Positions 1-64,000 of a DNA stretch of 64,000 bases are shown here, piece after piece; within the stretch, counting starts at the first letter, position 1; each line of letters opens with the position of its first letter. A program made the translations under genes and the position numbers. The notes under the pieces were generated by a model. It saw nothing but the letters and a program-made list of their open reading frames with translations. It made no database searches and was not told where the DNA came from. Source of the stretch: Pseudomonas fulva 12-X (GTDB lineage: Bacteria; Pseudomonadota; Gammaproteobacteria; Pseudomonadales; Pseudomonadaceae); contig NC_015556.1 of the NCBI RefSeq assembly GCF_000213805.1, forward strand, positions 2,108,001-2,172,000. Direction: 5' to 3'.

Positions 1-8
1 GCGATTTT

Positions 9-182
9 GTGGGAGACGCGCCCGGCGGCGAATCGTGGGCACAACGCTGTATCGCAGCAAGGCCGCAATTTTTCGCGCCGTGGCGGCGTTCCTATTCGGG
101 AGGTGGACTGCATGCGAATGTGTAGGAGCCGCGCCCCGCGGCGAATCGTGGGCAGGATGCTGTATCGCAGCAAGGCTGCAAT
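9..182. repeat. REP/BIME-type block left of the RAYT gene
   Basis: Two direct copies of about 61 bp (9-69 and 122-182) differ at only about ten positions. Each starts with a REP-like head (GTGGGAG or GTAGGAG, then a GC palindrome ending in GCGGCGAATCGTGGGC) and ends with TGTATCGCAGCAAGG. A related tail lies between them (70-93). REP sequences next to a RAYT transposase are typical of Pseudomonas. The block ends at the stop end of the transposase gene. Confidence 0.75.
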
Positions 183-646
183 CATTCGCTGCAAAGCCAG
201 ATTGCGTCCCAATGTGGATAATCGCTTGCACGCGTGACCAACCCGGCACGTATGGGGTTCGCGACGATATACCGTGCTACGCCGAGCATATCTTCTTCCT
301 TGCGTAAAGCATGCTCATGAAAGCCCTTTTGCCAGGTTCGCCCACCATGGCGCTTCGCGGATAGCGATTTTATCCTGCCGACCAGTTGTGAAAGCGTCCC
401 TTGCCGCAGCTCTACAAGCCAGTGCAGGTGATCTGGCATCACCACATAGCAGAGGGTTTTGTGGAACCCTTTGAGTGCGTCCTGCCGAATTGTCTGAATC
501 AGCATTCTTGCCAGGTAGAAATCACTGAAAATAGGTTTTCTGCCGGCTGTGACTGTGGTCACGAGGTAGTACTGACCAGTCGCTGACCATCGTCCCGCGC
601 GGAGCCGATGGCTGGCGCTATGTTTGATATTCATTTGTGAGTCCAT
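182..646 (-). CDS. rayT: REP-associated tyrosine transposase (RAYT, Y1/HUH family)
   Basis: A 154-residue protein of the IS200/IS605-like Y1 transposase family, domesticated in many pseudomonads and thought to nick and mobilise REP/BIME palindromes. The HUH signature MPDHLHW lies at residues 70-76 (metal-binding H73 and H75) and the candidate catalytic tyrosine is Y126 in ARYIVANPIRAGLV. An N-terminal YYLVTTVTAGRKPIF segment is the usual RAYT start. The length matches the family and no frameshift is visible. REP-type repeats flank both sides (9-182 and 705-804), which supports the call. A second in-frame Met at residue 5 is an alternative start. There are no partner genes. Confidence 0.9.
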   Translation of the reverse strand: MDSQMNIKHSASHRLRAGRWSATGQYYLVTTVTAGRKPIFSDFYLARMLIQTIRQDALKGFHKTLCYVVMPDHLHWLVELRQGTLSQLVGRIKSLSAKRHGGRTWQKGFHEHALRKEEDMLGVARYIVANPIRAGLVTRASDYPHWDAIWLCSE

Positions 647-704
647 CCTTGGAACCTGTGCATTTGGCAGTCTAGATGCTGCAGCGAATCATGGCTAAAG
701 GCCG

Positions 705-804
705 TGGTATCGCAGCAAGGCCACAATCTTTCGCGCCGGGGCGGCGCTCCTACGCGGGTGGCGGGTTGCATACGATCGCGCAGGAGCCGCGTCCCGCGAC
801 GAAT
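705..804. repeat. REP/BIME-type block right of the RAYT gene
   Basis: Positions 705-752 repeat the tail seen at 48-93 (GTATCGCAGCAAGGCC followed by a TCGCGCCG-GGCGGCG palindrome and TCCTA). Positions 781-804 repeat the REP head seen at 122-146 (AGGAGCCGCG, then CCCGCG and CGAAT). Together with the left block this brackets the transposase gene. Confidence 0.7.
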
Positions 805-837
805 GGGGTAGGGCGCGCCAATAGTGCTTTAGCCAAC

Positions 838-2796
838 TCAGCCTTTACGAATCAACTGCCGCAACATGAAGCGGTTGGGATGGCAGCCTTCGGCGACGTC
901 GCGGGGGACTGGCAGGGGTTCGTTTTCCAGCCAGGCGGCGATCAATTCCCCGGACAGCGGGGCGGTGATCAGGCCGCGGGAGCCGTGGCCGCTGTTGATG
1001 TACAGGCCTTGCTGCCACGGACAGGGGATCGGCGGCACCTGGCGGGCATCGCGGGCCAGCACGGCGTAGGCGGTGGCGAACTGCTCGGCGTCGGCCAGCG
1101 GCCCGATGATCGGCAGGTAATCCGGGCTGGTGCAGCGAAAGGCGGCGCGGCCCTGCAAGGTGGCCGGATCGAGGTTATCGGCGTCGAGGCCCTCGGCCAG
1201 GTCGCTGGAGATTTCCCGCAGTAGGTCCAGGTTGCTCGCGTGTTCGGCGCTGCTTGGGGTGAGGTCGTCACTGTCGAAGTTGAAGCTGGCGCCCAGGGTG
1301 TGTTCGCCTTGGCGAACCGGCGCGACATAGCCTTCAGCGCACACCACGGTGCTCAGCCTGGTGCTGCGTGGTGACGCCGGCAACCGACTGATCTGCCCAC
1401 GGATGCGTTTGAGCGGCAAATGCGCACTTTGCTCGAAGCGCAGGGTATCCGCCGCGCTGCAGATCACCACCACTGGCGCTACGGCCAATATCTCCCGGCC
1501 GCTCAGCGCCTGCCATTGCCCGTCGAAATGCTCGAGCGCCAGGGCTTCTTGGTGGCACTGCAGACGAATTGCAGGATGGTCGAGCAATTGCGCGCACAGC
1601 GCCGGCGGGTGCACCCAACCGGCATCGGGATAGAACAAGCCGCCACTGGTCAGGCCGATACCGGCTTGCACCTCTGCCTGCTGGCGATCCAGCGAGCGCA
1701 GCAGTGTGGTCGGGAAGGCGGCTGCGAGCTTGGCCTGGCGCTGGGTTTCGCGCTCGTCGAAGGCCAGTTGCAGCACGCCGCAGTCATCCCAGTCCTGGCC
1801 TTTGTGCAGGCGTTCCAGCAGCCGGCGGGTATAGCCGAAGCCATCGACGATCAGTCGCGACAGTGCAGTGCCGTGGGCGGACAGCTTGAGGTACAAGACG
1901 CCCTGGGGGTTGCCCGAGGCTTCCTGGGCGGCAGCGCCATGGCGCTCTAGCACGGTGACCTGCCAGCCGCGTTTGGCCAGGCTGGCAGCGGTGGCGCAGC
2001 CGGCCAGGCCGGCGCCGATCACCAAGGCGCGTCGTTCCTGGTGATCTTGATTGGGACGCGCAAACCATGGCTTGGCCTGGTTGGAGGCCTGGCCGGTGAA
2101 GGCGCCGCACATCACCTCCCATTTCTTGCCGAGCCCAGGCACGCGCTTCATAGAGAAACCTGCTTCGATCAGGCCGCGGCGCACGTAACCGGTGGCGGTG
2201 AAGGTGCCCAGGGTGGTGCCTGGCGCGCTCAATCGGGCCAGTTGCGCGAACAGCTCGGGCGTCCACATCTCGGGGTTTTTCGAGGGCGCGAAGCCATCGA
2301 GAAACCAGGCGTCGATGCGTGCATCTAGGTGCGGCAGCATGGCCAGCGCATCGCCAATCATAAGGGTCAGCACCACGCGGCCTTCATCGAATACCAGGCG
2401 CTGGAAGCCCGGGTTCAGGCAGCGATAGGCCGCCAGCAACTGCGCGCTGTAGCGCCGCAGCGATGGCCATAGCGCCAGGGCGCGCTGCAGATCCGCCTCG
2501 CTCAGCGGATGCTTTTCCACGCTGACGAAGTGCAAGCGCGCTCCGGCGGGTGCCTGCTCGTCGAACAGTTGCCAGGCGCAGAGAAAATTCATTCCCGTGC
2601 CAAAGCCGGTTTCGCCGACCACCAACTGCTCGCCCGGCTGCAGGGCGGCGAAGCGTCGCGGCAGGTCGTTGTTGTCCAGAAATACGTAGCGCGTCTCTTC
2701 CAGTCCGTTTTCCCGGGAAAAGTAGACGTCGTCGTACTGACGCGAGGAGGGCAGGCCCTGTTCGTCCCAGTCGAGTTGTGCGTATTGGTCGGCCAT
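838..2796 (-). CDS. mnmC: Bifunctional tRNA 5-methylaminomethyl-2-thiouridine biosynthesis protein MnmC
   Basis: A 652-residue fusion enzyme that finishes the mnm5s2U34 modification of the tRNA wobble base. The N-terminal SAM-dependent methyltransferase half (about 1-240) has GETGFGTGMNF at 61-71 and DAWFLDGFAPSKNPEMW near 162-178. The C-terminal half is a FAD oxidoreductase with the dinucleotide-binding motif GAGLAG at 261-266; it removes the carboxymethyl group before the methyltransferase acts. Length and domain order match full-length bacterial MnmC. It is read alone, divergently from the polyphosphate phosphotransferase gene 150 bp away. The start at 2796 begins MADQYAQLDW, as expected for the family. 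Confidence 0.95.
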   Translation of the reverse strand: MADQYAQLDWDEQGLPSSRQYDDVYFSRENGLEETRYVFLDNNDLPRRFAALQPGEQLVVGETGFGTGMNFLCAWQLFDEQAPAGARLHFVSVEKHPLSEADLQRALALWPSLRRYSAQLLAAYRCLNPGFQRLVFDEGRVVLTLMIGDALAMLPHLDARIDAWFLDGFAPSKNPEMWTPELFAQLARLSAPGTTLGTFTATGYVRRGLIEAGFSMKRVPGLGKKWEVMCGAFTGQASNQAKPWFARPNQDHQERRALVIGAGLAGCATAASLAKRGWQVTVLERHGAAAQEASGNPQGVLYLKLSAHGTALSRLIVDGFGYTRRLLERLHKGQDWDDCGVLQLAFDERETQRQAKLAAAFPTTLLRSLDRQQAEVQAGIGLTSGGLFYPDAGWVHPPALCAQLLDHPAIRLQCHQEALALEHFDGQWQALSGREILAVAPVVVICSAADTLRFEQSAHLPLKRIRGQISRLPASPRSTRLSTVVCAEGYVAPVRQGEHTLGASFNFDSDDLTPSSAEHASNLDLLREISSDLAEGLDADNLDPATLQGRAAFRCTSPDYLPIIGPLADAEQFATAYAVLARDARQVPPIPCPWQQGLYINSGHGSRGLITAPLSGELIAAWLENEPLPVPRDVAEGCHPNRFMLRQLIRKG

Positions 2797-2946
2797 GGTC
2801 GGGTGTCTGTAGCGAGCAGGGCGGCGATTCTAGCAGGGAGACGGCAGAGCCGTGACGCGTCGGCTTGCTGCAACGAGAAGCACCGACACTTGCGCTGGGT
2901 TGCAAAGCGCTCCTAGTCTGCATGGACCGTCCAGCAAGAGGTGCTT

Positions 2947-4440
2947 ATGTTCGAGTCAGCCGAGATCGACCACGTCATCGACAAGGCCACCTTCGCCGCC
3001 GAAGAGCAGGTGCTGCGCGAGGCCTTGCTCGAAGTTCAGTACGCGCTGCGCGAGCAGGGCCGGCATGCGGTGATCATCCTGATCAATGGCATCGAGGGCG
3101 CTGGCAAGGGCGAGACGGTCAAGCTTCTCAACGAGTGGATGGATCCACGGCTCATTCAGGTCAGCACCTTCGACCAGCAGACCGACGAGGAGCTGGCCCG
3201 GCCGGCGGCTTGGCGCTACTGGCGACAACTGCCGCCCAAGGGACGCATCGGCATCTTCTTCGGCAACTGGTACAGCCAGATGCTGCAGGGCCGGGTGCAC
3301 GGCGACCTGAAGAAGGACCAGCTCAACGGCGCCATCGAGGGCGCGCTGGGTCTGGAGCAGATGCTCTGCAACGAAGGCACGCTGATCTTCAAGTTCTGGT
3401 TCCACCTGTCCAAGAAGCAGATGCTCAAGCGCCTTGAGACTCTAAAGGACGACCCGCTGCACAGCTGGCGCCTGAGCCCGCTGGACTGGCAGCAATCGAA
3501 GACCTACGACAAGTTCGTGCGTGCCGGCGAAGACGTGCTGCGCCGCACCAGCCGTGATTACGCGCCCTGGTACATCGTTGCCGGCGCCGATGCCAATTAC
3601 CGCAGCCTGACGGTCGGGCGCATCCTGCTCGAAGGTTTGCAGGCGGCGCTGCGCGACAGCGCCGAACGGGCGCCGTTGCCGCATACCACGCCGCTGATGA
3701 CGCGCACCGACCAACGCAGCCTGCTCGACAGCCTGGATATGCGCCTGAGCCTGGCCAAGGCCGACTACCGCGAGCAGCTGGCGCAGGAGCAGGCGCGCCT
3801 GGCGCTGCTGATGCGCGATAAACGCATGCGCCGCCACGCACTGGTCGCGGTGTTCGAGGGCAACGACGCAGCGGGCAAGGGCGGGGCTATTCGCCGTGTG
3901 GCGGCGGCGCTGGACCCGCGCCAATACCGCATCGTGCCGGTCGCTGCGCCGACCGAGGAGGAGCGTGCGCAGCCCTATCTGTGGCGGTTCTGGCGGCATA
4001 TCCCGGCGCGCGGCAAGTTCACGGTGTTCGATCGCTCCTGGTACGGCCGGGTGCTGGTGGAGCGGGTGGAGGGCTTCTGCGCGCCCGAGGATTGGCTGCG
4101 CGCCTATGGCGAGATCAATGATTTCGAGGAACAGCTGAGCAACGCCGGCGTGGTGCTGGTGAAGTTCTGGCTGGCCATCGATGAGCAAACCCAGCTGCTG
4201 CGTTTTCGTGAGCGCGAGAACAATCCGGTCAAGCGCTTCAAGATCACCGAGGAAGATTGGCGCAACCGCGAGAAGTGGCCGCTGTATCGCGAAGCGGTTG
4301 GCGACATGGTCGACCGTACCAGCACCCGTCTGGCGCCCTGGACACTGGTCGAGGCCAACGACAAGCAGTTCGCTCGAGTCAAGGTACTGCGCACCATCAA
4401 TGATGCGCTGGAAGCGGCGTTCGAAAAGGCGAGGCATTGA
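2947..4440 (+). CDS. pap: Polyphosphate:AMP phosphotransferase (PPK2 class II)
   Basis: A 497-residue protein made of two fused PPK2 domains. It transfers phosphate from polyphosphate to AMP, giving ADP in the cytoplasm. Each half has its own P-loop: GIEGAGKGE at 48-56 and GNDAAGKGG at 305-313. Each is followed by the lid-type motif (ARPAAWRYWRQLP; AQPYLWRFWRHIP) and a Walker B-like segment (FFGNWYS; FDRSWYGR). Two-domain PPK2 proteins are the class that uses AMP. I chose ATG 2947, a few bases after AGAGGTG; a GTG six bases upstream is possible. No operon partner is evident. Confidence 0.93.
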   Translation: MFESAEIDHVIDKATFAAEEQVLREALLEVQYALREQGRHAVIILINGIEGAGKGETVKLLNEWMDPRLIQVSTFDQQTDEELARPAAWRYWRQLPPKGRIGIFFGNWYSQMLQGRVHGDLKKDQLNGAIEGALGLEQMLCNEGTLIFKFWFHLSKKQMLKRLETLKDDPLHSWRLSPLDWQQSKTYDKFVRAGEDVLRRTSRDYAPWYIVAGADANYRSLTVGRILLEGLQAALRDSAERAPLPHTTPLMTRTDQRSLLDSLDMRLSLAKADYREQLAQEQARLALLMRDKRMRRHALVAVFEGNDAAGKGGAIRRVAAALDPRQYRIVPVAAPTEEERAQPYLWRFWRHIPARGKFTVFDRSWYGRVLVERVEGFCAPEDWLRAYGEINDFEEQLSNAGVVLVKFWLAIDEQTQLLRFRERENNPVKRFKITEEDWRNREKWPLYREAVGDMVDRTSTRLAPWTLVEANDKQFARVKVLRTINDALEAAFEKARH

Positions 4441-4471
4441 TCTCTAGAGGCGATGTTCGCAGGCGCAGCGC

Positions 4472-4702
4472 TTACCCGCCCAGGTCGTTCTCGCGGTTGC
4501 GGCTGTCGAGAATCGCCTGGGATTGCAGCATGCGCGCGATATAGCGCGGCACCTGTCGCTCGGCCTCGTCGCGGGAAAAGTAGGGGCCTTCCAGCGTGCC
4601 CTCGCGGGTGCTGAAAAAGAAATGGCCATTGATGGTGCTGACCCGCTCGCTGCGAAAGTAAGTGGTCTGGCGGGTGTCTTGTGCGCGCTGGATGCTTGCC
4701 AT
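4472..4702 (-). CDS. Small conserved hypothetical protein
   Basis: A 76-residue protein (MASIQRAQDTRQTTYFRSER...) with an NGHFFFSTREGTLEGPYFSRDEAERQV core that reads like a short beta-hairpin domain and then a helical tail. It resembles a small Pseudomonas family of unknown function, named only from memory. ATG 4702 has a GAGG ribosome binding site nine bases upstream; the longer version from 4732 has none. It converges with the polyphosphate phosphotransferase gene (31 bp apart). No signal peptide or membrane segment is seen. No function is assigned. Confidence 0.7.
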   Translation of the reverse strand: MASIQRAQDTRQTTYFRSERVSTINGHFFFSTREGTLEGPYFSRDEAERQVPRYIARMLQSQAILDSRNRENDLGG

Positions 4703-4783
4703 GAAATGCGCCTCAGGTGGGCCGAGCTTCATTCAGTGTAGCTGCGCTTCGCACGCGTGGCGGACGACCTCGCTTGCCGAGGT

Positions 4784-5185
4784 TCAGCGGCGATCCGGCA
4801 GGGTCTTCTGCTTGAGGATATACAGGCTGACCAGTACGGCGCTGGTGAGCATGAACAGGCGAGCCCAGATCAGCGGCACCAGCGCGCAGGAAATGCCGAT
4901 GCTCAACCACATCAGGCTGATGGCGTAGATCTTGGCCTTGCGTGGGATGCCTTCGCCGGCCAGGTAGTCGCGAATCCAAGGCCCTAGCCGCGGGTGCTCG
5001 ACCAACCAGAGGTAGAAGCGCTTGGAGCTGCGCATGAAGCACGCCGCAGCCAGCAGCAGGAAAGGCGTGGTGGGCAGTAGCGGCAGGAAGATGCCGAGCA
5101 CGCCCAGCGCCACGCTCAGCCAGCCGATGGTCAGCAGGCAGTAGCGCAGCAGCGGGTTGCGGGTCTCGAAGGGTTCGCGCGCCAT
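4784..5185 (-). CDS. ybaN: YbaN/DUF454 family inner-membrane protein
   Basis: A 133-residue membrane protein. Hydrophobic segments lie near residues 15-50 (two close helices, with the family-typical GVLGIFLPLLPTTPFLLLAAACF) and 88-122. The block after the second helix (RFYLWLVEHPRLGPWIRDY) is the DUF454 hallmark. The function of the family is unknown. It is followed in the same direction, after a gap of 16 bp upstream, by the YecA-family gene, so the two may be cotranscribed. Length matches the E. coli YbaN family. Confidence 0.88.
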   Translation of the reverse strand: MAREPFETRNPLLRYCLLTIGWLSVALGVLGIFLPLLPTTPFLLLAAACFMRSSKRFYLWLVEHPRLGPWIRDYLAGEGIPRKAKIYAISLMWLSIGISCALVPLIWARLFMLTSAVLVSLYILKQKTLPDRR

Positions 5186-5201
5186 GACGATGGCGGCGCT
5201 G

Positions 5202-5789
5202 TTAGTGGTGGCGAGGCTTGAGCAGCGCCGGCTTCTCGTCGGGGGCGTTGCACAGCAGGAACAGGGCGGTCAGCAACTCGGGGATCTGATCGACCATGCT
5301 GTCGACCAGGTCGCGGTCGCGGGCGATTTCGGCGAACTCCGGCTGTTCGTCGAACAGGCCCGAGCCGACCATGATCGGCAGCAGCAGCTCGCTGACTTCG
5401 TCTTCGGCGTCGTCGAACCATACGCTTTCGCGCAGGAACACGCCTTCCATGAAGCCGATGCACCAGCCGCGCAGGTCGGAATCGTCCGGCTCGTCGCCCA
5501 GGTCCAGGTCGCACGGCACTTCCGGCTCGTCGTCGCTGGCCAACTGGCGGGCGATATGGGCCTGCAGCTGGATCAGGGTGGCTTCGATCTCGTCGCGCTC
5601 TTCGTCACTGCGGTAGTGCGGTGGCTCGGAGAACAGGGCGTCGATCCACTCGCGCGGCTCGATCTTTTCCGGGCAGATGGACAGGGCCGTCAGGTAGCCA
5701 TGGGCGGCGACATAGTCCAGAGCCTCTTCATGCAGATCATCGGCATCGAGGAAGGCTTGCAGGCGGGACAGTTGCTCGGCGAAGGACAT
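5202..5789 (-). CDS. UPF0149/YecA family protein
   Basis: A 195-residue acidic protein of the UPF0149 (YgfB/YecA) family. The typical all-helical layout is visible: ALDYVAAHGYLTALSICP near 24-41, then a CIGFMEGV segment near 108-116, and a C-terminal helical stretch. The family role is not settled; related YgfB regulates genes in P. aeruginosa. There is no SEC-C zinc motif at the C terminus. It probably forms a transcription unit with the downstream ybaN-like gene. A 237-bp stretch up to recQ contains an inverted repeat and the recQ promoter. Confidence 0.87.
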   Translation of the reverse strand: MSFAEQLSRLQAFLDADDLHEEALDYVAAHGYLTALSICPEKIEPREWIDALFSEPPHYRSDEERDEIEATLIQLQAHIARQLASDDEPEVPCDLDLGDEPDDSDLRGWCIGFMEGVFLRESVWFDDAEDEVSELLLPIMVGSGLFDEQPEFAEIARDRDLVDSMVDQIPELLTALFLLCNAPDEKPALLKPRHH

Positions 5790-5831
5790 CAGTGGCTACC
5801 TTGAGGAAGAAGTAAACGAGGCTGGATTCTA

Positions 5832-5919
5832 GCAGGCTGCTGAAAAACTATCTGCGTTGCCGTTGCCACGCCTGAAACAGGCTGCGGCGGCCTGGCCCGG
5901 CTTTTTCCAGCAAGCCTGC
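5832..5919. repeat. Imperfect inverted repeat between the YecA-family gene and recQ
   Basis: Arms of 16-18 bases (5832-5847, GCAGGCTGCTGAAAAA; 5902-5919, whose complement is GCAGGCTTGCTGGAAAAA) enclose about 54 bases. The arms differ only by two single-base insertions. It could fold as a terminator for neither gene in particular, or be a short palindromic repeat element. Confidence 0.5.
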
Positions 5920-5995
5920 AAGTGCAGACCGGCGCCGGCAGTCAGAGTTGCAGGTAAACACTGCCTGCAAGGCCGCACCTCGCGGCCCAGGTGCG

Positions 5996-6001
5996 TATAA
6001 T
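5996..6001 (+). promoter_or_regulatory. Candidate -10 box of recQ
   Basis: A perfect TATAAT lies 25 bases before the chosen recQ ATG, in the context GCGTATAATGCGCC. No good -35 box is seen at 16-18 bases upstream, so only the -10 is called. Confidence 0.55.
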
Positions 6002-6026
6002 GCGCCGCTTGATTCGGAGACCCTAC

Positions 6027-8150
<2,124 letters not shown>

Positions 8151-8220
8151 CGACGCGGCGACGCAAGCTTGTCTCGTTGCGACTGAAATCTTGCTCTCCG
8201 TCAAAAGCTATGGTTAGCTC

Positions 8221-8233
8221 ACTAATAATTAGT
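8221..8233. promoter_or_regulatory. Candidate MarR operator
   Basis: ACTAATAATTAGT is a perfect 13-bp palindrome (central A) 26 bases before the marR-type start codon. It is very AT-rich in a GC-rich region. Short AT-rich palindromes upstream of their own gene are typical MarR targets, so autoregulation of the regulator-efflux pair is likely. This is inference from sequence and position. Confidence 0.6.
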
Positions 8234-8259
8234 TTTTGATAATTCCAAGAGTGACCTTC

Positions 8260-8694
8260 ATGTCTCCAGCCGAACCCCATCGTTTCGCCATGCAGGTGGC
8301 GCAATTGTCCCGCGCGTGGCGCGCAGAACTCGATCGCCGACTCGCCGGCCTGGGCCTCTCCCAGGCACGCTGGCTGGTGTTGCTGCATATCGGCCGCTTC
8401 GCCGAACTGCCAACCCAGCGCGAGCTGGCGCAGAGCGTTGGGGTCGAAGGGCCGACATTGGCGCGGCTGCTCGACAGCCTCGAAGCTCAGGGGCTGGTGG
8501 TTCGCCATGCAGTCCCTGAAGACCGCCGCGCCAAGAAGATCGCCCTGTGTCCGGCTGCCAAGCCTTTGATCGAGAAGATCGAAGCGATCTCCACGCAACT
8601 GCGGGAAGAGCTGTTCGCCGGCATCGACCAGGAAGACCTGCGCCGTTGCCAGCAGGTGCACGCGCGCATTCTGGGCAATCTGGAGCGGCGTTGA
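8260..8694 (+). CDS. MarR family transcriptional regulator
   Basis: A 144-residue winged-helix regulator. The DNA-binding part shows LPTQRELAQSVGVEGPTLARLLDSLEAQGLVVR (recognition region about residues 56-90) and the wing motif EDRRAKKIAL, both standard for MarR. The start at ATG 8260 fits the family; longer versions begin at weak TTG/GTG codons inside the promoter. Its stop overlaps the start of the efflux pump gene by one base (TGATG), so translation is coupled. It probably represses both genes through the palindrome at 8221-8233 and is released by a pump substrate; the ligand cannot be read from the sequence. Confidence 0.92.
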   Translation: MSPAEPHRFAMQVAQLSRAWRAELDRRLAGLGLSQARWLVLLHIGRFAELPTQRELAQSVGVEGPTLARLLDSLEAQGLVVRHAVPEDRRAKKIALCPAAKPLIEKIEAISTQLREELFAGIDQEDLRRCQQVHARILGNLERR

Positions 8695-10094
8695 TGCAGG
8701 ATCTGTCTCTGCTGCAGAGACGTTACGGACCGCGTTATCCCAGTTACCTGCTGATCGTGCTGATGCTCGGCAGCATGGCGATGATCCTGGCCTCGACCAG
8801 TGTCAACGTCGCGTTGCCGGCGATCATGGCCGATTTTCGTATCGGCCGCCCGCTGGCTCAGTGGCTTTCCACCGGCTTTCTCGCATCGATGACCTCCGGG
8901 CTGCTGCTTTCCGCCTGGGCCCAGGCACGTTTCGGTGCCAGGGCCACCGCGCAGGGCGGTCTCGCGCTGTTCATCGTCACTTCACTGCTGGCGCTGGTCT
9001 GCGACGCGGCCTGGCAGCTGATCACCCTGCGTATCATCCAGGGCCTGTGTGCCGGTATCGTTCAGCCACTGGCGATGGTGCTGATTTTCCGCGTATTCGC
9101 TGGCGGCGGTAGAGGTGCAGCGCTGGGCGCTTACGGGCTCGGCGTGATGATCGCACCGACGCTGGGGCCGACCGTAGGCGGCTATCTGGTCGACGGATTT
9201 GGCTGGTATGCGGTGTTCTGGCTGCCGCTGCCCATGTGTGTGCTCGCCATGCTGGCCGGACTTTTTCTGATGCCCAGTGAGCGTGAGCGGCGTACGCCGC
9301 TTCTCGATCTTTGGGCCTTCTTGCTTCTTAACGTGGGGTTATTCGCGACCCTGGGGGCTCTCGCCGAAGCCCAGCGTTTCCCTTGGGGTGAGCCGCGGGT
9401 ATGGGGGCCAGGTCTGGTTGGCCTGCTGGCCGTCGCCGGTTTTCTGTGGCGCAGCCGCTCTAGCCGCCAACCTTTGTTGCCGCTGGCGCTTTGGCGACAC
9501 GCGGGTTTTCGCAAGGCGAGCTGGGTGGCGCTGGCGCTCGGCATGGGGCTTTATGGCACCACCTATATCATTCCGCTGCACGTACAGGCGGTAGAAGGCT
9601 ATAGCGCTGGCCAGGCTGGCCTGCTTCTGCTGCCCACGGGAATCGTGATGGGCGTTGCATCCTTTATGGGCGGGCGGCTGAGCGACCGTCTTTCTACCGC
9701 CTTGCTGCTGGTCTTCGGGCTGCTGGCTCTGGTCGTATCCTCAGCAGGACTCGGTTGGCTGGAGCCGGGGGCTTCGTTTCTGGTGCTGTGCTTCTGGGCC
9801 TGTATCGGACGGATCGGCCTGGGCATACTGCTGCCTGCGCTGACCACCGGCGCGCTGGATGCGCTGGACCGGGAGCAGGTGCCCCACGGTGCCGGTGCTA
9901 TTACCTTCGTGCGGCAATTGGGTGGGGCCTTTGGCGTGAACCTGCTGACCTTCTTTCTGGAGTGGCGTCACCGCCAGGAAGGCGGGGATTTCGCGGGTGA
10001 GGTCGCGGCCTTCCAGCAGAGTTTCTGGCTCATGGGAGCACTGTTCGCGGTGACGATATTGGCGGCCTGGAACTTGCGCCCGTCACAACGTTGA
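8694..10094 (+). CDS. MFS drug efflux transporter, DHA2 (14-helix) type
   Basis: A 466-residue integral inner-membrane protein with about 14 hydrophobic segments. It shows the DHA2 features: VNVALPAIMADFRIG in helix 1, the loop after helix 2 with RFGARATAQGG, and motif C-like GLGVMIAPTLGPTVGGYL near 165-182. Similar proteins (EmrB/QacA type) export hydrophobic drugs using the proton gradient. No EmrA-like adaptor is beside it, so it may act alone. Cotranscribed with the marR gene it overlaps. The long reading frame from 8547 is rejected because it would run through the marR coding sequence. Confidence 0.9.
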   Translation: MQDLSLLQRRYGPRYPSYLLIVLMLGSMAMILASTSVNVALPAIMADFRIGRPLAQWLSTGFLASMTSGLLLSAWAQARFGARATAQGGLALFIVTSLLALVCDAAWQLITLRIIQGLCAGIVQPLAMVLIFRVFAGGGRGAALGAYGLGVMIAPTLGPTVGGYLVDGFGWYAVFWLPLPMCVLAMLAGLFLMPSERERRTPLLDLWAFLLLNVGLFATLGALAEAQRFPWGEPRVWGPGLVGLLAVAGFLWRSRSSRQPLLPLALWRHAGFRKASWVALALGMGLYGTTYIIPLHVQAVEGYSAGQAGLLLLPTGIVMGVASFMGGRLSDRLSTALLLVFGLLALVVSSAGLGWLEPGASFLVLCFWACIGRIGLGILLPALTTGALDALDREQVPHGAGAITFVRQLGGAFGVNLLTFFLEWRHRQEGGDFAGEVAAFQQSFWLMGALFAVTILAAWNLRPSQR

Positions 10095-10330
10095 CGTTAT
10101 TTACATAACTAGCCGCTTTTCTGGCTTTATGCGTATGATGGCGAATTGCTGAACCCTATTGGGGCAGGCACGTCTGAAAGTCGCAAGTCGTTGAATTTTG
10201 GCCATACTCATACTCGGTTAGACAGGGAGCGTTTGCCGAGGCAGCGCTATGCTACGCCGTACCTTGCAGAACCTTCGGCCCGGTTGGAGCCACTGCAACT
10301 GTTTTTCGAGCGGAGTTATCGGGAGCTTTT

Positions 10331-12436
10331 ATGACTCGTGTTCGTCATCTATTGATCGGCCTGGCATCGAGCTCGGCGTTTTATTCTGGGCTGGCGCCTG
10401 CGCTGGGGCTGGGTGAGATCACCCTGCATTCGGCGCTCAACCAGCCTTTGAACGCCGAAATCGAGTTGCTGGCGGTAGGTGATGACATGACCGCCTCGGA
10501 CATCAAGGTCGCCCTGGCGCCGGCCGAGGCCTTCAACCAGGCTGGCGTGGACCGTGTCTATTTCCTCAATGACCTGCGTTTCAGCCCGCTGCTGCGCGGT
10601 GGCAAGAGTGTCGTGCGCGTGGTGTCCAACCAGCCGGTGCGCGAGCCCTATCTGAATTTCATCGTCGAGCTCAAGCGCCCCGGTGGGCAGCTGCTGCGCG
10701 AATACACGGTATTGCTCGATCCTCCGTCTTCTTCCGCCTACACCAGCCAGGCAGCACAAGTTGGCGACCAGCAATTCACTTCCTACGCGCCGCCGCGCCG
10801 TACGCCGATTGCCAGCCGTGGTGAGCGTTATCGCGTGGCCAGTGGCGAGAGCCTGTGGACGATCGCCTCCAAGCTGCGGGTCGATGGCGACAAGTCGTCG
10901 CTGCAGGACCTGATGCTCGACATCCACGCGCTCAACCCCGAAGCCTTCACCAACGGCGATATCCATCGCCTGCGTGCCGGTGCCTCGCTGTTGCTGCCTG
11001 ACCACGCACGGGTGGCCGAGGCCGCACCGGCCCAGCCAGCGGACTCCGCGGCACCTGCGCAGCCGGCCGCGCCGGCGCAGATCATTCCCGACACCGCGCC
11101 CCAGCAGCCTGCCGAACCGCAGGTGGAAGTGCTGGCGCAGATCCGCCGCGTGGAAGAGGAGGTTGCCAGCCGTACCGCGGAGAACTTGCAGCTGCAACAG
11201 GATCTGCTGACCGTGCAGAACCAGTTGAAGGACATGATGGTGCGCATGGAAACGCGCGATCAGCAGATCGCCCAGTTGCTCGAGCAACTGGCCCAGCGTC
11301 CTGTCGCTGCGCCCGCAGCGCCTGCCGAACCCGCACCTCAGGCTGTCGCTCCAGGCGCCGCCACGCAGCCTGCTCAAGCGCCGGCCGCCGCCGCGGCGCA
11401 GCCGGCCCAGGCGGAGGGTTTCTGGAATCTGTGGAACATCCTTTTGGCCGGTTTGCTCGGCGCACTGGCGTTGCTGCTGGTGCTGTTCAAACGCAATCGC
11501 AAACCCGACCCTGAGGCCATCGCCGAGCCGGTAGTGTTCGTGCCGCCCGTGGTGCAGGCACCGGTTGCCGCGCCGGTCGAGCCGATCATCGCGCCGCGCG
11601 CTGCCGAGGCAGACGTACCCCCGCCGGTTCGTGCCCCGGTCACGCCGCGCACCGAAACCAGCGCCACCGATCCGCTGGACGCTGCCAACATCTACCTGGC
11701 TTACGGCCGCCTGGGTGAGGCGGTATCGGTGCTGCGTCAGGCGTCTCAGGCCAACCCACAGCGTCTGGATATCGGCTTCCGCCTGCTCGAAGTGCTGGCG
11801 CAGCAGGGCAACACCCTGGCCTTCGCCGAAGAGGAAATGCGCCTGCGCGAAGCCGGCTTCGACCCTGAGCGTATCGATGCCCTCAAGGCTAGTTACCCTG
11901 TGCTGTTCGCGCAGCCGGCCGATGAGCTGGAGTCTCTGGGCCCGCTGGAGGATCTGACTCTCGATCTGGACGACATGCCCGCGCCTGCGCCGCAACAGAA
12001 GCCTCAGGATGACGACTTTCAGCTCAACCTTGATGACCTGTCGCTGGATGCCGACTGGGATCTGGTGAACCCCTTCGAGAACGCCTCGCGCAAGAGGCGC
12101 CCTGGTGCCGAGGTCGATACGCCGGCTGCGCCCGAGGACGCCTCGAGCGATATCTTCGGCCATGACGTGAACAGCCCGTTCGCCGGCACCATGCTGGTCG
12201 AGGAGGAGGCTCCGCAGGAGGAGTGGCTGGAGCTGGACGAGCTGCCGGCGGATGCCGCGGACGAGGCCGAGCGTTTCGTCACCAATCACGAAAACCTCAC
12301 CAAGCTCAACCTGGCCATGGCCTATATCGAGCAGGACGACCTGGAAGCCGCGTGCGACATCCTCAACGAGGTGATCAACGAGGGGGACGAGGAGGAGAAG
12401 CAGGAAGCCCGCGAGCTGCTTGCGCGTATCGCCTGA
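10331..12436 (+). CDS. FimV/HubP family polar landmark protein
   Basis: A 701-residue protein with a signal peptide (about 1-26), the FimV N-terminal domain (LGEITLHSALNQPLNAEIELL), a LysM peptidoglycan-binding domain near 165-220 (YRVASGESLWTIASKL), a coiled coil (about 265-315), a Pro/Ala-rich linker, one transmembrane helix (WNILLAGLLGALALLLVLF, about 368-386), an acidic cytoplasmic region with a TPR-like segment and the conserved FimV C terminus (TKLNLAMAYIEQDDLEAACDILNEV). FimV proteins organise the pole for type IV pili and chemotaxis. It is shorter than P. aeruginosa FimV (about 919 residues) and does not lie by asd or truA, so it may be a second, FimV-like paralogue. It appears to be a single-gene unit with its own terminator. 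Confidence 0.85.
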   Translation: MTRVRHLLIGLASSSAFYSGLAPALGLGEITLHSALNQPLNAEIELLAVGDDMTASDIKVALAPAEAFNQAGVDRVYFLNDLRFSPLLRGGKSVVRVVSNQPVREPYLNFIVELKRPGGQLLREYTVLLDPPSSSAYTSQAAQVGDQQFTSYAPPRRTPIASRGERYRVASGESLWTIASKLRVDGDKSSLQDLMLDIHALNPEAFTNGDIHRLRAGASLLLPDHARVAEAAPAQPADSAAPAQPAAPAQIIPDTAPQQPAEPQVEVLAQIRRVEEEVASRTAENLQLQQDLLTVQNQLKDMMVRMETRDQQIAQLLEQLAQRPVAAPAAPAEPAPQAVAPGAATQPAQAPAAAAAQPAQAEGFWNLWNILLAGLLGALALLLVLFKRNRKPDPEAIAEPVVFVPPVVQAPVAAPVEPIIAPRAAEADVPPPVRAPVTPRTETSATDPLDAANIYLAYGRLGEAVSVLRQASQANPQRLDIGFRLLEVLAQQGNTLAFAEEEMRLREAGFDPERIDALKASYPVLFAQPADELESLGPLEDLTLDLDDMPAPAPQQKPQDDDFQLNLDDLSLDADWDLVNPFENASRKRRPGAEVDTPAAPEDASSDIFGHDVNSPFAGTMLVEEEAPQEEWLELDELPADAADEAERFVTNHENLTKLNLAMAYIEQDDLEAACDILNEVINEGDEEEKQEARELLARIA

Positions 12437-12456
12437 GTTCTGCCTGTCTGCACCCG

Positions 12457-12479
12457 AGCGCGGCCATGCCGCGCTTTTT
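12457..12479 (+). terminator. Rho-independent terminator of the fimV-like gene
   Basis: An 8-bp perfect stem (AGCGCGGC / GCCGCGCT) with a CAT loop is followed by a T run. It starts 20 bases after the stop codon. Confidence 0.85.
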
Positions 12480-12519
12480 CATGGGCGTTCTTTAATGCCC
12501 TCTGTACTGGAGTGAGTCC

Positions 12520-12813
12520 ATGAGCACCAGCAAAGCCGAAGTGACCATCACCTATTGCACCCAGTGCCAATGGCTGCTGCGCGCGGCCTGGCTGGCTCAG
12601 GAGTTGCTGACCACCTTCGCCGACGACCTGGCCAGGGTCAGCCTCGAGCCGGCCACCGGCGGCACCTTTCGCATCCAGTGCAATGGCGTGGAGATCTGGG
12701 AGCGCAAGGCCGACGGCGGCTTTCCGGAAGCCAAGGTGCTCAAGCAGCGAGTGCGCGACCAGATCGATCCGGCCCGCGACCTGGGCCATAACGACCGCCC
12801 GGCCGTTAGCTGA
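12520..12813 (+). CDS. SelT/SelW/SelH (Rdx) family protein with CxxC motif
   Basis: A 97-residue thioredoxin-like Rdx protein. The redox motif YCTQCQW sits at residues 11-17, just after the first beta strand (VTITYC), and both positions are ordinary cysteines with no selenocysteine. A GGTFRIQCNGVEIWERKADGGFPEAKVLKQRV block follows, typical of SelW-like proteins (the family's GxFEV and FPE patterns). Bacterial members are presumed thiol oxidoreductases; partners are unknown. Start ATG 12520 follows ACTGGAGTGAGTCC. It stands alone, in its own short unit after the fimV terminator. Confidence 0.88.
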   Translation: MSTSKAEVTITYCTQCQWLLRAAWLAQELLTTFADDLARVSLEPATGGTFRIQCNGVEIWERKADGGFPEAKVLKQRVRDQIDPARDLGHNDRPAVS

Positions 12814-12910
12814 CCGAACAGCTCGGCGCTGCGATTCAGGCCGGGCGAGGCGTTGGGGAGGCCTGGCGACGACTTCGCTGCCGCTGCCTGTCCGCGAAGC
12901 CAAAAGGTAG

Positions 12911-12934
12911 GGCGTACTCGCGTAGCAGTACGCC
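12911..12934. repeat. Short palindromic repeat
   Basis: GGCGTACT and AGTACGCC form an 8-bp inverted repeat around CGCGTAGC in the 196-bp gap between the Rdx gene and the CsaA-like gene. It has the look of a dispersed intergenic palindrome. Nothing else recognisable lies in that gap. Confidence 0.5.
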
Positions 12935-13009
12935 GTGCTCCGCCATGACGGGCTGTTCGCTGGCGCTCCTGAGCGGCCAGCGCCACAGTCCGCCTTAGGT
13001 GTCCGCAGC

Positions 13010-13345
13010 TCAGGCCAGACGAGCGCCATTGGGCAGCGGCTTGTCGAAGCCTGCCAGCACGACCTTGCCGTCGCTGTCGTAGACGCCGGTGACCAACACC
13101 TCGGAGCGTACGCCGGCGATGCGCTTGGGCGCGAAATTGCACACGCACAGTACTTGGCGCCCAACCAGTTCGTCGGCACGGTAATGGGCGGTGACCTGAG
13201 CGCTGGAGGTGCGGATGCCCAGTTCGCCGAGATCGACCTGCAGCACATAGGCAGGCTTGGTCGCTTTCTCGTTAGGTGCTGCGCTGATAAGGGTGCCGAC
13301 GCGTAGCTCGACGCGCTCGAAGTCCTGCCATTCGATGATTTGCAT
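13010..13345 (-). CDS. csaA: CsaA-like tRNA-binding protein
   Basis: A 111-residue protein consisting of one OB-fold tRNA-binding domain of the type found at the C terminus of MetRS and in CsaA/YgjH. FERVELRVGTLISAAPNEKA at 9-28 and RQVLCVCNFAPKRIAGVRSEVLVTG near 64-88 are the family blocks. Such proteins dimerise and bind tRNA; CsaA has also been described as a secretion chaperone. The precise role here is not known. The stop lies 197 bp from the Rdx gene (convergent) and the gene stands alone. Confidence 0.88.
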   Translation of the reverse strand: MQIIEWQDFERVELRVGTLISAAPNEKATKPAYVLQVDLGELGIRTSSAQVTAHYRADELVGRQVLCVCNFAPKRIAGVRSEVLVTGVYDSDGKVVLAGFDKPLPNGARLA

Positions 13346-13415
13346 GATGCTCTCCTGTTCTGTGCTGGGCGCACTCTAGCGGCCCAGCAAAGAACAGGCT
13401 GTCGCAGGGCTTGCG

Positions 13416-14174
13416 TTATTTGTCGCCAGGCTGGCGCTCGCGCAGCGCTCTAGGCGTTTCGCCAAAGTGCCGTGAGAGGGCGGCGGTGAAGGCGCTTTGT
13501 GAGCTGTAGCCAACCCGGGCGGCGATTTCGCCGACGTTCAGACGGCTGTTGTGCAGCAGCTGACGGCCCAGGCGCAGGCGTTTGTCGCGTACGTAGGCCA
13601 TGGGCGTAAGCCCGGTTTCTTCGACAAAACGATGGTGAAAGCGCGCTGCGGAAAGCCCGGCAATACCGGCCAGGTCTGCCACCTGAATGGGATGGGCCGC
13701 ATGCCGCTCGATATAAGCATTCAGTGCGCTCATCGGCAGGCTCGGAGCGGGAAGGGGCGCCACTGGTGCGTTGAGGCTGGCCAGCAGCAGGATGGCGCCC
13801 TGGCGGGCGATCAGTGGATCGTCGACCGCGCTGGCGGCCAGCCAGTTGACCAGCCCGCTCTGGTTGGCCGACAGCTCGATCTTGAGCGGCGCCTCCAGCA
13901 GGCGGCGGCTGGCGTCGGCATGATCACCCAGGTTGCGCTGCAGCCAGTCGCCAGCCGGAACGTCGAGCACCAGGCATTCGCTGCCGTTACGGCTTTCGCA
14001 GGCGTGCCGTGCACCGGCCGGCACCACGGCCAGGGTTTGTCGGCTGACGCGGCTGCCCAGGCCCGCCACTTCGAACTGCAGATGGCCACTCAGGCCGAAC
14101 ACCAGCTGGGCGTGATCGTGCTCGTGGCAGACGATGTCCTGATGGTAATGGCGAACTGACAAGAGCGCTGACAT
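13416..14174 (-). CDS. AraC family transcriptional regulator with cupin-type sensor domain
   Basis: A 252-residue regulator. The N-terminal half is a cupin-like ligand domain (HEHDHAQLVFGLSGHLQFEV near 16-35). The C-terminal AraC domain has two helix-turn-helix motifs (IQVADLAGIAGLSAARFHHRFVEETG and VGEIAARVGYSSQSAFTAALSRHFG). I chose ATG 14174 because GAGGA lies upstream at a proper distance; starts at 14231 or the GTG at 14243 lack one. It is divergent from the metallophosphatase gene. The ligand and targets are unknown. Confidence 0.85.
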   Translation of the reverse strand: MSALLSVRHYHQDIVCHEHDHAQLVFGLSGHLQFEVAGLGSRVSRQTLAVVPAGARHACESRNGSECLVLDVPAGDWLQRNLGDHADASRRLLEAPLKIELSANQSGLVNWLAASAVDDPLIARQGAILLLASLNAPVAPLPAPSLPMSALNAYIERHAAHPIQVADLAGIAGLSAARFHHRFVEETGLTPMAYVRDKRLRLGRQLLHNSRLNVGEIAARVGYSSQSAFTAALSRHFGETPRALRERQPGDK

Positions 14175-14341
14175 GGCGAGTTCCTCGAACGGTCGCGCCA
14201 GTTTACGCCGTAGCTCGCTGCTTGGATGCATCGGCGTGCTCACAGGCGAAGCGCGCCGTCGTCATCGAATTGCCATGAGGCGTTCACAATCGTTTCACCG
14301 CGTTCGCGCAAGCTCGGCCAAAATCTGCCGGAGACTGCCCG

Positions 14342-15166
14342 ATGAGCATCGAACCCCTGGTAAGGCCGAGCCGCAAGCAACGCGTACGTACGTTGTGGAT
14401 CTCCGACGTGCACCTCGGCACCCGCGACAGCCAGGCCGAACACCTGGCGGCGTTTCTCAAGCGCTACCAGGCTGAGCGGATCTACCTGGTGGGTGACATC
14501 ATCGACGGCTGGAAGCTGCGCAGCGGCATCTACTGGCCCCAGGCACACACCAACGTGATCCGTCGTCTGCTGACCATGAGCAAGCGCGGCACCCAGGTCA
14601 TCTATGTCACCGGTAACCACGATGAATTCCTGCGCCGTTACTCCAGGCTTTTGTTGGGTAATATCCAGCTGGTCGACGAGGCCGAACATGTGACGGCCGA
14701 TGGCCGCAAGCTGCTGGTGATCCATGGCGACCAGTTCGACGTGATCACCCGTTACCACCGCTGGCTGGCCTTTCTCGGCGACTCGGCCTACACCGTAACC
14801 CTGGTGCTCAACCGCTGGCTCAACCACTGGCGGCGGCGCTACGGCTATGGCTACTGGTCACTGTCGGCCTACCTCAAGCACAAGGTGAAGACGGCGGTGA
14901 ACTTCATCAGCGATTTCGAGGAGGCCATCACCCACGAGTGCGCGCGCCGGGGCTTCGACGGCGTGATCTGTGGGCACATTCACCATGCCGAGATCCGCAA
15001 GCTCGGAGAGGTCGAGTACCTCAATTGCGGCGACTGGGTGGAGTCCTGCACGGCGCTGATCGAGCATCCGGACGGCCGCATCGAGCTCTATCGGCTGGCT
15101 GAGGAGCAGCAGCGCCTGGCGCAACTGCAGGCTGAGAAGGTGGCGGTCATCGAGCCGGCGGCATGA
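14342..15166 (+). CDS. UDP-2,3-diacylglucosamine diphosphatase-like metallophosphoesterase
   Basis: A 274-residue calcineurin-like phosphoesterase. All five metal motifs are present: SDVHLG (near 22), VGDIIDGW (50), GNHDE (93), VIHGDQFD (121) and GHIHHAE (about 209). This subfamily resembles LpxH but is longer, with an insertion RWLNHWRRRYGYGYWSLSAYLKHKVKTAV between the motifs. Members are commonly encoded beside a family 4/1 glycosyltransferase, exactly as here: its stop overlaps the start of the next gene by four bases (ATGA). That points to a role in envelope lipid or glycolipid metabolism, but the substrate is not proven. It is unlikely to be the main LpxH. Confidence 0.85.
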   Translation: MSIEPLVRPSRKQRVRTLWISDVHLGTRDSQAEHLAAFLKRYQAERIYLVGDIIDGWKLRSGIYWPQAHTNVIRRLLTMSKRGTQVIYVTGNHDEFLRRYSRLLLGNIQLVDEAEHVTADGRKLLVIHGDQFDVITRYHRWLAFLGDSAYTVTLVLNRWLNHWRRRYGYGYWSLSAYLKHKVKTAVNFISDFEEAITHECARRGFDGVICGHIHHAEIRKLGEVEYLNCGDWVESCTALIEHPDGRIELYRLAEEQQRLAQLQAEKVAVIEPAA

Positions 15167-16205
15167 GGCTGCTGATCGTCAGCGACGCCTGGGCGCCCCA
15201 GGTCAACGGTGTGGTCACCAGCCTGCAGGCGCTGGTGGGCGAGCTGCGTGCTATGGGCCATGAGGTCGAGGTGCTGTCGCGCAGAGCTTTCGCTGCGTGC
15301 CTTGCCCCAGCTATCCGGAAATCCCTCTGGCCTGGAACCTGTGGCGAGTCGGCCCGGCCATCGAGGCCTTCACGCCCGACTGCGTGCACCTAGCCACCGA
15401 AGGGCCGCTGGGGTGGGCCGCCCGGCGCTGGCTCTTGCGCCGCGGCCTGGCGTTTTCCAGCGCGGTGCATACGCGCTTTCCCGAATACCTGACGGCGCGC
15501 TGCCGCTGGATCGGGTTGGGCGTGGGTTATGCCTGCCTGCGGGACTTTCACCGGCATAGCCAGGCGGTGCTGGTCAGCACCGAGCGCCTGCGCCAGGGGC
15601 TGGCTGAGCGTGGGCTCAAGCGTCTGATGCTTTGGCGCAAGGGCGTGGACATGCGCCTTTTCACGCCAAGACCCGAATTGGCGGCGCCGATGAGCGCGAT
15701 CTTCCTGTACGTCGGGCGTATCGCCGCGGAGAAGAACCTGCAGGCGTTTCTCGACCTGCAGCTGCCGGGCGAGAAGTGGGTGGTCGGTGATGGCCCGCAG
15801 CGGCCGACGCTGGAAGCGGCATATCCGGGCGTGAAGTTTTTCGGCTATCGGCACGGCGAGGCACTTGCCGATTTTTATCGGCGCGCCAGTGTGCTGGTGT
15901 TTCCGTCGCTTACCGACACCTACGGGCTGGTGATGCTCGAGGCTCAGGCCTGCGGCACGCCGGTGGCGGCCTTTGCCGTGCCGGGGCCGCTGGATGTGGT
16001 GGTGCCGGGCGTGACCGGCGTGCTGGCAGCCAATCTGCGCGATGCCTGCCTGGCCGCACTGGAACTGGATCGCGTGCGCTGCGTCGAAGAGGCGGGGCGT
16101 CAGTCGTGGCGGGCATCGGCCCTGGAGTTTCTCGCCAGCCAGCCGCTGCTCAGTGGCAGGCCGGTGAGTGGTGAGTTGAATACGGTCGTGGTGCGCAGCT
16201 GCTGA
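15163..16205 (+). pseudogene. Family 1/4 glycosyltransferase, interrupted by a single-base frameshift
   Basis: The gene starts correctly (MRLLIVSDAWAPQVNGVV) and overlaps the phosphatase stop (ATGA), but frame 1 runs out after 76 codons. The rest is continuous in another frame from about 15276 to 16205 and contains the GT4 features VGRIAAEKN, VVGDGPQRP and the C-terminal FPSLTDTYGLVMLEAQACGTPVAAF. Adding one C at 15280/15281 restores a seamless junction (VEVLSPQSFRCVPCPSYPEI). Without the shift the product would be about 347 residues, normal for this family. It is either a real recent inactivation or a sequencing error; codon use is unchanged on both sides. If broken, the linked phosphatase loses its usual partner. 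Confidence 0.88.
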
Positions 16206-16215
16206 GCCGCCGGCG

Positions 16216-17601
16216 TTAGATGATCTTGTCGCGCAGCTTTTCGGCGGCCTGCTCCAGGGCCTCGATGACGCGATCCTTGTCGAAGTTCTGGATGCCGTTG
16301 GTGTCCAGGTACATGGAGAAGCCGGGCAGCTCGTGCTCCATGTAGCTGGAGCTGGCGCCGAGGTCGCGGCGGAAATCCACCACTTGGTAGATCTGCACCG
16401 GGCGGCTGAAGCCCTTCACGCTGATCTGGCCCTTGTCGCGGCACATGATCACGTCCTTGATCAGCGAATAGGTCTCGTGGGAGATCAGAATCTCACCGGC
16501 TTCGGCAGCGCTTTCCAGGCGGCTGGCGAGGTTCACGTCGCGGCCGATGATGGTGTAGTCCATACGCGTGTCGGCGCCGAAGTTGCCCACCGTGCAGTAG
16601 CCGGTGTTGAGGCCCATGCGGATTTCCAGCGGCTTGGTGATGCCCTGGGCGCGCCAGTGCTGGCGCAGCACCTTCATGTGCTTGCGCATGGCGATGGCCA
16701 TCGACACCGCGGCCATGGCGTCCTTCTTGGCGCCCTGGCTGCTGGGGTCGCCGAAGAACACCATCACGCTGTCGCCGATGAACTTGTCGATGGTGCCGCC
16801 GAACTTCATGCAGATCTTCGACATCTCGTTGAGATAGGTGTTGAGCAGGTCGGTCAGGGCCTCGGCTTCCAGCTCCTCGGACAGCTCGGTGAAGCCGCGG
16901 ATGTCGGAGAAGAACACCGTGAGCTTCTTGCGCTGGGTTTCCAGGCGCACGTGCTTCTTGCCGCTGAAGATCGATTCCCACACCTGGGGCGACAGGTACT
17001 TGGCCAGGTTGCGGGCCAGGCGCGCGGCCTTTTCCTGCTCGCCCTTGATCTGGTTGCGTACCTGGGCGAGGCGGATGCCCTGCTGGTGGACGAAATAGGC
17101 GGTGATGCAGATGTACATGATCGTGAAACCGATGCTCACCAGTGCCACCAGTGCCGGTGTTTCAGGCGCCACATGCAGTTCGGTGAGTGCGGCGGTTAGC
17201 AGCGTGCCGCTGAAGGCCACCAGCAGCGCCAGGCCCATGTCGCGCAGGCCACCGACGATCAGGGTGCTGAAGCTCAGGGTCAGCAGGCACATCAGGCTGG
17301 GCACCACAGAGAAACTCAGCAAGGCCGCCGCAGCGCCACAATGCAGAGCATCTAGGAACAGCAGGACCAGCAGGGTACGGTGGCGGTGTTCGGTGCGAAA
17401 ACGCTTGCTCGCCCAGTGAACCAGATGGGGATAGAGCAGGGCGTAGGGCACGATCCAGATCAGACCGTGGCTGAACACCTGTTCATAGGTGCCGGCCGCG
17501 ACACTCGCCGCTACGGCGAGATAGGCCAGCACGCGCGAGTAATATTCGCGGGTGAGCAGCGACGGCAGATTGTTCGGTACGGCGGCAATACTGGTGTTCA
17601 T
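16216..17601 (-). CDS. cyaB: Class III adenylate cyclase CyaB, MASE2 type
   Basis: A 461-residue membrane-bound adenylate cyclase. The N-terminal third is a MASE2 sensor with about six hydrophobic segments (residues 25-180). The C-terminal catalytic domain starts near residue 225 with VFFSDIRGFTELSEELEAE (metal Asp), KFGGTIDKFIGDSVMVFFGDP (second metal Asp) and the RMGLNTGYCTVGNFGADTRMDYTIIGRDVNLASRLE block. In P. aeruginosa the orthologue makes most cAMP for Vfr and controls virulence and twitching. It converges with the broken glycosyltransferase gene. The MNTSIAAVPNNLPSLLTREYYSRVL start is typical of the family. Confidence 0.95.
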   Translation of the reverse strand: MNTSIAAVPNNLPSLLTREYYSRVLAYLAVAASVAAGTYEQVFSHGLIWIVPYALLYPHLVHWASKRFRTEHRHRTLLVLLFLDALHCGAAAALLSFSVVPSLMCLLTLSFSTLIVGGLRDMGLALLVAFSGTLLTAALTELHVAPETPALVALVSIGFTIMYICITAYFVHQQGIRLAQVRNQIKGEQEKAARLARNLAKYLSPQVWESIFSGKKHVRLETQRKKLTVFFSDIRGFTELSEELEAEALTDLLNTYLNEMSKICMKFGGTIDKFIGDSVMVFFGDPSSQGAKKDAMAAVSMAIAMRKHMKVLRQHWRAQGITKPLEIRMGLNTGYCTVGNFGADTRMDYTIIGRDVNLASRLESAAEAGEILISHETYSLIKDVIMCRDKGQISVKGFSRPVQIYQVVDFRRDLGASSSYMEHELPGFSMYLDTNGIQNFDKDRVIEALEQAAEKLRDKII

Positions 17602-17777
17602 GCGCTAACGGCGACCCCTGCTGAAAGTCCGACTGCATGACCGAGCGCCAGGTGGTGGCGGTGTGCGGACGGGGTCAGCGGAAAGTGCGGATCATATACG
17701 CTGCAACGCTGGCCGGCAAAGGCGCAATGCCATGACGGTGCGAATCCCGGCGTGGGCAATTGCATTTGACCGTTCGT

Positions 17778-18095
17778 TCAGAAACGAATGCGTCCGGTGA
17801 GCATGTCCTTGAGCATCACCCAGTCGCCCATCAGCGAATACAGCGGGTACTGGAAGGTGGCGGGGCGATTGCGTTCGAAGGCGAAGTGGCCGACCCAGGC
17901 GAAGCCATAGCCGATCACCGGCAGGGCCAGCAGCCACAACCATTGCCCGCTGAGCAGGACATAGCCGAGCGTCACCAGCACCAGTAGGCTGCCGACATAA
18001 TGCAGACGCCGGCAGGTCGGGTGGCGGTGTTCTTCCAGGTAGTAAGGATAGAACTCGGCGAAGGAGTTGAAGCGCTCTCGGGGCTGGCTGCTCAT
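17778..18095 (-). CDS. Mpo1/DUF962-like membrane protein
   Basis: A 105-residue protein with RFNSFAEFYPYYLEEHRHPTCRRLHYVGSLL, the conserved start of DUF962/Mpo1 proteins, with histidines at the usual metal positions (HRHP, RRLHYVG, VGHFAFERNRPATF). Two hydrophobic helices lie near 32-67. The yeast relative Mpo1 is an iron-dependent dioxygenase for 2-hydroxy fatty acids; the bacterial role is inferred only. The gene is alone, between cyaB and a MITE-like insertion that lies 55 bp upstream. Confidence 0.85.
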   Translation of the reverse strand: MSSQPRERFNSFAEFYPYYLEEHRHPTCRRLHYVGSLLVLVTLGYVLLSGQWLWLLALPVIGYGFAWVGHFAFERNRPATFQYPLYSLMGDWVMLKDMLTGRIRF

Positions 18096-18150
18096 CGGCG
18101 GCTACCTGTTGTTGTTATGTCCGCTGAGTCTAGGCCGAGATTGCCTGTCG

Positions 18151-18347
18151 CAACAGCGCGCCTCTAAAAACGTAGGCGAGGCAGTCAGCGCAAGGCGAAA
18201 GCATACGAAAAAGCGACCGGGGTCGCGCTCGACTTTACGAGTTGTAAATGAGCATTTTGATGGGGGCGCCCAGCCTGGGCTCGCATCCGAGTCTGCTTTC
18301 AACGCGGCGATGACAACGCAGGTAGTTTTTAGAGGTGCCCAACAGCG
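18151..18347. mobile_element. 181-bp MITE-like element with 8-bp target duplication
   Basis: The repeats CCTCTAAAAAC (18161-18171) and GTTTTTAGAGG (18325-18335) are a perfect 11-bp inverted pair near the ends of a 181-bp segment. CAACAGCG stands directly on both outer sides (18151-18158 and 18340-18347), which looks like an 8-bp target site duplication. No open reading frame of note lies inside. The right end comes one base after the trkH stop codon. The segment is poorer in GC than its neighbours in the middle (18205-18270). No parent transposon is visible in the window. Confidence 0.6.
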
Positions 18348-18348
18348 A

Positions 18349-19803
18349 TCAATGCCGCCAGAACGCTGGCATGAACAGTACCAGCACGGTAAGGATTTCC
18401 AGGCGGCCCATCAGCATGCCCAGGGTCAGCAGCCATTTGGCCATGTCCGGCAGGCTGGCGTAGGTGCCGGCCGGACCGATGATCGGGCCCATGCCCGGGC
18501 CAACGCCGGCGACCGTGCTGGCGGCGCCGCTCAGCGCGGTGATCCAGTCCAGGCCGCAGAGGGTCAGCGCTAGCGCCAGCACGGCGATGATGATGGTGAA
18601 GAAGAACGAGAACGTCAGGATCGAGCGGACGATGTCTTCGTCCAGGCGGTGGCGGTTGTATTGCTGCTTGATCACCGCGCGCGGGTGCACCAGCTGCATC
18701 AGGTTGGCCTTGAGCAGGATGTAGGCGACCTGGAAACGAAAGATCTTCAGGCCGCCGGCGGTGGAGCCCGAACAGCCGCCGATAAAGCCCAGGTAGAAGA
18801 ACAGCATGCCGGCGAAGCCGCCCCACAGCGAGTAGTCGCCCAGAGCGAAGCCGGTGGTGGTCATCACCGAGGTGGCGTTCACCGCCACGTGGCGCAGGGC
18901 ATCGAGCCAGTGCAGGTCGGTGGTGAAGTAGTACCAGGTGCCCATGGTCAGCCACACGCCCAAGAGAATGCCGAGAAAGCCGCGCACCTGCTGATCGGCC
19001 AGCACGGCGCCGAAGTTGCCGCGCAGCGTGGACACGTAGAGCACGAACGGCAGGCTGCCGAGAATCATCAGTACCACGGCGACCCAGTGCACGGCCGGCT
19101 GCGTCCATTTGGCCAGCGACAGGTCCGAAGTGGAGAAGCCGCCCGTGGAGATCGCCGACATGCTGTGGTTGATTGCGTCGAAGAAACTCATGCCAGCCAG
19201 CCAGAAGGCCAGGCAGCCGAGCAGGCTGATGCCGAAGTAGGCCACCGCCATGTACTTGGCGACCATGTGCGAGCGCGGCATGACCTTGTCGGAGCGGTCC
19301 GAGGATTCGGTCTGGAACAGGCGCATGCCACCGATGCGTAGCATGGGCAGAATCGCCACCGCCATGGCGATGAAGCCGATACCGCCGAGCCAATGCAGCA
19401 TCGAGCGCCAGATCAGAATGCCAGGCGACATGTTGTCCAGGCCGATCAGCACCGTGGCGCCGGTGGCGGTGATGCCCGACATGCTCTCGAAGAAGGCGTC
19501 GGTGTAGCTCATGTGTTGGGTGAACATGAACGGCAGGGCGGCGAAGATGCACACCATCAGCCAGCTCGACACCGTGAGCATGTACATGTCGCGGGGGCGC
19601 AGGTGCACGTCCTGGGGCTTGCCACGGGCGATCATCGACAGCCCGGCGATAAAGGTGATCAGGCTCGACCAGGCGAAGGGGCTCACCTCTGCGGCGCGGT
19701 CGAAAACGAACAGGGTGAACATCGGGCCGATCATGCCAATGGCCAGGGTGATCAGGAAAATGCCATTGATGAACGCGATGAGTCGTAGGGTCGGCCAGGC
19801 CAT
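18349..19803 (-). CDS. trkH: Trk potassium uptake protein TrkH
   Basis: A 484-residue inner-membrane potassium channel subunit with the four MPM repeats of the TrkH/KtrB family. Selectivity-filter segments with the expected glycines are seen: SMSGITATGATVL near 115, AISTGGFST near 223, TTGFALGDYSL near 317 and SAASTVAGVGPGMG near 425. TrkH works with the cytoplasmic NAD-binding protein TrkA, which is not in this window. Start at 19803 (MAWPTLRLIAFINGIFLITLAIGMIGPMFTLF) matches family length. Transcription is divergent from the YkgJ-family gene. Confidence 0.95.
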   Translation of the reverse strand: MAWPTLRLIAFINGIFLITLAIGMIGPMFTLFVFDRAAEVSPFAWSSLITFIAGLSMIARGKPQDVHLRPRDMYMLTVSSWLMVCIFAALPFMFTQHMSYTDAFFESMSGITATGATVLIGLDNMSPGILIWRSMLHWLGGIGFIAMAVAILPMLRIGGMRLFQTESSDRSDKVMPRSHMVAKYMAVAYFGISLLGCLAFWLAGMSFFDAINHSMSAISTGGFSTSDLSLAKWTQPAVHWVAVVLMILGSLPFVLYVSTLRGNFGAVLADQQVRGFLGILLGVWLTMGTWYYFTTDLHWLDALRHVAVNATSVMTTTGFALGDYSLWGGFAGMLFFYLGFIGGCSGSTAGGLKIFRFQVAYILLKANLMQLVHPRAVIKQQYNRHRLDEDIVRSILTFSFFFTIIIAVLALALTLCGLDWITALSGAASTVAGVGPGMGPIIGPAGTYASLPDMAKWLLTLGMLMGRLEILTVLVLFMPAFWRH

Positions 19804-19970
19804 CGGTTTTATCCGCGAAAAAGTGGCGCCATTCTACCTGTGCCGGCATTGCTGTAAACCTGCCCATACGGCCCGTCGTCAGGCGCTTGCGGGCCTCTTT
19901 ACAAGTTGTTTGCGGTGCATAGAATACGCCGCCAGGTGCCGGCCCTTGCCGGTTTCTGAGCCTTCTCATC

Positions 19971-20342
19971 ATGTCCGAAAGCAATCCTTGTCTCACGTGC
20001 GGCGCCTGCTGCGCGTATTTTCGTGTGTCCTTCTTCTGGGGTGAGTGCCAATCGGCCGGTGGCAGTGTGCCGGATGAGCAGGTCATCCAGATCTCTCCGC
20101 ACCTGGTTGCCATGCGCGGTACCGAATACAAGCCCGCGCGCTGCAATGCGCTGCTTGGCGATGTCGGCCAGGGCACCCGCTGCACGATGTACGAGCAGCG
20201 TTCCAGCCCTTGCCGCGATTTCCAGGCCTCCTGGGCCAACGGTGAGCACAACCCGCGCTGTGACGATGCCCGCAAGGCCTATGGCCTGCCGCCACTGACG
20301 CCGCCGCTGCAGCCGGAGCTGTCGCCGGATCGGGTGGCGTAG
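19971..20342 (+). CDS. YkgJ family cysteine cluster protein
   Basis: A 123-residue protein starting MSESNPCLTCGACCAYFRV. The cysteines C7, C10, C13 and C14, followed by ARCNAL, CTMY and SPCRDF, form the family's CxxCxxCC...C...C...C cluster (UPF0153/YkgJ), predicted to bind zinc or an iron-sulphur centre. The function is unknown. It stands alone, divergent from trkH, and is followed by a palindromic repeat. Confidence 0.9.
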   Translation: MSESNPCLTCGACCAYFRVSFFWGECQSAGGSVPDEQVIQISPHLVAMRGTEYKPARCNALLGDVGQGTRCTMYEQRSSPCRDFQASWANGEHNPRCDDARKAYGLPPLTPPLQPELSPDRVA

Positions 20343-20373
20343 GGGAGCTTCAGCTGCTTGATCGCCGTGACGT

Positions 20374-20443
20374 GTAGCCCGGGTAGAGCGCAGCGACGCC
20401 CGGGAAATTACCCTGGGTATCGCTTCGCTCAACACCAGGCTAC
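20374..20443. repeat. Dispersed-type intergenic palindrome
   Basis: GTAGCCCGGG at 20374-20383 pairs imperfectly with CCAGGCTAC at 20435-20443, and inner arms (AGAGCGCAGCGA; TCGCTTCGCTC) extend the hairpin. The pattern GTAGCCCGGGTAGAGCGCAG recurs between genes in many pseudomonads, from memory. It lies between the YkgJ-family gene and the nitroreductase gene. Confidence 0.6.
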
Positions 20444-20523
20444 AGGCGTACTGTGGCCAGCGAGGCTCATGCTTGGCAGCCTTGGCTGGTAGAATCCCGG
20501 CTCTTTTCTCTGGAGGTGAGCCG

Positions 20524-21090
20524 ATGGATGCCCTCGATGCGTTGATCAACCGTGTTTCCGCGCCGCGCCTGATCGAGCCAGCGCCGACCGCCGAGCAGCG
20601 CGAGCGGCTGTTCCAGGCTGCACTGCGCGCGCCTGATCATGGCCAGCTACGCCCATGGCGGTTCCTCACCGTTGAAGGTGATGCGCGCCATGCGCTTGGC
20701 GAGCTATATGCCGAAGCGATCGCCAGCAAGAACCCGCAGGCCGACGAGGAGGCGCTGACCAAGGCGCGCAATATGCCGCTGCGCGCGCCGCTGATGGTTG
20801 TGGTCATCGCGCGTACCCAGGAGCACCCCAAGGTGCCGGCCCAGGAGCAGGTATTGGCTGCCGGCTGCGCGGCCCACGGCATTCTGCTTGCGGCCTACGC
20901 TCAGGGCATCGGCGCGGTCTGGCGTACGGGGGAGCTGTCCTACGATGCGGTGGTGAGCGCCGGTCTGGGGTTGGCGGCCAATGAGCAGGTGATCGGCTAC
21001 CTGTATCTGGGCACGCCACAGCGCGAGCTGCGTGAGGCGCCGACGGTAAATGTCGATGAGTATGTCAGTGGCTGGACGGGCAAAGCGTAG
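20524..21090 (+). CDS. Nitroreductase family protein, YdjA-like
   Basis: A 188-residue small flavin oxidoreductase. The family N-terminal FMN-binding pattern is present (RVSAPRLIEPAPTAEQRERLFQAALRAPDHGQLRPWRF near 10-47), as are the middle helix AGCAAHGILLAAYAQGIGAVWRTG and the C-terminal LYLGTPQ. YdjA-type proteins are compact single-domain NAD(P)H nitro/quinone reductases; the natural substrate is not known. ATG 20524 follows GGAGGTGAG at close spacing, so the longer frame from 20473 is rejected. It appears monocistronic. Confidence 0.9.
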   Translation: MDALDALINRVSAPRLIEPAPTAEQRERLFQAALRAPDHGQLRPWRFLTVEGDARHALGELYAEAIASKNPQADEEALTKARNMPLRAPLMVVVIARTQEHPKVPAQEQVLAAGCAAHGILLAAYAQGIGAVWRTGELSYDAVVSAGLGLAANEQVIGYLYLGTPQRELREAPTVNVDEYVSGWTGKA

Positions 21091-21170
21091 GGCTGACCGC
21101 TTCTACCATTCGAGCTATTCATCGGTCGGATAAGCGCGAGGTCAGTCAAGGGTCGGTATGCCCTGCTTTT

Positions 21171-21232
21171 GTGGGAGCGCGCCATGCGCGCGAATTCGCG
21201 GGCGTGGGCTGGGGCGTCCCCGCCCGCTGCCA
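21171..21232. repeat. REP element plus second GC hairpin
   Basis: A typical Pseudomonas REP (21171-21194, beginning GTGGGAGCGCGCCATGCG) is followed by a second inverted repeat with GCGGGCG and CGCCCGC arms (21198-21227). The first 24 bases recur exactly, in the opposite orientation, at 56471-56494. They lie between the convergent nitroreductase and sensor kinase genes. Confidence 0.8.
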
Positions 21233-21280
21233 CACGGCGTCGAGCCGGCCACCCTTGCCAGTAGGCTGTAAAAGAAAAGA

Positions 21281-22606
21281 CTACAGGGCCGTCTCCAGCG
21301 GCAGCACCAGCTTGGCGCTAAACCCGCCTTGCGGGTGATTCGTCAGTTCCAGCCGACCGCCATGGCGTTCGGCGGCGCGCCTTGTGATAGCCAGCCCCAG
21401 GCCATGACCGGCTGTCGATTGTCCGGGAGCGCGAAAGAACGGTTCGCCCAACTGGTGCAGGTATTCGGCAGCCACGCCGGGGCCATGGTCGCGTACTTCC
21501 AAGTGAGCCTCGTTACCGCGGCGCACGACATTCAGCTCGATGGGCTGGCCATCTGGATTGAAGCGCAGGGCGTTGCGCAGCAGGTTGTCCAGGGCGCGTT
21601 CGATCATCGCCGGCCAGCCGCGCAGGTGTATGCCTGGTTGCAGGCAGACGTCGAGCTGCTGGGTTGGATGGCTGAGGGCCATGTCCTCGCGCAGCTTGGC
21701 GGCCAGTTGTGCCAGGTCGATGGGCTGGGTAGCGCTAGGCTCGGCATCCAGACGGGCGAGAATGAGGATCTCGCTGATAAGGTCTTCAAGGCGGTCGCAT
21801 TCGCGGATCAGCCTTGGCCACAGCTTCTCGCGCTCGGCCGGCTCGGCGCGCTCGGCCAGGGCCAGGGCGATGCGCAGGCGGGCCAGCGGCGAGCGCAGTT
21901 CATGGGACACGTCACGCAACAGCTGGCGCTGGCTGCCGATCAGGTCCTGCAGGCGCGCGCCCATGCGGTTGAAATCGTTGGCCAGCACGCCAAGCTCGTC
22001 ACGCCGGCTGGCCAAACGTGCCAGGCTGTTCTGCTGGTAGGCTGTCTGTCCCAGGTCGTGTACCGCGCCGCGCAGGCGATTGAGCGGGCGGGTGATGGAC
22101 AGGGTCAGCAACAGGCTGAGCCCGGTCAATACCACCAGGGCGATACCCAGTGCGCTGAGTGGCCACAGCAGGCTGCCACGGTGCCAGGCATCCAGTTCCG
22201 GGTGGGGAATACGGTAGATGAACAGGTAGGTTTCGCCGCTTACTGGGCTGGTGTACTCGGTGGTCAGGCGCCGCCACGGCAGCCGCTTGTCGCCTTTGTT
22301 GCGCTCTTCCATGGCCGCCGCGCGGGGCGGGAAGGTGCCGCGAATAGCCGGCTGGCCGGTGTCCGCCAGTACCTGGGTGTCGATACGAAACCGCCTTTTG
22401 CGCTGCTCGAGCAGATCCTGCGCCGCCTTGGGCCCGTTATTCTCGAAGGCTTGTACCCATTCGGCCGGCAGGTTTTCCAGGCCTGGGTGCTGATTGAGAA
22501 TCCAGGCGTCCTGATTCAGGGCGCGGCCGAGCAGCATTGACAGGCCTGCGACCAGGGCAATCGCCAGCCAAAAACTGCCAAAAATCCGCCAGAACAATGA
22601 ACGCAC
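21281..22606 (-). CDS. cpxS: CpxA/CpxS-like sensor histidine kinase
   Basis: A 441-residue inner-membrane kinase. A transmembrane helix near residues 11-28, a periplasmic domain (about 30-145), a second helix (146-170), a HAMP domain (172-222), the H box RDVSHELRSPLARLRIAL with phosphorylated H235, the N box DNLLRNALRFNPDG and the ATP-binding DHGPGV and HGLGLAI motifs. The GTG at 22606 is chosen because GGAG lies eight bases upstream; the frame reaching 22660 has no such site. It is the last gene of the yciI-cpxR-cpxP-cpxS set and presumably senses envelope stress with the CpxP-like protein. Confidence 0.9.
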   Translation of the reverse strand: MRSLFWRIFGSFWLAIALVAGLSMLLGRALNQDAWILNQHPGLENLPAEWVQAFENNGPKAAQDLLEQRKRRFRIDTQVLADTGQPAIRGTFPPRAAAMEERNKGDKRLPWRRLTTEYTSPVSGETYLFIYRIPHPELDAWHRGSLLWPLSALGIALVVLTGLSLLLTLSITRPLNRLRGAVHDLGQTAYQQNSLARLASRRDELGVLANDFNRMGARLQDLIGSQRQLLRDVSHELRSPLARLRIALALAERAEPAEREKLWPRLIRECDRLEDLISEILILARLDAEPSATQPIDLAQLAAKLREDMALSHPTQQLDVCLQPGIHLRGWPAMIERALDNLLRNALRFNPDGQPIELNVVRRGNEAHLEVRDHGPGVAAEYLHQLGEPFFRAPGQSTAGHGLGLAITRRAAERHGGRLELTNHPQGGFSAKLVLPLETAL

Positions 22607-22693
22607 AGGAGCTCCTTCAAACGGCAAACGCCTGCACCACTTGAGTGGTGCAGGCGGCAAGTGGGCTGGTCGTGATCACGGCCAGCGACAGGG

Positions 22694-23104
22694 TCAGCCA
22701 GCTTTCTTGTGCTCGGCTTTCCAGGCTTCGAATTCTTCGCGGTCGGCCTTGCGTTCTTTCATCTTGGCGACATGTTCGTCGAAGGTCTTCTGTTGCTCGG
22801 GAGTCAGCAGACCGCGAATGGCTTTTTGCTGCTTGTCATGGGAAGCCTCGCGTTCGTTTTTCAGGGCCTGCTTGTCGGCCTCGGGCAGCTTGTCCAGGTA
22901 ACGCTGGATCATCTCGCGGTCGTTCTTGCGCTGATCCATCATCAGTTTGTGAACCTGGCGTTGTTGATCCTTGTTCAGATCCAGCTCATGGAACATACGT
23001 GGGCCTGGGCCCGGACCGCCTGGGCGGTGGTCGTCACCGGGAGCAGCCATGGCCAGGGTCGGCAGGGTCATGGCGAGGAGCAGAGCGGTCATGGTCTTGC
23101 GCAT
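22694..23104 (-). CDS. cpxP: CpxP/Spy family periplasmic protein
   Basis: A 136-residue periplasmic protein with a signal peptide (about 1-20, ending AMA) and a short Gly/Pro stretch. The all-helical Spy/CpxP fold follows, with LDLNKDQQRQVHKLM and GLLTPEQQKTFDEHV as the two LTxxQ-type motifs. In E. coli CpxP quiets the sensor CpxA and helps clear misfolded periplasmic proteins. The gene lies between the cpxR and cpxS genes and has its own upstream CpxR-type box, which fits feedback control. It starts at ATG 23104 after AGGAGATACACC. Confidence 0.9.
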   Translation of the reverse strand: MRKTMTALLLAMTLPTLAMAAPGDDHRPGGPGPGPRMFHELDLNKDQQRQVHKLMMDQRKNDREMIQRYLDKLPEADKQALKNEREASHDKQQKAIRGLLTPEQQKTFDEHVAKMKERKADREEFEAWKAEHKKAG

Positions 23105-23186
23105 GGTGTATCTCCTTGTCTCGAAACCGGCCAGTTGCCGGATGTGCCCAGATTAGGGCTTTCAAGGTAAGGCGCAGTCAGCCAAG

Positions 23187-23202
23187 GTAAAGGCAGGGTA
23201 AA
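23187..23202 (+). promoter_or_regulatory. CpxR box upstream of the cpxP-like gene
   Basis: GTAAA at 23187-23191 and GTAAA at 23198-23202 are separated by six bases, which fits the CpxR consensus GTAAA-N5/6-GTAAA known from E. coli and P. aeruginosa. It lies 83-98 bp before the cpxP-like start, in the gap after cpxR. A third GTAAA is at 23218-23222. Confidence 0.7.
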
Positions 23203-23237
23203 GGTCGGCCGTGCTTTGTAAAGCGGGCCGCCGTGCA

Positions 23238-23921
23238 TCAGGGCGCGTAGTAATAACCGCGGCCGCGCAGGGCGACCACACGGGGGCGGCCATCGGGGTG
23301 TGGGCCGATCTTCTTGCGCAGATTGCTGACGTGCATGTCCAGGCTGCGGTCGTAGAGGGTCAGCTTGCGGCCCAGGGCCAGTTGAGCAAGCGCCTGCTTG
23401 TCGACCGGCTCGCCCGGTTGCTTGAGCAGCGCTTCGAGCACCCGGCTCTCGGAAAGCGTCAGCACGATTTCCTGACCCTCGGCGCCCAGTGCGGCCACGC
23501 CACGTGCCGGGCTGAAACGCAGGTCGCCAATCTCGATCTGGCTGGAGGTGGCCGGCGGTAGGCTGCGGCGCAGTACCGCGCGCAGGCGAGCGGTCAGCTC
23601 GCGCGGGTCGCACGGCTTGGCCAGGTAATCGTCGGCGCCCAGCTCAAGGCCGAGAATGCGGTCCAGCGGCTCGCCACGCGCCGAGAGCATCAGCACGGGC
23701 AGCTCCGGGTGCTCGCTGCGTAGCTGCTTGAGCAATTCCAGGCCGCTGCCATCGGGCAGCATCACGTCCAGTACTACCGCGTCGGGCGCTTGCTGCGCTA
23801 GCGCTTGACGTGCAGCCTGGCCGTCGTGACAGGCAGTGACCTGGAAGCCTTCCTGGATCAGCCAACTGGCCAGCAGGTCACAGAGTTCGACGTCGTCGTC
23901 GATCAGCAGCAGCTCACTCAT
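23238..23921 (-). CDS. cpxR: CpxR-like OmpR-family response regulator
   Basis: A 227-residue two-component regulator. The receiver domain has acidic pocket D8-D10, phosphorylated D52 in VVLDVMLPDG and K102 in DDYLAKP. The C-terminal winged helix begins near 130 and ends VVALRGRGYYYAP. It is the partner of the kinase two genes downstream; in P. aeruginosa the same pair sits near trkH and controls mexAB-oprM among others. The upstream gene yciI ends 21 bases before its start, so the two are probably cotranscribed. Confidence 0.93.
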   Translation of the reverse strand: MSELLLIDDDVELCDLLASWLIQEGFQVTACHDGQAARQALAQQAPDAVVLDVMLPDGSGLELLKQLRSEHPELPVLMLSARGEPLDRILGLELGADDYLAKPCDPRELTARLRAVLRRSLPPATSSQIEIGDLRFSPARGVAALGAEGQEIVLTLSESRVLEALLKQPGEPVDKQALAQLALGRKLTLYDRSLDMHVSNLRKKIGPHPDGRPRVVALRGRGYYYAP

Positions 23922-23942
23922 GGCGGTGATGACGAATCCCTA

Positions 23943-24242
23943 TTACGGCAGGACGTGCTTGAAGGGTTTGACCACGATGCTGGCGTAGACGCCGGCGGTG
24001 CGGAACGGGTCGGCGTTGGCCCAGGTTTTGGCGGCTTCCAGCGACTCGAACTCGGCGACGATCAGGCTGCCGGTGAAACCCGCCGGGCCCGGATCATTGC
24101 TGTCGATGGCCGGGTTGGGGCCGGCCAGCACCAGACGGCCTTCGCTTTTCAGCTGCTCCAGCCGGGCCAGGTGAGCAGGGCGAACGGAGAGGCGAAGCTC
24201 GAGGGAGTTTTCTACGTCGGTGGCGATGATGGCGTAGAGCAT
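23943..24242 (-). CDS. yciI: YciI family protein
   Basis: A 99-residue ferredoxin-like alpha-beta barrel protein ([42 protein letters not shown]). The conserved His of the family (H24) and the D near 49 (AIDSND) are visible, along with [18 protein letters not shown] at the C terminus. The function of YciI is not known; a role in small-molecule or peroxidase-like chemistry has been suggested for relatives. It lies 21 bases upstream of cpxR on the same strand. Confidence 0.9.
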
Positions 24243-24357
24243 GTCGATCCTTGTGGGTGAGCCGCGAGAAAAAGGCGAGAGAACGGGGCGATAGCGGGGC
24301 AGGAATCTGCCGGCCGCGGCATAATAACAAACATGAATCGTCGGGAAAGCGCCCCTT

Positions 24358-25221
24358 ATGCAGGTTGATCTTCATTGTCACAGCACCGCCTCGGACGGCG
24401 CCTTGCCGCCTGCCGAGGTCGTTGCGCGGGCGCACGAGCGTGGCGTCACGACGCTGGCGCTGACCGACCACGACACCCTCGAAGGACTCGATGAGGCGCG
24501 TGCCACGGCAAGCGAGCTGGGTATGCAGCTGGTCAATGGCATCGAACTGTCCTGCACCTGGGGGGGCGCGACCATCCACGTGCTGGGCTATGCCTTCGAC
24601 AGAGAAGCGCCGGCGCTGCGTCAGGCCATCGCCGACTTGCACCAGGGCCGCTGGCTACGCGCCGAAGAGATTTCCCGACGCCTGGCGCTCAAGGGCATGG
24701 CAGGCGCGCTGGAAGGCGCGCGGGCGATTCAGCAGGCGCTGGGCGAAAGCGACAATGCGCCGGCGCGCCCGCATTTCGCGGAGTTCATGGTACGTGCCGG
24801 TTTCGTCAAGGATCGCGCCGACGCCTTTCGCAAATGGCTGGGCACCGGCAAGCTCGGCGACGTCAAGCAGCACTGGCCGGCGTTAGATGAAACGCTCGAG
24901 ACGCTGCGCCAGTCCAACGCATGGATCAGCCTCGCGCACCCCTGGCAATACGACTTCACGCGCAGCAAGCGCCGCAAGCTGGTGGCAGCCTTCGCCGCAG
25001 CAGGCGGCCATGCGCTGGAAGTCGTCAACGGCATGCAGCCGGCCGAGCAGGTCGGTGGCCTGGCGATCCTGGCGCGTGAATTCGGTCTAATGGCCAGTGC
25101 CGGCAGCGACTTTCACGCCCCGGGCGACTGGTCGGAGCTGGGTTTGTACCGGCCGCTGCCCGATGACCTTTCCCCGTTATGGACGCGCTTCGGCTGCGCG
25201 CCCTCGACCGAAGCCGTTTGA
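24358..25221 (+). CDS. rnm: PHP-domain 5'-3' exoribonuclease RNase AM
   Basis: A 287-residue PHP-type phosphoesterase of the YciV/TrpH group. The four metal motifs are present: [13 protein letters not shown] at 4-16, LTDHDTLEG (about 35-43), NGIELSC (60-66), [11 protein letters not shown], and [10 protein letters not shown] near the C terminus. E. coli RNase AM trims the 5' ends of rRNA and degrades short oligonucleotides and 3',5'-bisphosphates. The gene directly precedes yciO and scpAB, the usual arrangement in pseudomonads. It is divergent from the yciI-cpx genes. Confidence 0.92.
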
Positions 25222-25233
25222 GAGTTGCTAGCC

Positions 25234-25860
25234 ATGAGCCAGTTTTTTCAGATCCACCCGGAAAGTCCCCAGGCCCGTCTGATCAAGCAGGCGGTCGATA
25301 TCATCCGCAACGGCGGCGTGGTGGTCTATCCGACCGACTCGTCCTACGCGGTGGGCTGCCAGATGGGCGCCAAGAGCGCCATGGAGCGCATTCGCCGTCT
25401 GCGTCAGCTCGATGACAAGCACAACTTCACCCTGGTGTGCCGCGACCTGTCGCAGCTCAGCACCTTCGCCAAGGTCGACACCGCCGCCTTCCGGCTGCTG
25501 AAGAACCACACGCCCGGGCCCTACACCTTCATTCTCAACGCCACCCGCGAAGTGCCGCGCATGCTGCTGCATCCCAAGCGCCGTACCATTGGCCTGCGCG
25601 TGCCCAGCCACCCCATCGCCGCGGCGCTGCTCGAAGAACTCGGCGAGCCGATGATGAGCGTCAGCCTGATCCTGCCTGGCGAAGACCTGCCGATGAGCGA
25701 CCCTTACGAGATGCGTCAGATGCTCGAGCATCAGGTGGATCTGATCATCGACGGCGGTTTTGGCGGCCTCGAGGCCTCCACGGTTATCGGTCTGGTGGAC
25801 GACGAGCCTGAGGTCATCCGCGTCGGTTGCGGCGACCCATCGCCTTTCGAGTCGCACTGA
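25234..25860 (+). CDS. yciO: YciO family (Sua5/YrdC-type) protein
   Basis: A 208-residue protein of the threonylcarbamoyl-AMP synthase superfamily. The RNA/nucleotide-binding YrdC domain shows IIRNGGVVVYPTDSSYAVGC, KHNFTLVCRDLSQLS, KNHTPGPYTFILNA and RRTIGLRVPSHP. YciO proteins are related to TsaC but their own role is not settled. ATG 25234 lies 12 bases after the rnm stop, and scpA starts five bases after the yciO stop. It is the second gene of the rnm-yciO-scpA-scpB-DUF1289 run. Confidence 0.9.
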   Translation: MSQFFQIHPESPQARLIKQAVDIIRNGGVVVYPTDSSYAVGCQMGAKSAMERIRRLRQLDDKHNFTLVCRDLSQLSTFAKVDTAAFRLLKNHTPGPYTFILNATREVPRMLLHPKRRTIGLRVPSHPIAAALLEELGEPMMSVSLILPGEDLPMSDPYEMRQMLEHQVDLIIDGGFGGLEASTVIGLVDDEPEVIRVGCGDPSPFESH

Positions 25861-25864
25861 TTCG

Positions 25865-26716
25865 ATGTCGACCGCGACCGAAACCGTCGACAGCCAGGCC
25901 GGCGCCCAGCAGGAACTGCCGTTCGCCATGGTCTATGGCGAGGCGCTCACCGAGCTGCCAGTCGACCTGTACATCCCGCCGGACGCCCTGGAGGTGTTTC
26001 TCGAAGCTTTCGAGGGCCCTTTGGATCTGCTGCTCTATCTGATCCGCAAGCAGAACATCGACGTGCTGGACATCCCGGTGGCGGAGATCACCCGCCAGTA
26101 CATGGGCTACGTCGAGCTGATGCACACCGTGCGCCTGGAGCTGGCCGCCGAGTACCTGGTCATGGCGGCCATGCTCGCTGAGATCAAGTCGCGCATGCTC
26201 TTGCCGCGCTCGGCCGAGGCCGAAGAAGAGGAAGACGACCCGCGCGCCGAGCTGATTCGCCGCCTGCTCGAATACGAGCGTTTCAAGGCCGCCGCCGAAG
26301 GCATCGATGCGCTGCCGCGGGTGGGCCGCGACCTGATCGTGCCGCGAGTCGAGGCGCCCGAAGCGCGGGCGCGCAAACTCTTGCCGACTGTGGACCTCCA
26401 GGAACTGTTGGTGTCGATGGCCGAAGTGCTGCGCCGCGCCGACATGTTCGAAAGCCACCAGGTCAGTCGCGAGGCGCTGTCCACCCGCGAGCGCATGGGC
26501 GAAGTGCTCGACCGCCTAAAGGACGGCGCATTCGTGCCGTTCGTGCAGCTGTTCAGCGCCGAAGAAGGGCGCCTTGGCGTGGTGGTGACCTTCATGGCGA
26601 TTCTCGAACTGGTCAAGGAATCCCTGGTCGAGCTGGTGCAGAACGAAGCCTTCGCCGCCGTGCACGTGCGCCTGCGCGTAGCGGGCGTGGAAGAGGGCGA
26701 CAGCGAGTTCGAATGA
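25865..26716 (+). CDS. scpA: Segregation and condensation protein A
   Basis: A 283-residue kleisin subunit of the SMC-ScpAB chromosome condensation complex. The N-terminal Smc-binding part has FLEAFEGPLDLLLYLIRKQNIDVLDIPVAEITRQYMGY (family hallmark, about residues 44-81). An acidic linker AEAEEEEDDPRAE follows, and the C-terminal winged helix ends SLVELVQNEAFAAVHVRLR. Pseudomonads carrying MksB/MukB often also carry this. I use ATG 25865; the earlier frame lies within yciO. It is followed by scpB after 47 bp. Confidence 0.93.
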   Translation: MSTATETVDSQAGAQQELPFAMVYGEALTELPVDLYIPPDALEVFLEAFEGPLDLLLYLIRKQNIDVLDIPVAEITRQYMGYVELMHTVRLELAAEYLVMAAMLAEIKSRMLLPRSAEAEEEEDDPRAELIRRLLEYERFKAAAEGIDALPRVGRDLIVPRVEAPEARARKLLPTVDLQELLVSMAEVLRRADMFESHQVSREALSTRERMGEVLDRLKDGAFVPFVQLFSAEEGRLGVVVTFMAILELVKESLVELVQNEAFAAVHVRLRVAGVEEGDSEFE

Positions 26717-26763
26717 ACTGCTAGACTCGCCGCTTTCGTGGCTGTACGCGGTGTTTCCTGCTT

Positions 26764-27594
26764 ATGAACCTGTCCGATCCCAAGCAACTCTCCACCTTGC
26801 TCGAAGGCCTGCTGCTGGCTTCCGGCAAGCCGCTGTCGCTCGAGCGGATCATGGAGCTGTTCGAGGAAGCCGAGCGCCCCGAAGCCGATGTGTTTCGCAA
26901 GGCGCTGGCGATTCTCGGGGGCAGTTGCAAGGGCCGCGCCTTCGAGCTCAAGGAAGTGGCTTCCGGCTATCGCCTGCAGATTCGCGACACCTTCTCGCCC
27001 TGGGTTGGCCGCCTCTGGGAAGAGCGCCCGCAGCGTTATTCCCGCGCCATGCTGGAAACCCTGGCGCTGATCGCCTACCGCCAACCCATCACCCGTGGCG
27101 AGATCGAGGAAATCCGTGGCGTGGCGGTGAACAGCCAGATCGTCAAGACGCTGCAGGAGCGCGAGTGGATCCGCGTGGTCGGCTACCGTGACGTGCCCGG
27201 CCGGCCCGCCATGTTCGCCACCACCAAGGGCTTTCTCGACCACTTCAACCTGAAAAACCTCGACGAGCTGCCGCCGCTGGCTGCGCTGCGTGAGCTGGAG
27301 CCCGAACCGGTGCTGGCTCAGGGCGACGATGACCCGGCGGTGCCACACAGCCTGCAGGCGCGCGCCGATCTGGCCCTGGCGGACGAAGATTCCGAGCAGG
27401 AAATCGATGCCCAGGCCAAGGCTGAAACCAGCTTCGGTTCGCTGCTCGCTGAGCTGGACGCCATGGAGCAGGGCCTGAAAACCGACTTCGATGACTTGGC
27501 GCGGGAGGGCGATGAGTCGAACCCGGATGCGCCGGAAACGGTCTCTAGCGCTGTGGACGATCCGTCCACCAGCGAGCGTGAAGAGACTTCATGA
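26764..27594 (+). CDS. scpB: Segregation and condensation protein B
   Basis: A 276-residue ScpB, the second non-SMC subunit of the condensin complex. Two winged-helix domains are visible in residues 1-170 (LEGLLLASGKPLSLERIMELF; ETLALIAYRQPITRGEIEEIRGVAVNSQIVKTLQEREWIRVVG; TTKGFLDHFNLKNLDELPPL). A 100-residue acidic and Ser-rich tail follows; this is longer than in Bacillus and probably disordered. Its stop overlaps the DUF1289 start by four bases (ATGA), so the two are translationally coupled. Confidence 0.93.
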   Translation: MNLSDPKQLSTLLEGLLLASGKPLSLERIMELFEEAERPEADVFRKALAILGGSCKGRAFELKEVASGYRLQIRDTFSPWVGRLWEERPQRYSRAMLETLALIAYRQPITRGEIEEIRGVAVNSQIVKTLQEREWIRVVGYRDVPGRPAMFATTKGFLDHFNLKNLDELPPLAALRELEPEPVLAQGDDDPAVPHSLQARADLALADEDSEQEIDAQAKAETSFGSLLAELDAMEQGLKTDFDDLAREGDESNPDAPETVSSAVDDPSTSEREETS

Positions 27595-27770
27595 AAGACC
27601 CCTGCATCAGCGTCTGCAAATTCGATGACGGCATCTGCCTGGGCTGCGGGCGCAGCAAGGCGGAAATCAAGGCCTGGAAGAAACTCGACAAGGCCGAGCG
27701 GCGCCTGGTCGCCGCCGAGGCCGACATGCGCCTGCTGGCCATGGGATCGAAGGCGCGCCGCAAACGCTAG
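27591..27770 (+). CDS. DUF1289 family small cysteine protein
   Basis: A 59-residue protein beginning MKDPCISVCKFDDGICLGCGRSK. The C5, C9, C16 and C19 spacing (CxxxC...CxxC) is the DUF1289 signature, presumably metal-binding, followed by a basic helix and a MRLLAMGSKARRKR tail. Function is unknown. It overlaps the end of scpB (ATGA) and would be missed by a long-ORF filter. Widely conserved among proteobacteria. Confidence 0.9.
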   Translation: MKDPCISVCKFDDGICLGCGRSKAEIKAWKKLDKAERRLVAAEADMRLLAMGSKARRKR

Positions 27771-27911
27771 GCGCCGACCAGCGGTCAGGCGCTAGACCGC
27801 TCGCAGGCTATGCTCTGCTGCCAGGTGCTTCCAGCGCCTGATCCGCGTATGATGCGCGCCCCTTCGACGACTTGATCGTCCCATCACCAGAAAACACCGG
27901 GAGGTGCCCAG

Positions 27912-29066
27912 ATGAGTGAAACTGAAGAATACAGCCCCGCTGGCGAAAAACTGCAGAAGGTCCTGGCACGCATGGGCCTGGCCTCGCGCCGCGAAATCGA
28001 ATCCTGGATCACCGCCGGCCGCGTCAAGGTCAATGGCAACGACGCCAGCCTCGGCCAGCGTGTCGATCTGCATGACGCCATCTCTGTCGACGGTCGTTTG
28101 TTGCGCCGCGAAGAAGCGACGGAAACCGTGCGCCGCGTGCTGATATACAACAAGCCCGATGGCGAGATCTGCACCCGTGACGACCCGGAAGGCCGCCCCA
28201 CGGTATTCGACCGTCTGCCACGCCCGAAAGACGGCCGCTGGATCAATATCGGTCGCCTGGACATCAACACCACCGGTCTGCTGATGTTCACCACCGACGG
28301 CGAATTGGCCAACCGCCTGATGCACCCGTCTTACCAGATGGACCGCGAGTACGCCGTGCGCGTACGTGGTGAAGTCGACGAGGAGATGATCGAGCGCCTC
28401 AAGGCGGGCGTGATGCTTGAGGACGGCCCGGCCAAGTTCACCGATATCCAGGAAGCGCCAGGCGGCGAAGGTTTCAACCACTGGTACCACTGCGTGGTCA
28501 TGGAAGGTCGCAACCGCGAAGTACGCCGTTTGTGGGAATCCCAGGGGCTGGTGGTCAGCCGTCTGAAGCGCGTGCGCTTCGGCCCGGTGTTCATGACTTC
28601 CGATCTGCCCATGGGCCGCTGGCGCGAAATGGGTCAGCGCGAAGTCGACATCCTCAGTGAAGAGGTCGGCCTCAAGCCGGTCGCTTTGCCGGAGATGAAG
28701 GAAAAGACCCGCGAAAAACTAGACCGCATGCAGCGCAAGGCCGCCAAGCCGGTTGGCCGTGGTGAGCGCCCGGGGCGCACCTTGCGTCCCGCCAACGGTA
28801 GTCCTGCCCAGGGCTCCGGTCGCGGTACTCGTGAGGAGAAAGGCGAGCGCCCAAGCCGCGCCCCGCGCACGCCACGTGCCGATTCGGCTCGCGGTACGCC
28901 GGTTGCCGAGCGCCCGCGGGATGTCGGCAAGAAGCCGGGCAAGCCGCGTGGCGAATCCGCTGAACGTGCGCCGCGCAAGCCGGTTGGTGGCGATAATCGC
29001 CGCAGCCGCCCGGCGGGCGATGGCCAGCGTCCGGGCTTCGGTCGCGGCAGCCGCAAGCCGCAGTGA
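27912..29066 (+). CDS. rluB: 23S rRNA pseudouridine(2605) synthase RluB
   Basis: A 384-residue pseudouridine synthase of the RsuA/RluB/E/F group. An N-terminal S4 domain ([31 protein letters not shown] at 14-44) is followed by the catalytic [27 protein letters not shown], with the catalytic Asp in RLD. It modifies U2605 of 23S rRNA. The C terminus (about 130 residues from residue 255) is a basic Arg/Gly/Pro/Lys-rich low-complexity tail. A strong terminator follows. Start ATG 27912 has GGGAGGTG upstream. Confidence 0.94.
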
Positions 29067-29082
29067 CAAGCTGACAGCCGAC

Positions 29083-29120
29083 AAAAAAAGGGCCCCGATC
29101 CTCACGAACGGGGCCCTTTT
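29083..29120 (+). terminator. Strong Rho-independent terminator after rluB
   Basis: A run of seven A, an 8-bp stem (GGGCCCCG 29090-29097 with CGGGGCCC 29109-29116) and a T tract. Symmetry suggests it also works for the convergent diguanylate cyclase gene on the other strand. Confidence 0.93.
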
Positions 29121-29142
29121 CAATGGATGGCGATCAGGTGGC

Positions 29143-30066
29143 TTAGACCGCCATGGCCAGGCAGTTGCGGCCGCTACGCTTGGCGCTGTATAGCGCCTTG
29201 TCGGCGCGATTGAGCAGGCCATCCACCGACTCGCCGAGCTCCAGGGTGGCGCAACCCAGGCTGATGGAAATCTGCACTGGCCGGCCCTGGGCCACGCACT
29301 GTAGGCCCAATACCGATTCGCGCAGGCGCTCGCCGACCAGTTGCGCACCCTCGCGCGGCGTGGCGGAGAGCAGTACCAGAAACTCCTCGCCACCATAGCG
29401 GAACACCATGTCGATGTTGCGCAGCTGATCCTTGATGGTGGTGGCCACGGCCTTGAGCACTTCGTCGCCGGCGCTATGGCCGTGCTCGTCGTTGATGCCC
29501 TTGAAGTGGTCGATGTCCAGCATCAGCAGCGACATCGGCTGGCCGTTGCGGCGTGCCAGCTCGATCTCACGGCCCAGCACCTGGTCCATGGCGATGCGGT
29601 TGCCGGTGTTGGTCAGTGGATCGCGCAGCGCGCTCTGGATCGCCACGCGGTAGAGCAGGGCGTTGCGCAGCGGATACATAAGGCTGGCCAGCAGGGATTC
29701 GAGCTGCGCCAGTTCATGATCGGAAAAGCGCTGACGGCGACGGAAGGTCAGCTCGCCCAGGTACTCGCTCTCGTGGCTGAGGCGGTAGGTGGCCGAGTGA
29801 TTGGCCTGTTGGCCGAAGTCTAGGCGCAGGTCGCTGCTCGAGTGCTGATAGCCCAGCGAGTCCACCGGGACCAGGTGCTGCAGCTCGCGGAAGAATGTGG
29901 CCAGGATACGCTCGGCGTCCAGGCTGGTCTGCAGTTGCAGGCCGAGGCGCTGGCGCAGCTGCGCCAGGCTGACCGGGCGGGTCTGCTCCTTGCGCGACGA
30001 AGCGCCGAGGCGCTGCACTTTGGCGGCGTCGAAATCGATGGTGTTTTTCTGGCTGGGTGGGACCAT
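29143..30066 (-). CDS. Diguanylate cyclase with GAF-like N-terminal domain
   Basis: A 307-residue protein that makes cyclic di-GMP. The catalytic GGDEF domain (about 146-307) contains DPLTNTGNRIAMD, LLMLDIDHFKGINDEHGHSAGDEVL and the active site GGEEF. No inhibitory-site RxxD is seen directly before the active site (the residues are DMVFRYGGEEF). The N-terminal part (about 30-145) looks like a GAF-type sensory domain without membrane segments, so the protein is probably cytoplasmic. It is alone on the minus strand, converging with rluB. Confidence 0.92.
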   Translation of the reverse strand: MVPPSQKNTIDFDAAKVQRLGASSRKEQTRPVSLAQLRQRLGLQLQTSLDAERILATFFRELQHLVPVDSLGYQHSSSDLRLDFGQQANHSATYRLSHESEYLGELTFRRRQRFSDHELAQLESLLASLMYPLRNALLYRVAIQSALRDPLTNTGNRIAMDQVLGREIELARRNGQPMSLLMLDIDHFKGINDEHGHSAGDEVLKAVATTIKDQLRNIDMVFRYGGEEFLVLLSATPREGAQLVGERLRESVLGLQCVAQGRPVQISISLGCATLELGESVDGLLNRADKALYSAKRSGRNCLAMAV

Positions 30067-30313
30067 TTTTGTGAACCTCTGGCGCTTCGTTGCAGCTTGC
30101 AGGCTACAGAGCTAATTTCGTGCCAGTCTTCAAAGCCGTTTTAAAAGCCTTGCGGTTCAACAGGTTGCAACGGTTAGATAGCGGCAGAGGGCCATTGATG
30201 GCAATCCGCCGTCAGAATGACGGCAAGGTATTGCCGCTCGGAAAGATTCCGCGACAATTTAACGTCGCGGCGGTGCTGGCAGCCGATAAACGGCAGGGAT
30301 GGGGCAAAAGCGG

Positions 30314-31054
30314 TTACTGAGCGTCGAATGCCTGGCCATTGATGCCCTGGCTGTCCGGCCCCATCAGGTACAGGTAGACCGGCATGATGTCCTCCGGCGC
30401 AGGCCGGGTCTGCGGATCTTCGCCAGGATAGGCCTGGGCACGCATGTCGGTGCGGGTACCGCCCGGGTTGACGCTGTTGGCGCGGATCGCGGTGATGCCT
30501 TCGATCTCGTCGGCCATTACCTGCATCAGCCCTTCGGTGGCGAACTTGGACACCGCATAGGCGCCCCAGTAGGCACGGCCCTTGCGGCCGACGCTGCTGG
30601 AGGTGAATACCACCGAAGCATCGGCGGACAGCTTGAGCAGCGGCAACAGCGTGCTGGTCAGCATGAACATCGCGTTGACGTTGACCTGCATGACGCGCAT
30701 GAAATTATCGCCGGACAGCTGCTCCAGGGGCGTACGTGGGCCAATGATCGAGGCGTTGTGCAGCAGGCCGTCGAGCTTGCCAAATTCCTTTTCGACCATC
30801 GCCGCCAGCTCGTCGTACTGGTGCGGCAGCGCCGTTTCCAGATCGAACGGAATCACCACCGGCTGTGGGTGGCCCGCCTGCTCGATGGCGTCATAGGTGC
30901 GCGCCAGGTTTTCTTCGCTCCTGCCCAGCAGCAGCACGGTGGCGCCATGGGCGGCGTAGGTACGCGCCGCAGCGGCGCCGATGCCGCGGCCGGCGCCGGT
31001 CACCAGGATCACGCGATCCTTGAGCAGGTCGGGGCGGGCGCTGTAATCGAACAT
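30314..31054 (-). CDS. yciK: YciK family short-chain dehydrogenase
   Basis: A 246-residue SDR of the YciK type. NAD(P)-binding TGAGRGIGAA (about 20-29), catalytic YWGAYAVSKFA (Tyr and Lys, about 163-173) and NPGGTRTDMRAQAYPGED are all present. In pseudomonads it lies downstream of mupP and ubiG; the substrate is unknown. Here the VOC gene is between it and mupP; the gap to the VOC gene is 11 bp, so mupP, VOC gene and yciK form one unit. It starts MFDYSARPDLLKDRVILVTGAG, the usual YciK start. Confidence 0.92.
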   Translation of the reverse strand: MFDYSARPDLLKDRVILVTGAGRGIGAAAARTYAAHGATVLLLGRSEENLARTYDAIEQAGHPQPVVIPFDLETALPHQYDELAAMVEKEFGKLDGLLHNASIIGPRTPLEQLSGDNFMRVMQVNVNAMFMLTSTLLPLLKLSADASVVFTSSSVGRKGRAYWGAYAVSKFATEGLMQVMADEIEGITAIRANSVNPGGTRTDMRAQAYPGEDPQTRPAPEDIMPVYLYLMGPDSQGINGQAFDAQ

Positions 31055-31065
31055 GGGATTTCTCT

Positions 31066-31503
31066 TTAATCAGGAGTATGGGAAAGAGCGGGGTCGGCTG
31101 TGAAGCCCCGGCAGACCGCCGCCAGTTTGTGCCCGTCCGGGTCGCGGACGTAAGCACTGAAGAAGTCGGCGCCATAATGCAGGCGCAAGCCGGGCGGGCC
31201 GTCGCAACGGCCTCCGTGGGCCAGGGCAGCCTGATGAAAGTCGCGTACCGCCTGCCAGCTGTGGGCGCGCAGGGCGATCATGCTGCCATTGCCGATGCTC
31301 GGTGGCTCACCGTTGAACGGCTTGCAGAGCCACAGGGCCAGTTCTTCACGGCCATCGTCCAGGTAGGTGCCCCAGCCGATCCAGTCGTCCCAGCCGTCGC
31401 CGCCTGGCGTGCAGCGCTGCAGCCCAAGCGGCGCCAGGGCTGCATCGTAGAATCGCGCGGCGCGTTGCAGATCACTGCAGCCAAGGCTGAGGTAGCTGAA
31501 CAT
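31066..31503 (-). CDS. VOC family protein (glyoxalase/bleomycin-resistance fold)
   Basis: A 145-residue vicinal-oxygen-chelate protein starting MFSYLSLGCSDLQRAARFYDAALAPLGLQ, then LWLCKPFNGEPPSIGNGSMIALRAHSWQAVRDFHQAALAHGG and YGADFFSAYVRDPDGHKLAAVCRGF. These are the paired beta-alpha-beta-beta-beta modules of the VOC fold. The reaction is unknown. It lies nine bases downstream of mupP and 11 bases upstream of yciK. From memory, the yciK-mupP pair is direct in P. aeruginosa, so this gene would be an insertion. Confidence 0.86.
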   Translation of the reverse strand: MFSYLSLGCSDLQRAARFYDAALAPLGLQRCTPGGDGWDDWIGWGTYLDDGREELALWLCKPFNGEPPSIGNGSMIALRAHSWQAVRDFHQAALAHGGRCDGPPGLRLHYGADFFSAYVRDPDGHKLAAVCRGFTADPALSHTPD

Positions 31504-31512
31504 CAGGCGTCC

Positions 31513-32184
31513 TCAGCAGCTGCACAGCGCCTGATCGAGCACCTTGCGCAGTTCCAGCGGATGGTCGATGACCACGTCGGCGCCCCAGTGGCGGGGGTTA
31601 TCGTCGGGGTGAATGTAGCCGTAGGTGACCGCCGCGGTCTTGGTACCGGCGTCGCGACCGGACTCGATGTCGCGCAGGTCGTCGCCGACAAACAGCACGC
31701 TGGCAGGATCCAGCTTGAGGGTCGAGCAGGCCAGGATCATCGGCTCCGGATCGGGTTTGCTGCGCGTCACGTGATCCGGGCAGATCAGGATCGAGGAGCG
31801 CTCGGCCAGGCCCAGGCGCTGCATGATCGGCTCGGCGAAACGCAGCGGCTTGTTGGTGACCACGCCCCAGATCAGCTTGGCCCGCTCGATGTCTTCAAGC
31901 AGCGGCTCGATGCCCTCGTAGGGACGGGTCAGCACGGCACAGTGATCCTGGTAGCGCTCCAGGAATTCCAGGCGCAAGGCTTCGAACTCCGGGCTCATCG
32001 GGTCGATGTCGAAAGCGTTGAGGATCATCGCCCGCGCGCCGCCGGAGACGTGGTCGCGAATCAGCTTTTCCGCCACCGGCGGCAGCCCGCGCTCGGCACG
32101 CATGGCCTGGCAGATGGCGATGAAGTCCGGCGCGCTGTCGAGCAGCGTGCCATCCATGTCGAAAAGAACCGCGCGCAAGCGCAT
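31513..32184 (-). CDS. mupP: N-acetylmuramic acid 6-phosphate phosphatase MupP
   Basis: A 223-residue HAD-superfamily phosphatase. Motif I is DMDGTLLDS (about 9-17), motif II VVTNKP, motif III with K in SKPDPEP and motif [18 protein letters not shown]. In P. aeruginosa and P. putida MupP works in peptidoglycan recycling and is encoded beside ubiG and yciK; the context fits. It has been annotated as phosphoglycolate phosphatase elsewhere. Start ATG 32184 has GGAGG six bases upstream; a longer frame from 32304 has none. Head of the mupP-VOC-yciK unit. Confidence 0.92.
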
Positions 32185-32533
32185 CAGGCCTCCTTGGGGA
32201 TTCGAGTCGTAGCGTTGGCGTGTGCCCGCATTGGCATGAGCAGCGGGCGTGGGACGCATGTTGCCAGTTTCCGTCGCCGGGTGGGGGTACACAGATTCAC
32301 TCACTGTATGTCACTTTGTCGCAGTGTGCAGCTGAACGATCCATTGGGCGCGTCCGGCTGGGCTATGCATCACGAGCCTGGAGGCTGACTGTGGCGCGCA
32401 AGGGCTTTGACATCACTCTTTTTGCCGACTCGCCCGTGCCGGCCGCCTGGGCGCTATGATGCTGGACCGCCACCCAGCGAAGCCGGGGCATCAGTCCAGG
32501 CGCGGACCAAGCGTCTCAACTTCGAGCATCGTG
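32185..32533. other. Divergent intergenic region, about 350 bp
   Basis: Upstream region of both mupP (minus) and the class V aminotransferase gene (plus). No protein gene, hairpin or known operator could be recognised. A TTGACA at 32407-32412 lacks a matching -10 at 16-18 bases. Probably carries both promoters. Confidence 0.4.
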
Positions 32534-33766
32534 ATGAAAGCTACTTTCTTGCCAATCAATCCTCCCCAACGCCTACTCATGGGCCCCGGCCCGATCAATG
32601 CCGACCCGCGGGTGCTGCGCGCCATGTCCAGCCAGTTGATCGGCCAGTACGACCCGGCCATGACCGGCTACATGAACGAAGTGATGGCCCTGTATCGCGG
32701 CGTGTTCCGCAGCGCCAATGCCGCCACCTTGCTGGTCGACGGCACTTCGCGCGCCGGCATCGAGGCCATCCTGGTGTCGGCGATTCGCCCGGGTGACAAG
32801 GTGCTGGTGCCGGTATTCGGTCGTTTCGGCCATCTGCTTTGCGAAATCGCCCGACGCTGCCGCGCCGAGGTGCACAGCATCGACGTGCCGTGGGGCGAAG
32901 TGTTCAGTGCGCAGCAGATCGAGGATGCGATCAAGCAGGTCAAGCCGCGCCTGCTGCTGACCGTGCAGGGCGACACCTCGACCACCATGCTGCAGCCGCT
33001 GGCCGAGCTGGGCGAAATTTGCCGCCGCCACGGCGTGCTGTTCTACACCGACGCCACCGCCTCCCTAGGCGGTAATGCCCTGGAAACCGACGCCTGGGGG
33101 CTGGATGCGGTCTCCGCCGGCCTGCAGAAGTGCCTCGGTGGGCCATCCGGCACCGCGCCGATCACCCTGAGTGCGGCGATGGTCGATGTGGTCCGCCGCC
33201 GCGCCCACGTGGAGGCCGGCATCCGCACCGACGCCCATCGCGACGGTGAGGACGAGATGATCTACTCCAACTATTTCGACCTCGGCATGATCCTCGACTA
33301 CTGGGGCCCCGAGCGCCTCAACCACCACACCGAAGCCACCTCGGCGCTGTTCGGCGCCCGCGAGTGCGCTCGTGTGCTGCTCGAAGAAGGCCTGGACGCT
33401 GCCATCGCCCGCCACAAGCTGCATGGCGACGCGCTGCTCAAGGGCATTCAGGGCATGGGCCTGGAGACTTTCGGCAATCTCGAACACAAGATGAACAACG
33501 TGCTGGGTGTGGTGATTCCCGAAGGTGTGCACGGCGAGCAGGTACGCCAGATTCTGCTGCAGGACTTCGGCATCGAGATCGGCACCTCCTTCGGGCCACT
33601 GGCCGGCAAGATCTGGCGCATCGGCACCATGGGCTACAACGCCCGCAAGGATTGCGTGATGCAGACCCTCAGCGCCCTGGAGGCGGTGCTCAATCGCCTC
33701 GGTGTGCGTACCACCCAGGGTGTGGCCATGCAGGCCGCGTGGGATTACTACGGCGAGTCCATCTGA
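32534..33766 (+). CDS. Class V aminotransferase, ureidoglycine/alanine-glyoxylate transaminase-like
   Basis: A 410-residue pyridoxal-phosphate aminotransferase. It has LLMGPGPINADPRVLRAM (about 15-32), VQGDTSTTML (cofactor/substrate binding), FYTDATASLGGNAL and the cofactor lysine K199 in GLQKCLGGPSG. The type resembles PucG-like (S)-ureidoglycine:glyoxylate aminotransferases and alanine-glyoxylate aminotransferases. No other purine or allantoin genes lie nearby, so the true amino donor is unknown. It is inserted between mupP and ubiG and converges with ubiG over a perfect palindrome. ATG 32534 is chosen, as the earlier frame has no typical start. Confidence 0.85.
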   Translation: MKATFLPINPPQRLLMGPGPINADPRVLRAMSSQLIGQYDPAMTGYMNEVMALYRGVFRSANAATLLVDGTSRAGIEAILVSAIRPGDKVLVPVFGRFGHLLCEIARRCRAEVHSIDVPWGEVFSAQQIEDAIKQVKPRLLLTVQGDTSTTMLQPLAELGEICRRHGVLFYTDATASLGGNALETDAWGLDAVSAGLQKCLGGPSGTAPITLSAAMVDVVRRRAHVEAGIRTDAHRDGEDEMIYSNYFDLGMILDYWGPERLNHHTEATSALFGARECARVLLEEGLDAAIARHKLHGDALLKGIQGMGLETFGNLEHKMNNVLGVVIPEGVHGEQVRQILLQDFGIEIGTSFGPLAGKIWRIGTMGYNARKDCVMQTLSALEAVLNRLGVRTTQGVAMQAAWDYYGESI

Positions 33767-33775
33767 GGTGCGAAC

Positions 33776-33795
33776 GGCCGCCGACGTCGGCGGCC
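33776..33795. terminator. Palindromic terminator-like hairpin between convergent genes
   Basis: GGCCGCCGACGTCGGCGGCC is a perfect 20-bp palindrome in the 47-bp gap between the aminotransferase and ubiG stops. There is no T tract, so it may be a processing or bidirectional pause site and not a classic terminator. Confidence 0.5.
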
Positions 33796-33813
33796 TGAGG
33801 GGAGGGCCGGCGT

Positions 33814-34512
33814 TCAGTCGGCCTTGCGGGTGTGCATCATGTAGTTGACGTCGACGTCGTTGGCCAGCTTGTAGTGCTTGGTCAGCGGGTTGTAGGTCAG
33901 GCCGATGATGTCCTTGGTTTCCAGACCCGCCTGACGGCTCCAGGCACCCAGCTCGGAAGGGCGGATGAATTTCTTGAAATCGTGGGTGCCGCGCGGCAGC
34001 AGGCGCAGGATGTACTCGGCGCCGATCACTGCGAACAGGTAGGCCTTGGGGTTGCGGTTGATGGTGGAGAAGAACACCTGGCCGCCGGGTTTGACCAGCT
34101 TGTGGCAGGCGCGAATCACCGAGGACGGATCCGGCACGTGCTCGAGCATTTCCAGGCAGGTGACCACGTCGAACTGGCCGGGCATTTCTTCGGCCATGGC
34201 TTCGGCGGTGATCTGCCGGTAATCCACTTCCACACCCGACTCGAGCTGGTGCAGGCGGGCCACGGCCAGCGGCGCCTCGCCCATGTCGATACCGGTCACG
34301 CTGGCGCCGCGCTGGGCCATGGCTTCACTGAGAATGCCGCCGCCACAGCCGACGTCGAGCACCTTCTTGCCGGCAAGACCGGCACGCTCGTCGATCCAGT
34401 TGACGCGCAGCGGGTTGATCTCGTGCAGCGGCTTGAACTCGCTTTCCTTGTCCCACCAGCGATGGGCGAGGGCTTCGAATTTGGCGATTTCAGCGTGGTC
34501 GACGTTGCTCAT
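33814..34512 (-). CDS. ubiG: Ubiquinone biosynthesis O-methyltransferase UbiG
   Basis: A 232-residue SAM-dependent methyltransferase that does both O-methylations of the ubiquinone ring. The SAM-binding motif [17 protein letters not shown] lies near 49-65, and the [13 protein letters not shown] and [13 protein letters not shown] segments are characteristic. The start [36 protein letters not shown] is the standard UbiG N terminus. Upstream (115 bp) is the divergent region before mtaD on the same strand. In P. aeruginosa it directly neighbours mupP; here they are separated. Confidence 0.95.
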
Positions 34513-34627
34513 GGTTTTCCCTGAATAAAGCGAATGCGTATGACAGGACGCGCAGGGCGTCCATGTTGCCAGCTCTGCGCGGCGCGCTGCTGACCTGTGA
34601 TGTGTGACAGTTTGCCGTAGTTTGCGA

Positions 34628-35956
34628 TCAATGTGCCGGACGCCCGGCTATCTTTGCGCCCCATTGCTGCGTGGTGGCAATGATGCGTTCTTCGTCCAGG
34701 CGCGTCAGGCGGCCTTCGTCGAGCAGCGGCTTGCCGGCCACCCAGAGGTGCTCGACGCAGTGCCGCGAGGTGGCGTAGATCAGCTGCGAAACCGGATCGT
34801 ACACCGGCTGCTGGGCGAGGCCGCGCAGGTCGAAGGCGACGATGTCGGCGGCCTTGCCGAGCTCCAGCGAGCCGATTTCGCTTTCCAGGCCCAAGGCGCG
34901 GGCGCCGTTGAGGGTCGCCATGCGCAGCGCGCGGTGGGCATCCAGCGCGCTGGCCGAGCCGGCCACGGCCTTGGCCAGCAGGGCGGCGGTGCGGGTTTCG
35001 CCGAGCAGGTCGAGATCATTGTTGCTGGCTGCGCCGTCGGTGCCGATGGCCACGTTGACGCCGGCCTGCCAGAGCTTCTCGACCGGGCAGAAGCCGCTGG
35101 CCAGCTTAAGGTTGGATTCGGGGCAGTGGATCACGCTGCTGTTGGTGGCCACCAGCAGGGCGATGTCTTCGTCATCGATCTGCGTCATGTGCACGGCCTG
35201 GAAGCGCGGGCCCAGCAGGCCCAGGCGGTTCAGCCGCGCCAGAGGGCGCTCGCCGTGGTGCTCCAGGCTCTGCTGCACTTCGAAGGCGGTTTCATGGGCG
35301 TGCATGTGGATGCCGGCGTCCACTTCCTCGGCGAGGATGCGCAGTTTTTCCAGGTTCGCATCGCTGACCGTGTAGGGCGCATGGGGGCCGAAGGCGACGC
35401 TGATGCGCGGGTGGTGCTTCATGTCGTCGAACAGCGTCACGCCCTTGCGCAGCGCCTCGTCGGCATCCCGCGCGCCGGGGATGGCGAAATCCAGCACCGG
35501 GATGCTGATCTGCGCGCGCATGCCGCTGGCGTGCACCCGTTCGCAGGCCATCTCGGGAAAGAAGTACATGTCGGCGAAGCAGCTGATGCCGCTCTTTATC
35601 TGTTCGGCGATGGCCAGTTCGGTGCCGTCCTGCACGAACTGCTCATCGACCCATTTGGCTTCCGCCGGCCAGATGTGTTTCTCCAGCCATGTCATCAGCG
35701 GCAGGTCATCGGCCAGGCCGCGGAACAGGGTCATGGCGGCGTGGCCGTGGGCGTTGACCAAGCCGGGGGTCAGCAAGCGGCCGGGCAGTTCGCGAATTTC
35801 CGTCGCACCCTGGCGCAGGGCCTCGGCGCGTGGTGCGATCAGCGCGATGCGGCCATCGCGGATGCCCAGGCCATGCTCGTGGAGCACCACGCCGGCAGGC
35901 TCGACCGGTACCAGCCAGGTGGGCAGCAATAAGAGGTCGAGCGCAGCATCTGCCAT
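34628..35956 (-). CDS. mtaD: 5-methylthioadenosine/S-adenosylhomocysteine deaminase (TRZ/ATZ family)
   Basis: A 442-residue amidohydrolase. Metal ligands: NAHGH near 67-71, MHAHET (about 221-226), the HMTQID segment, and the Asp in [13 protein letters not shown] (about 307-319). In P. aeruginosa the orthologue deaminates 5-methylthioadenosine (MTA) to methylthioinosine, the first step of an alternative MTA salvage route that then needs MtnP and MtnA. Its position opposite the mtnA-like gene, 124 bp apart, fits this. Residue order and length are normal. Confidence 0.9.
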
Positions 35957-36080
35957 GGGCGGGTTTCCGTGGGCGAAAGCGCTGAGTCTATAGAGGAATG
36001 CCGCGGTCTTGAAGGTGCGCGGCGTGCGGCCGGCTGCCTGGCGGGCGTATACTGGCCGGCTTTCTAGGATGGAGTAGGTG

Positions 36081-37151
36081 ATGCGCGAGCGTTTGCTGGC
36101 TGCCGAACAGGTCGTGGGGTTCGTCTGGCGCGAGGGGGCGCTGCACGTGCTCGATCAGCGCCGCCTGCCCGGCGAGCAGGTCTGGCAGGCCTGTCACTCG
36201 GTGTCGGCGGTGGCCGCCATGCTGGACGAGGGTGCGCTGCGGGGCGCTGCCGCGCAGGTGATCTGCAGCGGCTATGGGCTGGTGCTGGGCGCCCGCCAGC
36301 GTGCAGACGAGGGCGCCGATTGGCGCGCCGGGCTGCAGGTCGATATCGACGCCTTGTGCGTGGCCGGCCTGCCGTCTGAAGAAGGCGAACGCCTGTTGGC
36401 GCGGATGCAGCAGCGCCTGGCGATCCTCAAGCCCGGCGCGCAGCCCCTGGCCGTGCTGGAGGACGAAGCCGGCGGCGCCCATCAGCGCGACCGCGAAGCC
36501 AATCTGGCCATGGCCCAGCTGGGCGTGGAGCTGATCCGCGGCTTCCAGGGCAACCTGCAGAATCTCTTGAGCATCGGCAGTGCCGGCGCGCTGGCTGGTG
36601 GCGGCATCGGTACCGCCCTTGGCGTGGTGCGCGCGGCGCAGCTCGAAGGGCTGCTGGAGCGTTGCTACCTGGGTGAAAGCAGGCCGTTTCTGCAAGGCGC
36701 GCGCCTGGCCGCCTGGGAGCTGCATCAGGAAGGTATCGCCGTGGCGTTGAGCGCCGATGCGGCGCTCGCCCATGTCATGAAGGAGCGTGGCATCACCTGG
36801 GCCATCGTCGGTGCCGAGCGGATCGCCGCCAATGGCGATGTGCTGGGCGTGATCGGCACCTATCAGCTGGCCGTAGCAGCCATGCACCATGGCGTGCGGC
36901 TGATGGTGGTGGCGCCGAGTGCGCTCATCGACCTGCAACTGGAGAGTGGCGAGGACGACTTTCATGATCTGGGCCACGCGCCGTTGGCTTACGCGGCCAA
37001 TGAACGCATCGAGGGCGTCGATGAAGTGACGCCGCGTTACGACGTGACGCCCGCCGACCTGGTGGATTTCCTGGTCACCGAGCGCGGGGTGATCGAGCGA
37101 CCGGATGCCGCCAAACTCACCCAGTTGATGTGTCGCAAGCGTCTGCATTGA
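36081..37151 (+). CDS. mtnA: MtnA-like protein lacking the catalytic residues (eIF2B-alpha/beta/delta fold)
   Basis: A 356-residue protein with the whole length of 5-methylthioribose-1-phosphate isomerase: [27 protein letters not shown] and the terminal [24 protein letters not shown] match MtnA closely. But the catalytic positions differ. The Cys of the usual THCNAGALA is Gly166 (here SIGSAGALA). The catalytic Asp of GADRI is Glu246 (GAERI). The substrate NK before IGTYQLA is Gly256-Val257. The RGA motif (54-56), the Arg before Met (108-109) and the Gln of [12 protein letters not shown] are kept. Sequence has no frameshift. So the fold and substrate pocket are probably intact but isomerase activity is doubtful. 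ATG 36081 follows GGAGTAGG. Confidence 0.85.
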
Positions 37152-37376
37152 ACAGCCGGTTTCATCCGCCTGCAGGGATAGGTGCCGGGCATGCTTTGTG
37201 ATAAGCTCCGGCAGTTTTCAGGGGCGCCGCCTGCGGTTGCCGTCACTGCTCGAATGCATGACATAACGTATTGATTTGTCGTGAGTCGTCGCTGGCCTGA
37301 TGCCATCGCGACGCGCTTCGCCCGGCTGCATATGAGCCGGGCGGAGTTTCATCAGAAAAAAGGAATCAGGCTACTC

Positions 37377-40184
37377 ATGGGCGAACTGGCCAAAGAAATC
37401 CTCCCGGTCAACATCGAAGATGAACTGAAACAGTCGTACCTCGACTACGCGATGAGCGTGATCGTCGGGCGTGCCTTGCCGGATGCGCGCGATGGCCTGA
37501 AGCCCGTGCATCGCCGGGTGCTGTTCGCCATGAGCGAGCTGGGCAACGACTGGAACAAGCCCTACAAGAAGTCCGCCCGTGTGGTCGGTGACGTGATCGG
37601 TAAATATCACCCCCACGGTGACACCGCCGTTTACGACACCATCGTGCGGATGGCGCAGCCGTTCTCGCTGCGCTACCTGTTGGTCGACGGCCAGGGCAAC
37701 TTCGGTTCGGTGGACGGCGACAACGCCGCGGCCATGCGATACACCGAAGTGCGCATGACCAAGCTGGCTCACGAGCTGTTGGCCGACCTGCACAAGGAAA
37801 CCGTCGACTGGGTGCCCAACTACGACGGCACCGAGCAGATTCCGGCGGTCATGCCGACCAAGATCCCCAACCTGCTGGTCAACGGTTCCAGCGGTATCGC
37901 CGTGGGCATGGCCACCAACATTCCGCCGCACAACCTGGGCGAAGTGATCGACGGCTGCCTGGCGCTGATCGACAACCCGGAACTGACCGTCGATGAGCTG
38001 ATGCAGTACATCCCCGGTCCGGACTTCCCGACTGCAGGCATCATCAACGGTCGCGCCGGCATCATCGAGGCCTACCGCACCGGCCGTGGCCGCATCTACA
38101 TCCGCGCCCGCGCCGAAGTCGAGGACATCGACAAGGTCGGCGGTCGCCAACAGATCGTCGTCACCGAACTGCCGTACCAGCTGAATAAGGCCCGTCTGAT
38201 CGAGAAGATCGCCGAGCTGGTCAAAGAGAAGAAGATCGAAGGCATCACCGAACTGCGCGACGAGTCCGACAAGGACGGCATGCGCGTTGTCATCGAGCTG
38301 CGTCGTGGCGAAGTGCCCGAGGTGATCCTCAACAACCTCTACGCCCAGACCCAGATGCAGAGCGTGTTCGGCATCAACGTGGTGGCGCTGATCGACGGCC
38401 AGCCGAAGATCCTCAACCTCAAGGACATGCTCGATGCCTTCATCCTGCACCGTCGTGAGGTGGTTACCCGCCGCACCGTGTTCGAACTGCGCAAGGCCCG
38501 CGAGCGTGGTCACATCCTCGAAGGTCAGGCGGTCGCACTGTCCAACATCGATCCGGTCATCGCCCTGATCAAGGCCTCGCCGACGCCGTCCGAAGCCAAG
38601 GAAGCGCTGATTTCCACGGCCTGGGAGTCCACCGCCGTGGAAGCCATGGTCGAGCGCGCCGGCGCCGACTCCTGCCGCCCGGAAGGCCTCGATCCGCAAT
38701 ATGGCCTGCGTGACGGCAAGTACTACCTGTCGCCGGAACAGGCCCAGGCGATTCTCGACCTGCGCCTGCATCGCCTGACCGGCCTGGAGCACGAGAAGCT
38801 GCTGGCCGAGTATCAGGAAATCCTCAACCAGATCGGCGAGCTGATCCGCATCCTTACCAGCGCCGTGCGCCTGATGGAAGTGATTCGCGAGGAGCTGGAA
38901 GCGGTCAAGGCCGAGTTCGGCGACAAGCGCCGCACCGAGATTCTCGATTCGCGTCTGGACCTGACCCTGGGTGACATGATCCCGGAAGAAGAGCGCGTGG
39001 TGACCATTTCCCACGGCGGCTACGCCAAGACCCAGCCACTGACCGCCTACCAGGCCCAGCGCCGCGGCGGCAAGGGCAAGTCGGCCACCGGCATCAAGGA
39101 CGAGGATTACATCGCCCACCTGCTGGTCGCCAACAGCCACGCCACGCTGCTGCTGTTTTCCAGCAAGGGCAAGGTGTACTGGCTGAAAACCTACGAAATT
39201 CCCGAAGCGTCCCGCGCTGCCCGCGGCCGCCCGCTGGTCAACTTGCTGCCGCTTGAAGAGGGTGAATACATCACCACCATGCTGCAGATCGACCTCGAGG
39301 CCCTGCAGCAGCAGGCCGGCGCCGATGACGTGGACGACAGCGACGACGCCGTGCTCGAAGGCGAGGTGGTCGAGGCCGAAGAAGTGGCTGAAGTTGCCGA
39401 GGTCGAGGAAGTCGAAGGTGAGACCGCCGAGCTGGTGGCCGAGCCGACTGGCGCCTACATCTTCATGGCCACCGCATCCGGCACTGTGAAGAAGACCCCG
39501 CTGGTGCAATTCAGTCGTCCGCGTTCCAACGGCTTGATCGCCCTGAAGCTGAAGGAAGGCGACACCCTGATTGCCGCCGCCATCACCGACGGCGCCAAGG
39601 AAGTCATGCTGTTCTCCAGCGCCGGCAAGGTGATCCGTTTCGCCGAGAGCGTGGTGCGCGTCATGGGCCGTGGCGCCCGTGGTATCCGCGGCATGCGTCT
39701 GGGCAAGGACCAGCGCCTGATCTCCATGCTGATCCCGGAATCCGGCGCGCAGATCCTCACCGCTTCCGAGCGTGGCTTCGGCAAGCGCACCGCGCTGTCC
39801 AAGTTCCCGCGTCGCGGCCGTGGCGGCCAGGGCGTGATCGGCATGATCACCAAGGAGCGTAACGGCCCGCTGATCGGCGCCATTCAGGTGCAGGACGGCG
39901 AGGAAATCATGCTGATTTCCGACCAGGGCACCCTGGTGCGTACCCGTGTCGACGAAGTGTCCAGTTCTGGCCGCAACACCCAGGGTGTGACCCTGATCAA
40001 GCTGGCCAAGGACGAGAAACTCGTCGGCCTGGAGCGTGTGCAGGAGCCGTCCGAGGAAGACATCGAGGTGGAGCTGGACGAAGAGGGCAACCCGATCGTT
40101 GTCGCCGAAGCCGATGAAGCTGTTGCAGGCGAAGAGCCGACAGCAGAAGGTGATGAGCCCGCAGAGGAAGATCGCGACGCGTGA
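37377..40184 (+). CDS. gyrA: DNA gyrase subunit A
   Basis: A 935-residue DNA gyrase subunit that cuts and rejoins DNA to add negative supercoils. Active-site Tyr122 lies in [10 protein letters not shown]. The quinolone-resistance region has the wild-type residues T83 and D87 (GDTAVYD). The C-terminal beta-pinwheel domain begins near residue 530 and carries the GyrA box QRRGGKG. An acidic insertion of about 50 residues (641-692) interrupts the pinwheel, and the protein ends in an acidic tail (about 905-935). Start ATG 37377 has AAAGGA upstream; the frame running to 37281 has none. Followed by serC after a hairpin. Confidence 0.97.
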
Positions 40185-40195
40185 TCGCGCCGCTC

Positions 40196-40221
40196 TGCCT
40201 GCCGCAGTGATGCGGCAGGCA
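40196..40221 (+). terminator. Hairpin between gyrA and serC
   Basis: A perfect 11-bp stem (TGCCTGCCGCA / TGCGGCAGGCA) with a GTGA tetraloop starts 12 bases after the gyrA stop. Only three T follow, so it may be a partial terminator or an mRNA-stabilising structure before serC. Confidence 0.65.
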
Positions 40222-40273
40222 TTTGGCCAGGTAGAAGTAGTGCGGTAACCAGACAGTCAAGCGAGAGTGAATT

Positions 40274-41359
40274 GTGAGCAAGCGAGCCTTTAACTTCTGC
40301 GCCGGCCCTGCCGCGCTTCCCGAAGCCGTTCTGCAGCGTGCCCAGGCCGAGTTGCTCGACTGGCAGGGCAAGGGCCTTTCCGTCATGGAAATGAGCCACC
40401 GCAGCGACGACTATGTGGCCATCGCCGAAAAGGCCGAGCAGGATCTGCGCGACCTGCTGAGCATTCCCTCCGACTACAAGGTGCTGTTCCTGCAGGGCGG
40501 GGCGAGCCAGCAGTTCGCCGAGATTCCGCTCAACCTGCTGCCCGAAGACGGCACTGCCGATTACATCGACACCGGCATCTGGTCGAAGAAGAGCATCGAA
40601 GAGGCACGCCGCTACGGCAACGTCAATGTCGCCGCCAGCGCAAAACCCTACGATTACTTCGCCATCCCTGGGCAGAACGAGTGGCAACTGTCCAAGAACG
40701 CCGCCTACCTGCATTACGCCAGCAACGAAACCATCGGTGGCCTGCAGTTCGACTGGATTCCGGAAACCGGCGACGTACCGCTGGTGGTCGACATGTCCTC
40801 GGACATCCTGTCCCGTGAAGTGGACATCTCCAAGTTCGGCCTGATCTACGCTGGCGCCCAGAAGAACATCGGCCCCAGTGGCCTGGTCGTGGCGATCATT
40901 CGCGAAGACCTGCTCGGTCGTGCGCGCAGCAGTTGCCCAACCATGCTCAATTACAAGATCGCCGCCGATAACGGTTCGATGTACAACACTCCGGCGACCT
41001 TCAGCTGGTACCTGTCCGGCCTGGTCTTCGAGTGGCTGAAGGAGCAGGGCGGGGTTGCCGCCATGGAGCTGCGCAACAAGGCCAAGAAGGAGCTGCTGTA
41101 CAAGGCCATCGACGCCAGCGAGTTCTACAGCAACCCGATCGCCAAGAACGCCCGCTCGTGGATGAACGTGCCGTTCCGCCTGGCTGACGAGCGTCTCGAC
41201 AAGCCGTTCCTGGCTGGCGCCGATGCCCGCGGACTGCTCAACCTCAAGGGCCACCGTTCGGTGGGCGGTATGCGTGCCTCCATCTATAACGCCGTGGGCC
41301 TGGATGCAGTCGAGGCGCTGGTCGCCTATATGGCGGAGTTCGAAAAGGAGCACGCCTGA
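40274..41359 (+). CDS. serC: Phosphoserine aminotransferase SerC
   Basis: A 361-residue PLP-dependent transaminase for serine and pyridoxine synthesis. It starts (GTG) MSKRAFNFCAGPAALPEAVL, the family signature. PLP-binding Lys lies in YAGAQKNIGPSG (about 193-204). The stop TGA overlaps the pheA ATG by one base (TGATG). SerC, PheA, HisC, TyrA-AroA, Cmk and RpsA form one dense unit, the usual pseudomonad arrangement. Start GTG 40274 is preceded by GAGAGTGAA. Confidence 0.95.
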   Translation: MSKRAFNFCAGPAALPEAVLQRAQAELLDWQGKGLSVMEMSHRSDDYVAIAEKAEQDLRDLLSIPSDYKVLFLQGGASQQFAEIPLNLLPEDGTADYIDTGIWSKKSIEEARRYGNVNVAASAKPYDYFAIPGQNEWQLSKNAAYLHYASNETIGGLQFDWIPETGDVPLVVDMSSDILSREVDISKFGLIYAGAQKNIGPSGLVVAIIREDLLGRARSSCPTMLNYKIAADNGSMYNTPATFSWYLSGLVFEWLKEQGGVAAMELRNKAKKELLYKAIDASEFYSNPIAKNARSWMNVPFRLADERLDKPFLAGADARGLLNLKGHRSVGGMRASIYNAVGLDAVEALVAYMAEFEKEHA

Positions 41360-42468
41360 TGAGCAACGAAACCAATGCCGATCAGGCGCTGCAGGCCCTG
41401 CGTCTGCGCATCGACAGTCTGGACGAGAAGATTCTCGAGCTGATCAGCGACCGTGCGCGCTGTGCCGAAGAAGTGGCGCGGGTGAAGATGGCGTCGCTAC
41501 CCGAGGGCGAGGTGCCGGTGTTCTACCGTCCCGAGCGTGAGGCGCAGGTGCTCAAGCGGGTGATGGAGCGCAACCGCGGCCCACTGGGCAACGAGGAAAT
41601 GGCGCGGCTGTTCCGCGAGATCATGTCCTCCTGCCTGGCCCTGGAGAACCCGCTCAAGGTCGCCTACCTGGGCCCGGAGGGGACTTTCTCCCAAGCCGCG
41701 GCGATGAAGCATTTCGGTCACGCGGTGATCAGCCAGCCCATGGCGGCGATCGACGAAGTGTTCCGCGAAGTGGTGGCCGGTGCCGTCAATTTCGGCGTGG
41801 TGCCGGTGGAGAACTCCACCGAGGGCGCGGTCAACCACACCCTCGACAGCTTCCTCGAGCACGACCTGGTGATCTGCGGCGAAGTGGAGCTGCGCATCCA
41901 CCATCACCTGCTGGTTGGTGATGCCACCAAGACCGACCGTATCACCCGCATCTATTCCCACGCCCAGTCCCTGGCCCAGTGCCGCAAGTGGCTGGACGCC
42001 CATTACCCGAACGTCGAGCGCGTGGCTGTTTCCAGCAACGCCGATGCGGCGCGCCGGGTGAAGAGCGAGTGGAACTCGGCGGCGATTGCCGGCGACATGG
42101 CGGCCAACCTGTATGACCTGACCCGCCTGGCGGAGAAGATCGAGGATCGCCCGGACAACTCCACGCGCTTTTTGATCATCGGCAACCAGCAGGTGCCGCC
42201 GACCGGCGACGACAAGACCTCGGTGATCGTCTCGATGCGCAACAAGCCCGGTGCCCTGCACGAGCTGCTGGTGCCGTTCCACCAGAACGGCATCGACCTG
42301 ACCCGCATCGAAACGCGCCCGTCGCGCAGCGGCAAGTGGACCTACGCCTTCTTCATCGATTTCGTCGGCCATCACCGCGACCCGCTGATCAAGGACGTGC
42401 TGGAAAAAATCAATCAGGAAGCCGTGGCGCTCAAGGTGCTGGGTTCCTATCCCAAGGCAGTACTTTAA
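41359..42468 (+). CDS. pheA: Bifunctional chorismate mutase / prephenate dehydratase PheA
   Basis: A 369-residue P-protein. Chorismate mutase domain (about 12-95: LRLRIDSLDEKILELISDRARCAEEVARVK), prephenate dehydratase domain (about 99-275: VAYLGPEGTFSQAAAMKHFG and NSTEGAVNHTLDSF, TRF motif STRFLIIG) and C-terminal ACT domain (KTSVIVSMRNKPGALHELLVPFHQNGIDLTRIETRPS). The product is phenylpyruvate; the ACT domain allows phenylalanine feedback (GALHELL and ESRP-like ETRPS). Overlaps serC by one base. Confidence 0.96.
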   Translation: MSNETNADQALQALRLRIDSLDEKILELISDRARCAEEVARVKMASLPEGEVPVFYRPEREAQVLKRVMERNRGPLGNEEMARLFREIMSSCLALENPLKVAYLGPEGTFSQAAAMKHFGHAVISQPMAAIDEVFREVVAGAVNFGVVPVENSTEGAVNHTLDSFLEHDLVICGEVELRIHHHLLVGDATKTDRITRIYSHAQSLAQCRKWLDAHYPNVERVAVSSNADAARRVKSEWNSAAIAGDMAANLYDLTRLAEKIEDRPDNSTRFLIIGNQQVPPTGDDKTSVIVSMRNKPGALHELLVPFHQNGIDLTRIETRPSRSGKWTYAFFIDFVGHHRDPLIKDVLEKINQEAVALKVLGSYPKAVL

Positions 42469-42472
42469 CTGC

Positions 42473-42537
42473 GGCTCCAGGCCGCGGGTTGCGGGCGACA
42501 GGCGACAGGCTTGTGCTCGCTGCCCGGGCCTGCAGCC
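42473..42537 (+). repeat. Long imperfect hairpin between pheA and hisC
   Basis: GGCTCCAGGCCGCGGG (42473-42488) and CCCGGGCCTGCAGCC (42523-42537) form imperfect arms of 15-16 bases around a 34-base loop. It lies in the 81-bp gap. It could be a dispersed repeat or an mRNA stability element; translation of hisC still has its own spacing. Confidence 0.45.
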
Positions 42538-42549
42538 TGAGGCCTGACT

Positions 42550-43659
42550 ATGAGTTGTGATTTCATCGCCCTGGCCCAGCCAGGCGTACAGAAGCTGTCC
42601 CCTTACGTGCCAGGCAAGCCGGTCGACGAGTTGGCCCGTGAGCTGAACATGGATCCGGCCAGCATCGTCAAACTGGCCAGCAACGAAAACCCGCTCGGCC
42701 CGAGCCCCAAGGCGCTGGCGGCGATCCGCGCCGAGCTGGACGAACTGACGCGCTACCCGGACGGCAATGGCTTCGCCCTGAAGACCCTGCTGGCCGAGCG
42801 CTGCGGCGTGACCACTGCCCAGGTCACCCTGGGCAACGGCTCCAACGACATCCTCGAGCTGGTCGCCCGCGCTTACCTGGCGCCTGGCCTGAACGCCGTA
42901 TTCAGCGCACACGCGTTTGCCGTCTACCCGATCGCCACCCAGGCCGTCGGCGCCCAGGCCAAGGTCGTCCCAGCCGTCAACTTCGGCCATGACCTGCCGG
43001 CCATGCTGGCGGCCATCGATGCCAATACCCGCGTGGTGTTCATCGCCAACCCCAACAACCCGACCGGCACCTGGTTCGGCAAGCAGGCACTGGGCGATTT
43101 CCTCGCCGCCGTGCCGGAAAGCGTGCTGGTGGTGCTGGACGAGGCCTACATCGAATACGCTGACGGCGACGAGTTGCCGGACGGCCTGGATTACCTGGCC
43201 GCTCACCCCAACCTGCTGGTATCGCGTACCTTCTCCAAGGCCTACGGTCTGGCCTCCCTGCGTGTCGGCTACGGCCTGAGCCGACCGGACGTGGCCGATG
43301 TGCTGAACCGCGTCCGCCAGCCGTTCAACGTCAACAGTTTCGCGCTGGCGGCGGCCTGCGCAGCGTTCGACGATACCGAGTACCTGGCGCGCAGCCGCGA
43401 GATCAACACCGCCGGCATGCTGCAGTTGCAGGAAGGGTGCCGTGAGCTGGGCCTGAGCTGGATTCCGTCGAAAGCCAACTTCCTGGCCATCGACTTCGGC
43501 CGTGATACCGCTGCGATCAACCAGGGCCTGCTGCGCGAAGGCGTGATCGTGCGCCCGGTCGCCGGATACGGCATGCCCAACCACCTGCGCGTTTCCATTG
43601 GCCTGCCGGCCGAGAACGCCCGCTTCCTGGAAGCGCTGCGCAAGGTGCTGAACGCGTGA
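42550..43659 (+). CDS. hisC: Histidinol-phosphate aminotransferase (HisC2 type)
   Basis: A 369-residue class II PLP aminotransferase. It shows KLASNENPLGPSPKA near 36-50, NPNNPTGTWFG, the PLP lysine in SRTFSKAYGLASLRVGYG and NFLAIDFGRDT. In the tyrA-aroA cluster this gene probably also acts on prephenate or aromatic keto acids, as suggested for HisC2 of P. aeruginosa. Its stop overlaps the tyrA-aroA GTG start (GTGA), so translation is coupled. Confidence 0.93.
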   Translation: MSCDFIALAQPGVQKLSPYVPGKPVDELARELNMDPASIVKLASNENPLGPSPKALAAIRAELDELTRYPDGNGFALKTLLAERCGVTTAQVTLGNGSNDILELVARAYLAPGLNAVFSAHAFAVYPIATQAVGAQAKVVPAVNFGHDLPAMLAAIDANTRVVFIANPNNPTGTWFGKQALGDFLAAVPESVLVVLDEAYIEYADGDELPDGLDYLAAHPNLLVSRTFSKAYGLASLRVGYGLSRPDVADVLNRVRQPFNVNSFALAAACAAFDDTEYLARSREINTAGMLQLQEGCRELGLSWIPSKANFLAIDFGRDTAAINQGLLREGVIVRPVAGYGMPNHLRVSIGLPAENARFLEALRKVLNA

Positions 43660-45896
43660 TCGAACGCCATGCACCTGTGAAACCGCTGGTCGAGCGTCTG
43701 GTCGTTGTCGGTCTCGGGTTGATCGGTGGTTCCTTCGCCAAGGGTCTGCGCGCCCGCGGCGTGTGCCGTGAAGTGGTGGGCGTCGACCTGGATGCGCAGT
43801 CGCGGCGTCTGGCCGTCGAGCTTGGCGTCGTCGACCGCTGCGAAGAGGCACTGGCCACCGCCTGTCAGGGCGCCGACGTGATCATGCTGGCCGTCCCTAT
43901 CCTGGCCATGGAGCGCGTACTCGGCGAATTGGCCAAGCTGGATCTGGGCGATGCCATCCTGACCGATGCCGGCAGCGCCAAGGGCAACGTGGTGCGCGCT
44001 GCCGATGCGGTGTTCGGCGGCGTGCCGGCGCGGTTCGTACCGGGCCACCCGATCGCCGGCTCCGAGCAGAGCGGGGTAGAGGCGGCCAATGGCGAGCTGT
44101 TCAAGCGCCATAAGGTGATCCTCACGCCGCTGGCGCAGACCGACGCCCTGGCCCTGCAGCGCGTCGACCAGTTGTGGCGCGAGCTGGGTGCCGATGTCGA
44201 GCACATGCAGGTCGAGCACCACGACCAGGTCCTCGCTGCCACCAGCCACTTGCCCCATCTGCTGGCCTTCGGCCTGGTCGACTCGCTGGCCAAGCGCAAC
44301 GAAAACCTGGAGATTTTCCGCTACGCCGCCGGCGGCTTCCGCGATTTCACGAGAATCGCCGGCAGCGACCCGGTCATGTGGCACGACATCTTTCTCGCCA
44401 ACCGCGAGGCCGTGCTGCGCACCTTGGATGTATTTCGCGACGACCTCGACGCCTTGCGCGACGCGGTCGACGCAGGGGACGGGCATCACCTCTTGGGCGT
44501 ATTCACCCGCGCCCGCGTGGCCCGCGAACATTTCAGCAAAATACTGGCCCGCCGGGCCTATGTGGACGCTATGCACTCGAACGATTTGATTTTCCTGGCA
44601 AATCCTGGCGGCAAGGTCGCCGGCCGCATCCGCGTACCGGGCGACAAGTCCATCTCGCACCGCTCGATCATGCTCGGCTCGCTGGCCGAGGGCACCACCG
44701 AGGTCGAAGGTTTTCTGGAGGGCGAAGACGCCCTGGCGACCCTGCAGGCCTTTCGCGACATGGGCGTGGTCATCGAAGGCCCGCACCATGGCCGCGTGAC
44801 CATCCATGGCGTGGGTCTGCACGGCTTGAAGCCGCCACCTGGTCCGATCTACGTCGGCAACTCCGGCACCTCGATGCGCCTGCTCTCCGGCCTGCTGGCT
44901 GGCCAGCCGTTCGACGTGACCATGACGGGCGACGCCTCGCTGTCCAAGCGGCCGATGAACCGCGTGGCCAATCCGCTGCGGGAAATGGGCGCCGTGGTCG
45001 AGACCGGCCCGGACGGCCGTCCGCCGCTGACCATCCGTGGCGGCAGCAAGCTCAAGGCGCTGACCTACACCCTGCCGATGGCCAGCGCCCAGGTGAAATC
45101 CTGCCTGCTGCTGGCCGGCCTGTACGCCGAAGGCGTGACCACCGTGACCGAGCCGGCGCCGACCCGCGACCACACCGAGCGCATGCTGCGCGGCTTCGGT
45201 TACGCGGTTCAGTCCAACGGCCCGGTGGCCTCCCTGCAGGCCGGCGGCAAGCTGACCGCCACGCGCATCGAAGTGCCGGCGGACATTTCCTCGGCGGCCT
45301 TCTTCCTGGTCGCGGCGTCCATCGCCGAAGGTTCCGACCTGCTGCTCGAGCACGTCGGCATCAACCCGACCCGTATCGGCGTGATCGAGATCCTGCGTCT
45401 GATGGGCGGCGACATTACCCTGGAAAACCAGCGTGAAGTCGGCGGTGAGCCGGTGGCTGACCTGCGCGTGCGCGGTGCGAAGCTCAAGGGCATCGAAATC
45501 CCCGAGGAGCTGGTGCCGCTGGCCATCGACGAATTCCCGGTGCTGTTCGTCGCCGCGGTCTGCGCCGAAGGGCGTACCGTGCTACGCGGTGCCGAAGAGT
45601 TGCGGGTCAAGGAATCCGACCGTATTCAGGTCATGGCCGACGGCCTCACCAGCCTGGGCGTGAAAGTCGAGCCAACTGCTGATGGCATCATCATCGACGG
45701 CGGCCAAAGCATCGGCGGCGGCGAAGTGCACAGCCACGGCGATCACCGCATCGCCATGGCCTTCAGCGTCGCCTCGCTGCGCGCCACCGCTCCGATCCGC
45801 ATCCACGACTGCGCCAACGTCGCCACCTCGTTCCCCAACTTCCTGGCCCTGGCTGAGCAGGTGGGTATTCGTGTCGCCGTGGAGGGCAAGCAATGA
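43656..45896 (+). CDS. tyrA-aroA: Fused prephenate/arogenate dehydrogenase and EPSP synthase (TyrA-AroA)
   Basis: A 746-residue fusion. Residues 1-300 are TyrA ([18 protein letters not shown]-binding motif, [22 protein letters not shown]). From about 305, AroA carries [10 protein letters not shown] (325ff), [48 protein letters not shown] and NPTRIG. The GDKS, SAQ-x-K, R-D-H-T-E and NPTR motifs mark a class II EPSP synthase. Gly in GNSGTS (codon 44865-44867) is at the position that is Ala in glyphosate-tolerant CP4. The GTG start at 43656 overlaps hisC. No internal SD is visible before the Met at 44571, so the fusion is read as one protein. Confidence 0.95.
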
Positions 45897-46582
45897 GCCT
45901 GAATGCACCGGTCATCACCATCGACGGGCCAAGCGGCTCGGGCAAGGGCACCGTTGCCGGCCTGCTGGCCAAGCAACTGGGCTGGAACCTGCTGGACTCC
46001 GGTGCGCTGTACCGCCTGCTGGCGTTCTGTGCCGGCAACCACGGTGTCGATCTGGCCAACGAAGCGTCGCTGAAGCTTCTGGCTGCGCATCTGGATGTGC
46101 AGTTCCTCGCCGCCGGTGACGGCAAGCCGCAGCGCATCATCCTCGAAGGCGAGGAGGTGACCGATGCCATTCGCAACGAGCAGGTCGGCGCCGGGGCGTC
46201 CCAGGTCGCCGCACTGCCGGCGGTGCGTGAAGCCCTGCTGCAGCGCCAGCGTGCGTTTCGCGAGGCGCCGGGCTTGGTGGCCGATGGCCGCGACATGGGC
46301 ACGGTGGTGTTCAGCGATGCGCCGCTCAAGGTTTTCCTGACCGCCAGCGCCGAGGAGCGGGCCAATCGGCGTTACCTGCAGTTGAAGGCCAAGGGCGATG
46401 ATGTTAATCTCGCGAGTCTTCTCGATGAGATTCGGGCGCGCGACGAGCGCGATACCCAGCGCGCAGTGGCTCCGCTCAAGCCGGCAGCCGATGCGATCCA
46501 GCTGGATTCCACCGAGTTGTCCATCGAGCAGGTGCTGGAAAGAATCCTGAGCGAAGTCGCCAATCGCGACCTCGCCGGTTGA
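45893..46582 (+). CDS. cmk: Cytidylate kinase
   Basis: A 229-residue (d)CMP kinase. P-loop [12 protein letters not shown] near 12-23, substrate segment [12 protein letters not shown] (35-46), [24 protein letters not shown], and LID-type [13 protein letters not shown]. It overlaps the end of tyrA-aroA (ATGA). A terminator-like hairpin follows before rpsA. Confidence 0.96.
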
Positions 46583-46607
46583 AAAGAGCCACTTTCGGCT
46601 CGCAAGG

Positions 46608-46650
46608 GAGGCATACGGGAGACCAGTCCCAGTCCCGTAGGCCTCTTTTT
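46608..46650 (+). terminator. Terminator/attenuator between cmk and rpsA
   Basis: Arms GAGGC-TACGGGA (46608-46620) and TCCCGTA-GGCCTC (46633-46645) pair with one bulge each, followed by five T. It lies 26 bases after the cmk stop and about 70 before the rpsA start, so it separates the operon from rpsA or attenuates read-through. Confidence 0.75.
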
Positions 46651-46720
46651 ATATGAATAAACCCGCATAGTCTGGAATGCGGAGCAGGGCGAATCCCCGC
46701 CCGACCCAACAGGAATCAAC

Positions 46721-48400
46721 ATGAGCGAAAGCTTTGCAGAACTTTTTGAAGAAAGCCTGAAGTCCCTCGACATGCAGCCGGGTGCCATCATCACCGGCAT
46801 CGTGGTCGACATCGACGGCGACTGGGTTACCGTTCACGCTGGCCTGAAGTCCGAGGGCGTCATCCCTCTGGAGCAGTTCTTCAACGAACAAGGCGAGCTG
46901 ACCATCAAGGTCGGTGACGAAGTACACGTAGCGCTGGACGCGGTCGAAGACGGCTTCGGTGAAACCAAGCTGTCCCGCGAAAAAGCCAAGCGCGCCGAGT
47001 GCTGGATCGTTCTGGAAGCAGCTTTCGCCGCTGAGGAAGTGGTCAAGGGCGTTATCAACGGTAAGGTTAAAGGCGGCTTCACTGTCGACGTTAACGGCAT
47101 CCGTGCGTTCCTGCCAGGTTCCCTGGTCGATGTCCGTCCGGTGCGTGATACCACTCACCTGGAAGGCAAAGAGCTCGAGTTCAAGGTCATCAAGCTGGAT
47201 CAGAAGCGCAACAACGTTGTCGTTTCCCGTCGCAGCGTCCTGGAAGCCGAAAACAGTGCCGAGCGCGAAGCGCTGCTGGAATCGCTGCAGGAAGGCCAAC
47301 AGGTCAAGGGTATCGTCAAGAACCTCACCGACTACGGCGCATTCGTGGATCTGGGTGGCGTCGACGGCCTGCTGCACATCACCGACATGGCCTGGAAGCG
47401 TATCAAGCACCCGTCCGAGATCGTCAACGTTGGCGACGAGATCGACGTCAAGGTTCTGAAGTACGATCGCGAGCGTAACCGTGTTTCCCTGGGCCTGAAG
47501 CAACTGGGCGAAGACCCATGGGTTGCCATCAAGGCTCGTTACCCGGAAAGCACCCGCGTCATGGCGCGCGTGACCAACCTGACCGACTACGGCTGCTTCG
47601 CAGAGCTGGAAGAAGGCGTGGAAGGCCTGGTACACGTTTCCGAAATGGACTGGACCAACAAGAACATCCACCCGTCGAAAGTCGTTCAGGTTGGCGACGA
47701 AGTGGAAGTCATGGTTCTGGACATCGACGAAGAGCGTCGTCGTATCTCCCTGGGTATCAAGCAGTGCAAGACCAACCCGTGGGAAGACTTCTCCGGTCAG
47801 TTCAACAAGGGTGACAAGATCTCCGGCACCATCAAGTCGATCACCGATTTCGGTATCTTCATTGGTCTGGACGGCGGCATCGACGGCCTGGTTCACCTGT
47901 CCGACATCTCCTGGAACGAAGTCGGTGAAGAAGCCGTACGTCGCTTCAAGAAGGGCGACGAGCTGGAAACCGTCATTCTGTCGGTCGACCCGGAGCGTGA
48001 GCGCATCTCCCTGGGCATCAAGCAACTGGAAGAAGATCCGTTCTCCGACTACGTTGCTGTCAACGACAAAGGCACCATCGTTCGCGGTACCGTGAAGGAA
48101 GTTGACGCCAAGGGCGCCATCATCACTCTGGCCGACGGCATCGAAGCCACTCTGAAAGCCTCCGAAATCAGCCGTGACCGCGTTGAAGACGCGCGCAACG
48201 TTCTGAAAGAAGGCGAAGAAGTAGAGGCCAAGATCATCAGCGTCGATCGCAAGAGCCGCGTGATCAGCCTGTCCGTCAAGTCGAAAGACGTTGAAGACGA
48301 AAAAGAAGCCATCAAGGAAATGCGTAAGCAGGAAGTTGAAACTTCCGGTCCGACCACCATCGGTGATCTGATTCGTGCGCAGATGGAAAACCAGAACTAA
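46721..48400 (+). CDS. rpsA: 30S ribosomal protein S1
   Basis: A 559-residue S1 with six OB-fold S1 repeats, starting [47 protein letters not shown]1 aids initiation on mRNAs with structured leaders. The codon use is highly biased. In P. aeruginosa and relatives ihfB directly follows rpsA; here the next gene is benA and no ihfB fragment is seen in the 240 bp between. A terminator follows the stop. Confidence 0.97.
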
Positions 48401-48415
48401 GTTCGGGTAATCCAC

Positions 48416-48443
48416 AAAAAGGGCGACTTCGGTCGCCCTTTTT
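48416..48443 (+). terminator. Rho-independent terminator of rpsA
   Basis: AAAAA, a 7-bp perfect stem GGGCGAC / GTCGCCC around TTCG, and TTTTT. It starts 15 bases after the stop. Confidence 0.95.
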
Positions 48444-48494
48444 CATGTCTGCAGGAAATGCCTCAGGCTCTTGATCCGCCCGCCGAACAGGCCG

Positions 48495-48530
48495 TGCAGA
48501 ATCCGGATAGCGATCTGCAGTAAACGGCTA
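48495..48530 (+). promoter_or_regulatory. BenR operator of the ben operon (two XylS-type boxes)
   Basis: TGCA-N6-GGATA (48495-48509) and TGCA-N6-GGCTA (48516-48530) are separated by six bases. This is identical in half-site sequence and spacing to the XylS target at the Pm promoter, and BenR (encoded at 60379) is the XylS relative that activates the benzoate operon. The downstream -10 sits at the same 21-base distance as in Pm. Confidence 0.88.
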
Positions 48531-48551
48531 TTGCCCCTTCGTACCCGCTCT

Positions 48552-48557
48552 TAATCT
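48552..48557 (+). promoter_or_regulatory. Candidate -10 of the benA promoter
   Basis: TAATCT lies 21 bases after the second BenR box, the same spacing as TAGGCT in Pm. No separate -35 is needed for XylS-type activation. Confidence 0.6.
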
Positions 48558-48563
48558 GGCCCT

Positions 48564-48621
48564 GCCTGATACGCCCCATCTGGCGTTAGCTGATACGCCC
48601 GCTGTGGCGTTGCCTGATAAG
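48564..48621 (+). repeat. Tandem hairpin repeats in the benA leader
   Basis: Two imperfect direct repeats (48564-48588, 48589-48611), each containing TGATACGCC-N6-GGCGTT, and a third partial start at 48612 (GCCTGATAAG). Each full unit forms a 5-bp stem (ACGCC / GGCGT) with a 6-base loop. They span the leader from the -10 region to the ribosome binding site. Confidence 0.7.
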
Positions 48622-48633
48622 AACAACGGAGGG
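48619..48633 (+). promoter_or_regulatory. CA motif and ribosome binding site of benA
   Basis: AAGAACAA (48619-48626) matches AANAANAA, the Crc/Hfq target, and directly precedes GGAGGG (48628-48633), ten bases before ATG 48643. It points to catabolite repression of BenA translation. Confidence 0.65.
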
Positions 48634-48642
48634 TACGACCCC

Positions 48643-50019
48643 ATGACCGGCACACTCGATCGCCTTGCCCGGCAGCTCACTGAATCCGTTCAGGAGGATC
48701 CTGCCAAGGGTATTTTCCGCTGCCGCCGCGACGTTTTTACCGATCCGGATCTGTTCGAGCTGGAGATGAAGCACATCTTCGAAAGCGGCTGGGTTTACCT
48801 CGCCCACGAAAGCCAGATACCCGAGATCAACGATTACTTCACCACCCACATCGGCCGCCAGCCCGTGGTCATCACCCGCGACAAGGGCGGTGAGCTGCAT
48901 GGTCTGATCAACGCCTGCGCCCACCGTGGCGCCGTGCTGTGCCGCCGCAAGCAGGGCAACAAGGGCTCGTTCACCTGCCCATTCCACGGCTGGACTTTCA
49001 GCAACGTCGGCAAGTTGCTCAAGGTGAAGGACGCCAAGACCGGCGGCTACCCCGAGAGCTTCGACTGCGACGGCTCCCACGATCTCACGCGCCTGGCGCG
49101 TTTCCAGAGCTACCGGGGTTTTCTGTTCGGCAGCCTCAGCGAGGCCGTGCCGGCGCTGGAAGATTACCTGGGCGAAACCCGAGTGATCATCGACCAGATC
49201 GTCGACCAGGCGCCCGAAGGCATCGAAGTGCTGCGCGGCAACTCCTCGTACTTCTACGACGGCAATTGGAAGCTGCAGATCGAGAACGGCGCCGACGGTT
49301 ATCACGTCAGCTCCGTGCATTGGAACTACTCGGCGACCATGCAGCGCCGCAACTACGAAGCCGAAGGCACCCGCACCGTGGATGCCAATGGCTGGTCGAA
49401 GAGCGTCGGCGGCTTCTATGCCTACGACCACGGCCACATCCTGTTGTGGACGCGGCTGATCAACCCCGAAGTGCGCCCGGTATTCGAGCACCGCGACGAA
49501 CTGGTGGCCAAGTTCGGTGAAACCCGCGCCGACATTATCGTCGGCCAGACCCGCAACCTGTGCCTGTACCCCAACGTGTACCTGATGGATCAGTTCTCCA
49601 CGCAGATCCGCGTGGTGCGCCCGATCGCCGTCGACAAGACCGAAGTGACCATCTACTGCTTCGCGCCCAAGGGCGAGAGTGACCAGGCCCGGGCGCTGCG
49701 TATTCGTCAGTACGAGGATTTCTTCAACGTCACCGGCATGGGCACGCCGGATGACCTGGAAGAGTTTCGCGCCTGCCAGAGCGGCTATGCCGGCCAGGCC
49801 GCACAGTGGAACGACCTCAGCCGTGGCGCCAGCCACTGGATCGAAGGGGCTGACGACAACGCCAGGGCCATGGGCATGCAGCCCTTGCTCAGCGGTGTGA
49901 AGTCCGAGGACGAGGGGCTGTTCGTGCGTCAGCACGCCCACTGGGCGCAGGTGATGAGCAGGGCCATCGACAGCGAGCGGGCGAAGCTGATCGCCACCGA
50001 CGGGGAGCACGTAGCATGA
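48643..50019 (+). CDS. benA: Benzoate 1,2-dioxygenase alpha subunit
   Basis: A 458-residue ring-hydroxylating oxygenase large subunit. The Rieske centre motifs are CAHRGAVLCRRKQGN (C-x-H) and CPFHGWTF (C-x2-H) near 87-118. The mononuclear iron site includes NGADGYHVSSVHWNY (His near 211 and 216). BenA and BenB form the terminal oxygenase, receiving electrons from BenC. The neighbours benBCD identify benzoate and not another aromatic as substrate; toluate (XylX) is less likely because benR, benK and catBCA follow. ATG 48643 with GGAGGG is preferred over the GTG at 48604. Confidence 0.95.
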   Translation: MTGTLDRLARQLTESVQEDPAKGIFRCRRDVFTDPDLFELEMKHIFESGWVYLAHESQIPEINDYFTTHIGRQPVVITRDKGGELHGLINACAHRGAVLCRRKQGNKGSFTCPFHGWTFSNVGKLLKVKDAKTGGYPESFDCDGSHDLTRLARFQSYRGFLFGSLSEAVPALEDYLGETRVIIDQIVDQAPEGIEVLRGNSSYFYDGNWKLQIENGADGYHVSSVHWNYSATMQRRNYEAEGTRTVDANGWSKSVGGFYAYDHGHILLWTRLINPEVRPVFEHRDELVAKFGETRADIIVGQTRNLCLYPNVYLMDQFSTQIRVVRPIAVDKTEVTIYCFAPKGESDQARALRIRQYEDFFNVTGMGTPDDLEEFRACQSGYAGQAAQWNDLSRGASHWIEGADDNARAMGMQPLLSGVKSEDEGLFVRQHAHWAQVMSRAIDSERAKLIATDGEHVA

Positions 50020-50504
50020 GCGCCAATCGACAGCTGATCCTCGATTTCATCTACCGCGAAGCACGCCTGCTCGACGACCGTCAGTGGGACGAGTGGTTGG
50101 AGTGCTATTCGAGCAAGGCGGTGTTCTGGATGCCGTCCTGGGACGATGACGACGGGTTGACCGAGGACCCGCAGCGGGAAATCTCGCTGATCTACTACCC
50201 CAACCGCGAAGGGCTGGAGGACCGGGTGTTCCGCATCAAGACCGAGCGCTCCAGCGCCAGCACGCCGGAGCCGCGCACCGCGCACTTCATCGCCAACCTG
50301 GAGGTGCTCGAGGAGAGCGCCGGGCAGGTTCAGGTGCGCTTCAACTGGCAGACCCTGAGCCACCGCTACAAGAGCACCGATGTCTACTTCGGCACCTCGT
50401 TCTACCACCTGGACATGCGCGGCGATCAGCCACTGATCACCGCCAAGAAGGTGGTGCTCAAGAACGACTACGTGCACCAGGTGCTCGACATCTACCACAT
50501 CTGA
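50016..50504 (+). CDS. benB: Benzoate 1,2-dioxygenase beta subunit
   Basis: A 162-residue small subunit of the dioxygenase (NTF2-like fold). DFIYREARLLDDRQWDEWLECYSSKAVFWMPSW and FGTSFYHLDMRGDQPLITAKKVVLKNDYVHQVLDIYHI are family blocks. It starts by overlapping the benA stop (ATGA). It gives structural support to the alpha hexamer and has no cofactor of its own. Confidence 0.94.
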   Translation: MSANRQLILDFIYREARLLDDRQWDEWLECYSSKAVFWMPSWDDDDGLTEDPQREISLIYYPNREGLEDRVFRIKTERSSASTPEPRTAHFIANLEVLEESAGQVQVRFNWQTLSHRYKSTDVYFGTSFYHLDMRGDQPLITAKKVVLKNDYVHQVLDIYHI

Positions 50505-50556
50505 ATTCGCACGCGGCCGCCAGCACAGCGCCTGGCGGCTGGGCCGAGGTATTGCC

Positions 50557-51600
50557 ATGACGTACACCATCGCCCTGAATTTCGAAGACGGGGTCACCCG
50601 CTTCATCGACTGCAAGGTCAACGAAAAGGTGCTGGATGCCGCCTACCGCAACCGCATCAACCTGCCCATGGACTGTTCCGACGGCGTGTGCGGCACCTGC
50701 AAGTGCCGCTGCGAAGACGGCGACTACGACCAGGGCGAGGACTACATCGAGGATGCCCTCAGTGAAGACGAAGCCGCCCAGGGCCTGGTGCTGACCTGCC
50801 AGATGGTGCCGGCCTCGGACTGCGTGATCGCCGTTCCGGTGCCGTCCACCGCCTGCAAGACCGGCACGGGTAGCTTCCAAGGCGAGCTGGTGTCGATCAC
50901 GCCCCACGCTGATGCGGCGCTGGAAGTGACCTTCGATATCGCCGGTGGCGCTGCTGCGCCGAGCTTTTTGCCGGGCCAGTACGTGAACATCGCCGTGCCG
51001 GGCGCAGGCCAGACCCGCGCCTACTCGTTCAGCAACAAGCCGGGCGAGTCGCGTTTCGGCTTCCTGATCAAGCGCGTGCCCGGCGGTCTGATGAGCGCCT
51101 ATCTGGATCGGGCGCAGCCGGGCGAGCGTCTGCAGTTCACCGGGCCGCTGGGCACCTTCTACCTGCGCGATGTGCGCCGGCCACTGTTGCTGCTGGCCGG
51201 CGGCACCGGCCTGGCGCCTTTTCTGTCGATGCTCGAAGTGCTCGCCGAGCGCGGCTGCGAGCAGCCGATCAGCCTGATCTACGGGGTGACCCGCGATCTC
51301 GACCTGGTCTTGGTCGAACGCCTCCAGCAACTGGCCGAGCGCCTGCCGACCCTGGTGTTCATCACCTGCGTGGCCGAGGCGCAGTCCCAGCATCCGCGCA
51401 AGGGCTACGTCACTCAGCACATGAGCGCGGCGATGCTCAACGACGGTGACGTCGACGTCTACCTGTGCGGGCCGCCGCCGATGGTCGACGCGGTACGCCA
51501 GCACTTCAGCGAGCAGGGCGTCACGCCAGCCAGTTTCCATTACGAGAAATTCACCCCGACCCAGGTGCTCAGCACCGATCGGCAAGCCCTGACGGCCTGA
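50557..51600 (+). CDS. benC: Benzoate 1,2-dioxygenase reductase
   Basis: A 347-residue electron-transfer protein. N-terminal plant-type 2Fe-2S domain (CSDGVCGTCKCRC near 42-54, last ligand C in TCQM), FAD domain (RAYSFSN) and NAD domain (GGTGLAPFLS, CGPPPMVD). It passes electrons from NADH to the Rieske centre of BenA. It starts 52 bp after benB and the next gene benD begins ten bases on. Confidence 0.94.
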   Translation: MTYTIALNFEDGVTRFIDCKVNEKVLDAAYRNRINLPMDCSDGVCGTCKCRCEDGDYDQGEDYIEDALSEDEAAQGLVLTCQMVPASDCVIAVPVPSTACKTGTGSFQGELVSITPHADAALEVTFDIAGGAAAPSFLPGQYVNIAVPGAGQTRAYSFSNKPGESRFGFLIKRVPGGLMSAYLDRAQPGERLQFTGPLGTFYLRDVRRPLLLLAGGTGLAPFLSMLEVLAERGCEQPISLIYGVTRDLDLVLVERLQQLAERLPTLVFITCVAEAQSQHPRKGYVTQHMSAAMLNDGDVDVYLCGPPPMVDAVRQHFSEQGVTPASFHYEKFTPTQVLSTDRQALTA

Positions 51601-51610
51601 GGAGAGCGCC

Positions 51611-52387
51611 ATGCACAAGCGATTCGACAACAAGGTGGCACTGGTCACCGGCGCAGCGCAGGGCATCGGTCGGCGGGTCGTCGAGCGCCTGGCGAGCGAG
51701 GGCGCACGCGTTGTGGCGGTGGACCGGGCCGAGCTGGTTCATGAACTCGACGGCGAGCTGGGGCAGGGGGCCGAGCTGCTGACCCTGACCGCTGATCTCG
51801 AACGCTACGACGACTGCCAGCAGGTGATGAGGCAGGCCGTGGCGCGCTTCGGCCGCCTGGACATCCTGATCAACAACGTGGGCGGCACCATCTGGGCGAA
51901 ACCCTTCGAGCATTACCGCGAGGCGGAAATCGAAGCCGAGGTGCGCCGCTCGTTGTTCCCGACGCTGTGGTGCTGTCACGCCGCCTTGCCGGTGATGCTG
52001 GAGCAGGGCAGTGGCGCCATCGTTAACGTGTCGTCCATCGCCACCCGTAGCCTCAACCGCGTGCCTTATGGCGCGGCCAAGGGCGGCGTCAATGCGCTGA
52101 CCGCCTGCCTGGCGTTCGAGAACGCGCAGCGGGGGATTCGCGTCAACGCCACCGCACCGGGCGGCACCGAGGCGCCGCCGCGGCGTATCCCACGCAACGC
52201 CGCCGAACAGAGTGAACAAGAAAAGATCTGGTACCAGCAGATCGTCGACCAGACCCTCGACAGCAGCCTGATGAAACGCTACGGCACGCTCGACGAGCAG
52301 GTCGGGGCGATTCTGTTTCTGGCTTCCGACGAGGCGTCGTACATCACCGGCGTGACCTTGCCGGTGGGGGGCGGTGATCTGGGCTAG
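51611..52387 (+). CDS. benD: Cis-diol dehydrogenase (1,2-dihydroxycyclohexa-3,5-diene-1-carboxylate)
   Basis: A 258-residue short-chain dehydrogenase. VTGAAQGIGRR (13-23), NNVGGT, catalytic S (NVSSIATRS) and YGAAKGG are present. It oxidises and decarboxylates the BenABC product to catechol, making NADH. Start at ATG 51611 after GGAGAG. It completes benABCD. Confidence 0.93.
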   Translation: MHKRFDNKVALVTGAAQGIGRRVVERLASEGARVVAVDRAELVHELDGELGQGAELLTLTADLERYDDCQQVMRQAVARFGRLDILINNVGGTIWAKPFEHYREAEIEAEVRRSLFPTLWCCHAALPVMLEQGSGAIVNVSSIATRSLNRVPYGAAKGGVNALTACLAFENAQRGIRVNATAPGGTEAPPRRIPRNAAEQSEQEKIWYQQIVDQTLDSSLMKRYGTLDEQVGAILFLASDEASYITGVTLPVGGGDLG

Positions 52388-52438
52388 CTCCTCACGTAAC
52401 ACGAGTAGACCAGGCGGCAACGCCTGCCAAGGCTTCAC

Positions 52439-52446
52439 AACAACAA
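52439..52446 (+). promoter_or_regulatory. CA motif before benK
   Basis: AACAACAA, a perfect AANAANAA match, 16 bases before ATG 52462, next to AAGAG, a weak ribosome binding site. It marks benK as a likely Crc/Hfq target. Confidence 0.6.
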
Positions 52447-52461
52447 TAAGAGACCCATGCC

Positions 52462-53796
52462 ATGCGTAACCTCGACGTCAACGACGTGATCGACAATGCC
52501 CGTTTCAACGCCTTCCACTGGCTGGTGATGTGCCTGTGCGCCTTGCTGCTGATCTTCGACGGCTACGACCTGTTCATTTATGGCGTGGTGTTGCCGGTGA
52601 TCATGAAGGAGTGGGGGCTCACGCCCCTGCAGGCCGGCGCCCTGGGCAGCTACGCGCTGTTCGGCATGATGTTCGGCGCGCTGCTGTTCGGCAGCCTGGC
52701 GGACAAGATCGGCCGCAAGAAGGGCATCGCCATCTGCTTCGCGCTGTTCAGCGTGGCGACCATCGTCAACGGCTTTGCCACGAGCCCCACCGAGTTCGGC
52801 ATCTGTCGCTTTATCGCCGGCTTGGGCTGCGGCGGCCTGATGCCCAACGCAGTGGCGCTGATGAACGAATATGCGCCGAAGAAACTACGCAGCACCCTGG
52901 TGGCGGTGATGTTCAGCGGCTATTCGCTCGGCGGCATGCTGTCGGCCGGCGTGGGCATCTTCATGTTGCCGCGTTTTGGCTGGGAGTCGATGTTCTTTGC
53001 CGCTGCGCTGCCGTTGCTGTTGTTGCCGGTGATTCTCTACTACCTGCCCGAATCCATCGGTTTTCTGGTGCGCCGCGGCGAGCATGACAAGGCCCGCGCC
53101 TTGCTCGGCCGGCTCGACCCGAATCTAGCGCTGGATGCCGACGTGCAACTGACCATCAACGAGCGCAAGGGCGGCGGCGTTTCCGTGCTGGAGTTGTTTC
53201 GCAACGGCCTGGCGGTACGCACCCTGTCGATCTGGGTGGCTTTCTTCTGCTGCCTGCTGATGGTCTACGCGCTGAGTTCCTGGCTACCGAAACTGATGGC
53301 CAACGCTGGCTACAGCCTGGGCTCGAGCCTGTCGTTCCTGCTGGCCCTGAACTTTGGCGGCATGGCCGGGGCGATTCTCGGCGGCTGGCTGGGCGATCGT
53401 TTCAACCTGACCAAGGTCAAGGTCGGTTTCTTCATCGCTGCTGCGGTGTCGATCAGCCTGCTTGGCTTCAAGAGCCCGACACTGGTGCTGTACCTGCTGA
53501 TCTTCATCGCCGGGGCGACCACCATCGGCACGCAGATCCTGCTGTACGCCGGCACCGCCCAGCTGTATGGCCTGTCGATCCGCTCCACCGGGCTTGGCTG
53601 GGCCTCGGGCATCGGCCGCAACGGCGCCATCGTCGGCCCGCTGCTCGGTGGCGCGCTGATGGGCATCGAGCTGCCGCTGCAGCTCAACTTCATGGCCTTC
53701 GCCATTCCCGGTGCCATCGCCGCCCTGGCTATGCTGGTGTTCGCCCTGAACAGCGCCCGGTCCGAAAGGCTCAGCCTGCAACCTAGCAAGGCCTGA
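52462..53796 (+). CDS. benK: Benzoate MFS transporter BenK
   Basis: A 444-residue, 12-helix major facilitator transporter of the aromatic acid:H+ symporter family. The AAHS signature DGYDLFIYGVVLP (about 30-42) contains the conserved acidic residues; the loop between helices 2 and 3 is GSLADKIGRKKGI. It takes up benzoate with protons. BenK lies in the ben cluster; a hairpin of 11 bp separates it from benE. Confidence 0.92.
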   Translation: MRNLDVNDVIDNARFNAFHWLVMCLCALLLIFDGYDLFIYGVVLPVIMKEWGLTPLQAGALGSYALFGMMFGALLFGSLADKIGRKKGIAICFALFSVATIVNGFATSPTEFGICRFIAGLGCGGLMPNAVALMNEYAPKKLRSTLVAVMFSGYSLGGMLSAGVGIFMLPRFGWESMFFAAALPLLLLPVILYYLPESIGFLVRRGEHDKARALLGRLDPNLALDADVQLTINERKGGGVSVLELFRNGLAVRTLSIWVAFFCCLLMVYALSSWLPKLMANAGYSLGSSLSFLLALNFGGMAGAILGGWLGDRFNLTKVKVGFFIAAAVSISLLGFKSPTLVLYLLIFIAGATTIGTQILLYAGTAQLYGLSIRSTGLGWASGIGRNGAIVGPLLGGALMGIELPLQLNFMAFAIPGAIAALAMLVFALNSARSERLSLQPSKA

Positions 53797-53826
53797 TCGC
53801 CACCTGCCATCCGCACTCTGATCCAT

Positions 53827-53853
53827 CCCCGTTCACCTTGTCGGTGAACGGGG
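53827..53853 (+). terminator. Strong hairpin between benK and benE
   Basis: CCCCGTTCACC / GGTGAACGGGG is a perfect 11-bp stem with loop TTGTC, 30 bases after the benK stop. No T tract follows, so it may lower rather than stop transcription into benE or stabilise the benK mRNA. Confidence 0.6.
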
Positions 53854-53888
53854 AGCGGCTGTGGCCGCCCGCTTGATGGAGCGAAGCA

Positions 53889-55106
53889 ATGACGCTGTTC
53901 AAGGACATGTCGCTGTCGGCGCCCGTCGCCGGCTTTATCGCCACGGTGATTTCCTATGCCGGGCCGCTGGTGATCATCTTCCAGGCGGCGCGCACGGCCG
54001 GTCTGCCGGCCGAGGTGCTGTCGTCGTGGATCTGGGCGATCAGCATCGGCAGTGGTGTGCTGGGGATCGCGCTCAGCCTGCGCTACCGGGCGCCGGTGGT
54101 GATCGCCTGGTCGGCGCCGGGCTCGGCGCTGTTGGTCAGCCTGTTGCCGCAGGTGAGCCTCGGCGAAGCGGTGGGCGCTTACCTAGTGGCCAACCTGATC
54201 GTGCTGGTGGTGGGCCTCAGCGGCGCCTTCGACAAGCTCGTCGCCCGACTGCCGTTATCGGTGTGCGCGGCGATGCTGGCGGGCATTCTGTTCAGCTTCG
54301 GCAGCGCGCTGTTCACCTCGCTGCAGGAACAGCCGCTGCTGGTGCTGGCGATGTTCGTCACCTACCTGGTGTGCAAGCGCCTGTCGCCGCGCTACGCGGT
54401 GCTGGCGGTGTTGCTGGTCGGCGTTGGGCTGGTGGTCGGCCGCGGCGAGCTGAGCGCCGATGCCTGGGTGATCGGCCTGGCAACACCGGTGTGGATCACC
54501 CCGGAGTTCTCTCTGACGGCGATGCTCAACATCGGCGTACCGCTGGCCGTGGTGGCGCTGACCGGGCAATTCATACCCGGCGTGGCTTTGCTGCGCAGCA
54601 GCGGTTACGGCGAGGTGCCGGCGCGGCCGTTGCTGGCGGGCTGTGGCCTGGGCAGCTTGCTGCTGGCGCCCTTTGCCTGCCATGGCCTGGCGCTGGGGGC
54701 GATTACCGCGGCGATCTGTACTGGCCGTGAGGCCCATGAGCGGGCCGAGCGGCGCTATGTGGCCGGGGTGGTCGGCGGTGTTTTCTACCTGCTGTTCGGC
54801 TTGTTCGGCGCAACCCTGGTCAGCCTGTTCACCGCTTTTCCCCAGGCGCTGGTGGCGGCGTTGGCGGGGCTCGCGCTGTTCGGTGCGATATCGGCTTCGC
54901 TGGCCGGTGCCATGGCGGTTCCCCGGGAGCGTGAAGCGGCGCTGGTGGCCTTTCTGGTCACCGCCTCGGGCATGTCCTTTCTCGGCCTGTCGGCGGCGTT
55001 CTGGGGGCTGATCTTCGGGCTGTTCGCCCATTGGCTGCTGACTCATAAAACCGCGCCTGCCACCGAGCAGGCAGTGCGTTCCAGGCCCGCCCAAGAGACT
55101 CGCTGA
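53889..55106 (+). CDS. benE: Benzoate transporter BenE
   Basis: A 405-residue membrane protein with about 12 hydrophobic segments, related to the NAT/xanthine permease-like BenE family. ISIGSGVLGIALSLRYRAPVVIAWSAPGSALLVSLLP (43-79) and PARPLLAGCGLGSLLLAPFACHGLALGAITAAIC are conserved blocks. It starts ATG 53889 after GGAGCGAAGC. It is a second benzoate importer beside BenK. Confidence 0.92.
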   Translation: MTLFKDMSLSAPVAGFIATVISYAGPLVIIFQAARTAGLPAEVLSSWIWAISIGSGVLGIALSLRYRAPVVIAWSAPGSALLVSLLPQVSLGEAVGAYLVANLIVLVVGLSGAFDKLVARLPLSVCAAMLAGILFSFGSALFTSLQEQPLLVLAMFVTYLVCKRLSPRYAVLAVLLVGVGLVVGRGELSADAWVIGLATPVWITPEFSLTAMLNIGVPLAVVALTGQFIPGVALLRSSGYGEVPARPLLAGCGLGSLLLAPFACHGLALGAITAAICTGREAHERAERRYVAGVVGGVFYLLFGLFGATLVSLFTAFPQALVAALAGLALFGAISASLAGAMAVPREREAALVAFLVTASGMSFLGLSAAFWGLIFGLFAHWLLTHKTAPATEQAVRSRPAQETR

Positions 55107-55170
55107 ACCCCGATTTTCCTGATCCGGCTCTCCGCGCTGTTTGGCGTGGGCGCCGCTGTACCCATGCAAT

Positions 55171-55178
55171 AACAACAA
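55171..55178 (+). promoter_or_regulatory. CA motif before the OprD-family porin gene
   Basis: AACAACAA, a perfect AANAANAA match, 13 bases before ATG 55192, adjoining AGAGCAGAG. It again marks a likely Crc/Hfq target. Confidence 0.6.
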
Positions 55179-55191
55179 GAGCAGAGCAACC

Positions 55192-56454
55192 ATGAGTAAA
55201 CATCCGACTACCTTGTGCGTATTTTCCCTGGGCGTGCTGAGCCTGCCGGTTGCCGTGCAGGGCGCCAACGATGGCTTCGTCGACGGCGCTAGCGCCACCT
55301 TGCAGGCACGCAATTACTACTTCAGCCGGGACTTCTCCGATATCGTCGGCGCCAACCGGCAGTCCAAGGCCGAGGAGTGGGCCCAAGGCTTTATCCTCGA
55401 TTTCAAATCCGGCTACACGCCGGGTGTGGTCGGCTTCGGCCTGGACGCCCAGGGGCTGCTCGGTATCAAGCTCGACAGCAGCCGGGATCGGGTCAATACC
55501 GGACTGCTGCCGGTGCGCGACAACGGCGAAGCCGCCGATGAATACAGCCGCCTCGGGGTGGCGCTGAAGGCCCGTTACTCGCAGACCGAGCTGCGTGTCG
55601 GCGAGCTGCAGCCCAACCTGCCGGTGCTGACCTTCAGCGACATCCGCCTGCTGCCGCCGAGCTACCAGGGCGCCTCGCTGGTGTCGCGGGAGATCGAGGG
55701 TTTGGCCTTGCAGGGCGGCCACCTGCGTTCCACCAGCCTGCGCAACGAAGCCGGCGACGACAAACTGCAGGCCATGCTCGGCCATGTGCCGCAGCGCCAG
55801 GTCAGCAGTGATGCGTTCAACTACCTGGGCGCCGACTACGCCTTCAATGACAAGCGCACCACTGCCAGCCTGTGGTACGCGCAGCTGGAGGACATCTACA
55901 ACCAGCGTTTCGCCGGCCTCAAGCACAGCGAGCCACTGGGCGCCTGGACCCTGGGCGCCAACCTCGGCTACTTCGACAGCCAGGAAGATGGCGACAAGCT
56001 GCTTGGCGATATCGACAACCAGGCCTTCTACTCACTGATTTCGGCCAAGCATGGCGGCCATACCTTCTATGTCGGCTACCAGGCGATGTTCGGCGACAAT
56101 CCGTTTCCACGTGTGTTCGCCAACGTCACCCCGCTGGGCAACGAGGTGCCGACCTACGAGTTCGCCTACACCGATGAACGCTCCTGGCAGGCTCGCTACG
56201 ACTACGACTTCGCCGCGCTCGGCATACCGGGCCTGACCACCACGGTGCGCTATATCCGCGGCAACAATGTCGACACCGGCCGCGGTTTCGAAGGCAAGGA
56301 CCGTGAGCGTGACCTGGATATCGGCTACGTGGTGCAAAGCGGCACGCTCAAGGGCCTGGGCGTGCGCCTGCGTAACGTCGAGGCGCGGTCGAACTATCGC
56401 AGCGACATCGACGAGAACCGGGTGATCCTTTCGTACACCTGGACGCTGCTCTGA
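55192..56454 (+). CDS. benP: OprD-family outer membrane porin, benzoate-specific (BenF/BenP-like)
   Basis: A 420-residue outer-membrane protein. Signal peptide about 1-23 (ending VQGA), then an OprD-type 18-strand barrel start ([22 protein letters not shown]) and the terminal aromatic YTWTLL. OprD porins take up small carboxylates; its place after benE fits benzoate. ATG 55192 is chosen because the longer frame has no signal peptide. A large repeat hairpin follows the gene. Confidence 0.9.
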
Positions 56455-56470
56455 GGTGCTGGCGCGATTT

Positions 56471-56494
56471 TTCGCGCGCATGGCGCGCTCCCAC
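56471..56494. repeat. REP element
   Basis: An exact inverted copy of the 24-base REP at 21171-21194 (GTGGGAGCGC... on the minus strand). It starts 16 bases after the porin gene stop. Confidence 0.8.
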
Positions 56495-56551
56495 AGGGAT
56501 CGTGGATGGCCGTTGTTAATCCTGCCAATCGGTAATGGCTAATGCTTCCGT

Positions 56552-56616
56552 CGTAGGATGGGTCGGGCCGCGTAGGTGAAACCCATCGCAATTTGATGGG
56601 TTTCACCCATCCTACG
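56552..56616. repeat. Nested palindrome between the porin gene and catR
   Basis: Outer arms CGTAGGATGGGT / ACCCATCCTACG (56552-56563, 56605-56616) enclose inner arms GTGAAACCCATC / GATGGGTTTCAC (56576-56587, 56595-56606), a perfect 12-bp stem with a 7-base loop. It lies just beyond the stop of catR on the minus strand and could terminate either gene. Confidence 0.7.
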
Positions 56617-57496
56617 GGCCTGACTCAGGATCCAGATTCTTCACCAGCTTCAGGCAGCGCCTGAGCAACGGTGAGTCATCGTCCTTGCGGTAGCTGATCA
56701 CGATGGGCGAGGTGGCGCTGGCGTCGAGCAGCGGCGTGTAGCCGATATCGTCGCGGTGCAGTCGCTGCACGGAGGCGGGTACCAGGCTGATCCCGATGCC
56801 GGCGGCGACCAGGCCAATGGCGGTCTGCAGTTCGTTGGTCATCTGCGCAACGCGAATCTTCAGGCCGTTACGGGCGAACAGCGCCAGCACATGGTCGGCG
56901 TAGCTGGGCCGTGGCGACGCCGGGTAGAGCACGAAGGGTTCGCGGGCCAATTCCTCCAGCGAAGCCGGAGCGGCCAGCAGTCGGTGGCCGGCGGGCAGGG
57001 CGGCGACCAGCGGGTCCTGGCGGATCACTTCCTGAACGATGGCCGGGTCTTCGATATGGATGCGCCCGAAGCCGATATCGATACGGCCGCGTTTCAGCGC
57101 TTCGACCTGGGGCAGGGTGGTCAGCTCGGACAAGCCCAGTTCGATGGCGGCCTCGCCGCGTAGCTGACGGATCAGCTCCGGCAGCGCGCCATACAAGGTC
57201 GAAGGCGCGAAGCCGATGCCGAACCAGCGGCGCTGGCCTTCGGCGATGCGCCGGGTGTCATCGCTGACGCGGCCCAGTTGCTCGAGCAACTGCACGGAAT
57301 GCTCATAGAAGAAACGCCCGGCTTCGGTCAGGCGCAGCGGCCTGCCGCGCTCGATCAGCGCCACCCCCAACTCGTCTTCCAGTTGCTGAATCTGCCGGCT
57401 CAGCGGCGGCTGGGCGATATGCAGGCGTTCGGCTGCGCGGGTGAAATTCAGGGTTTCCGCGAGCACGCGGAAGTAGCGCAGGTGGCGCAGCTCCAT
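56612..57496 (-). CDS. catR: LysR-type regulator CatR
   Basis: A 294-residue LysR regulator. HTH: MELRHLRYFRVLAETLNFTRAAERLHIAQPPLSRQIQQLEDELGV. The C-terminal part is a periplasmic-binding-like inducer domain (FGIGFAPSTLYGALPELIRQLR). CatR activates catBC when bound to cis,cis-muconate. It is divergent from catB. Its own ribosome binding site (GGAGG) lies inside the CatR operator, at 57503-57507 on the opposite strand. Confidence 0.93.
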   Translation of the reverse strand: MELRHLRYFRVLAETLNFTRAAERLHIAQPPLSRQIQQLEDELGVALIERGRPLRLTEAGRFFYEHSVQLLEQLGRVSDDTRRIAEGQRRWFGIGFAPSTLYGALPELIRQLRGEAAIELGLSELTTLPQVEALKRGRIDIGFGRIHIEDPAIVQEVIRQDPLVAALPAGHRLLAAPASLEELAREPFVLYPASPRPSYADHVLALFARNGLKIRVAQMTNELQTAIGLVAAGIGISLVPASVQRLHRDDIGYTPLLDASATSPIVISYRKDDDSPLLRRCLKLVKNLDPESGP

Positions 57497-57497
57497 G

Positions 57498-57512
57498 ATA
57501 CCTCCAGGGTAT
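57498..57512. promoter_or_regulatory. CatR operator (ATACC-N5-GGTAT)
   Basis: ATACCTCCAGGGTAT is a 5-bp inverted repeat with a five-base spacer, just upstream of catR and opposite catB; the LysR T-N11-A pattern is present. It matches the repression binding site known in P. putida catR-catB. A candidate catB promoter is TTGGAC (57533-57538) with TCAATC (57556-57561), 17 bases apart. Confidence 0.75.
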
Positions 57513-57572
57513 GAAACCAGACCGATTCAATATTGGACTGGCCTATTTGCTGAGGTCAATCTGTGCCCAGAC

Positions 57573-57580
57573 AAAAATAA
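57573..57580 (+). promoter_or_regulatory. CA motif before the catB leader ORF
   Basis: AAAAATAA fits AANAANAA and lies six bases before GAAGGA (57586-57591), the ribosome binding site of the leader ORF starting 57593. Confidence 0.5.
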
Positions 57581-57592
57581 AACCTGAAGGAT

Positions 57593-57724
57593 ATGCTCGT
57601 GCTCACTCGCATCCTTTGTTCTTCTCTCCCGCTGCTGGCCGGCCCCGTGAACGAGGCGCCACAGCGCGCCGCTTCCCCGGCATCGGCCCGTGGCACTGAC
57701 CTGCACACGGATCATCGCCCATGA
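57593..57724 (+). CDS. 43-codon leader ORF overlapping the catB start
   Basis: ATG 57593 has a good ribosome binding site (GAAGGA, one base spacing from 57591 with TAT to ATG). The 43-residue product starts MLVLTRILCSSLPLLAGP, hydrophobic at the N terminus, and its TGA stop overlaps the catB ATG as ATGA. catB itself has no recognisable ribosome binding site. Translation of this ORF could therefore be needed for catB initiation. No family is recognised; codon use is compatible with but does not prove coding. It could also be chance in the leader. Confidence 0.45.
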   Translation: MLVLTRILCSSLPLLAGPVNEAPQRAASPASARGTDLHTDHRP

Positions 57725-58842
57725 GCCTTCCGCTTATCGAAAGCCTCGACACCCTGATCGTCGACCTGCCCACCATTCGCCCGCACAAGCTGGCCATGCA
57801 CACCATGCAGCAGCAGACCCTGGTGATTCTGCGCCTGCGTTGCAGCGACGGTATCGAAGGGGTCGGCGAAGCCACCACCATCGGCGGCCTGGCCTATGCC
57901 GGGGAAAGCCCGGAAAGCATCAAGACCAACATCGATACCTATTTTGCGCCGCTGCTGATCGGCCAGCCGGCCGGCAACATCAACGCTGCCATGCTGCGCA
58001 TCGACCGCAGCGTACGCGCCAACACCTTCGCCCGTTCGGCGGTGGAAACCGCGCTGCTCGATGCCCAGGGCAAGCGCCTCGGCCTACCAGTCGCCGAATT
58101 GCTCGGTGGCCGTGTACGCGATGGCCTGGAAGTGGCCTGGACGCTGGCCAGCGGCGATACCGCCAAGGACATCGACGAAGCCGAGCGCATGCTCGACCTG
58201 CGTCGCCACCGGGTTTTCAAACTGAAGATCGGTAGCCGCGAGGCGGCGCTGGACATTGCCCACGTGGCGGCGATCAAGCGTGCCCTGGGCGACCGTGCCA
58301 GCGTGCGGGTCGATGTCAATCAGGCGTGGAGCGAGGCGGTGGCCATTCGCGCCTGCCAGGCCCTCGGCGATGCCGGTGTCGACTTGATCGAACAACCTAT
58401 TCCGCGCCAGGACGTGCTCGCCCAGGCCCGCGTCAGCGCCCGCAGCCCGGCGCCGATCATGGCCGACGAAGCCATCGAGAGCGTCGAGGACAGCTTCAAT
58501 CTGGCCCGCGGCGGCGCCGCGCCGGTGTTCGCCCTGAAGATCGCCAAGAACGGCGGCCCGCGTGCGGTGCTGCGTAGCGCCTACATCGCCGAAGCGGCGG
58601 GCATTGGCCTGTACGGCGGCACCATGCTCGAAGGCAGCATCGGCACCCTGGCCTCGGCCCATGCCTTCGCCACCCTGAGCAAGCTGGAATGGCACACCGA
58701 ATTGTTCGGCCCGCTGCTGCTGACCGAGGACATCCTCGTCGATGTGCCGGTGTACCGCGATTTCGAACTGAAGATTCCGACCACGCCGGGCCTCGGCGTG
58801 ACTCTGGACGAAGAACGCCTGCAGCGCTTTAGCCGGCGCTGA
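57721..58842 (+). CDS. catB: Muconate cycloisomerase CatB
   Basis: A 373-residue enolase-superfamily enzyme that turns cis,cis-muconate into muconolactone. N-terminal cap: VDLPTIRPHKLAMHTMQQQTLVILRLRCSDGIEGVGEATTIGGLAY. Barrel: catalytic KLKIG (Lys about 168-170), metal ligands D (RVDVNQAW), E (LIEQP) and D (MADEAI), and the second catalytic Lys in FALKIAKNGG. The start at 57721 is supported by homology (MSLPLIESLDTLIVDLPTIRP) though its ribosome binding site is weak and overlaps the leader ORF. Followed by catC. Confidence 0.95.
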   Translation: MSLPLIESLDTLIVDLPTIRPHKLAMHTMQQQTLVILRLRCSDGIEGVGEATTIGGLAYAGESPESIKTNIDTYFAPLLIGQPAGNINAAMLRIDRSVRANTFARSAVETALLDAQGKRLGLPVAELLGGRVRDGLEVAWTLASGDTAKDIDEAERMLDLRRHRVFKLKIGSREAALDIAHVAAIKRALGDRASVRVDVNQAWSEAVAIRACQALGDAGVDLIEQPIPRQDVLAQARVSARSPAPIMADEAIESVEDSFNLARGGAAPVFALKIAKNGGPRAVLRSAYIAEAAGIGLYGGTMLEGSIGTLASAHAFATLSKLEWHTELFGPLLLTEDILVDVPVYRDFELKIPTTPGLGVTLDEERLQRFSRR

Positions 58843-58865
58843 ACCGAACCCACAAGGAGCAAGCC

Positions 58866-59156
58866 ATGCTGTTTCACGTGCGCATGACCGTCAAACTGCC
58901 CACCGACATGCCGGCCGAGCAGGCCGCCCGCCTCAAGGCTGACGAAAAGGAGCTGGCCCAGCGCCTGCAGCGCGAAGGCACCTGGCGTCACCTGTGGCGC
59001 ATCGCCGGGCTTTACGCCAATGTCAGCATCTTCGACGTGGCCGACGCCCAGGCCCTGCACGACACCCTTATGCAGCTGCCGCTGTACCCGTACATGGACA
59101 TCGAGGTCATGGCGCTGTGTCGCCATCCGTCCTCGATCCACGCTGACGATCGCTGA
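58866..59156 (+). CDS. catC: Muconolactone delta-isomerase CatC
   Basis: A 96-residue ferredoxin-like enzyme, MLFHVRMTVKLPTDMPAEQAARLKADEKELAQRLQREGTWRHLWRIAGLYANVSIFDV. It isomerises muconolactone to beta-ketoadipate enol-lactone and forms a decamer. ATG 58866 follows AAGGAGCAAGCC. catB-catC are the usual pair. Confidence 0.96.
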   Translation: MLFHVRMTVKLPTDMPAEQAARLKADEKELAQRLQREGTWRHLWRIAGLYANVSIFDVADAQALHDTLMQLPLYPYMDIEVMALCRHPSSIHADDR

Positions 59157-59189
59157 TCGGCGCCATCCCTCGCCTGATCCGATCACCAC

Positions 59190-59197
59190 AACAACAA
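59190..59197 (+). promoter_or_regulatory. CA motif before catA
   Basis: AACAACAA, a perfect AANAANAA match, next to GATGAGGA, the catA ribosome binding site; ATG is at 59214. Confidence 0.6.
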
Positions 59198-59213
59198 GAT
59201 GAGGAAACACGCC

Positions 59214-60143
59214 ATGACCGTACGTATCGCTCAGACCGTCGAAGTGCAGAAGTTCTTCGAAGACGCCGCCGGCTTCACCAATGACAAGGGCAACGCCCGC
59301 ATGAAAACGGTGATCCACCGTGTACTCAACGACACGGCCAAGATCATCGAAGACCTGCAGATCACCCCGGAAGAATTCTGGAAAGCGGTCAACTACCTGA
59401 ACGAGCTCGGCGCACGCCAGGAAGCGGGGCTGGTGGTCGCCGGCCTCGGTGTCGAGCACTATCTGGACATGCTGATGGACGCCGAGGACGAAGAGGCCGG
59501 CCGCACCGGCGGCACCCCGCGCACCATCGAAGGCCCGCTGTACGTGGCCGGCGCACCACTGAGCAAGGGCGAGGCGCGCCTGGATGACGGCACTGATGCC
59601 GGCACGCCGCTGTTCATGCAGGGCCGAGTGTTCGACACCAACGGCAAGCCGCTGGCTGGCGCCATCGTCGACGTATGGCACGCCAACACCCGTGGCACCT
59701 ATTCGTATTTCGACCCGGCGCAATCGGAATTCAACCTGCGCCGCCGTATCGAGACCGACGCCGACGGCCGCTATCGCTTGCGCAGCATCGTACCGTCTGG
59801 CTACGGCTGCCCGCCCGATGGCCCGACCCAGCAATTGCTCGACCAGCTCGGCCGCCATGGCCAGCGGCCGGCCCACGTGCACTTCTTCATCTCCGCGCCT
59901 GGGCATCGCCACCTGACCACCCAGATCAACCTGGATGGCGACAAGTACCTGCACGACGACTTCGCCTACGCCACCCGCGACGAGTTGATCGCCAGGATCG
60001 ACTTCTTCGACGACGCCGAACGCGCCAAAGCCCATGGTGTTGAAGGTCGCTTTGCCGAAATCGAGTTCGATTTCACCCTGCAGTCCACCACCGAGCCCAA
60101 GGCGCAGAAACGCCACGAGCGGGTTCGCGCGCTAGAGGTGTAA
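59214..60143 (+). CDS. catA: Catechol 1,2-dioxygenase CatA
   Basis: A 309-residue intradiol dioxygenase cutting catechol to cis,cis-muconate using Fe3+. Iron ligands: Tyr in GPLYVAG, Tyr in VPSGYG, His in RPAHVHFF and HRHLTTQ. DVWHANTRGTYSYFD is a family block. N-terminal helical linker domain as usual. Of the two in-frame Met, ATG 59214 is chosen (GAGGA upstream). Follows catC and precedes benR. Confidence 0.95.
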   Translation: MTVRIAQTVEVQKFFEDAAGFTNDKGNARMKTVIHRVLNDTAKIIEDLQITPEEFWKAVNYLNELGARQEAGLVVAGLGVEHYLDMLMDAEDEEAGRTGGTPRTIEGPLYVAGAPLSKGEARLDDGTDAGTPLFMQGRVFDTNGKPLAGAIVDVWHANTRGTYSYFDPAQSEFNLRRRIETDADGRYRLRSIVPSGYGCPPDGPTQQLLDQLGRHGQRPAHVHFFISAPGHRHLTTQINLDGDKYLHDDFAYATRDELIARIDFFDDAERAKAHGVEGRFAEIEFDFTLQSTTEPKAQKRHERVRALEV

Positions 60144-60358
60144 ACCCGCGTCGCCCCCGCAGGGCACAGTGCCGCGCTGCCGTTCGTCTGCCTTACCGGG
60201 CAGGCGAGGGGCCGCGCGGCATCCTGCATTGAACGGTCACACTGAATTGCGGCGAGAGAGATGTAACCCTTTGTCACGCTGGCGTATCGCCTGCCAGGGG
60301 GATGGTTAGAATCGCCGGACGATTAGCGGATTGCCCGATGGCGGCGATTCAGCCTTAT

Positions 60359-60374
60359 AAGAAAAACAACGAGG
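60359..60374 (+). promoter_or_regulatory. CA motif and ribosome binding site of benR
   Basis: AAGAAAAA (60359-60366, fits AANAANAA) lies next to GAGG (60371-60374) five bases before ATG 60379. Crc/Hfq acts on benR mRNA in P. putida, which fits. Confidence 0.6.
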
Positions 60375-60378
60375 CCTG

Positions 60379-61338
60379 ATGATGAGCGATTTCCTGCTGA
60401 GCGCGCGCAGCCAGGTGTTCGAGCGCGCCGACCCTTACGCGGTGTCCGACTACGTCAATCAGCACGTCGGCGCTCACTGCATTCGCCTGCCGACCACGGG
60501 GTTTCCCGAAGCGAGCCTCAATCACCGCAAGTTCGCCAGTCTCGACCTGTGCCGCATCAGCTATGGCGGCAGCGTGCGCGTCACCTCGCCAGCGCTGGAA
60601 ACCATCTATCACCTGCAGGTGCTGCTCAAGGGCAACTGCCGTTCGCAGTGTCGCGGCCAGGAGCACTTCTTCGTGCCCGGCGAGCTGTTGCTGATCAACC
60701 CGGATGATCCGGTGGACCTGACCTATTCGGCCGACTGCGAGAAATTCATCGTCAAGCTGCCGGTCAGCCTGTTCGAGAACACCTGCCTGGAAAACCGCTG
60801 GATGTTGCCGCAAAGCGGTATTCGCTTTACCGCCGCGCGCCACGACATGCGCGAGCTGGAGGGTTTTTCCAACCTGCTGATGCTGATCTGTCAGGAAGCC
60901 GAAGCGGCCTCCAGCATGCCTCAGGTGCAGGAGCATTACGTGCGCATCATCGCCAGCAAGCTGCTTGGCCTGCTCGGCAACAACGTCCAGCGCCTGCAGC
61001 CCCATACCCAGGCTAATTCGTTCGAGCAGGTTGTCGATTACATCGAGCAGAACCTCACCCAGGACATCGGCATCGAGCAGCTGCTGGCCGTGGCCCGGGT
61101 CAGCGAGCGCTCGCTGTATGCGCTGTTCGAGCGCCACGCCGGCATAAGCCCCAGGGATTACGTGCGCCAACGCAAGCTCGATCGCATTCACGCGCAACTG
61201 CTCGACCCGGCCAGCGCGGTGCGCAGCGTCACCGAAATCGCTCTGGATCACGGCTTTCTGCACCTGGGGCGCTTTGCCGAAGCCTACCGGCGGCGTTTCG
61301 GCGAGTTGCCGTCGGAGACCTTCAAGCGTAATCGTTGA
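60379..61338 (+). CDS. benR: AraC/XylS-type activator BenR
   Basis: A 319-residue XylS-like regulator. The N-terminal half is the ligand domain; the C-terminal AraC domain has DIGIEQLLAVARVSERSLYALFERHAGISPRDYVRQRKLDRIHAQLL and SVTEIALDHGFLHLGRFAEAYRRRFGELPSETFKRNR. The likely inducer is benzoate. It probably activates benA from 12 kb away; the two XylS-type boxes are before benA. Unusually it lies between catA and pcaI. Two ATGs (60379, 60382) are possible. Confidence 0.93.
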   Translation: MMSDFLLSARSQVFERADPYAVSDYVNQHVGAHCIRLPTTGFPEASLNHRKFASLDLCRISYGGSVRVTSPALETIYHLQVLLKGNCRSQCRGQEHFFVPGELLLINPDDPVDLTYSADCEKFIVKLPVSLFENTCLENRWMLPQSGIRFTAARHDMRELEGFSNLLMLICQEAEAASSMPQVQEHYVRIIASKLLGLLGNNVQRLQPHTQANSFEQVVDYIEQNLTQDIGIEQLLAVARVSERSLYALFERHAGISPRDYVRQRKLDRIHAQLLDPASAVRSVTEIALDHGFLHLGRFAEAYRRRFGELPSETFKRNR

Positions 61339-61356
61339 AAGGCGATCACAAGTCTC

Positions 61357-61390
61357 GTTCGATTATCGAACGGATAGTCGATTATCGGAT
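61357..61390 (+). promoter_or_regulatory. PcaR-type sites upstream of pcaI
   Basis: GTTCGATTATCGAAC (61357-61371) resembles the P. putida PcaR box GTTCGATAATCGCAC and is nearly palindromic. A second copy GTCGATTATCGGAT lies at 61377-61390; the cores CGATTATCG are 19 bases apart. PcaR itself is not in this window. Confidence 0.75.
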
Positions 61391-61474
61391 TGTTAGCAGG
61401 CTATTGGGTGAGTACCTTGTGACCATACGGCACACCCGCCGCCCAGCACCTAGAGCAACAAGACGAGAACGATC

Positions 61475-62326
61475 ATGGCTGAGATTCTCTCCCTGCGCGA
61501 AGCGGTCGAACGCTTCGTTCACGATGGCGACACCGTTGCCCTCGAAGGCTTCACCCACCTGATTCCGACCGCTGCGTCCCACGAGCTGATCCGTCAGAAC
61601 AAGAAGGATCTGACCCTGGTGCGCATGACCCCCGATCTGGTCTACGACCTGCTGATCGGTGCCGGTTGCGCCAAGAAGCTGGTGTTCTCCTGGGGCGGCA
61701 ACCCGGGTGTCGGTTCGCTGCACCGCCTGCGCGACGCGGTCGAGAAGCACTGGCCGCACAAGCTGGAAATCAGCGAGCACAGCCACGCCGCCATGGCCAA
61801 CGCCTACGTCTCCGGCGCCTCCAACCTGCCGTTCGCGGTGCTGCGCGGCTACCAGGGCTCGGACCTGGTCAAGGTCAACCCGGACATCAAGTTCATCGAA
61901 TGCCCGTTCACCGGCGAGAAGCTGGCCGCGGTTCCCAGCGTGCGTCCGGACGTCACCGTGATCCACGCCCAGAAGGCCGACCGCAAGGGCAACGTGCTGA
62001 TCCAGGGCATCCTGGGCGTGCAGAAGGAAGCCGCACTGGCGGCCAAGCGTTGCATCGTCACCGTCGAGGAAATCGTCGACGATCTCCAGGCACCGATGAA
62101 CGCCTGCGTGCTGCCGACCTGGGCCATCACCGCGGTCTGCGTGGTGCCCGGCGGCGCCCATCCGTCGTACGCTCACGGTTACTACGAGCGCGACAACCGC
62201 TTCTATCAGGACTGGGACCCGATTGCCCGCGACCGCGAAACCTTCACTGCCTGGATCGATGAGTACATCCGCGGCACCGAGGATTTTGCGCAGTACCAGG
62301 CGAAAGTGAACGGGGAGGCCAAGTGA
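61475..62326 (+). CDS. pcaI: 3-oxoadipate CoA-transferase subunit A
   Basis: A 283-residue CoA-transferase alpha subunit. MAEILSLREAVERFVHDGDTVALEGFTHLIPTAASHELIRQNKKDLTLVRMTPD and the GAGCAKKLVFSWGGNPGVGSLHRLR block match PcaI. It works with PcaJ to give beta-ketoadipyl-CoA from succinyl-CoA. It overlaps pcaJ. Confidence 0.95.
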   Translation: MAEILSLREAVERFVHDGDTVALEGFTHLIPTAASHELIRQNKKDLTLVRMTPDLVYDLLIGAGCAKKLVFSWGGNPGVGSLHRLRDAVEKHWPHKLEISEHSHAAMANAYVSGASNLPFAVLRGYQGSDLVKVNPDIKFIECPFTGEKLAAVPSVRPDVTVIHAQKADRKGNVLIQGILGVQKEAALAAKRCIVTVEEIVDDLQAPMNACVLPTWAITAVCVVPGGAHPSYAHGYYERDNRFYQDWDPIARDRETFTAWIDEYIRGTEDFAQYQAKVNGEAK

Positions 62327-63108
62327 TGAGCGATTTCAACACCAACGAAATGATGACGGTGGCCGCTGCGCGCCGTCTCGGTAACGGCAGCGTGTGCTTC
62401 GTCGGCATCGGCCTGCCATCCAAGGCCGCCAACCTGGCGCGCCTGACCCATGCGCCGGAAGTGGTGCTGATCTATGAATCAGGCCCGATCGGCGCCAAGC
62501 CGAGCGTGCTGCCGCTGTCCATCGGTGACGGCGAACTGGCGGAAACCGCCGACACCGTGGTGCCGACCGGCGAGATCTTCCGCTACTGGCTGCAGGGCGG
62601 GCGCATCGACGTCGGCTTCCTCGGCGCCGCCCAGGTCGACAAGTACGGCAATATCAACACCACAGTGATCGGCGATTACCACGCGCCGAAAGTGCGCCTG
62701 CCGGGTGCCGGCGGCGCGCCGGAGATTGCCGGTAGCGCCAAGAAAGTGCTGATCATCCTCAAGCAGGGCCATCGCACCTTCGTCGACAAGCTGGCGTTCA
62801 TCACCTCGGTCGGCCACGGTGAGGGCGGTGACCATCGCAAGCGCCTGGGCCTGCCGGGCGACGGCCCGGTGGCGATCATCACCGACCTTTGCATCATGGA
62901 GCCGGAAGCCGGCACCAATGAGTTCATCGTCACCTCGCTGCACCCGGGCGTGACCCGCGAGCAGGTGATCGAGAACACCGGCTGGCAGATCCGTTTCGCC
63001 GACCAGGTGGCCACCACCAAGGCACCGACTGCCGAGGAACTGGCCGCGCTGCGCGACCTGGAAGCCCGTACTGCTGAAGCCCATGGCCAGAAAGGAGGTG
63101 ACGAATGA
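62326..63108 (+). CDS. pcaJ: 3-oxoadipate CoA-transferase subunit B
   Basis: A 260-residue CoA-transferase beta subunit with the catalytic Glu in YESGPIGAKP (about 50) and GGAPEIAG. ATG 62326 overlaps the pcaI stop by one base (TGATG); GTG 62323 is an alternative. GGGGAGG lies upstream. pcaF follows with overlap. Confidence 0.95.
   Translation: MSDFNTNEMMTVAAARRLGNGSVCFVGIGLPSKAANLARLTHAPEVVLIYESGPIGAKPSVLPLSIGDGELAETADTVVPTGEIFRYWLQGGRIDVGFLGAAQVDKYGNINTTVIGDYHAPKVRLPGAGGAPEIAGSAKKVLIILKQGHRTFVDKLAFITSVGHGEGGDHRKRLGLPGDGPVAIITDLCIMEPEAGTNEFIVTSLHPGVTREQVIENTGWQIRFADQVATTKAPTAEELAALRDLEARTAEAHGQKGGDE
63092..63101 (+). promoter_or_regulatory. Near-perfect ribosome binding site of pcaF
   Basis: AAGGAGGTGA ends four bases before ATG 63105, fully complementary to the 3' end of 16S rRNA. 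It lies inside the last codons of pcaJ. Confidence 0.85.
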
Positions 63109-64000
63109 GCCGCGACGTTTTCATTTGCGACGCCGTGCGTACGCCGATTGGCCGCCTCAACGGCGCTTTGTCCGCGGTACGTGCCGACGACCTGGCGGCG
63201 ATTCCGCTCAAGGCCCTGGTCGAGCGTAACCCGCAGGTCGATTGGTCAGCGGTCGACGAGGTATTCATGGGCTGCGCCAACCAGTCCGGCGAGGACAACC
63301 GCAACGTGGCGCGGATGGCGCTGCTGCTCGCCGGCCTGCCGGAAACGGTGCCAGGTGTGACCCTCAATCGCCTGTGCGCCTCAGGCATGGAAGCGGTCGG
63401 TGCTGCGTTCCGCGCCATCGCCTCGGGCGAGATGGAGCTGGCCATCGCCGCAGGCGTCGAGTCGATGACCCGCGCGCCCTACGTGATGGGCAAGGCCGAC
63501 AGCGCCTTTGGCCGCGGCCAGAAGCTGGAAGACACCACCCTGGGTTGGCGCTTCGTCAACCCGGCGATGAAAGAGCAGTACGGCGTCGATCCGATGCCGG
63601 TCACCGGTGACAACGTCGCTGAGGACTATGGCGTCAGCCGCGCCGACCAAGACGCCTTCGGTCTGCGCAGCCAGCAGCGTGCAGCAGCGGCCCAGGAAGC
63701 TGGTTACTACGCCGAGGAGATCGTCCCGGTGGTGATCAAGACCAAGAAGGGCGAGATCGTCGTCGATACTGACGAGCACCCGCGTGCCGACACCACCGCC
63801 GAAGGCCTGGCCAAGCTCAAGCCGGTCAACGGCCCGGACAAAACCGTCACCGCCGGCAACGCCTCGGGCCTCAACGATGGCGCCTCGGCGATGATCCTGG
63901 CATCGGCCGAAGCCGTTGAACAGTACGGCCTCAAGCCCCGTGCCAAGGTGCTGGGCATGGCCAGCGGCGGCGTCGCGCCACGCATCATGGGCGTCGGCCC
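63105..64000 (+). CDS. pcaF: Beta-ketoadipyl-CoA thiolase PcaF (partial, cut by the window end)
   Basis: The first 298 residues of a thiolase of normally about 400. MSRDVFICDAVRTPIGRLNGALSAVRADDLAA is the PcaF start. Active-site Cys lies in LNRLCASGMEA (near 90). The window ends at VLGMASGGVAPRIMGVGP. It cleaves beta-ketoadipyl-CoA into acetyl-CoA and succinyl-CoA. It overlaps the pcaJ stop (ATGA) and has a very strong ribosome binding site. Confidence 0.95.
   Translation, partial: MSRDVFICDAVRTPIGRLNGALSAVRADDLAAIPLKALVERNPQVDWSAVDEVFMGCANQSGEDNRNVARMALLLAGLPETVPGVTLNRLCASGMEAVGAAFRAIASGEMELAIAAGVESMTRAPYVMGKADSAFGRGQKLEDTTLGWRFVNPAMKEQYGVDPMPVTGDNVAEDYGVSRADQDAFGLRSQQRAAAAQEAGYYAEEIVPVVIKTKKGEIVVDTDEHPRADTTAEGLAKLKPVNGPDKTVTAGNASGLNDGASAMILASAEAVEQYGLKPRAKVLGMASGGVAPRIMGVG

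Follow-up and report, generated by a model that had tools for sequence, protein, structure and literature searches.

An MtnA homologue without its catalytic residues is retained in Pseudomonas fulva 12-X and its relatives as a probable pseudoenzyme

Introduction

The best-described counterparts of the protein studied here are the S-methyl-5-thioribose-1-phosphate isomerases (MtnA), with solved structures from B. subtilis (2YRF, 2YVK) and P. horikoshii (6A34). In the B. subtilis enzyme we take Cys160 and Asp240 to be catalytic and an Asn-Lys pair to contact the substrate. MtnA is part of the MtnP-MtnA-MtnB-MtnC-MtnD route from MTA to methionine, in which MtnP is the source of methylthioribose-1-phosphate (MTR-1-P) and MtnD is the acireductone dioxygenase (ARD). 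The non-enzymatic regulatory subunits of eIF2B (alpha, beta, delta) and ribose-1,5-bisphosphate isomerase serve as further points of comparison. Here we describe an MtnA homologue of Pseudomonas fulva 12-X that carries none of these MtnA residues, and follow its counterparts and the remainder of the route through the genus.

Results

An open, full-length mtnA homologue between mtaD and gyrA

The window, i.e. the whole stretch of 64,000 nucleotides that was analysed, carries the gene of interest between two neighbours:

34628..35956, minus strand: divergent amidohydrolase, called mtaD (MTA deaminase), above the cut-off of NF006549 'TRZ/ATZ family hydrolase'
36081..37151, plus strand: ORF of a putative MtnA-homologous pseudoenzyme, 356 aa, above the cut-off of NF004326 and below that of TIGR00512
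37377..40184, plus strand: ORF of gyrA, the downstream neighbour, with the start at MGELAKEI chosen by us

As originally noted, the frame of the mtnA homologue is open and full length (356 aa); it starts with ATG at 36081, and an in-frame GTG lies just before it at 36078. The encoded protein (window protein) passed the model of the broad MtnA subfamily, NF004326, with 310.2 bits (cut-off 271) and failed the MtnA equivalog model TIGR00512 with 247.4 bits (cut-off 279). An AF2 model (pLDDT 84.7), for which MtnA structures were the best solved matches, predicts an MtnA fold over the full length. Antisense to mtnA, a 386-codon open frame extends over window positions 35988-37148 (minus strand), whose openness is most likely a side effect of codon use and high GC.

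The downstream gene is presumably gyrA, and the divergent amidohydrolase we assume to be MtaD. The latter name also rests on PMC6302742. Among 177 fetched mtnA loci, some of them with short flanks, 148 showed mtaD and 170 showed gyrA alongside, and the place beside mtaD, described from the start as the normal one, is thus indeed usual. Thirteen of the loci without mtaD in the flank (L049, L051, L079, L081, L082, L084, L085, L086, L087, L091, L093, L095 and L128) are exactly the 13 loci of the Cys-less type TYGNAGALA; mtaD was also undetected beside 16 further loci, mostly from Stutzerimonas.

Catalytic positions are replaced throughout the clade

Three sites in the reading frame differ from MtnA at positions assigned to catalysis or substrate contact:

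36576..36578, plus strand: codon 166, Gly where B. subtilis MtnA has the presumed catalytic Cys160; Gly in 21/21 clade proteins
36816..36818, plus strand: codon 246, Glu where the presumed catalytic Asp240 stands; Glu in 21/21 clade proteins
36846..36851, plus strand: codons 256-257, Gly-Val replacing Asn-Lys; Asn and Lys in 0/21 clade proteins

The register was set by aligning an intact Pseudomonas MtnA (P0035) to B. subtilis 2YRF, the 21-residue tag offset of which was counted by hand. Cys160 and Asp240 of 2YRF map to the columns of Gly166 and Glu246, where the alignment of P0035 with the window protein is gapless. Accordingly, Gly166, within SIGSAGALA (residues 164-172), occupies the Cys column and Glu246, within GAERI, the Asp column. 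All 63 fetched genomes with mtnB and mtnC (mtnBC+) have the Cys. ORF reading and alignment register together confirmed the replacements noted at the outset, namely Cys to Gly166, Asp to Glu246 and Asn-Lys to Gly256-Val257.

The nearest relatives are 76-95% identical to the window protein and full length without exception. They include proteins or genomes named P. straminea, P. argentinensis, P. flavescens, P. punonensis, P. seleniipraecipitans, and P. daroniae, which NCBI places in Phytopseudomonas. We aligned 21 clade rows, comprising the window protein, 17 of 19 clade matches (P0004 and P0005 were left unaligned), and three loci, some of these rows being closely similar. Cys, Asp, and Asn-Lys were missing from all 21. 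The change is therefore lineage-wide, as an alignment with relatives had been proposed to reveal, and a sequencing error is excluded because the 20 other rows carry Gly166 and Glu246; the open frames of the clade likewise dispose of a strain-specific pseudogene. The named clade proteins are publicly annotated as methylthioribose-1-phosphate isomerase despite their absent catalytic residues.

The methionine salvage route is absent from the genome

Searches of the P. fulva 12-X genome found neither mtnP nor mtnC, and the best match for mtnB reached 66.8 bits against a cut-off of 137. Because mtnP, mtnC, and an above-cut-off mtnB are all missing, the MtnP-MtnA-MtnB-MtnC-MtnD route is absent from this genome, mtnK, mtnN, mtnW, and mtnX lying outside the search; what a working MtnA depends on, substrate supply by MtnP and the downstream steps, was not found. 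A second, intact MtnA elsewhere in the genome had been considered and was rejected, since the MtnA homologue is the sole IF-2B-family match. The initial expectation that either another MtnA exists or salvage is absent was thus borne out in its second form for this route. Neither mtnP nor mtnC turned up in any of nine named genomes (0/9 each), namely seven clade members together with P. yangonensis and P. cremoricolorata.

Loss of the catalytic Cys recurs in the genus and follows loss of mtnP

We surveyed 159 Pseudomonas genomes drawn evenly from the genus. MtnA sequences came from fetched loci for 151 of them and were read by eye from tblastn alignments for the other eight; proteins shorter than 345 aa (including L026) and the duplicate L001 were excluded from the genus alignment. 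Every genome has exactly one MtnA homologue (159/159). MtnC scored over its cut-off in 64 genomes and was not found in 95, while MtnB was over cut-off in 63, the same genomes as mtnC, plus one with a split gene, and below cut-off in 96 when the split one is counted there. MtnP was present in 89 genomes (88 over cut-off, and G105, under cut-off with an in-frame stop) and not found in 70. The in-frame stop in mtnP of G105 and the division of mtnB of G034 over two pieces apparently reflect recent pathway decay, or else assembly errors.

Of the 89 genomes with mtnP, 88 keep the Cys, versus 14 of the 70 without. Genomes with mtnP, mtnB and mtnC all retain the Cys and indeed all four residues (64/64 for both). 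Those with mtnP but lacking mtnBC have the Cys in 24/25 and all four residues in 23/25, one other being hidden by N (in G085, a run of N cuts short the readable part of mtnA and conceals the Asp and Asn-Lys state), and those lacking mtnP and mtnBC have them in 14/70 and 10/70, respectively. Among the 57 Cys-less genomes, 54 have Gly at this position, 2 have Ser and 1 has Ala. Fisher's test of mtnP against Cys gives 2e-28, a value that ignores kinship. For the ten mtnP-negative genomes with all residues, either mtnP must have gone recently or the enzyme must serve some other purpose. Conversely, MtnP stays in the 25/159 mtnP-positive genomes that lack mtnB and mtnC (e.g. G014, G008, G064), 23 of which have the four MtnA residues; retention of MtnP and MtnA where MtnC and an above-cut-off MtnB are missing means that methylthioribulose-1-phosphate must have another fate there, one possibility being an aldolase shunt.

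How often the Cys was lost was read from a tree built on gyrA and mtaD that covers the named loci and the 151 fetched genomes, with L016 and the eight tblastn-read genomes excluded. At least 13 changes of Cys state are required if reversals are allowed. With losses treated as irreversible and weak branches collapsed, there were 10-12 losses, 8-10 of them to Gly; without collapsing the number rose to 15. Removal of L190, which covers 34% of columns and is loosely placed, left 12 or 10 losses. At least eight Gly in ten losses has P of about 6e-6 on the assumption of seven equally likely single-base replacements of TGC, a value that ignores mutation bias and hence shows that the site is constrained without measuring how strongly. 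In kinship-aware paired tests, mtnP versus Cys gave 12 supported pairs, about five for, none against, and seven uninformative (median p 0.06), and mtnBC versus Cys gave 15 pairs, about four for, none against, and 11 uninformative (median p 0.125).

One clear broken copy, or an assembly error, was seen in P. yangonensis (L026, about 4001-5079), where mtnA is frameshifted and Cys-less; the frameshift implies that mtnA can apparently be lost. In a subset of P. aeruginosa strains, according to PMC8382901, three adjacent methionine salvage genes and an unlinked fourth co-occur. Should these be the genes in question, their co-occurrence would fit a joint loss of an mtn cluster and mtnP.

Loss of catalytic residues has thus happened repeatedly, mostly where the substrate supply is missing, and the genes stay. 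This genus-wide tracking of mtnP loss, and the same pattern in MtnD described below, go beyond the original prediction.

MtnD is retained in parallel without its metal ligands

The acireductone dioxygenase family PF03079 was matched in 157/159 genomes, with one match each. Its metal ligands are, by our reading, His-His-Glu-His. These were present in all seven MtnD read from mtnBC+ genomes. Of the 95 genomes without mtnC, 93 have a PF03079 match; MtnD-like proteins were read from 80 of these and 13 were left out, with G007 cut by a contig end. The four ligands were complete in only 5 of the 80, and 75 showed losses. P. fulva 12-X itself belongs to the latter:

G000:C1:2229550-2230092 (L194:1213-1755, L291:5551-6093), 58 kb beyond the window: own-genome MtnD homologue, three of four ligands lost

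Here Val-Ala-Gln-His stands in place of His-His-Glu-His. The protein matched no NCBIfam model at E 0.001 and the Pfam ARD family only in part, and its structure model is of low confidence (pLDDT 62.7), with the six best solved matches all being acireductone dioxygenases. In 15 loci compared (7 mtnBC+, 8 not), the MtnD-like gene occupies the place of the mtnB-mtnD-mtnC genes of mtnBC+ genomes. The upstream ORF families F6, F0, and F3 occur in the same order in 15/15 loci, and F8 in 13 (families F0-F8 by single linkage, antisense frames included). At 14 further loci, MtnD-like proteins are 41-96% identical to the intact MtnD of G019. We also considered an unrelated cupin paralogue and rejected it on the single ARD match, the identity to MtnD, the conserved neighbours, and the structure matches.

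The clade MtnD-like genes have a median dN/dS of 0.21 (30/36 pairs), by which they are less constrained than mtnA (see below). Among mtnP-positive genomes without mtnC whose MtnD was read (n=22), at least one ligand was lost in 18. Erosion of MtnD in 18/22 while the MtnA Cys is kept in 24/25 mtnP-positive, mtnBC-negative genomes is what one would anticipate were the residues of each enzyme lost once its own substrate is gone. Perhaps MtnD, too, is a pseudoenzyme kept for a non-catalytic function.

The clade gene remains under purifying selection

We calculated dN/dS only for pairs with dS 0.15-1.0, which are non-independent. The median for clade mtnA was 0.14 (27/36 pairs, nine distinct genomes), next to 0.057 for mtaD and 0.021 for gyrA as neighbours. 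For MtnA in mtnBC+ genomes it was 0.07, and over all Cys-less pairs used 0.20. Constraint on the clade homologue is relaxed about twofold, given a dN/dS about twice that of intact MtnA, yet clearly present. Summed within-clade pN/pS was 0.23 in the sense frame versus 1.3-2.4 in four other frames, the 0.36 of one antisense frame probably reflecting shared wobble positions. Parsimony places the within-clade comparisons after the disappearance of Cys and Asp. Purifying selection acting beyond that point is hence seen both in the dN/dS of 0.14 and in the frame controls, and together with the clade-wide residue loss it supports, at the level of sequence, the pseudoenzyme reading put forward at the start.

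The main rival is a slow neutral or near-neutral decay, in which mtnA would be a leftover gene whose low dN/dS stems partly from the time before mtnP was lost. The approximate doubling of dN/dS over the mtnBC+ value, the frameshifted copy in P. yangonensis, and the still faster divergence of MtnD homologues (0.31 over 133 pairs from Cys-less genomes) agree with such a course. However, the in-frame signal persists in the very pairs that parsimony dates to after both catalytic residues had gone, and all 159 genomes have the MtnA homologue, whereas mtnC, mtnP, and an above-cut-off mtnB are missing from 95, 70, and 96 of them. Moreover, the Cys gives way nearly always to Gly. We therefore regard decay as rather unlikely.

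Constraint on the DNA instead of the protein, e.g. through the divergent mtaD/mtnA promoter region or transcription into gyrA, would suit the position of the gene between these two neighbours. Synonymous divergence is high along the gene, pS ranging from 0.27 to 0.62 in 36-codon windows with the lowest value in the first, and this, with the low pN/pS of the sense frame beside the four high ones, renders such constraint very improbable as the explanation.

The ligand pocket is eroded in the clade

Originally, the substrate-binding residues had been thought to be kept, and binding of a related sugar phosphate had been suggested. One of them is the following:

36240..36242, plus strand: codon 54, Arg of 'RGA', present in the window protein; only 2/21 clade proteins have Arg

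Arg54 and Arg108 are indeed present in the window protein, but clade-wide they are found in only 2 and 10 of the 21 rows, and as unconserved residues they are not evidence of a kept substrate site. His165 and Trp203 occur in none of the 21 and Gln205 in 17; position 167 is Asn in one, Cys in 15, and Ser in the window protein. With Arg54, Arg108, His165, Asn167, Trp203, Asn256, and Lys257 variable or replaced, the ligand pocket is eroded in this clade as judged from the alignment, which argues against simple binding of the original sugar phosphate or a close relative of it there. Other Cys-less lineages have Arg54 in 51/52 and Lys257 in 45/52 and keep most pocket residues, a pattern as compatible with changed binding or catalysis as with a scaffold.

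New catalysis or a new ligand would mean that the protein acts on another sugar phosphate, with Glu246 as the base or, for the majority of clade members, a Cys moved by one residue to position 167. Glu246 is clade-invariant, as are E199, R201, G206, N251, G252, D253, and T260; Cys167 is the majority residue at its position, and the retained pocket of the other Cys-less lineages would also be in keeping with this. On the other hand, the window protein itself has Ser at 167, and erosion has affected R54, R108, W203, N256, and K257 across the clade, so that we consider this reading quite improbable.

That the protein is still a working MTR-1-P isomerase, as the public annotation of its named relatives and the predicted intact fold would have it, is scarcely credible, with the catalytic Cys, Asp, and Asn-Lys gone from every clade protein, mtnP and mtnC missing, mtnB under cut-off, and a score below the cut-off of the MtnA equivalog model.

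Discussion

Our analyses suggest, with fair though not full confidence, that the MtnA homologue of P. fulva 12-X is a pseudoenzyme kept for a second, non-catalytic function. Of the interpretation first given for this gene, the pseudoenzyme itself, its lineage-wide nature, the lack of a second MtnA, and the absence of the route stand; the retention of the substrate-binding residues does not.

The pseudoenzyme would descend from a true MtnA. Once mtnP and with it the source of methylthioribose-1-phosphate was lost, MtnA would have been without substrate and its Cys would in time have been replaced, usually by Gly, with the gene staying in place. What keeps it is most likely a second role in Pseudomonas for which the MtnA fold serves binding or scaffolding, by analogy with the eIF2B regulatory subunits, which belong to this fold family and are non-enzymatic. 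Given the eroded ligand pocket, a protein-protein role appears likelier in the window's clade than sugar-phosphate sensing, and MtnD, which likewise persists after losing its metal ligands, is a candidate partner. More tentatively, and somewhat against the odds, MtnA and MtnD may have in common an ancient non-metabolic role in Pseudomonas, perhaps as parts of one complex, both being kept as pseudoenzymes on their own schedules (MtnD after loss of mtnB/C, MtnA after loss of mtnP); the window's clade would then be the most advanced case, in which only the hidden function is left.

Many known pseudoenzymes are paralogues that exist alongside an active copy. Here it is the sole genomic copy that, in ten or more separate lineages within a single genus, has lost catalytic residues, and yet it is kept. 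The loss goes in step with disappearance of the substrate source, and MtnD, from the same pathway, behaves alike, which makes Pseudomonas a natural replicated experiment for finding moonlighting functions of MtnA and MtnD. We found no report of a Cys-less MtnA in Pseudomonas in the literature searched, most subscription journals lying outside that search. For many Pseudomonas (57/159 genomes without the Cys), automatic annotation as MTR-1-P isomerase and the metabolic models derived from it are probably wrong.

Compared with known systems, the window protein differs from MtnA of B. subtilis (2YRF/2YVK) and P. horikoshii (6A34) in being without the Cys, Asp, and Asn-Lys, and its genome has neither the substrate-supplying mtnP nor mtnC. 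Ribose-1,5-bisphosphate isomerase is a distant match (78.5 bits against a TIGR00511 cut-off of 314). The eIF2B regulatory subunits resemble it in their evolutionary course and not by membership, as the window protein is bacterial, far closer in sequence to MtnA, and not known to belong to a complex. A further parallel is Pseudomonas MtnA with Cys-to-Gly, for example that of the P. putida cluster P0121, which is likewise kept despite loss of the Cys but, unlike the window protein, retains the Asp and most pocket residues; Cys-less lineages of this type are separate losses on the tree, P0121 itself being outside it.
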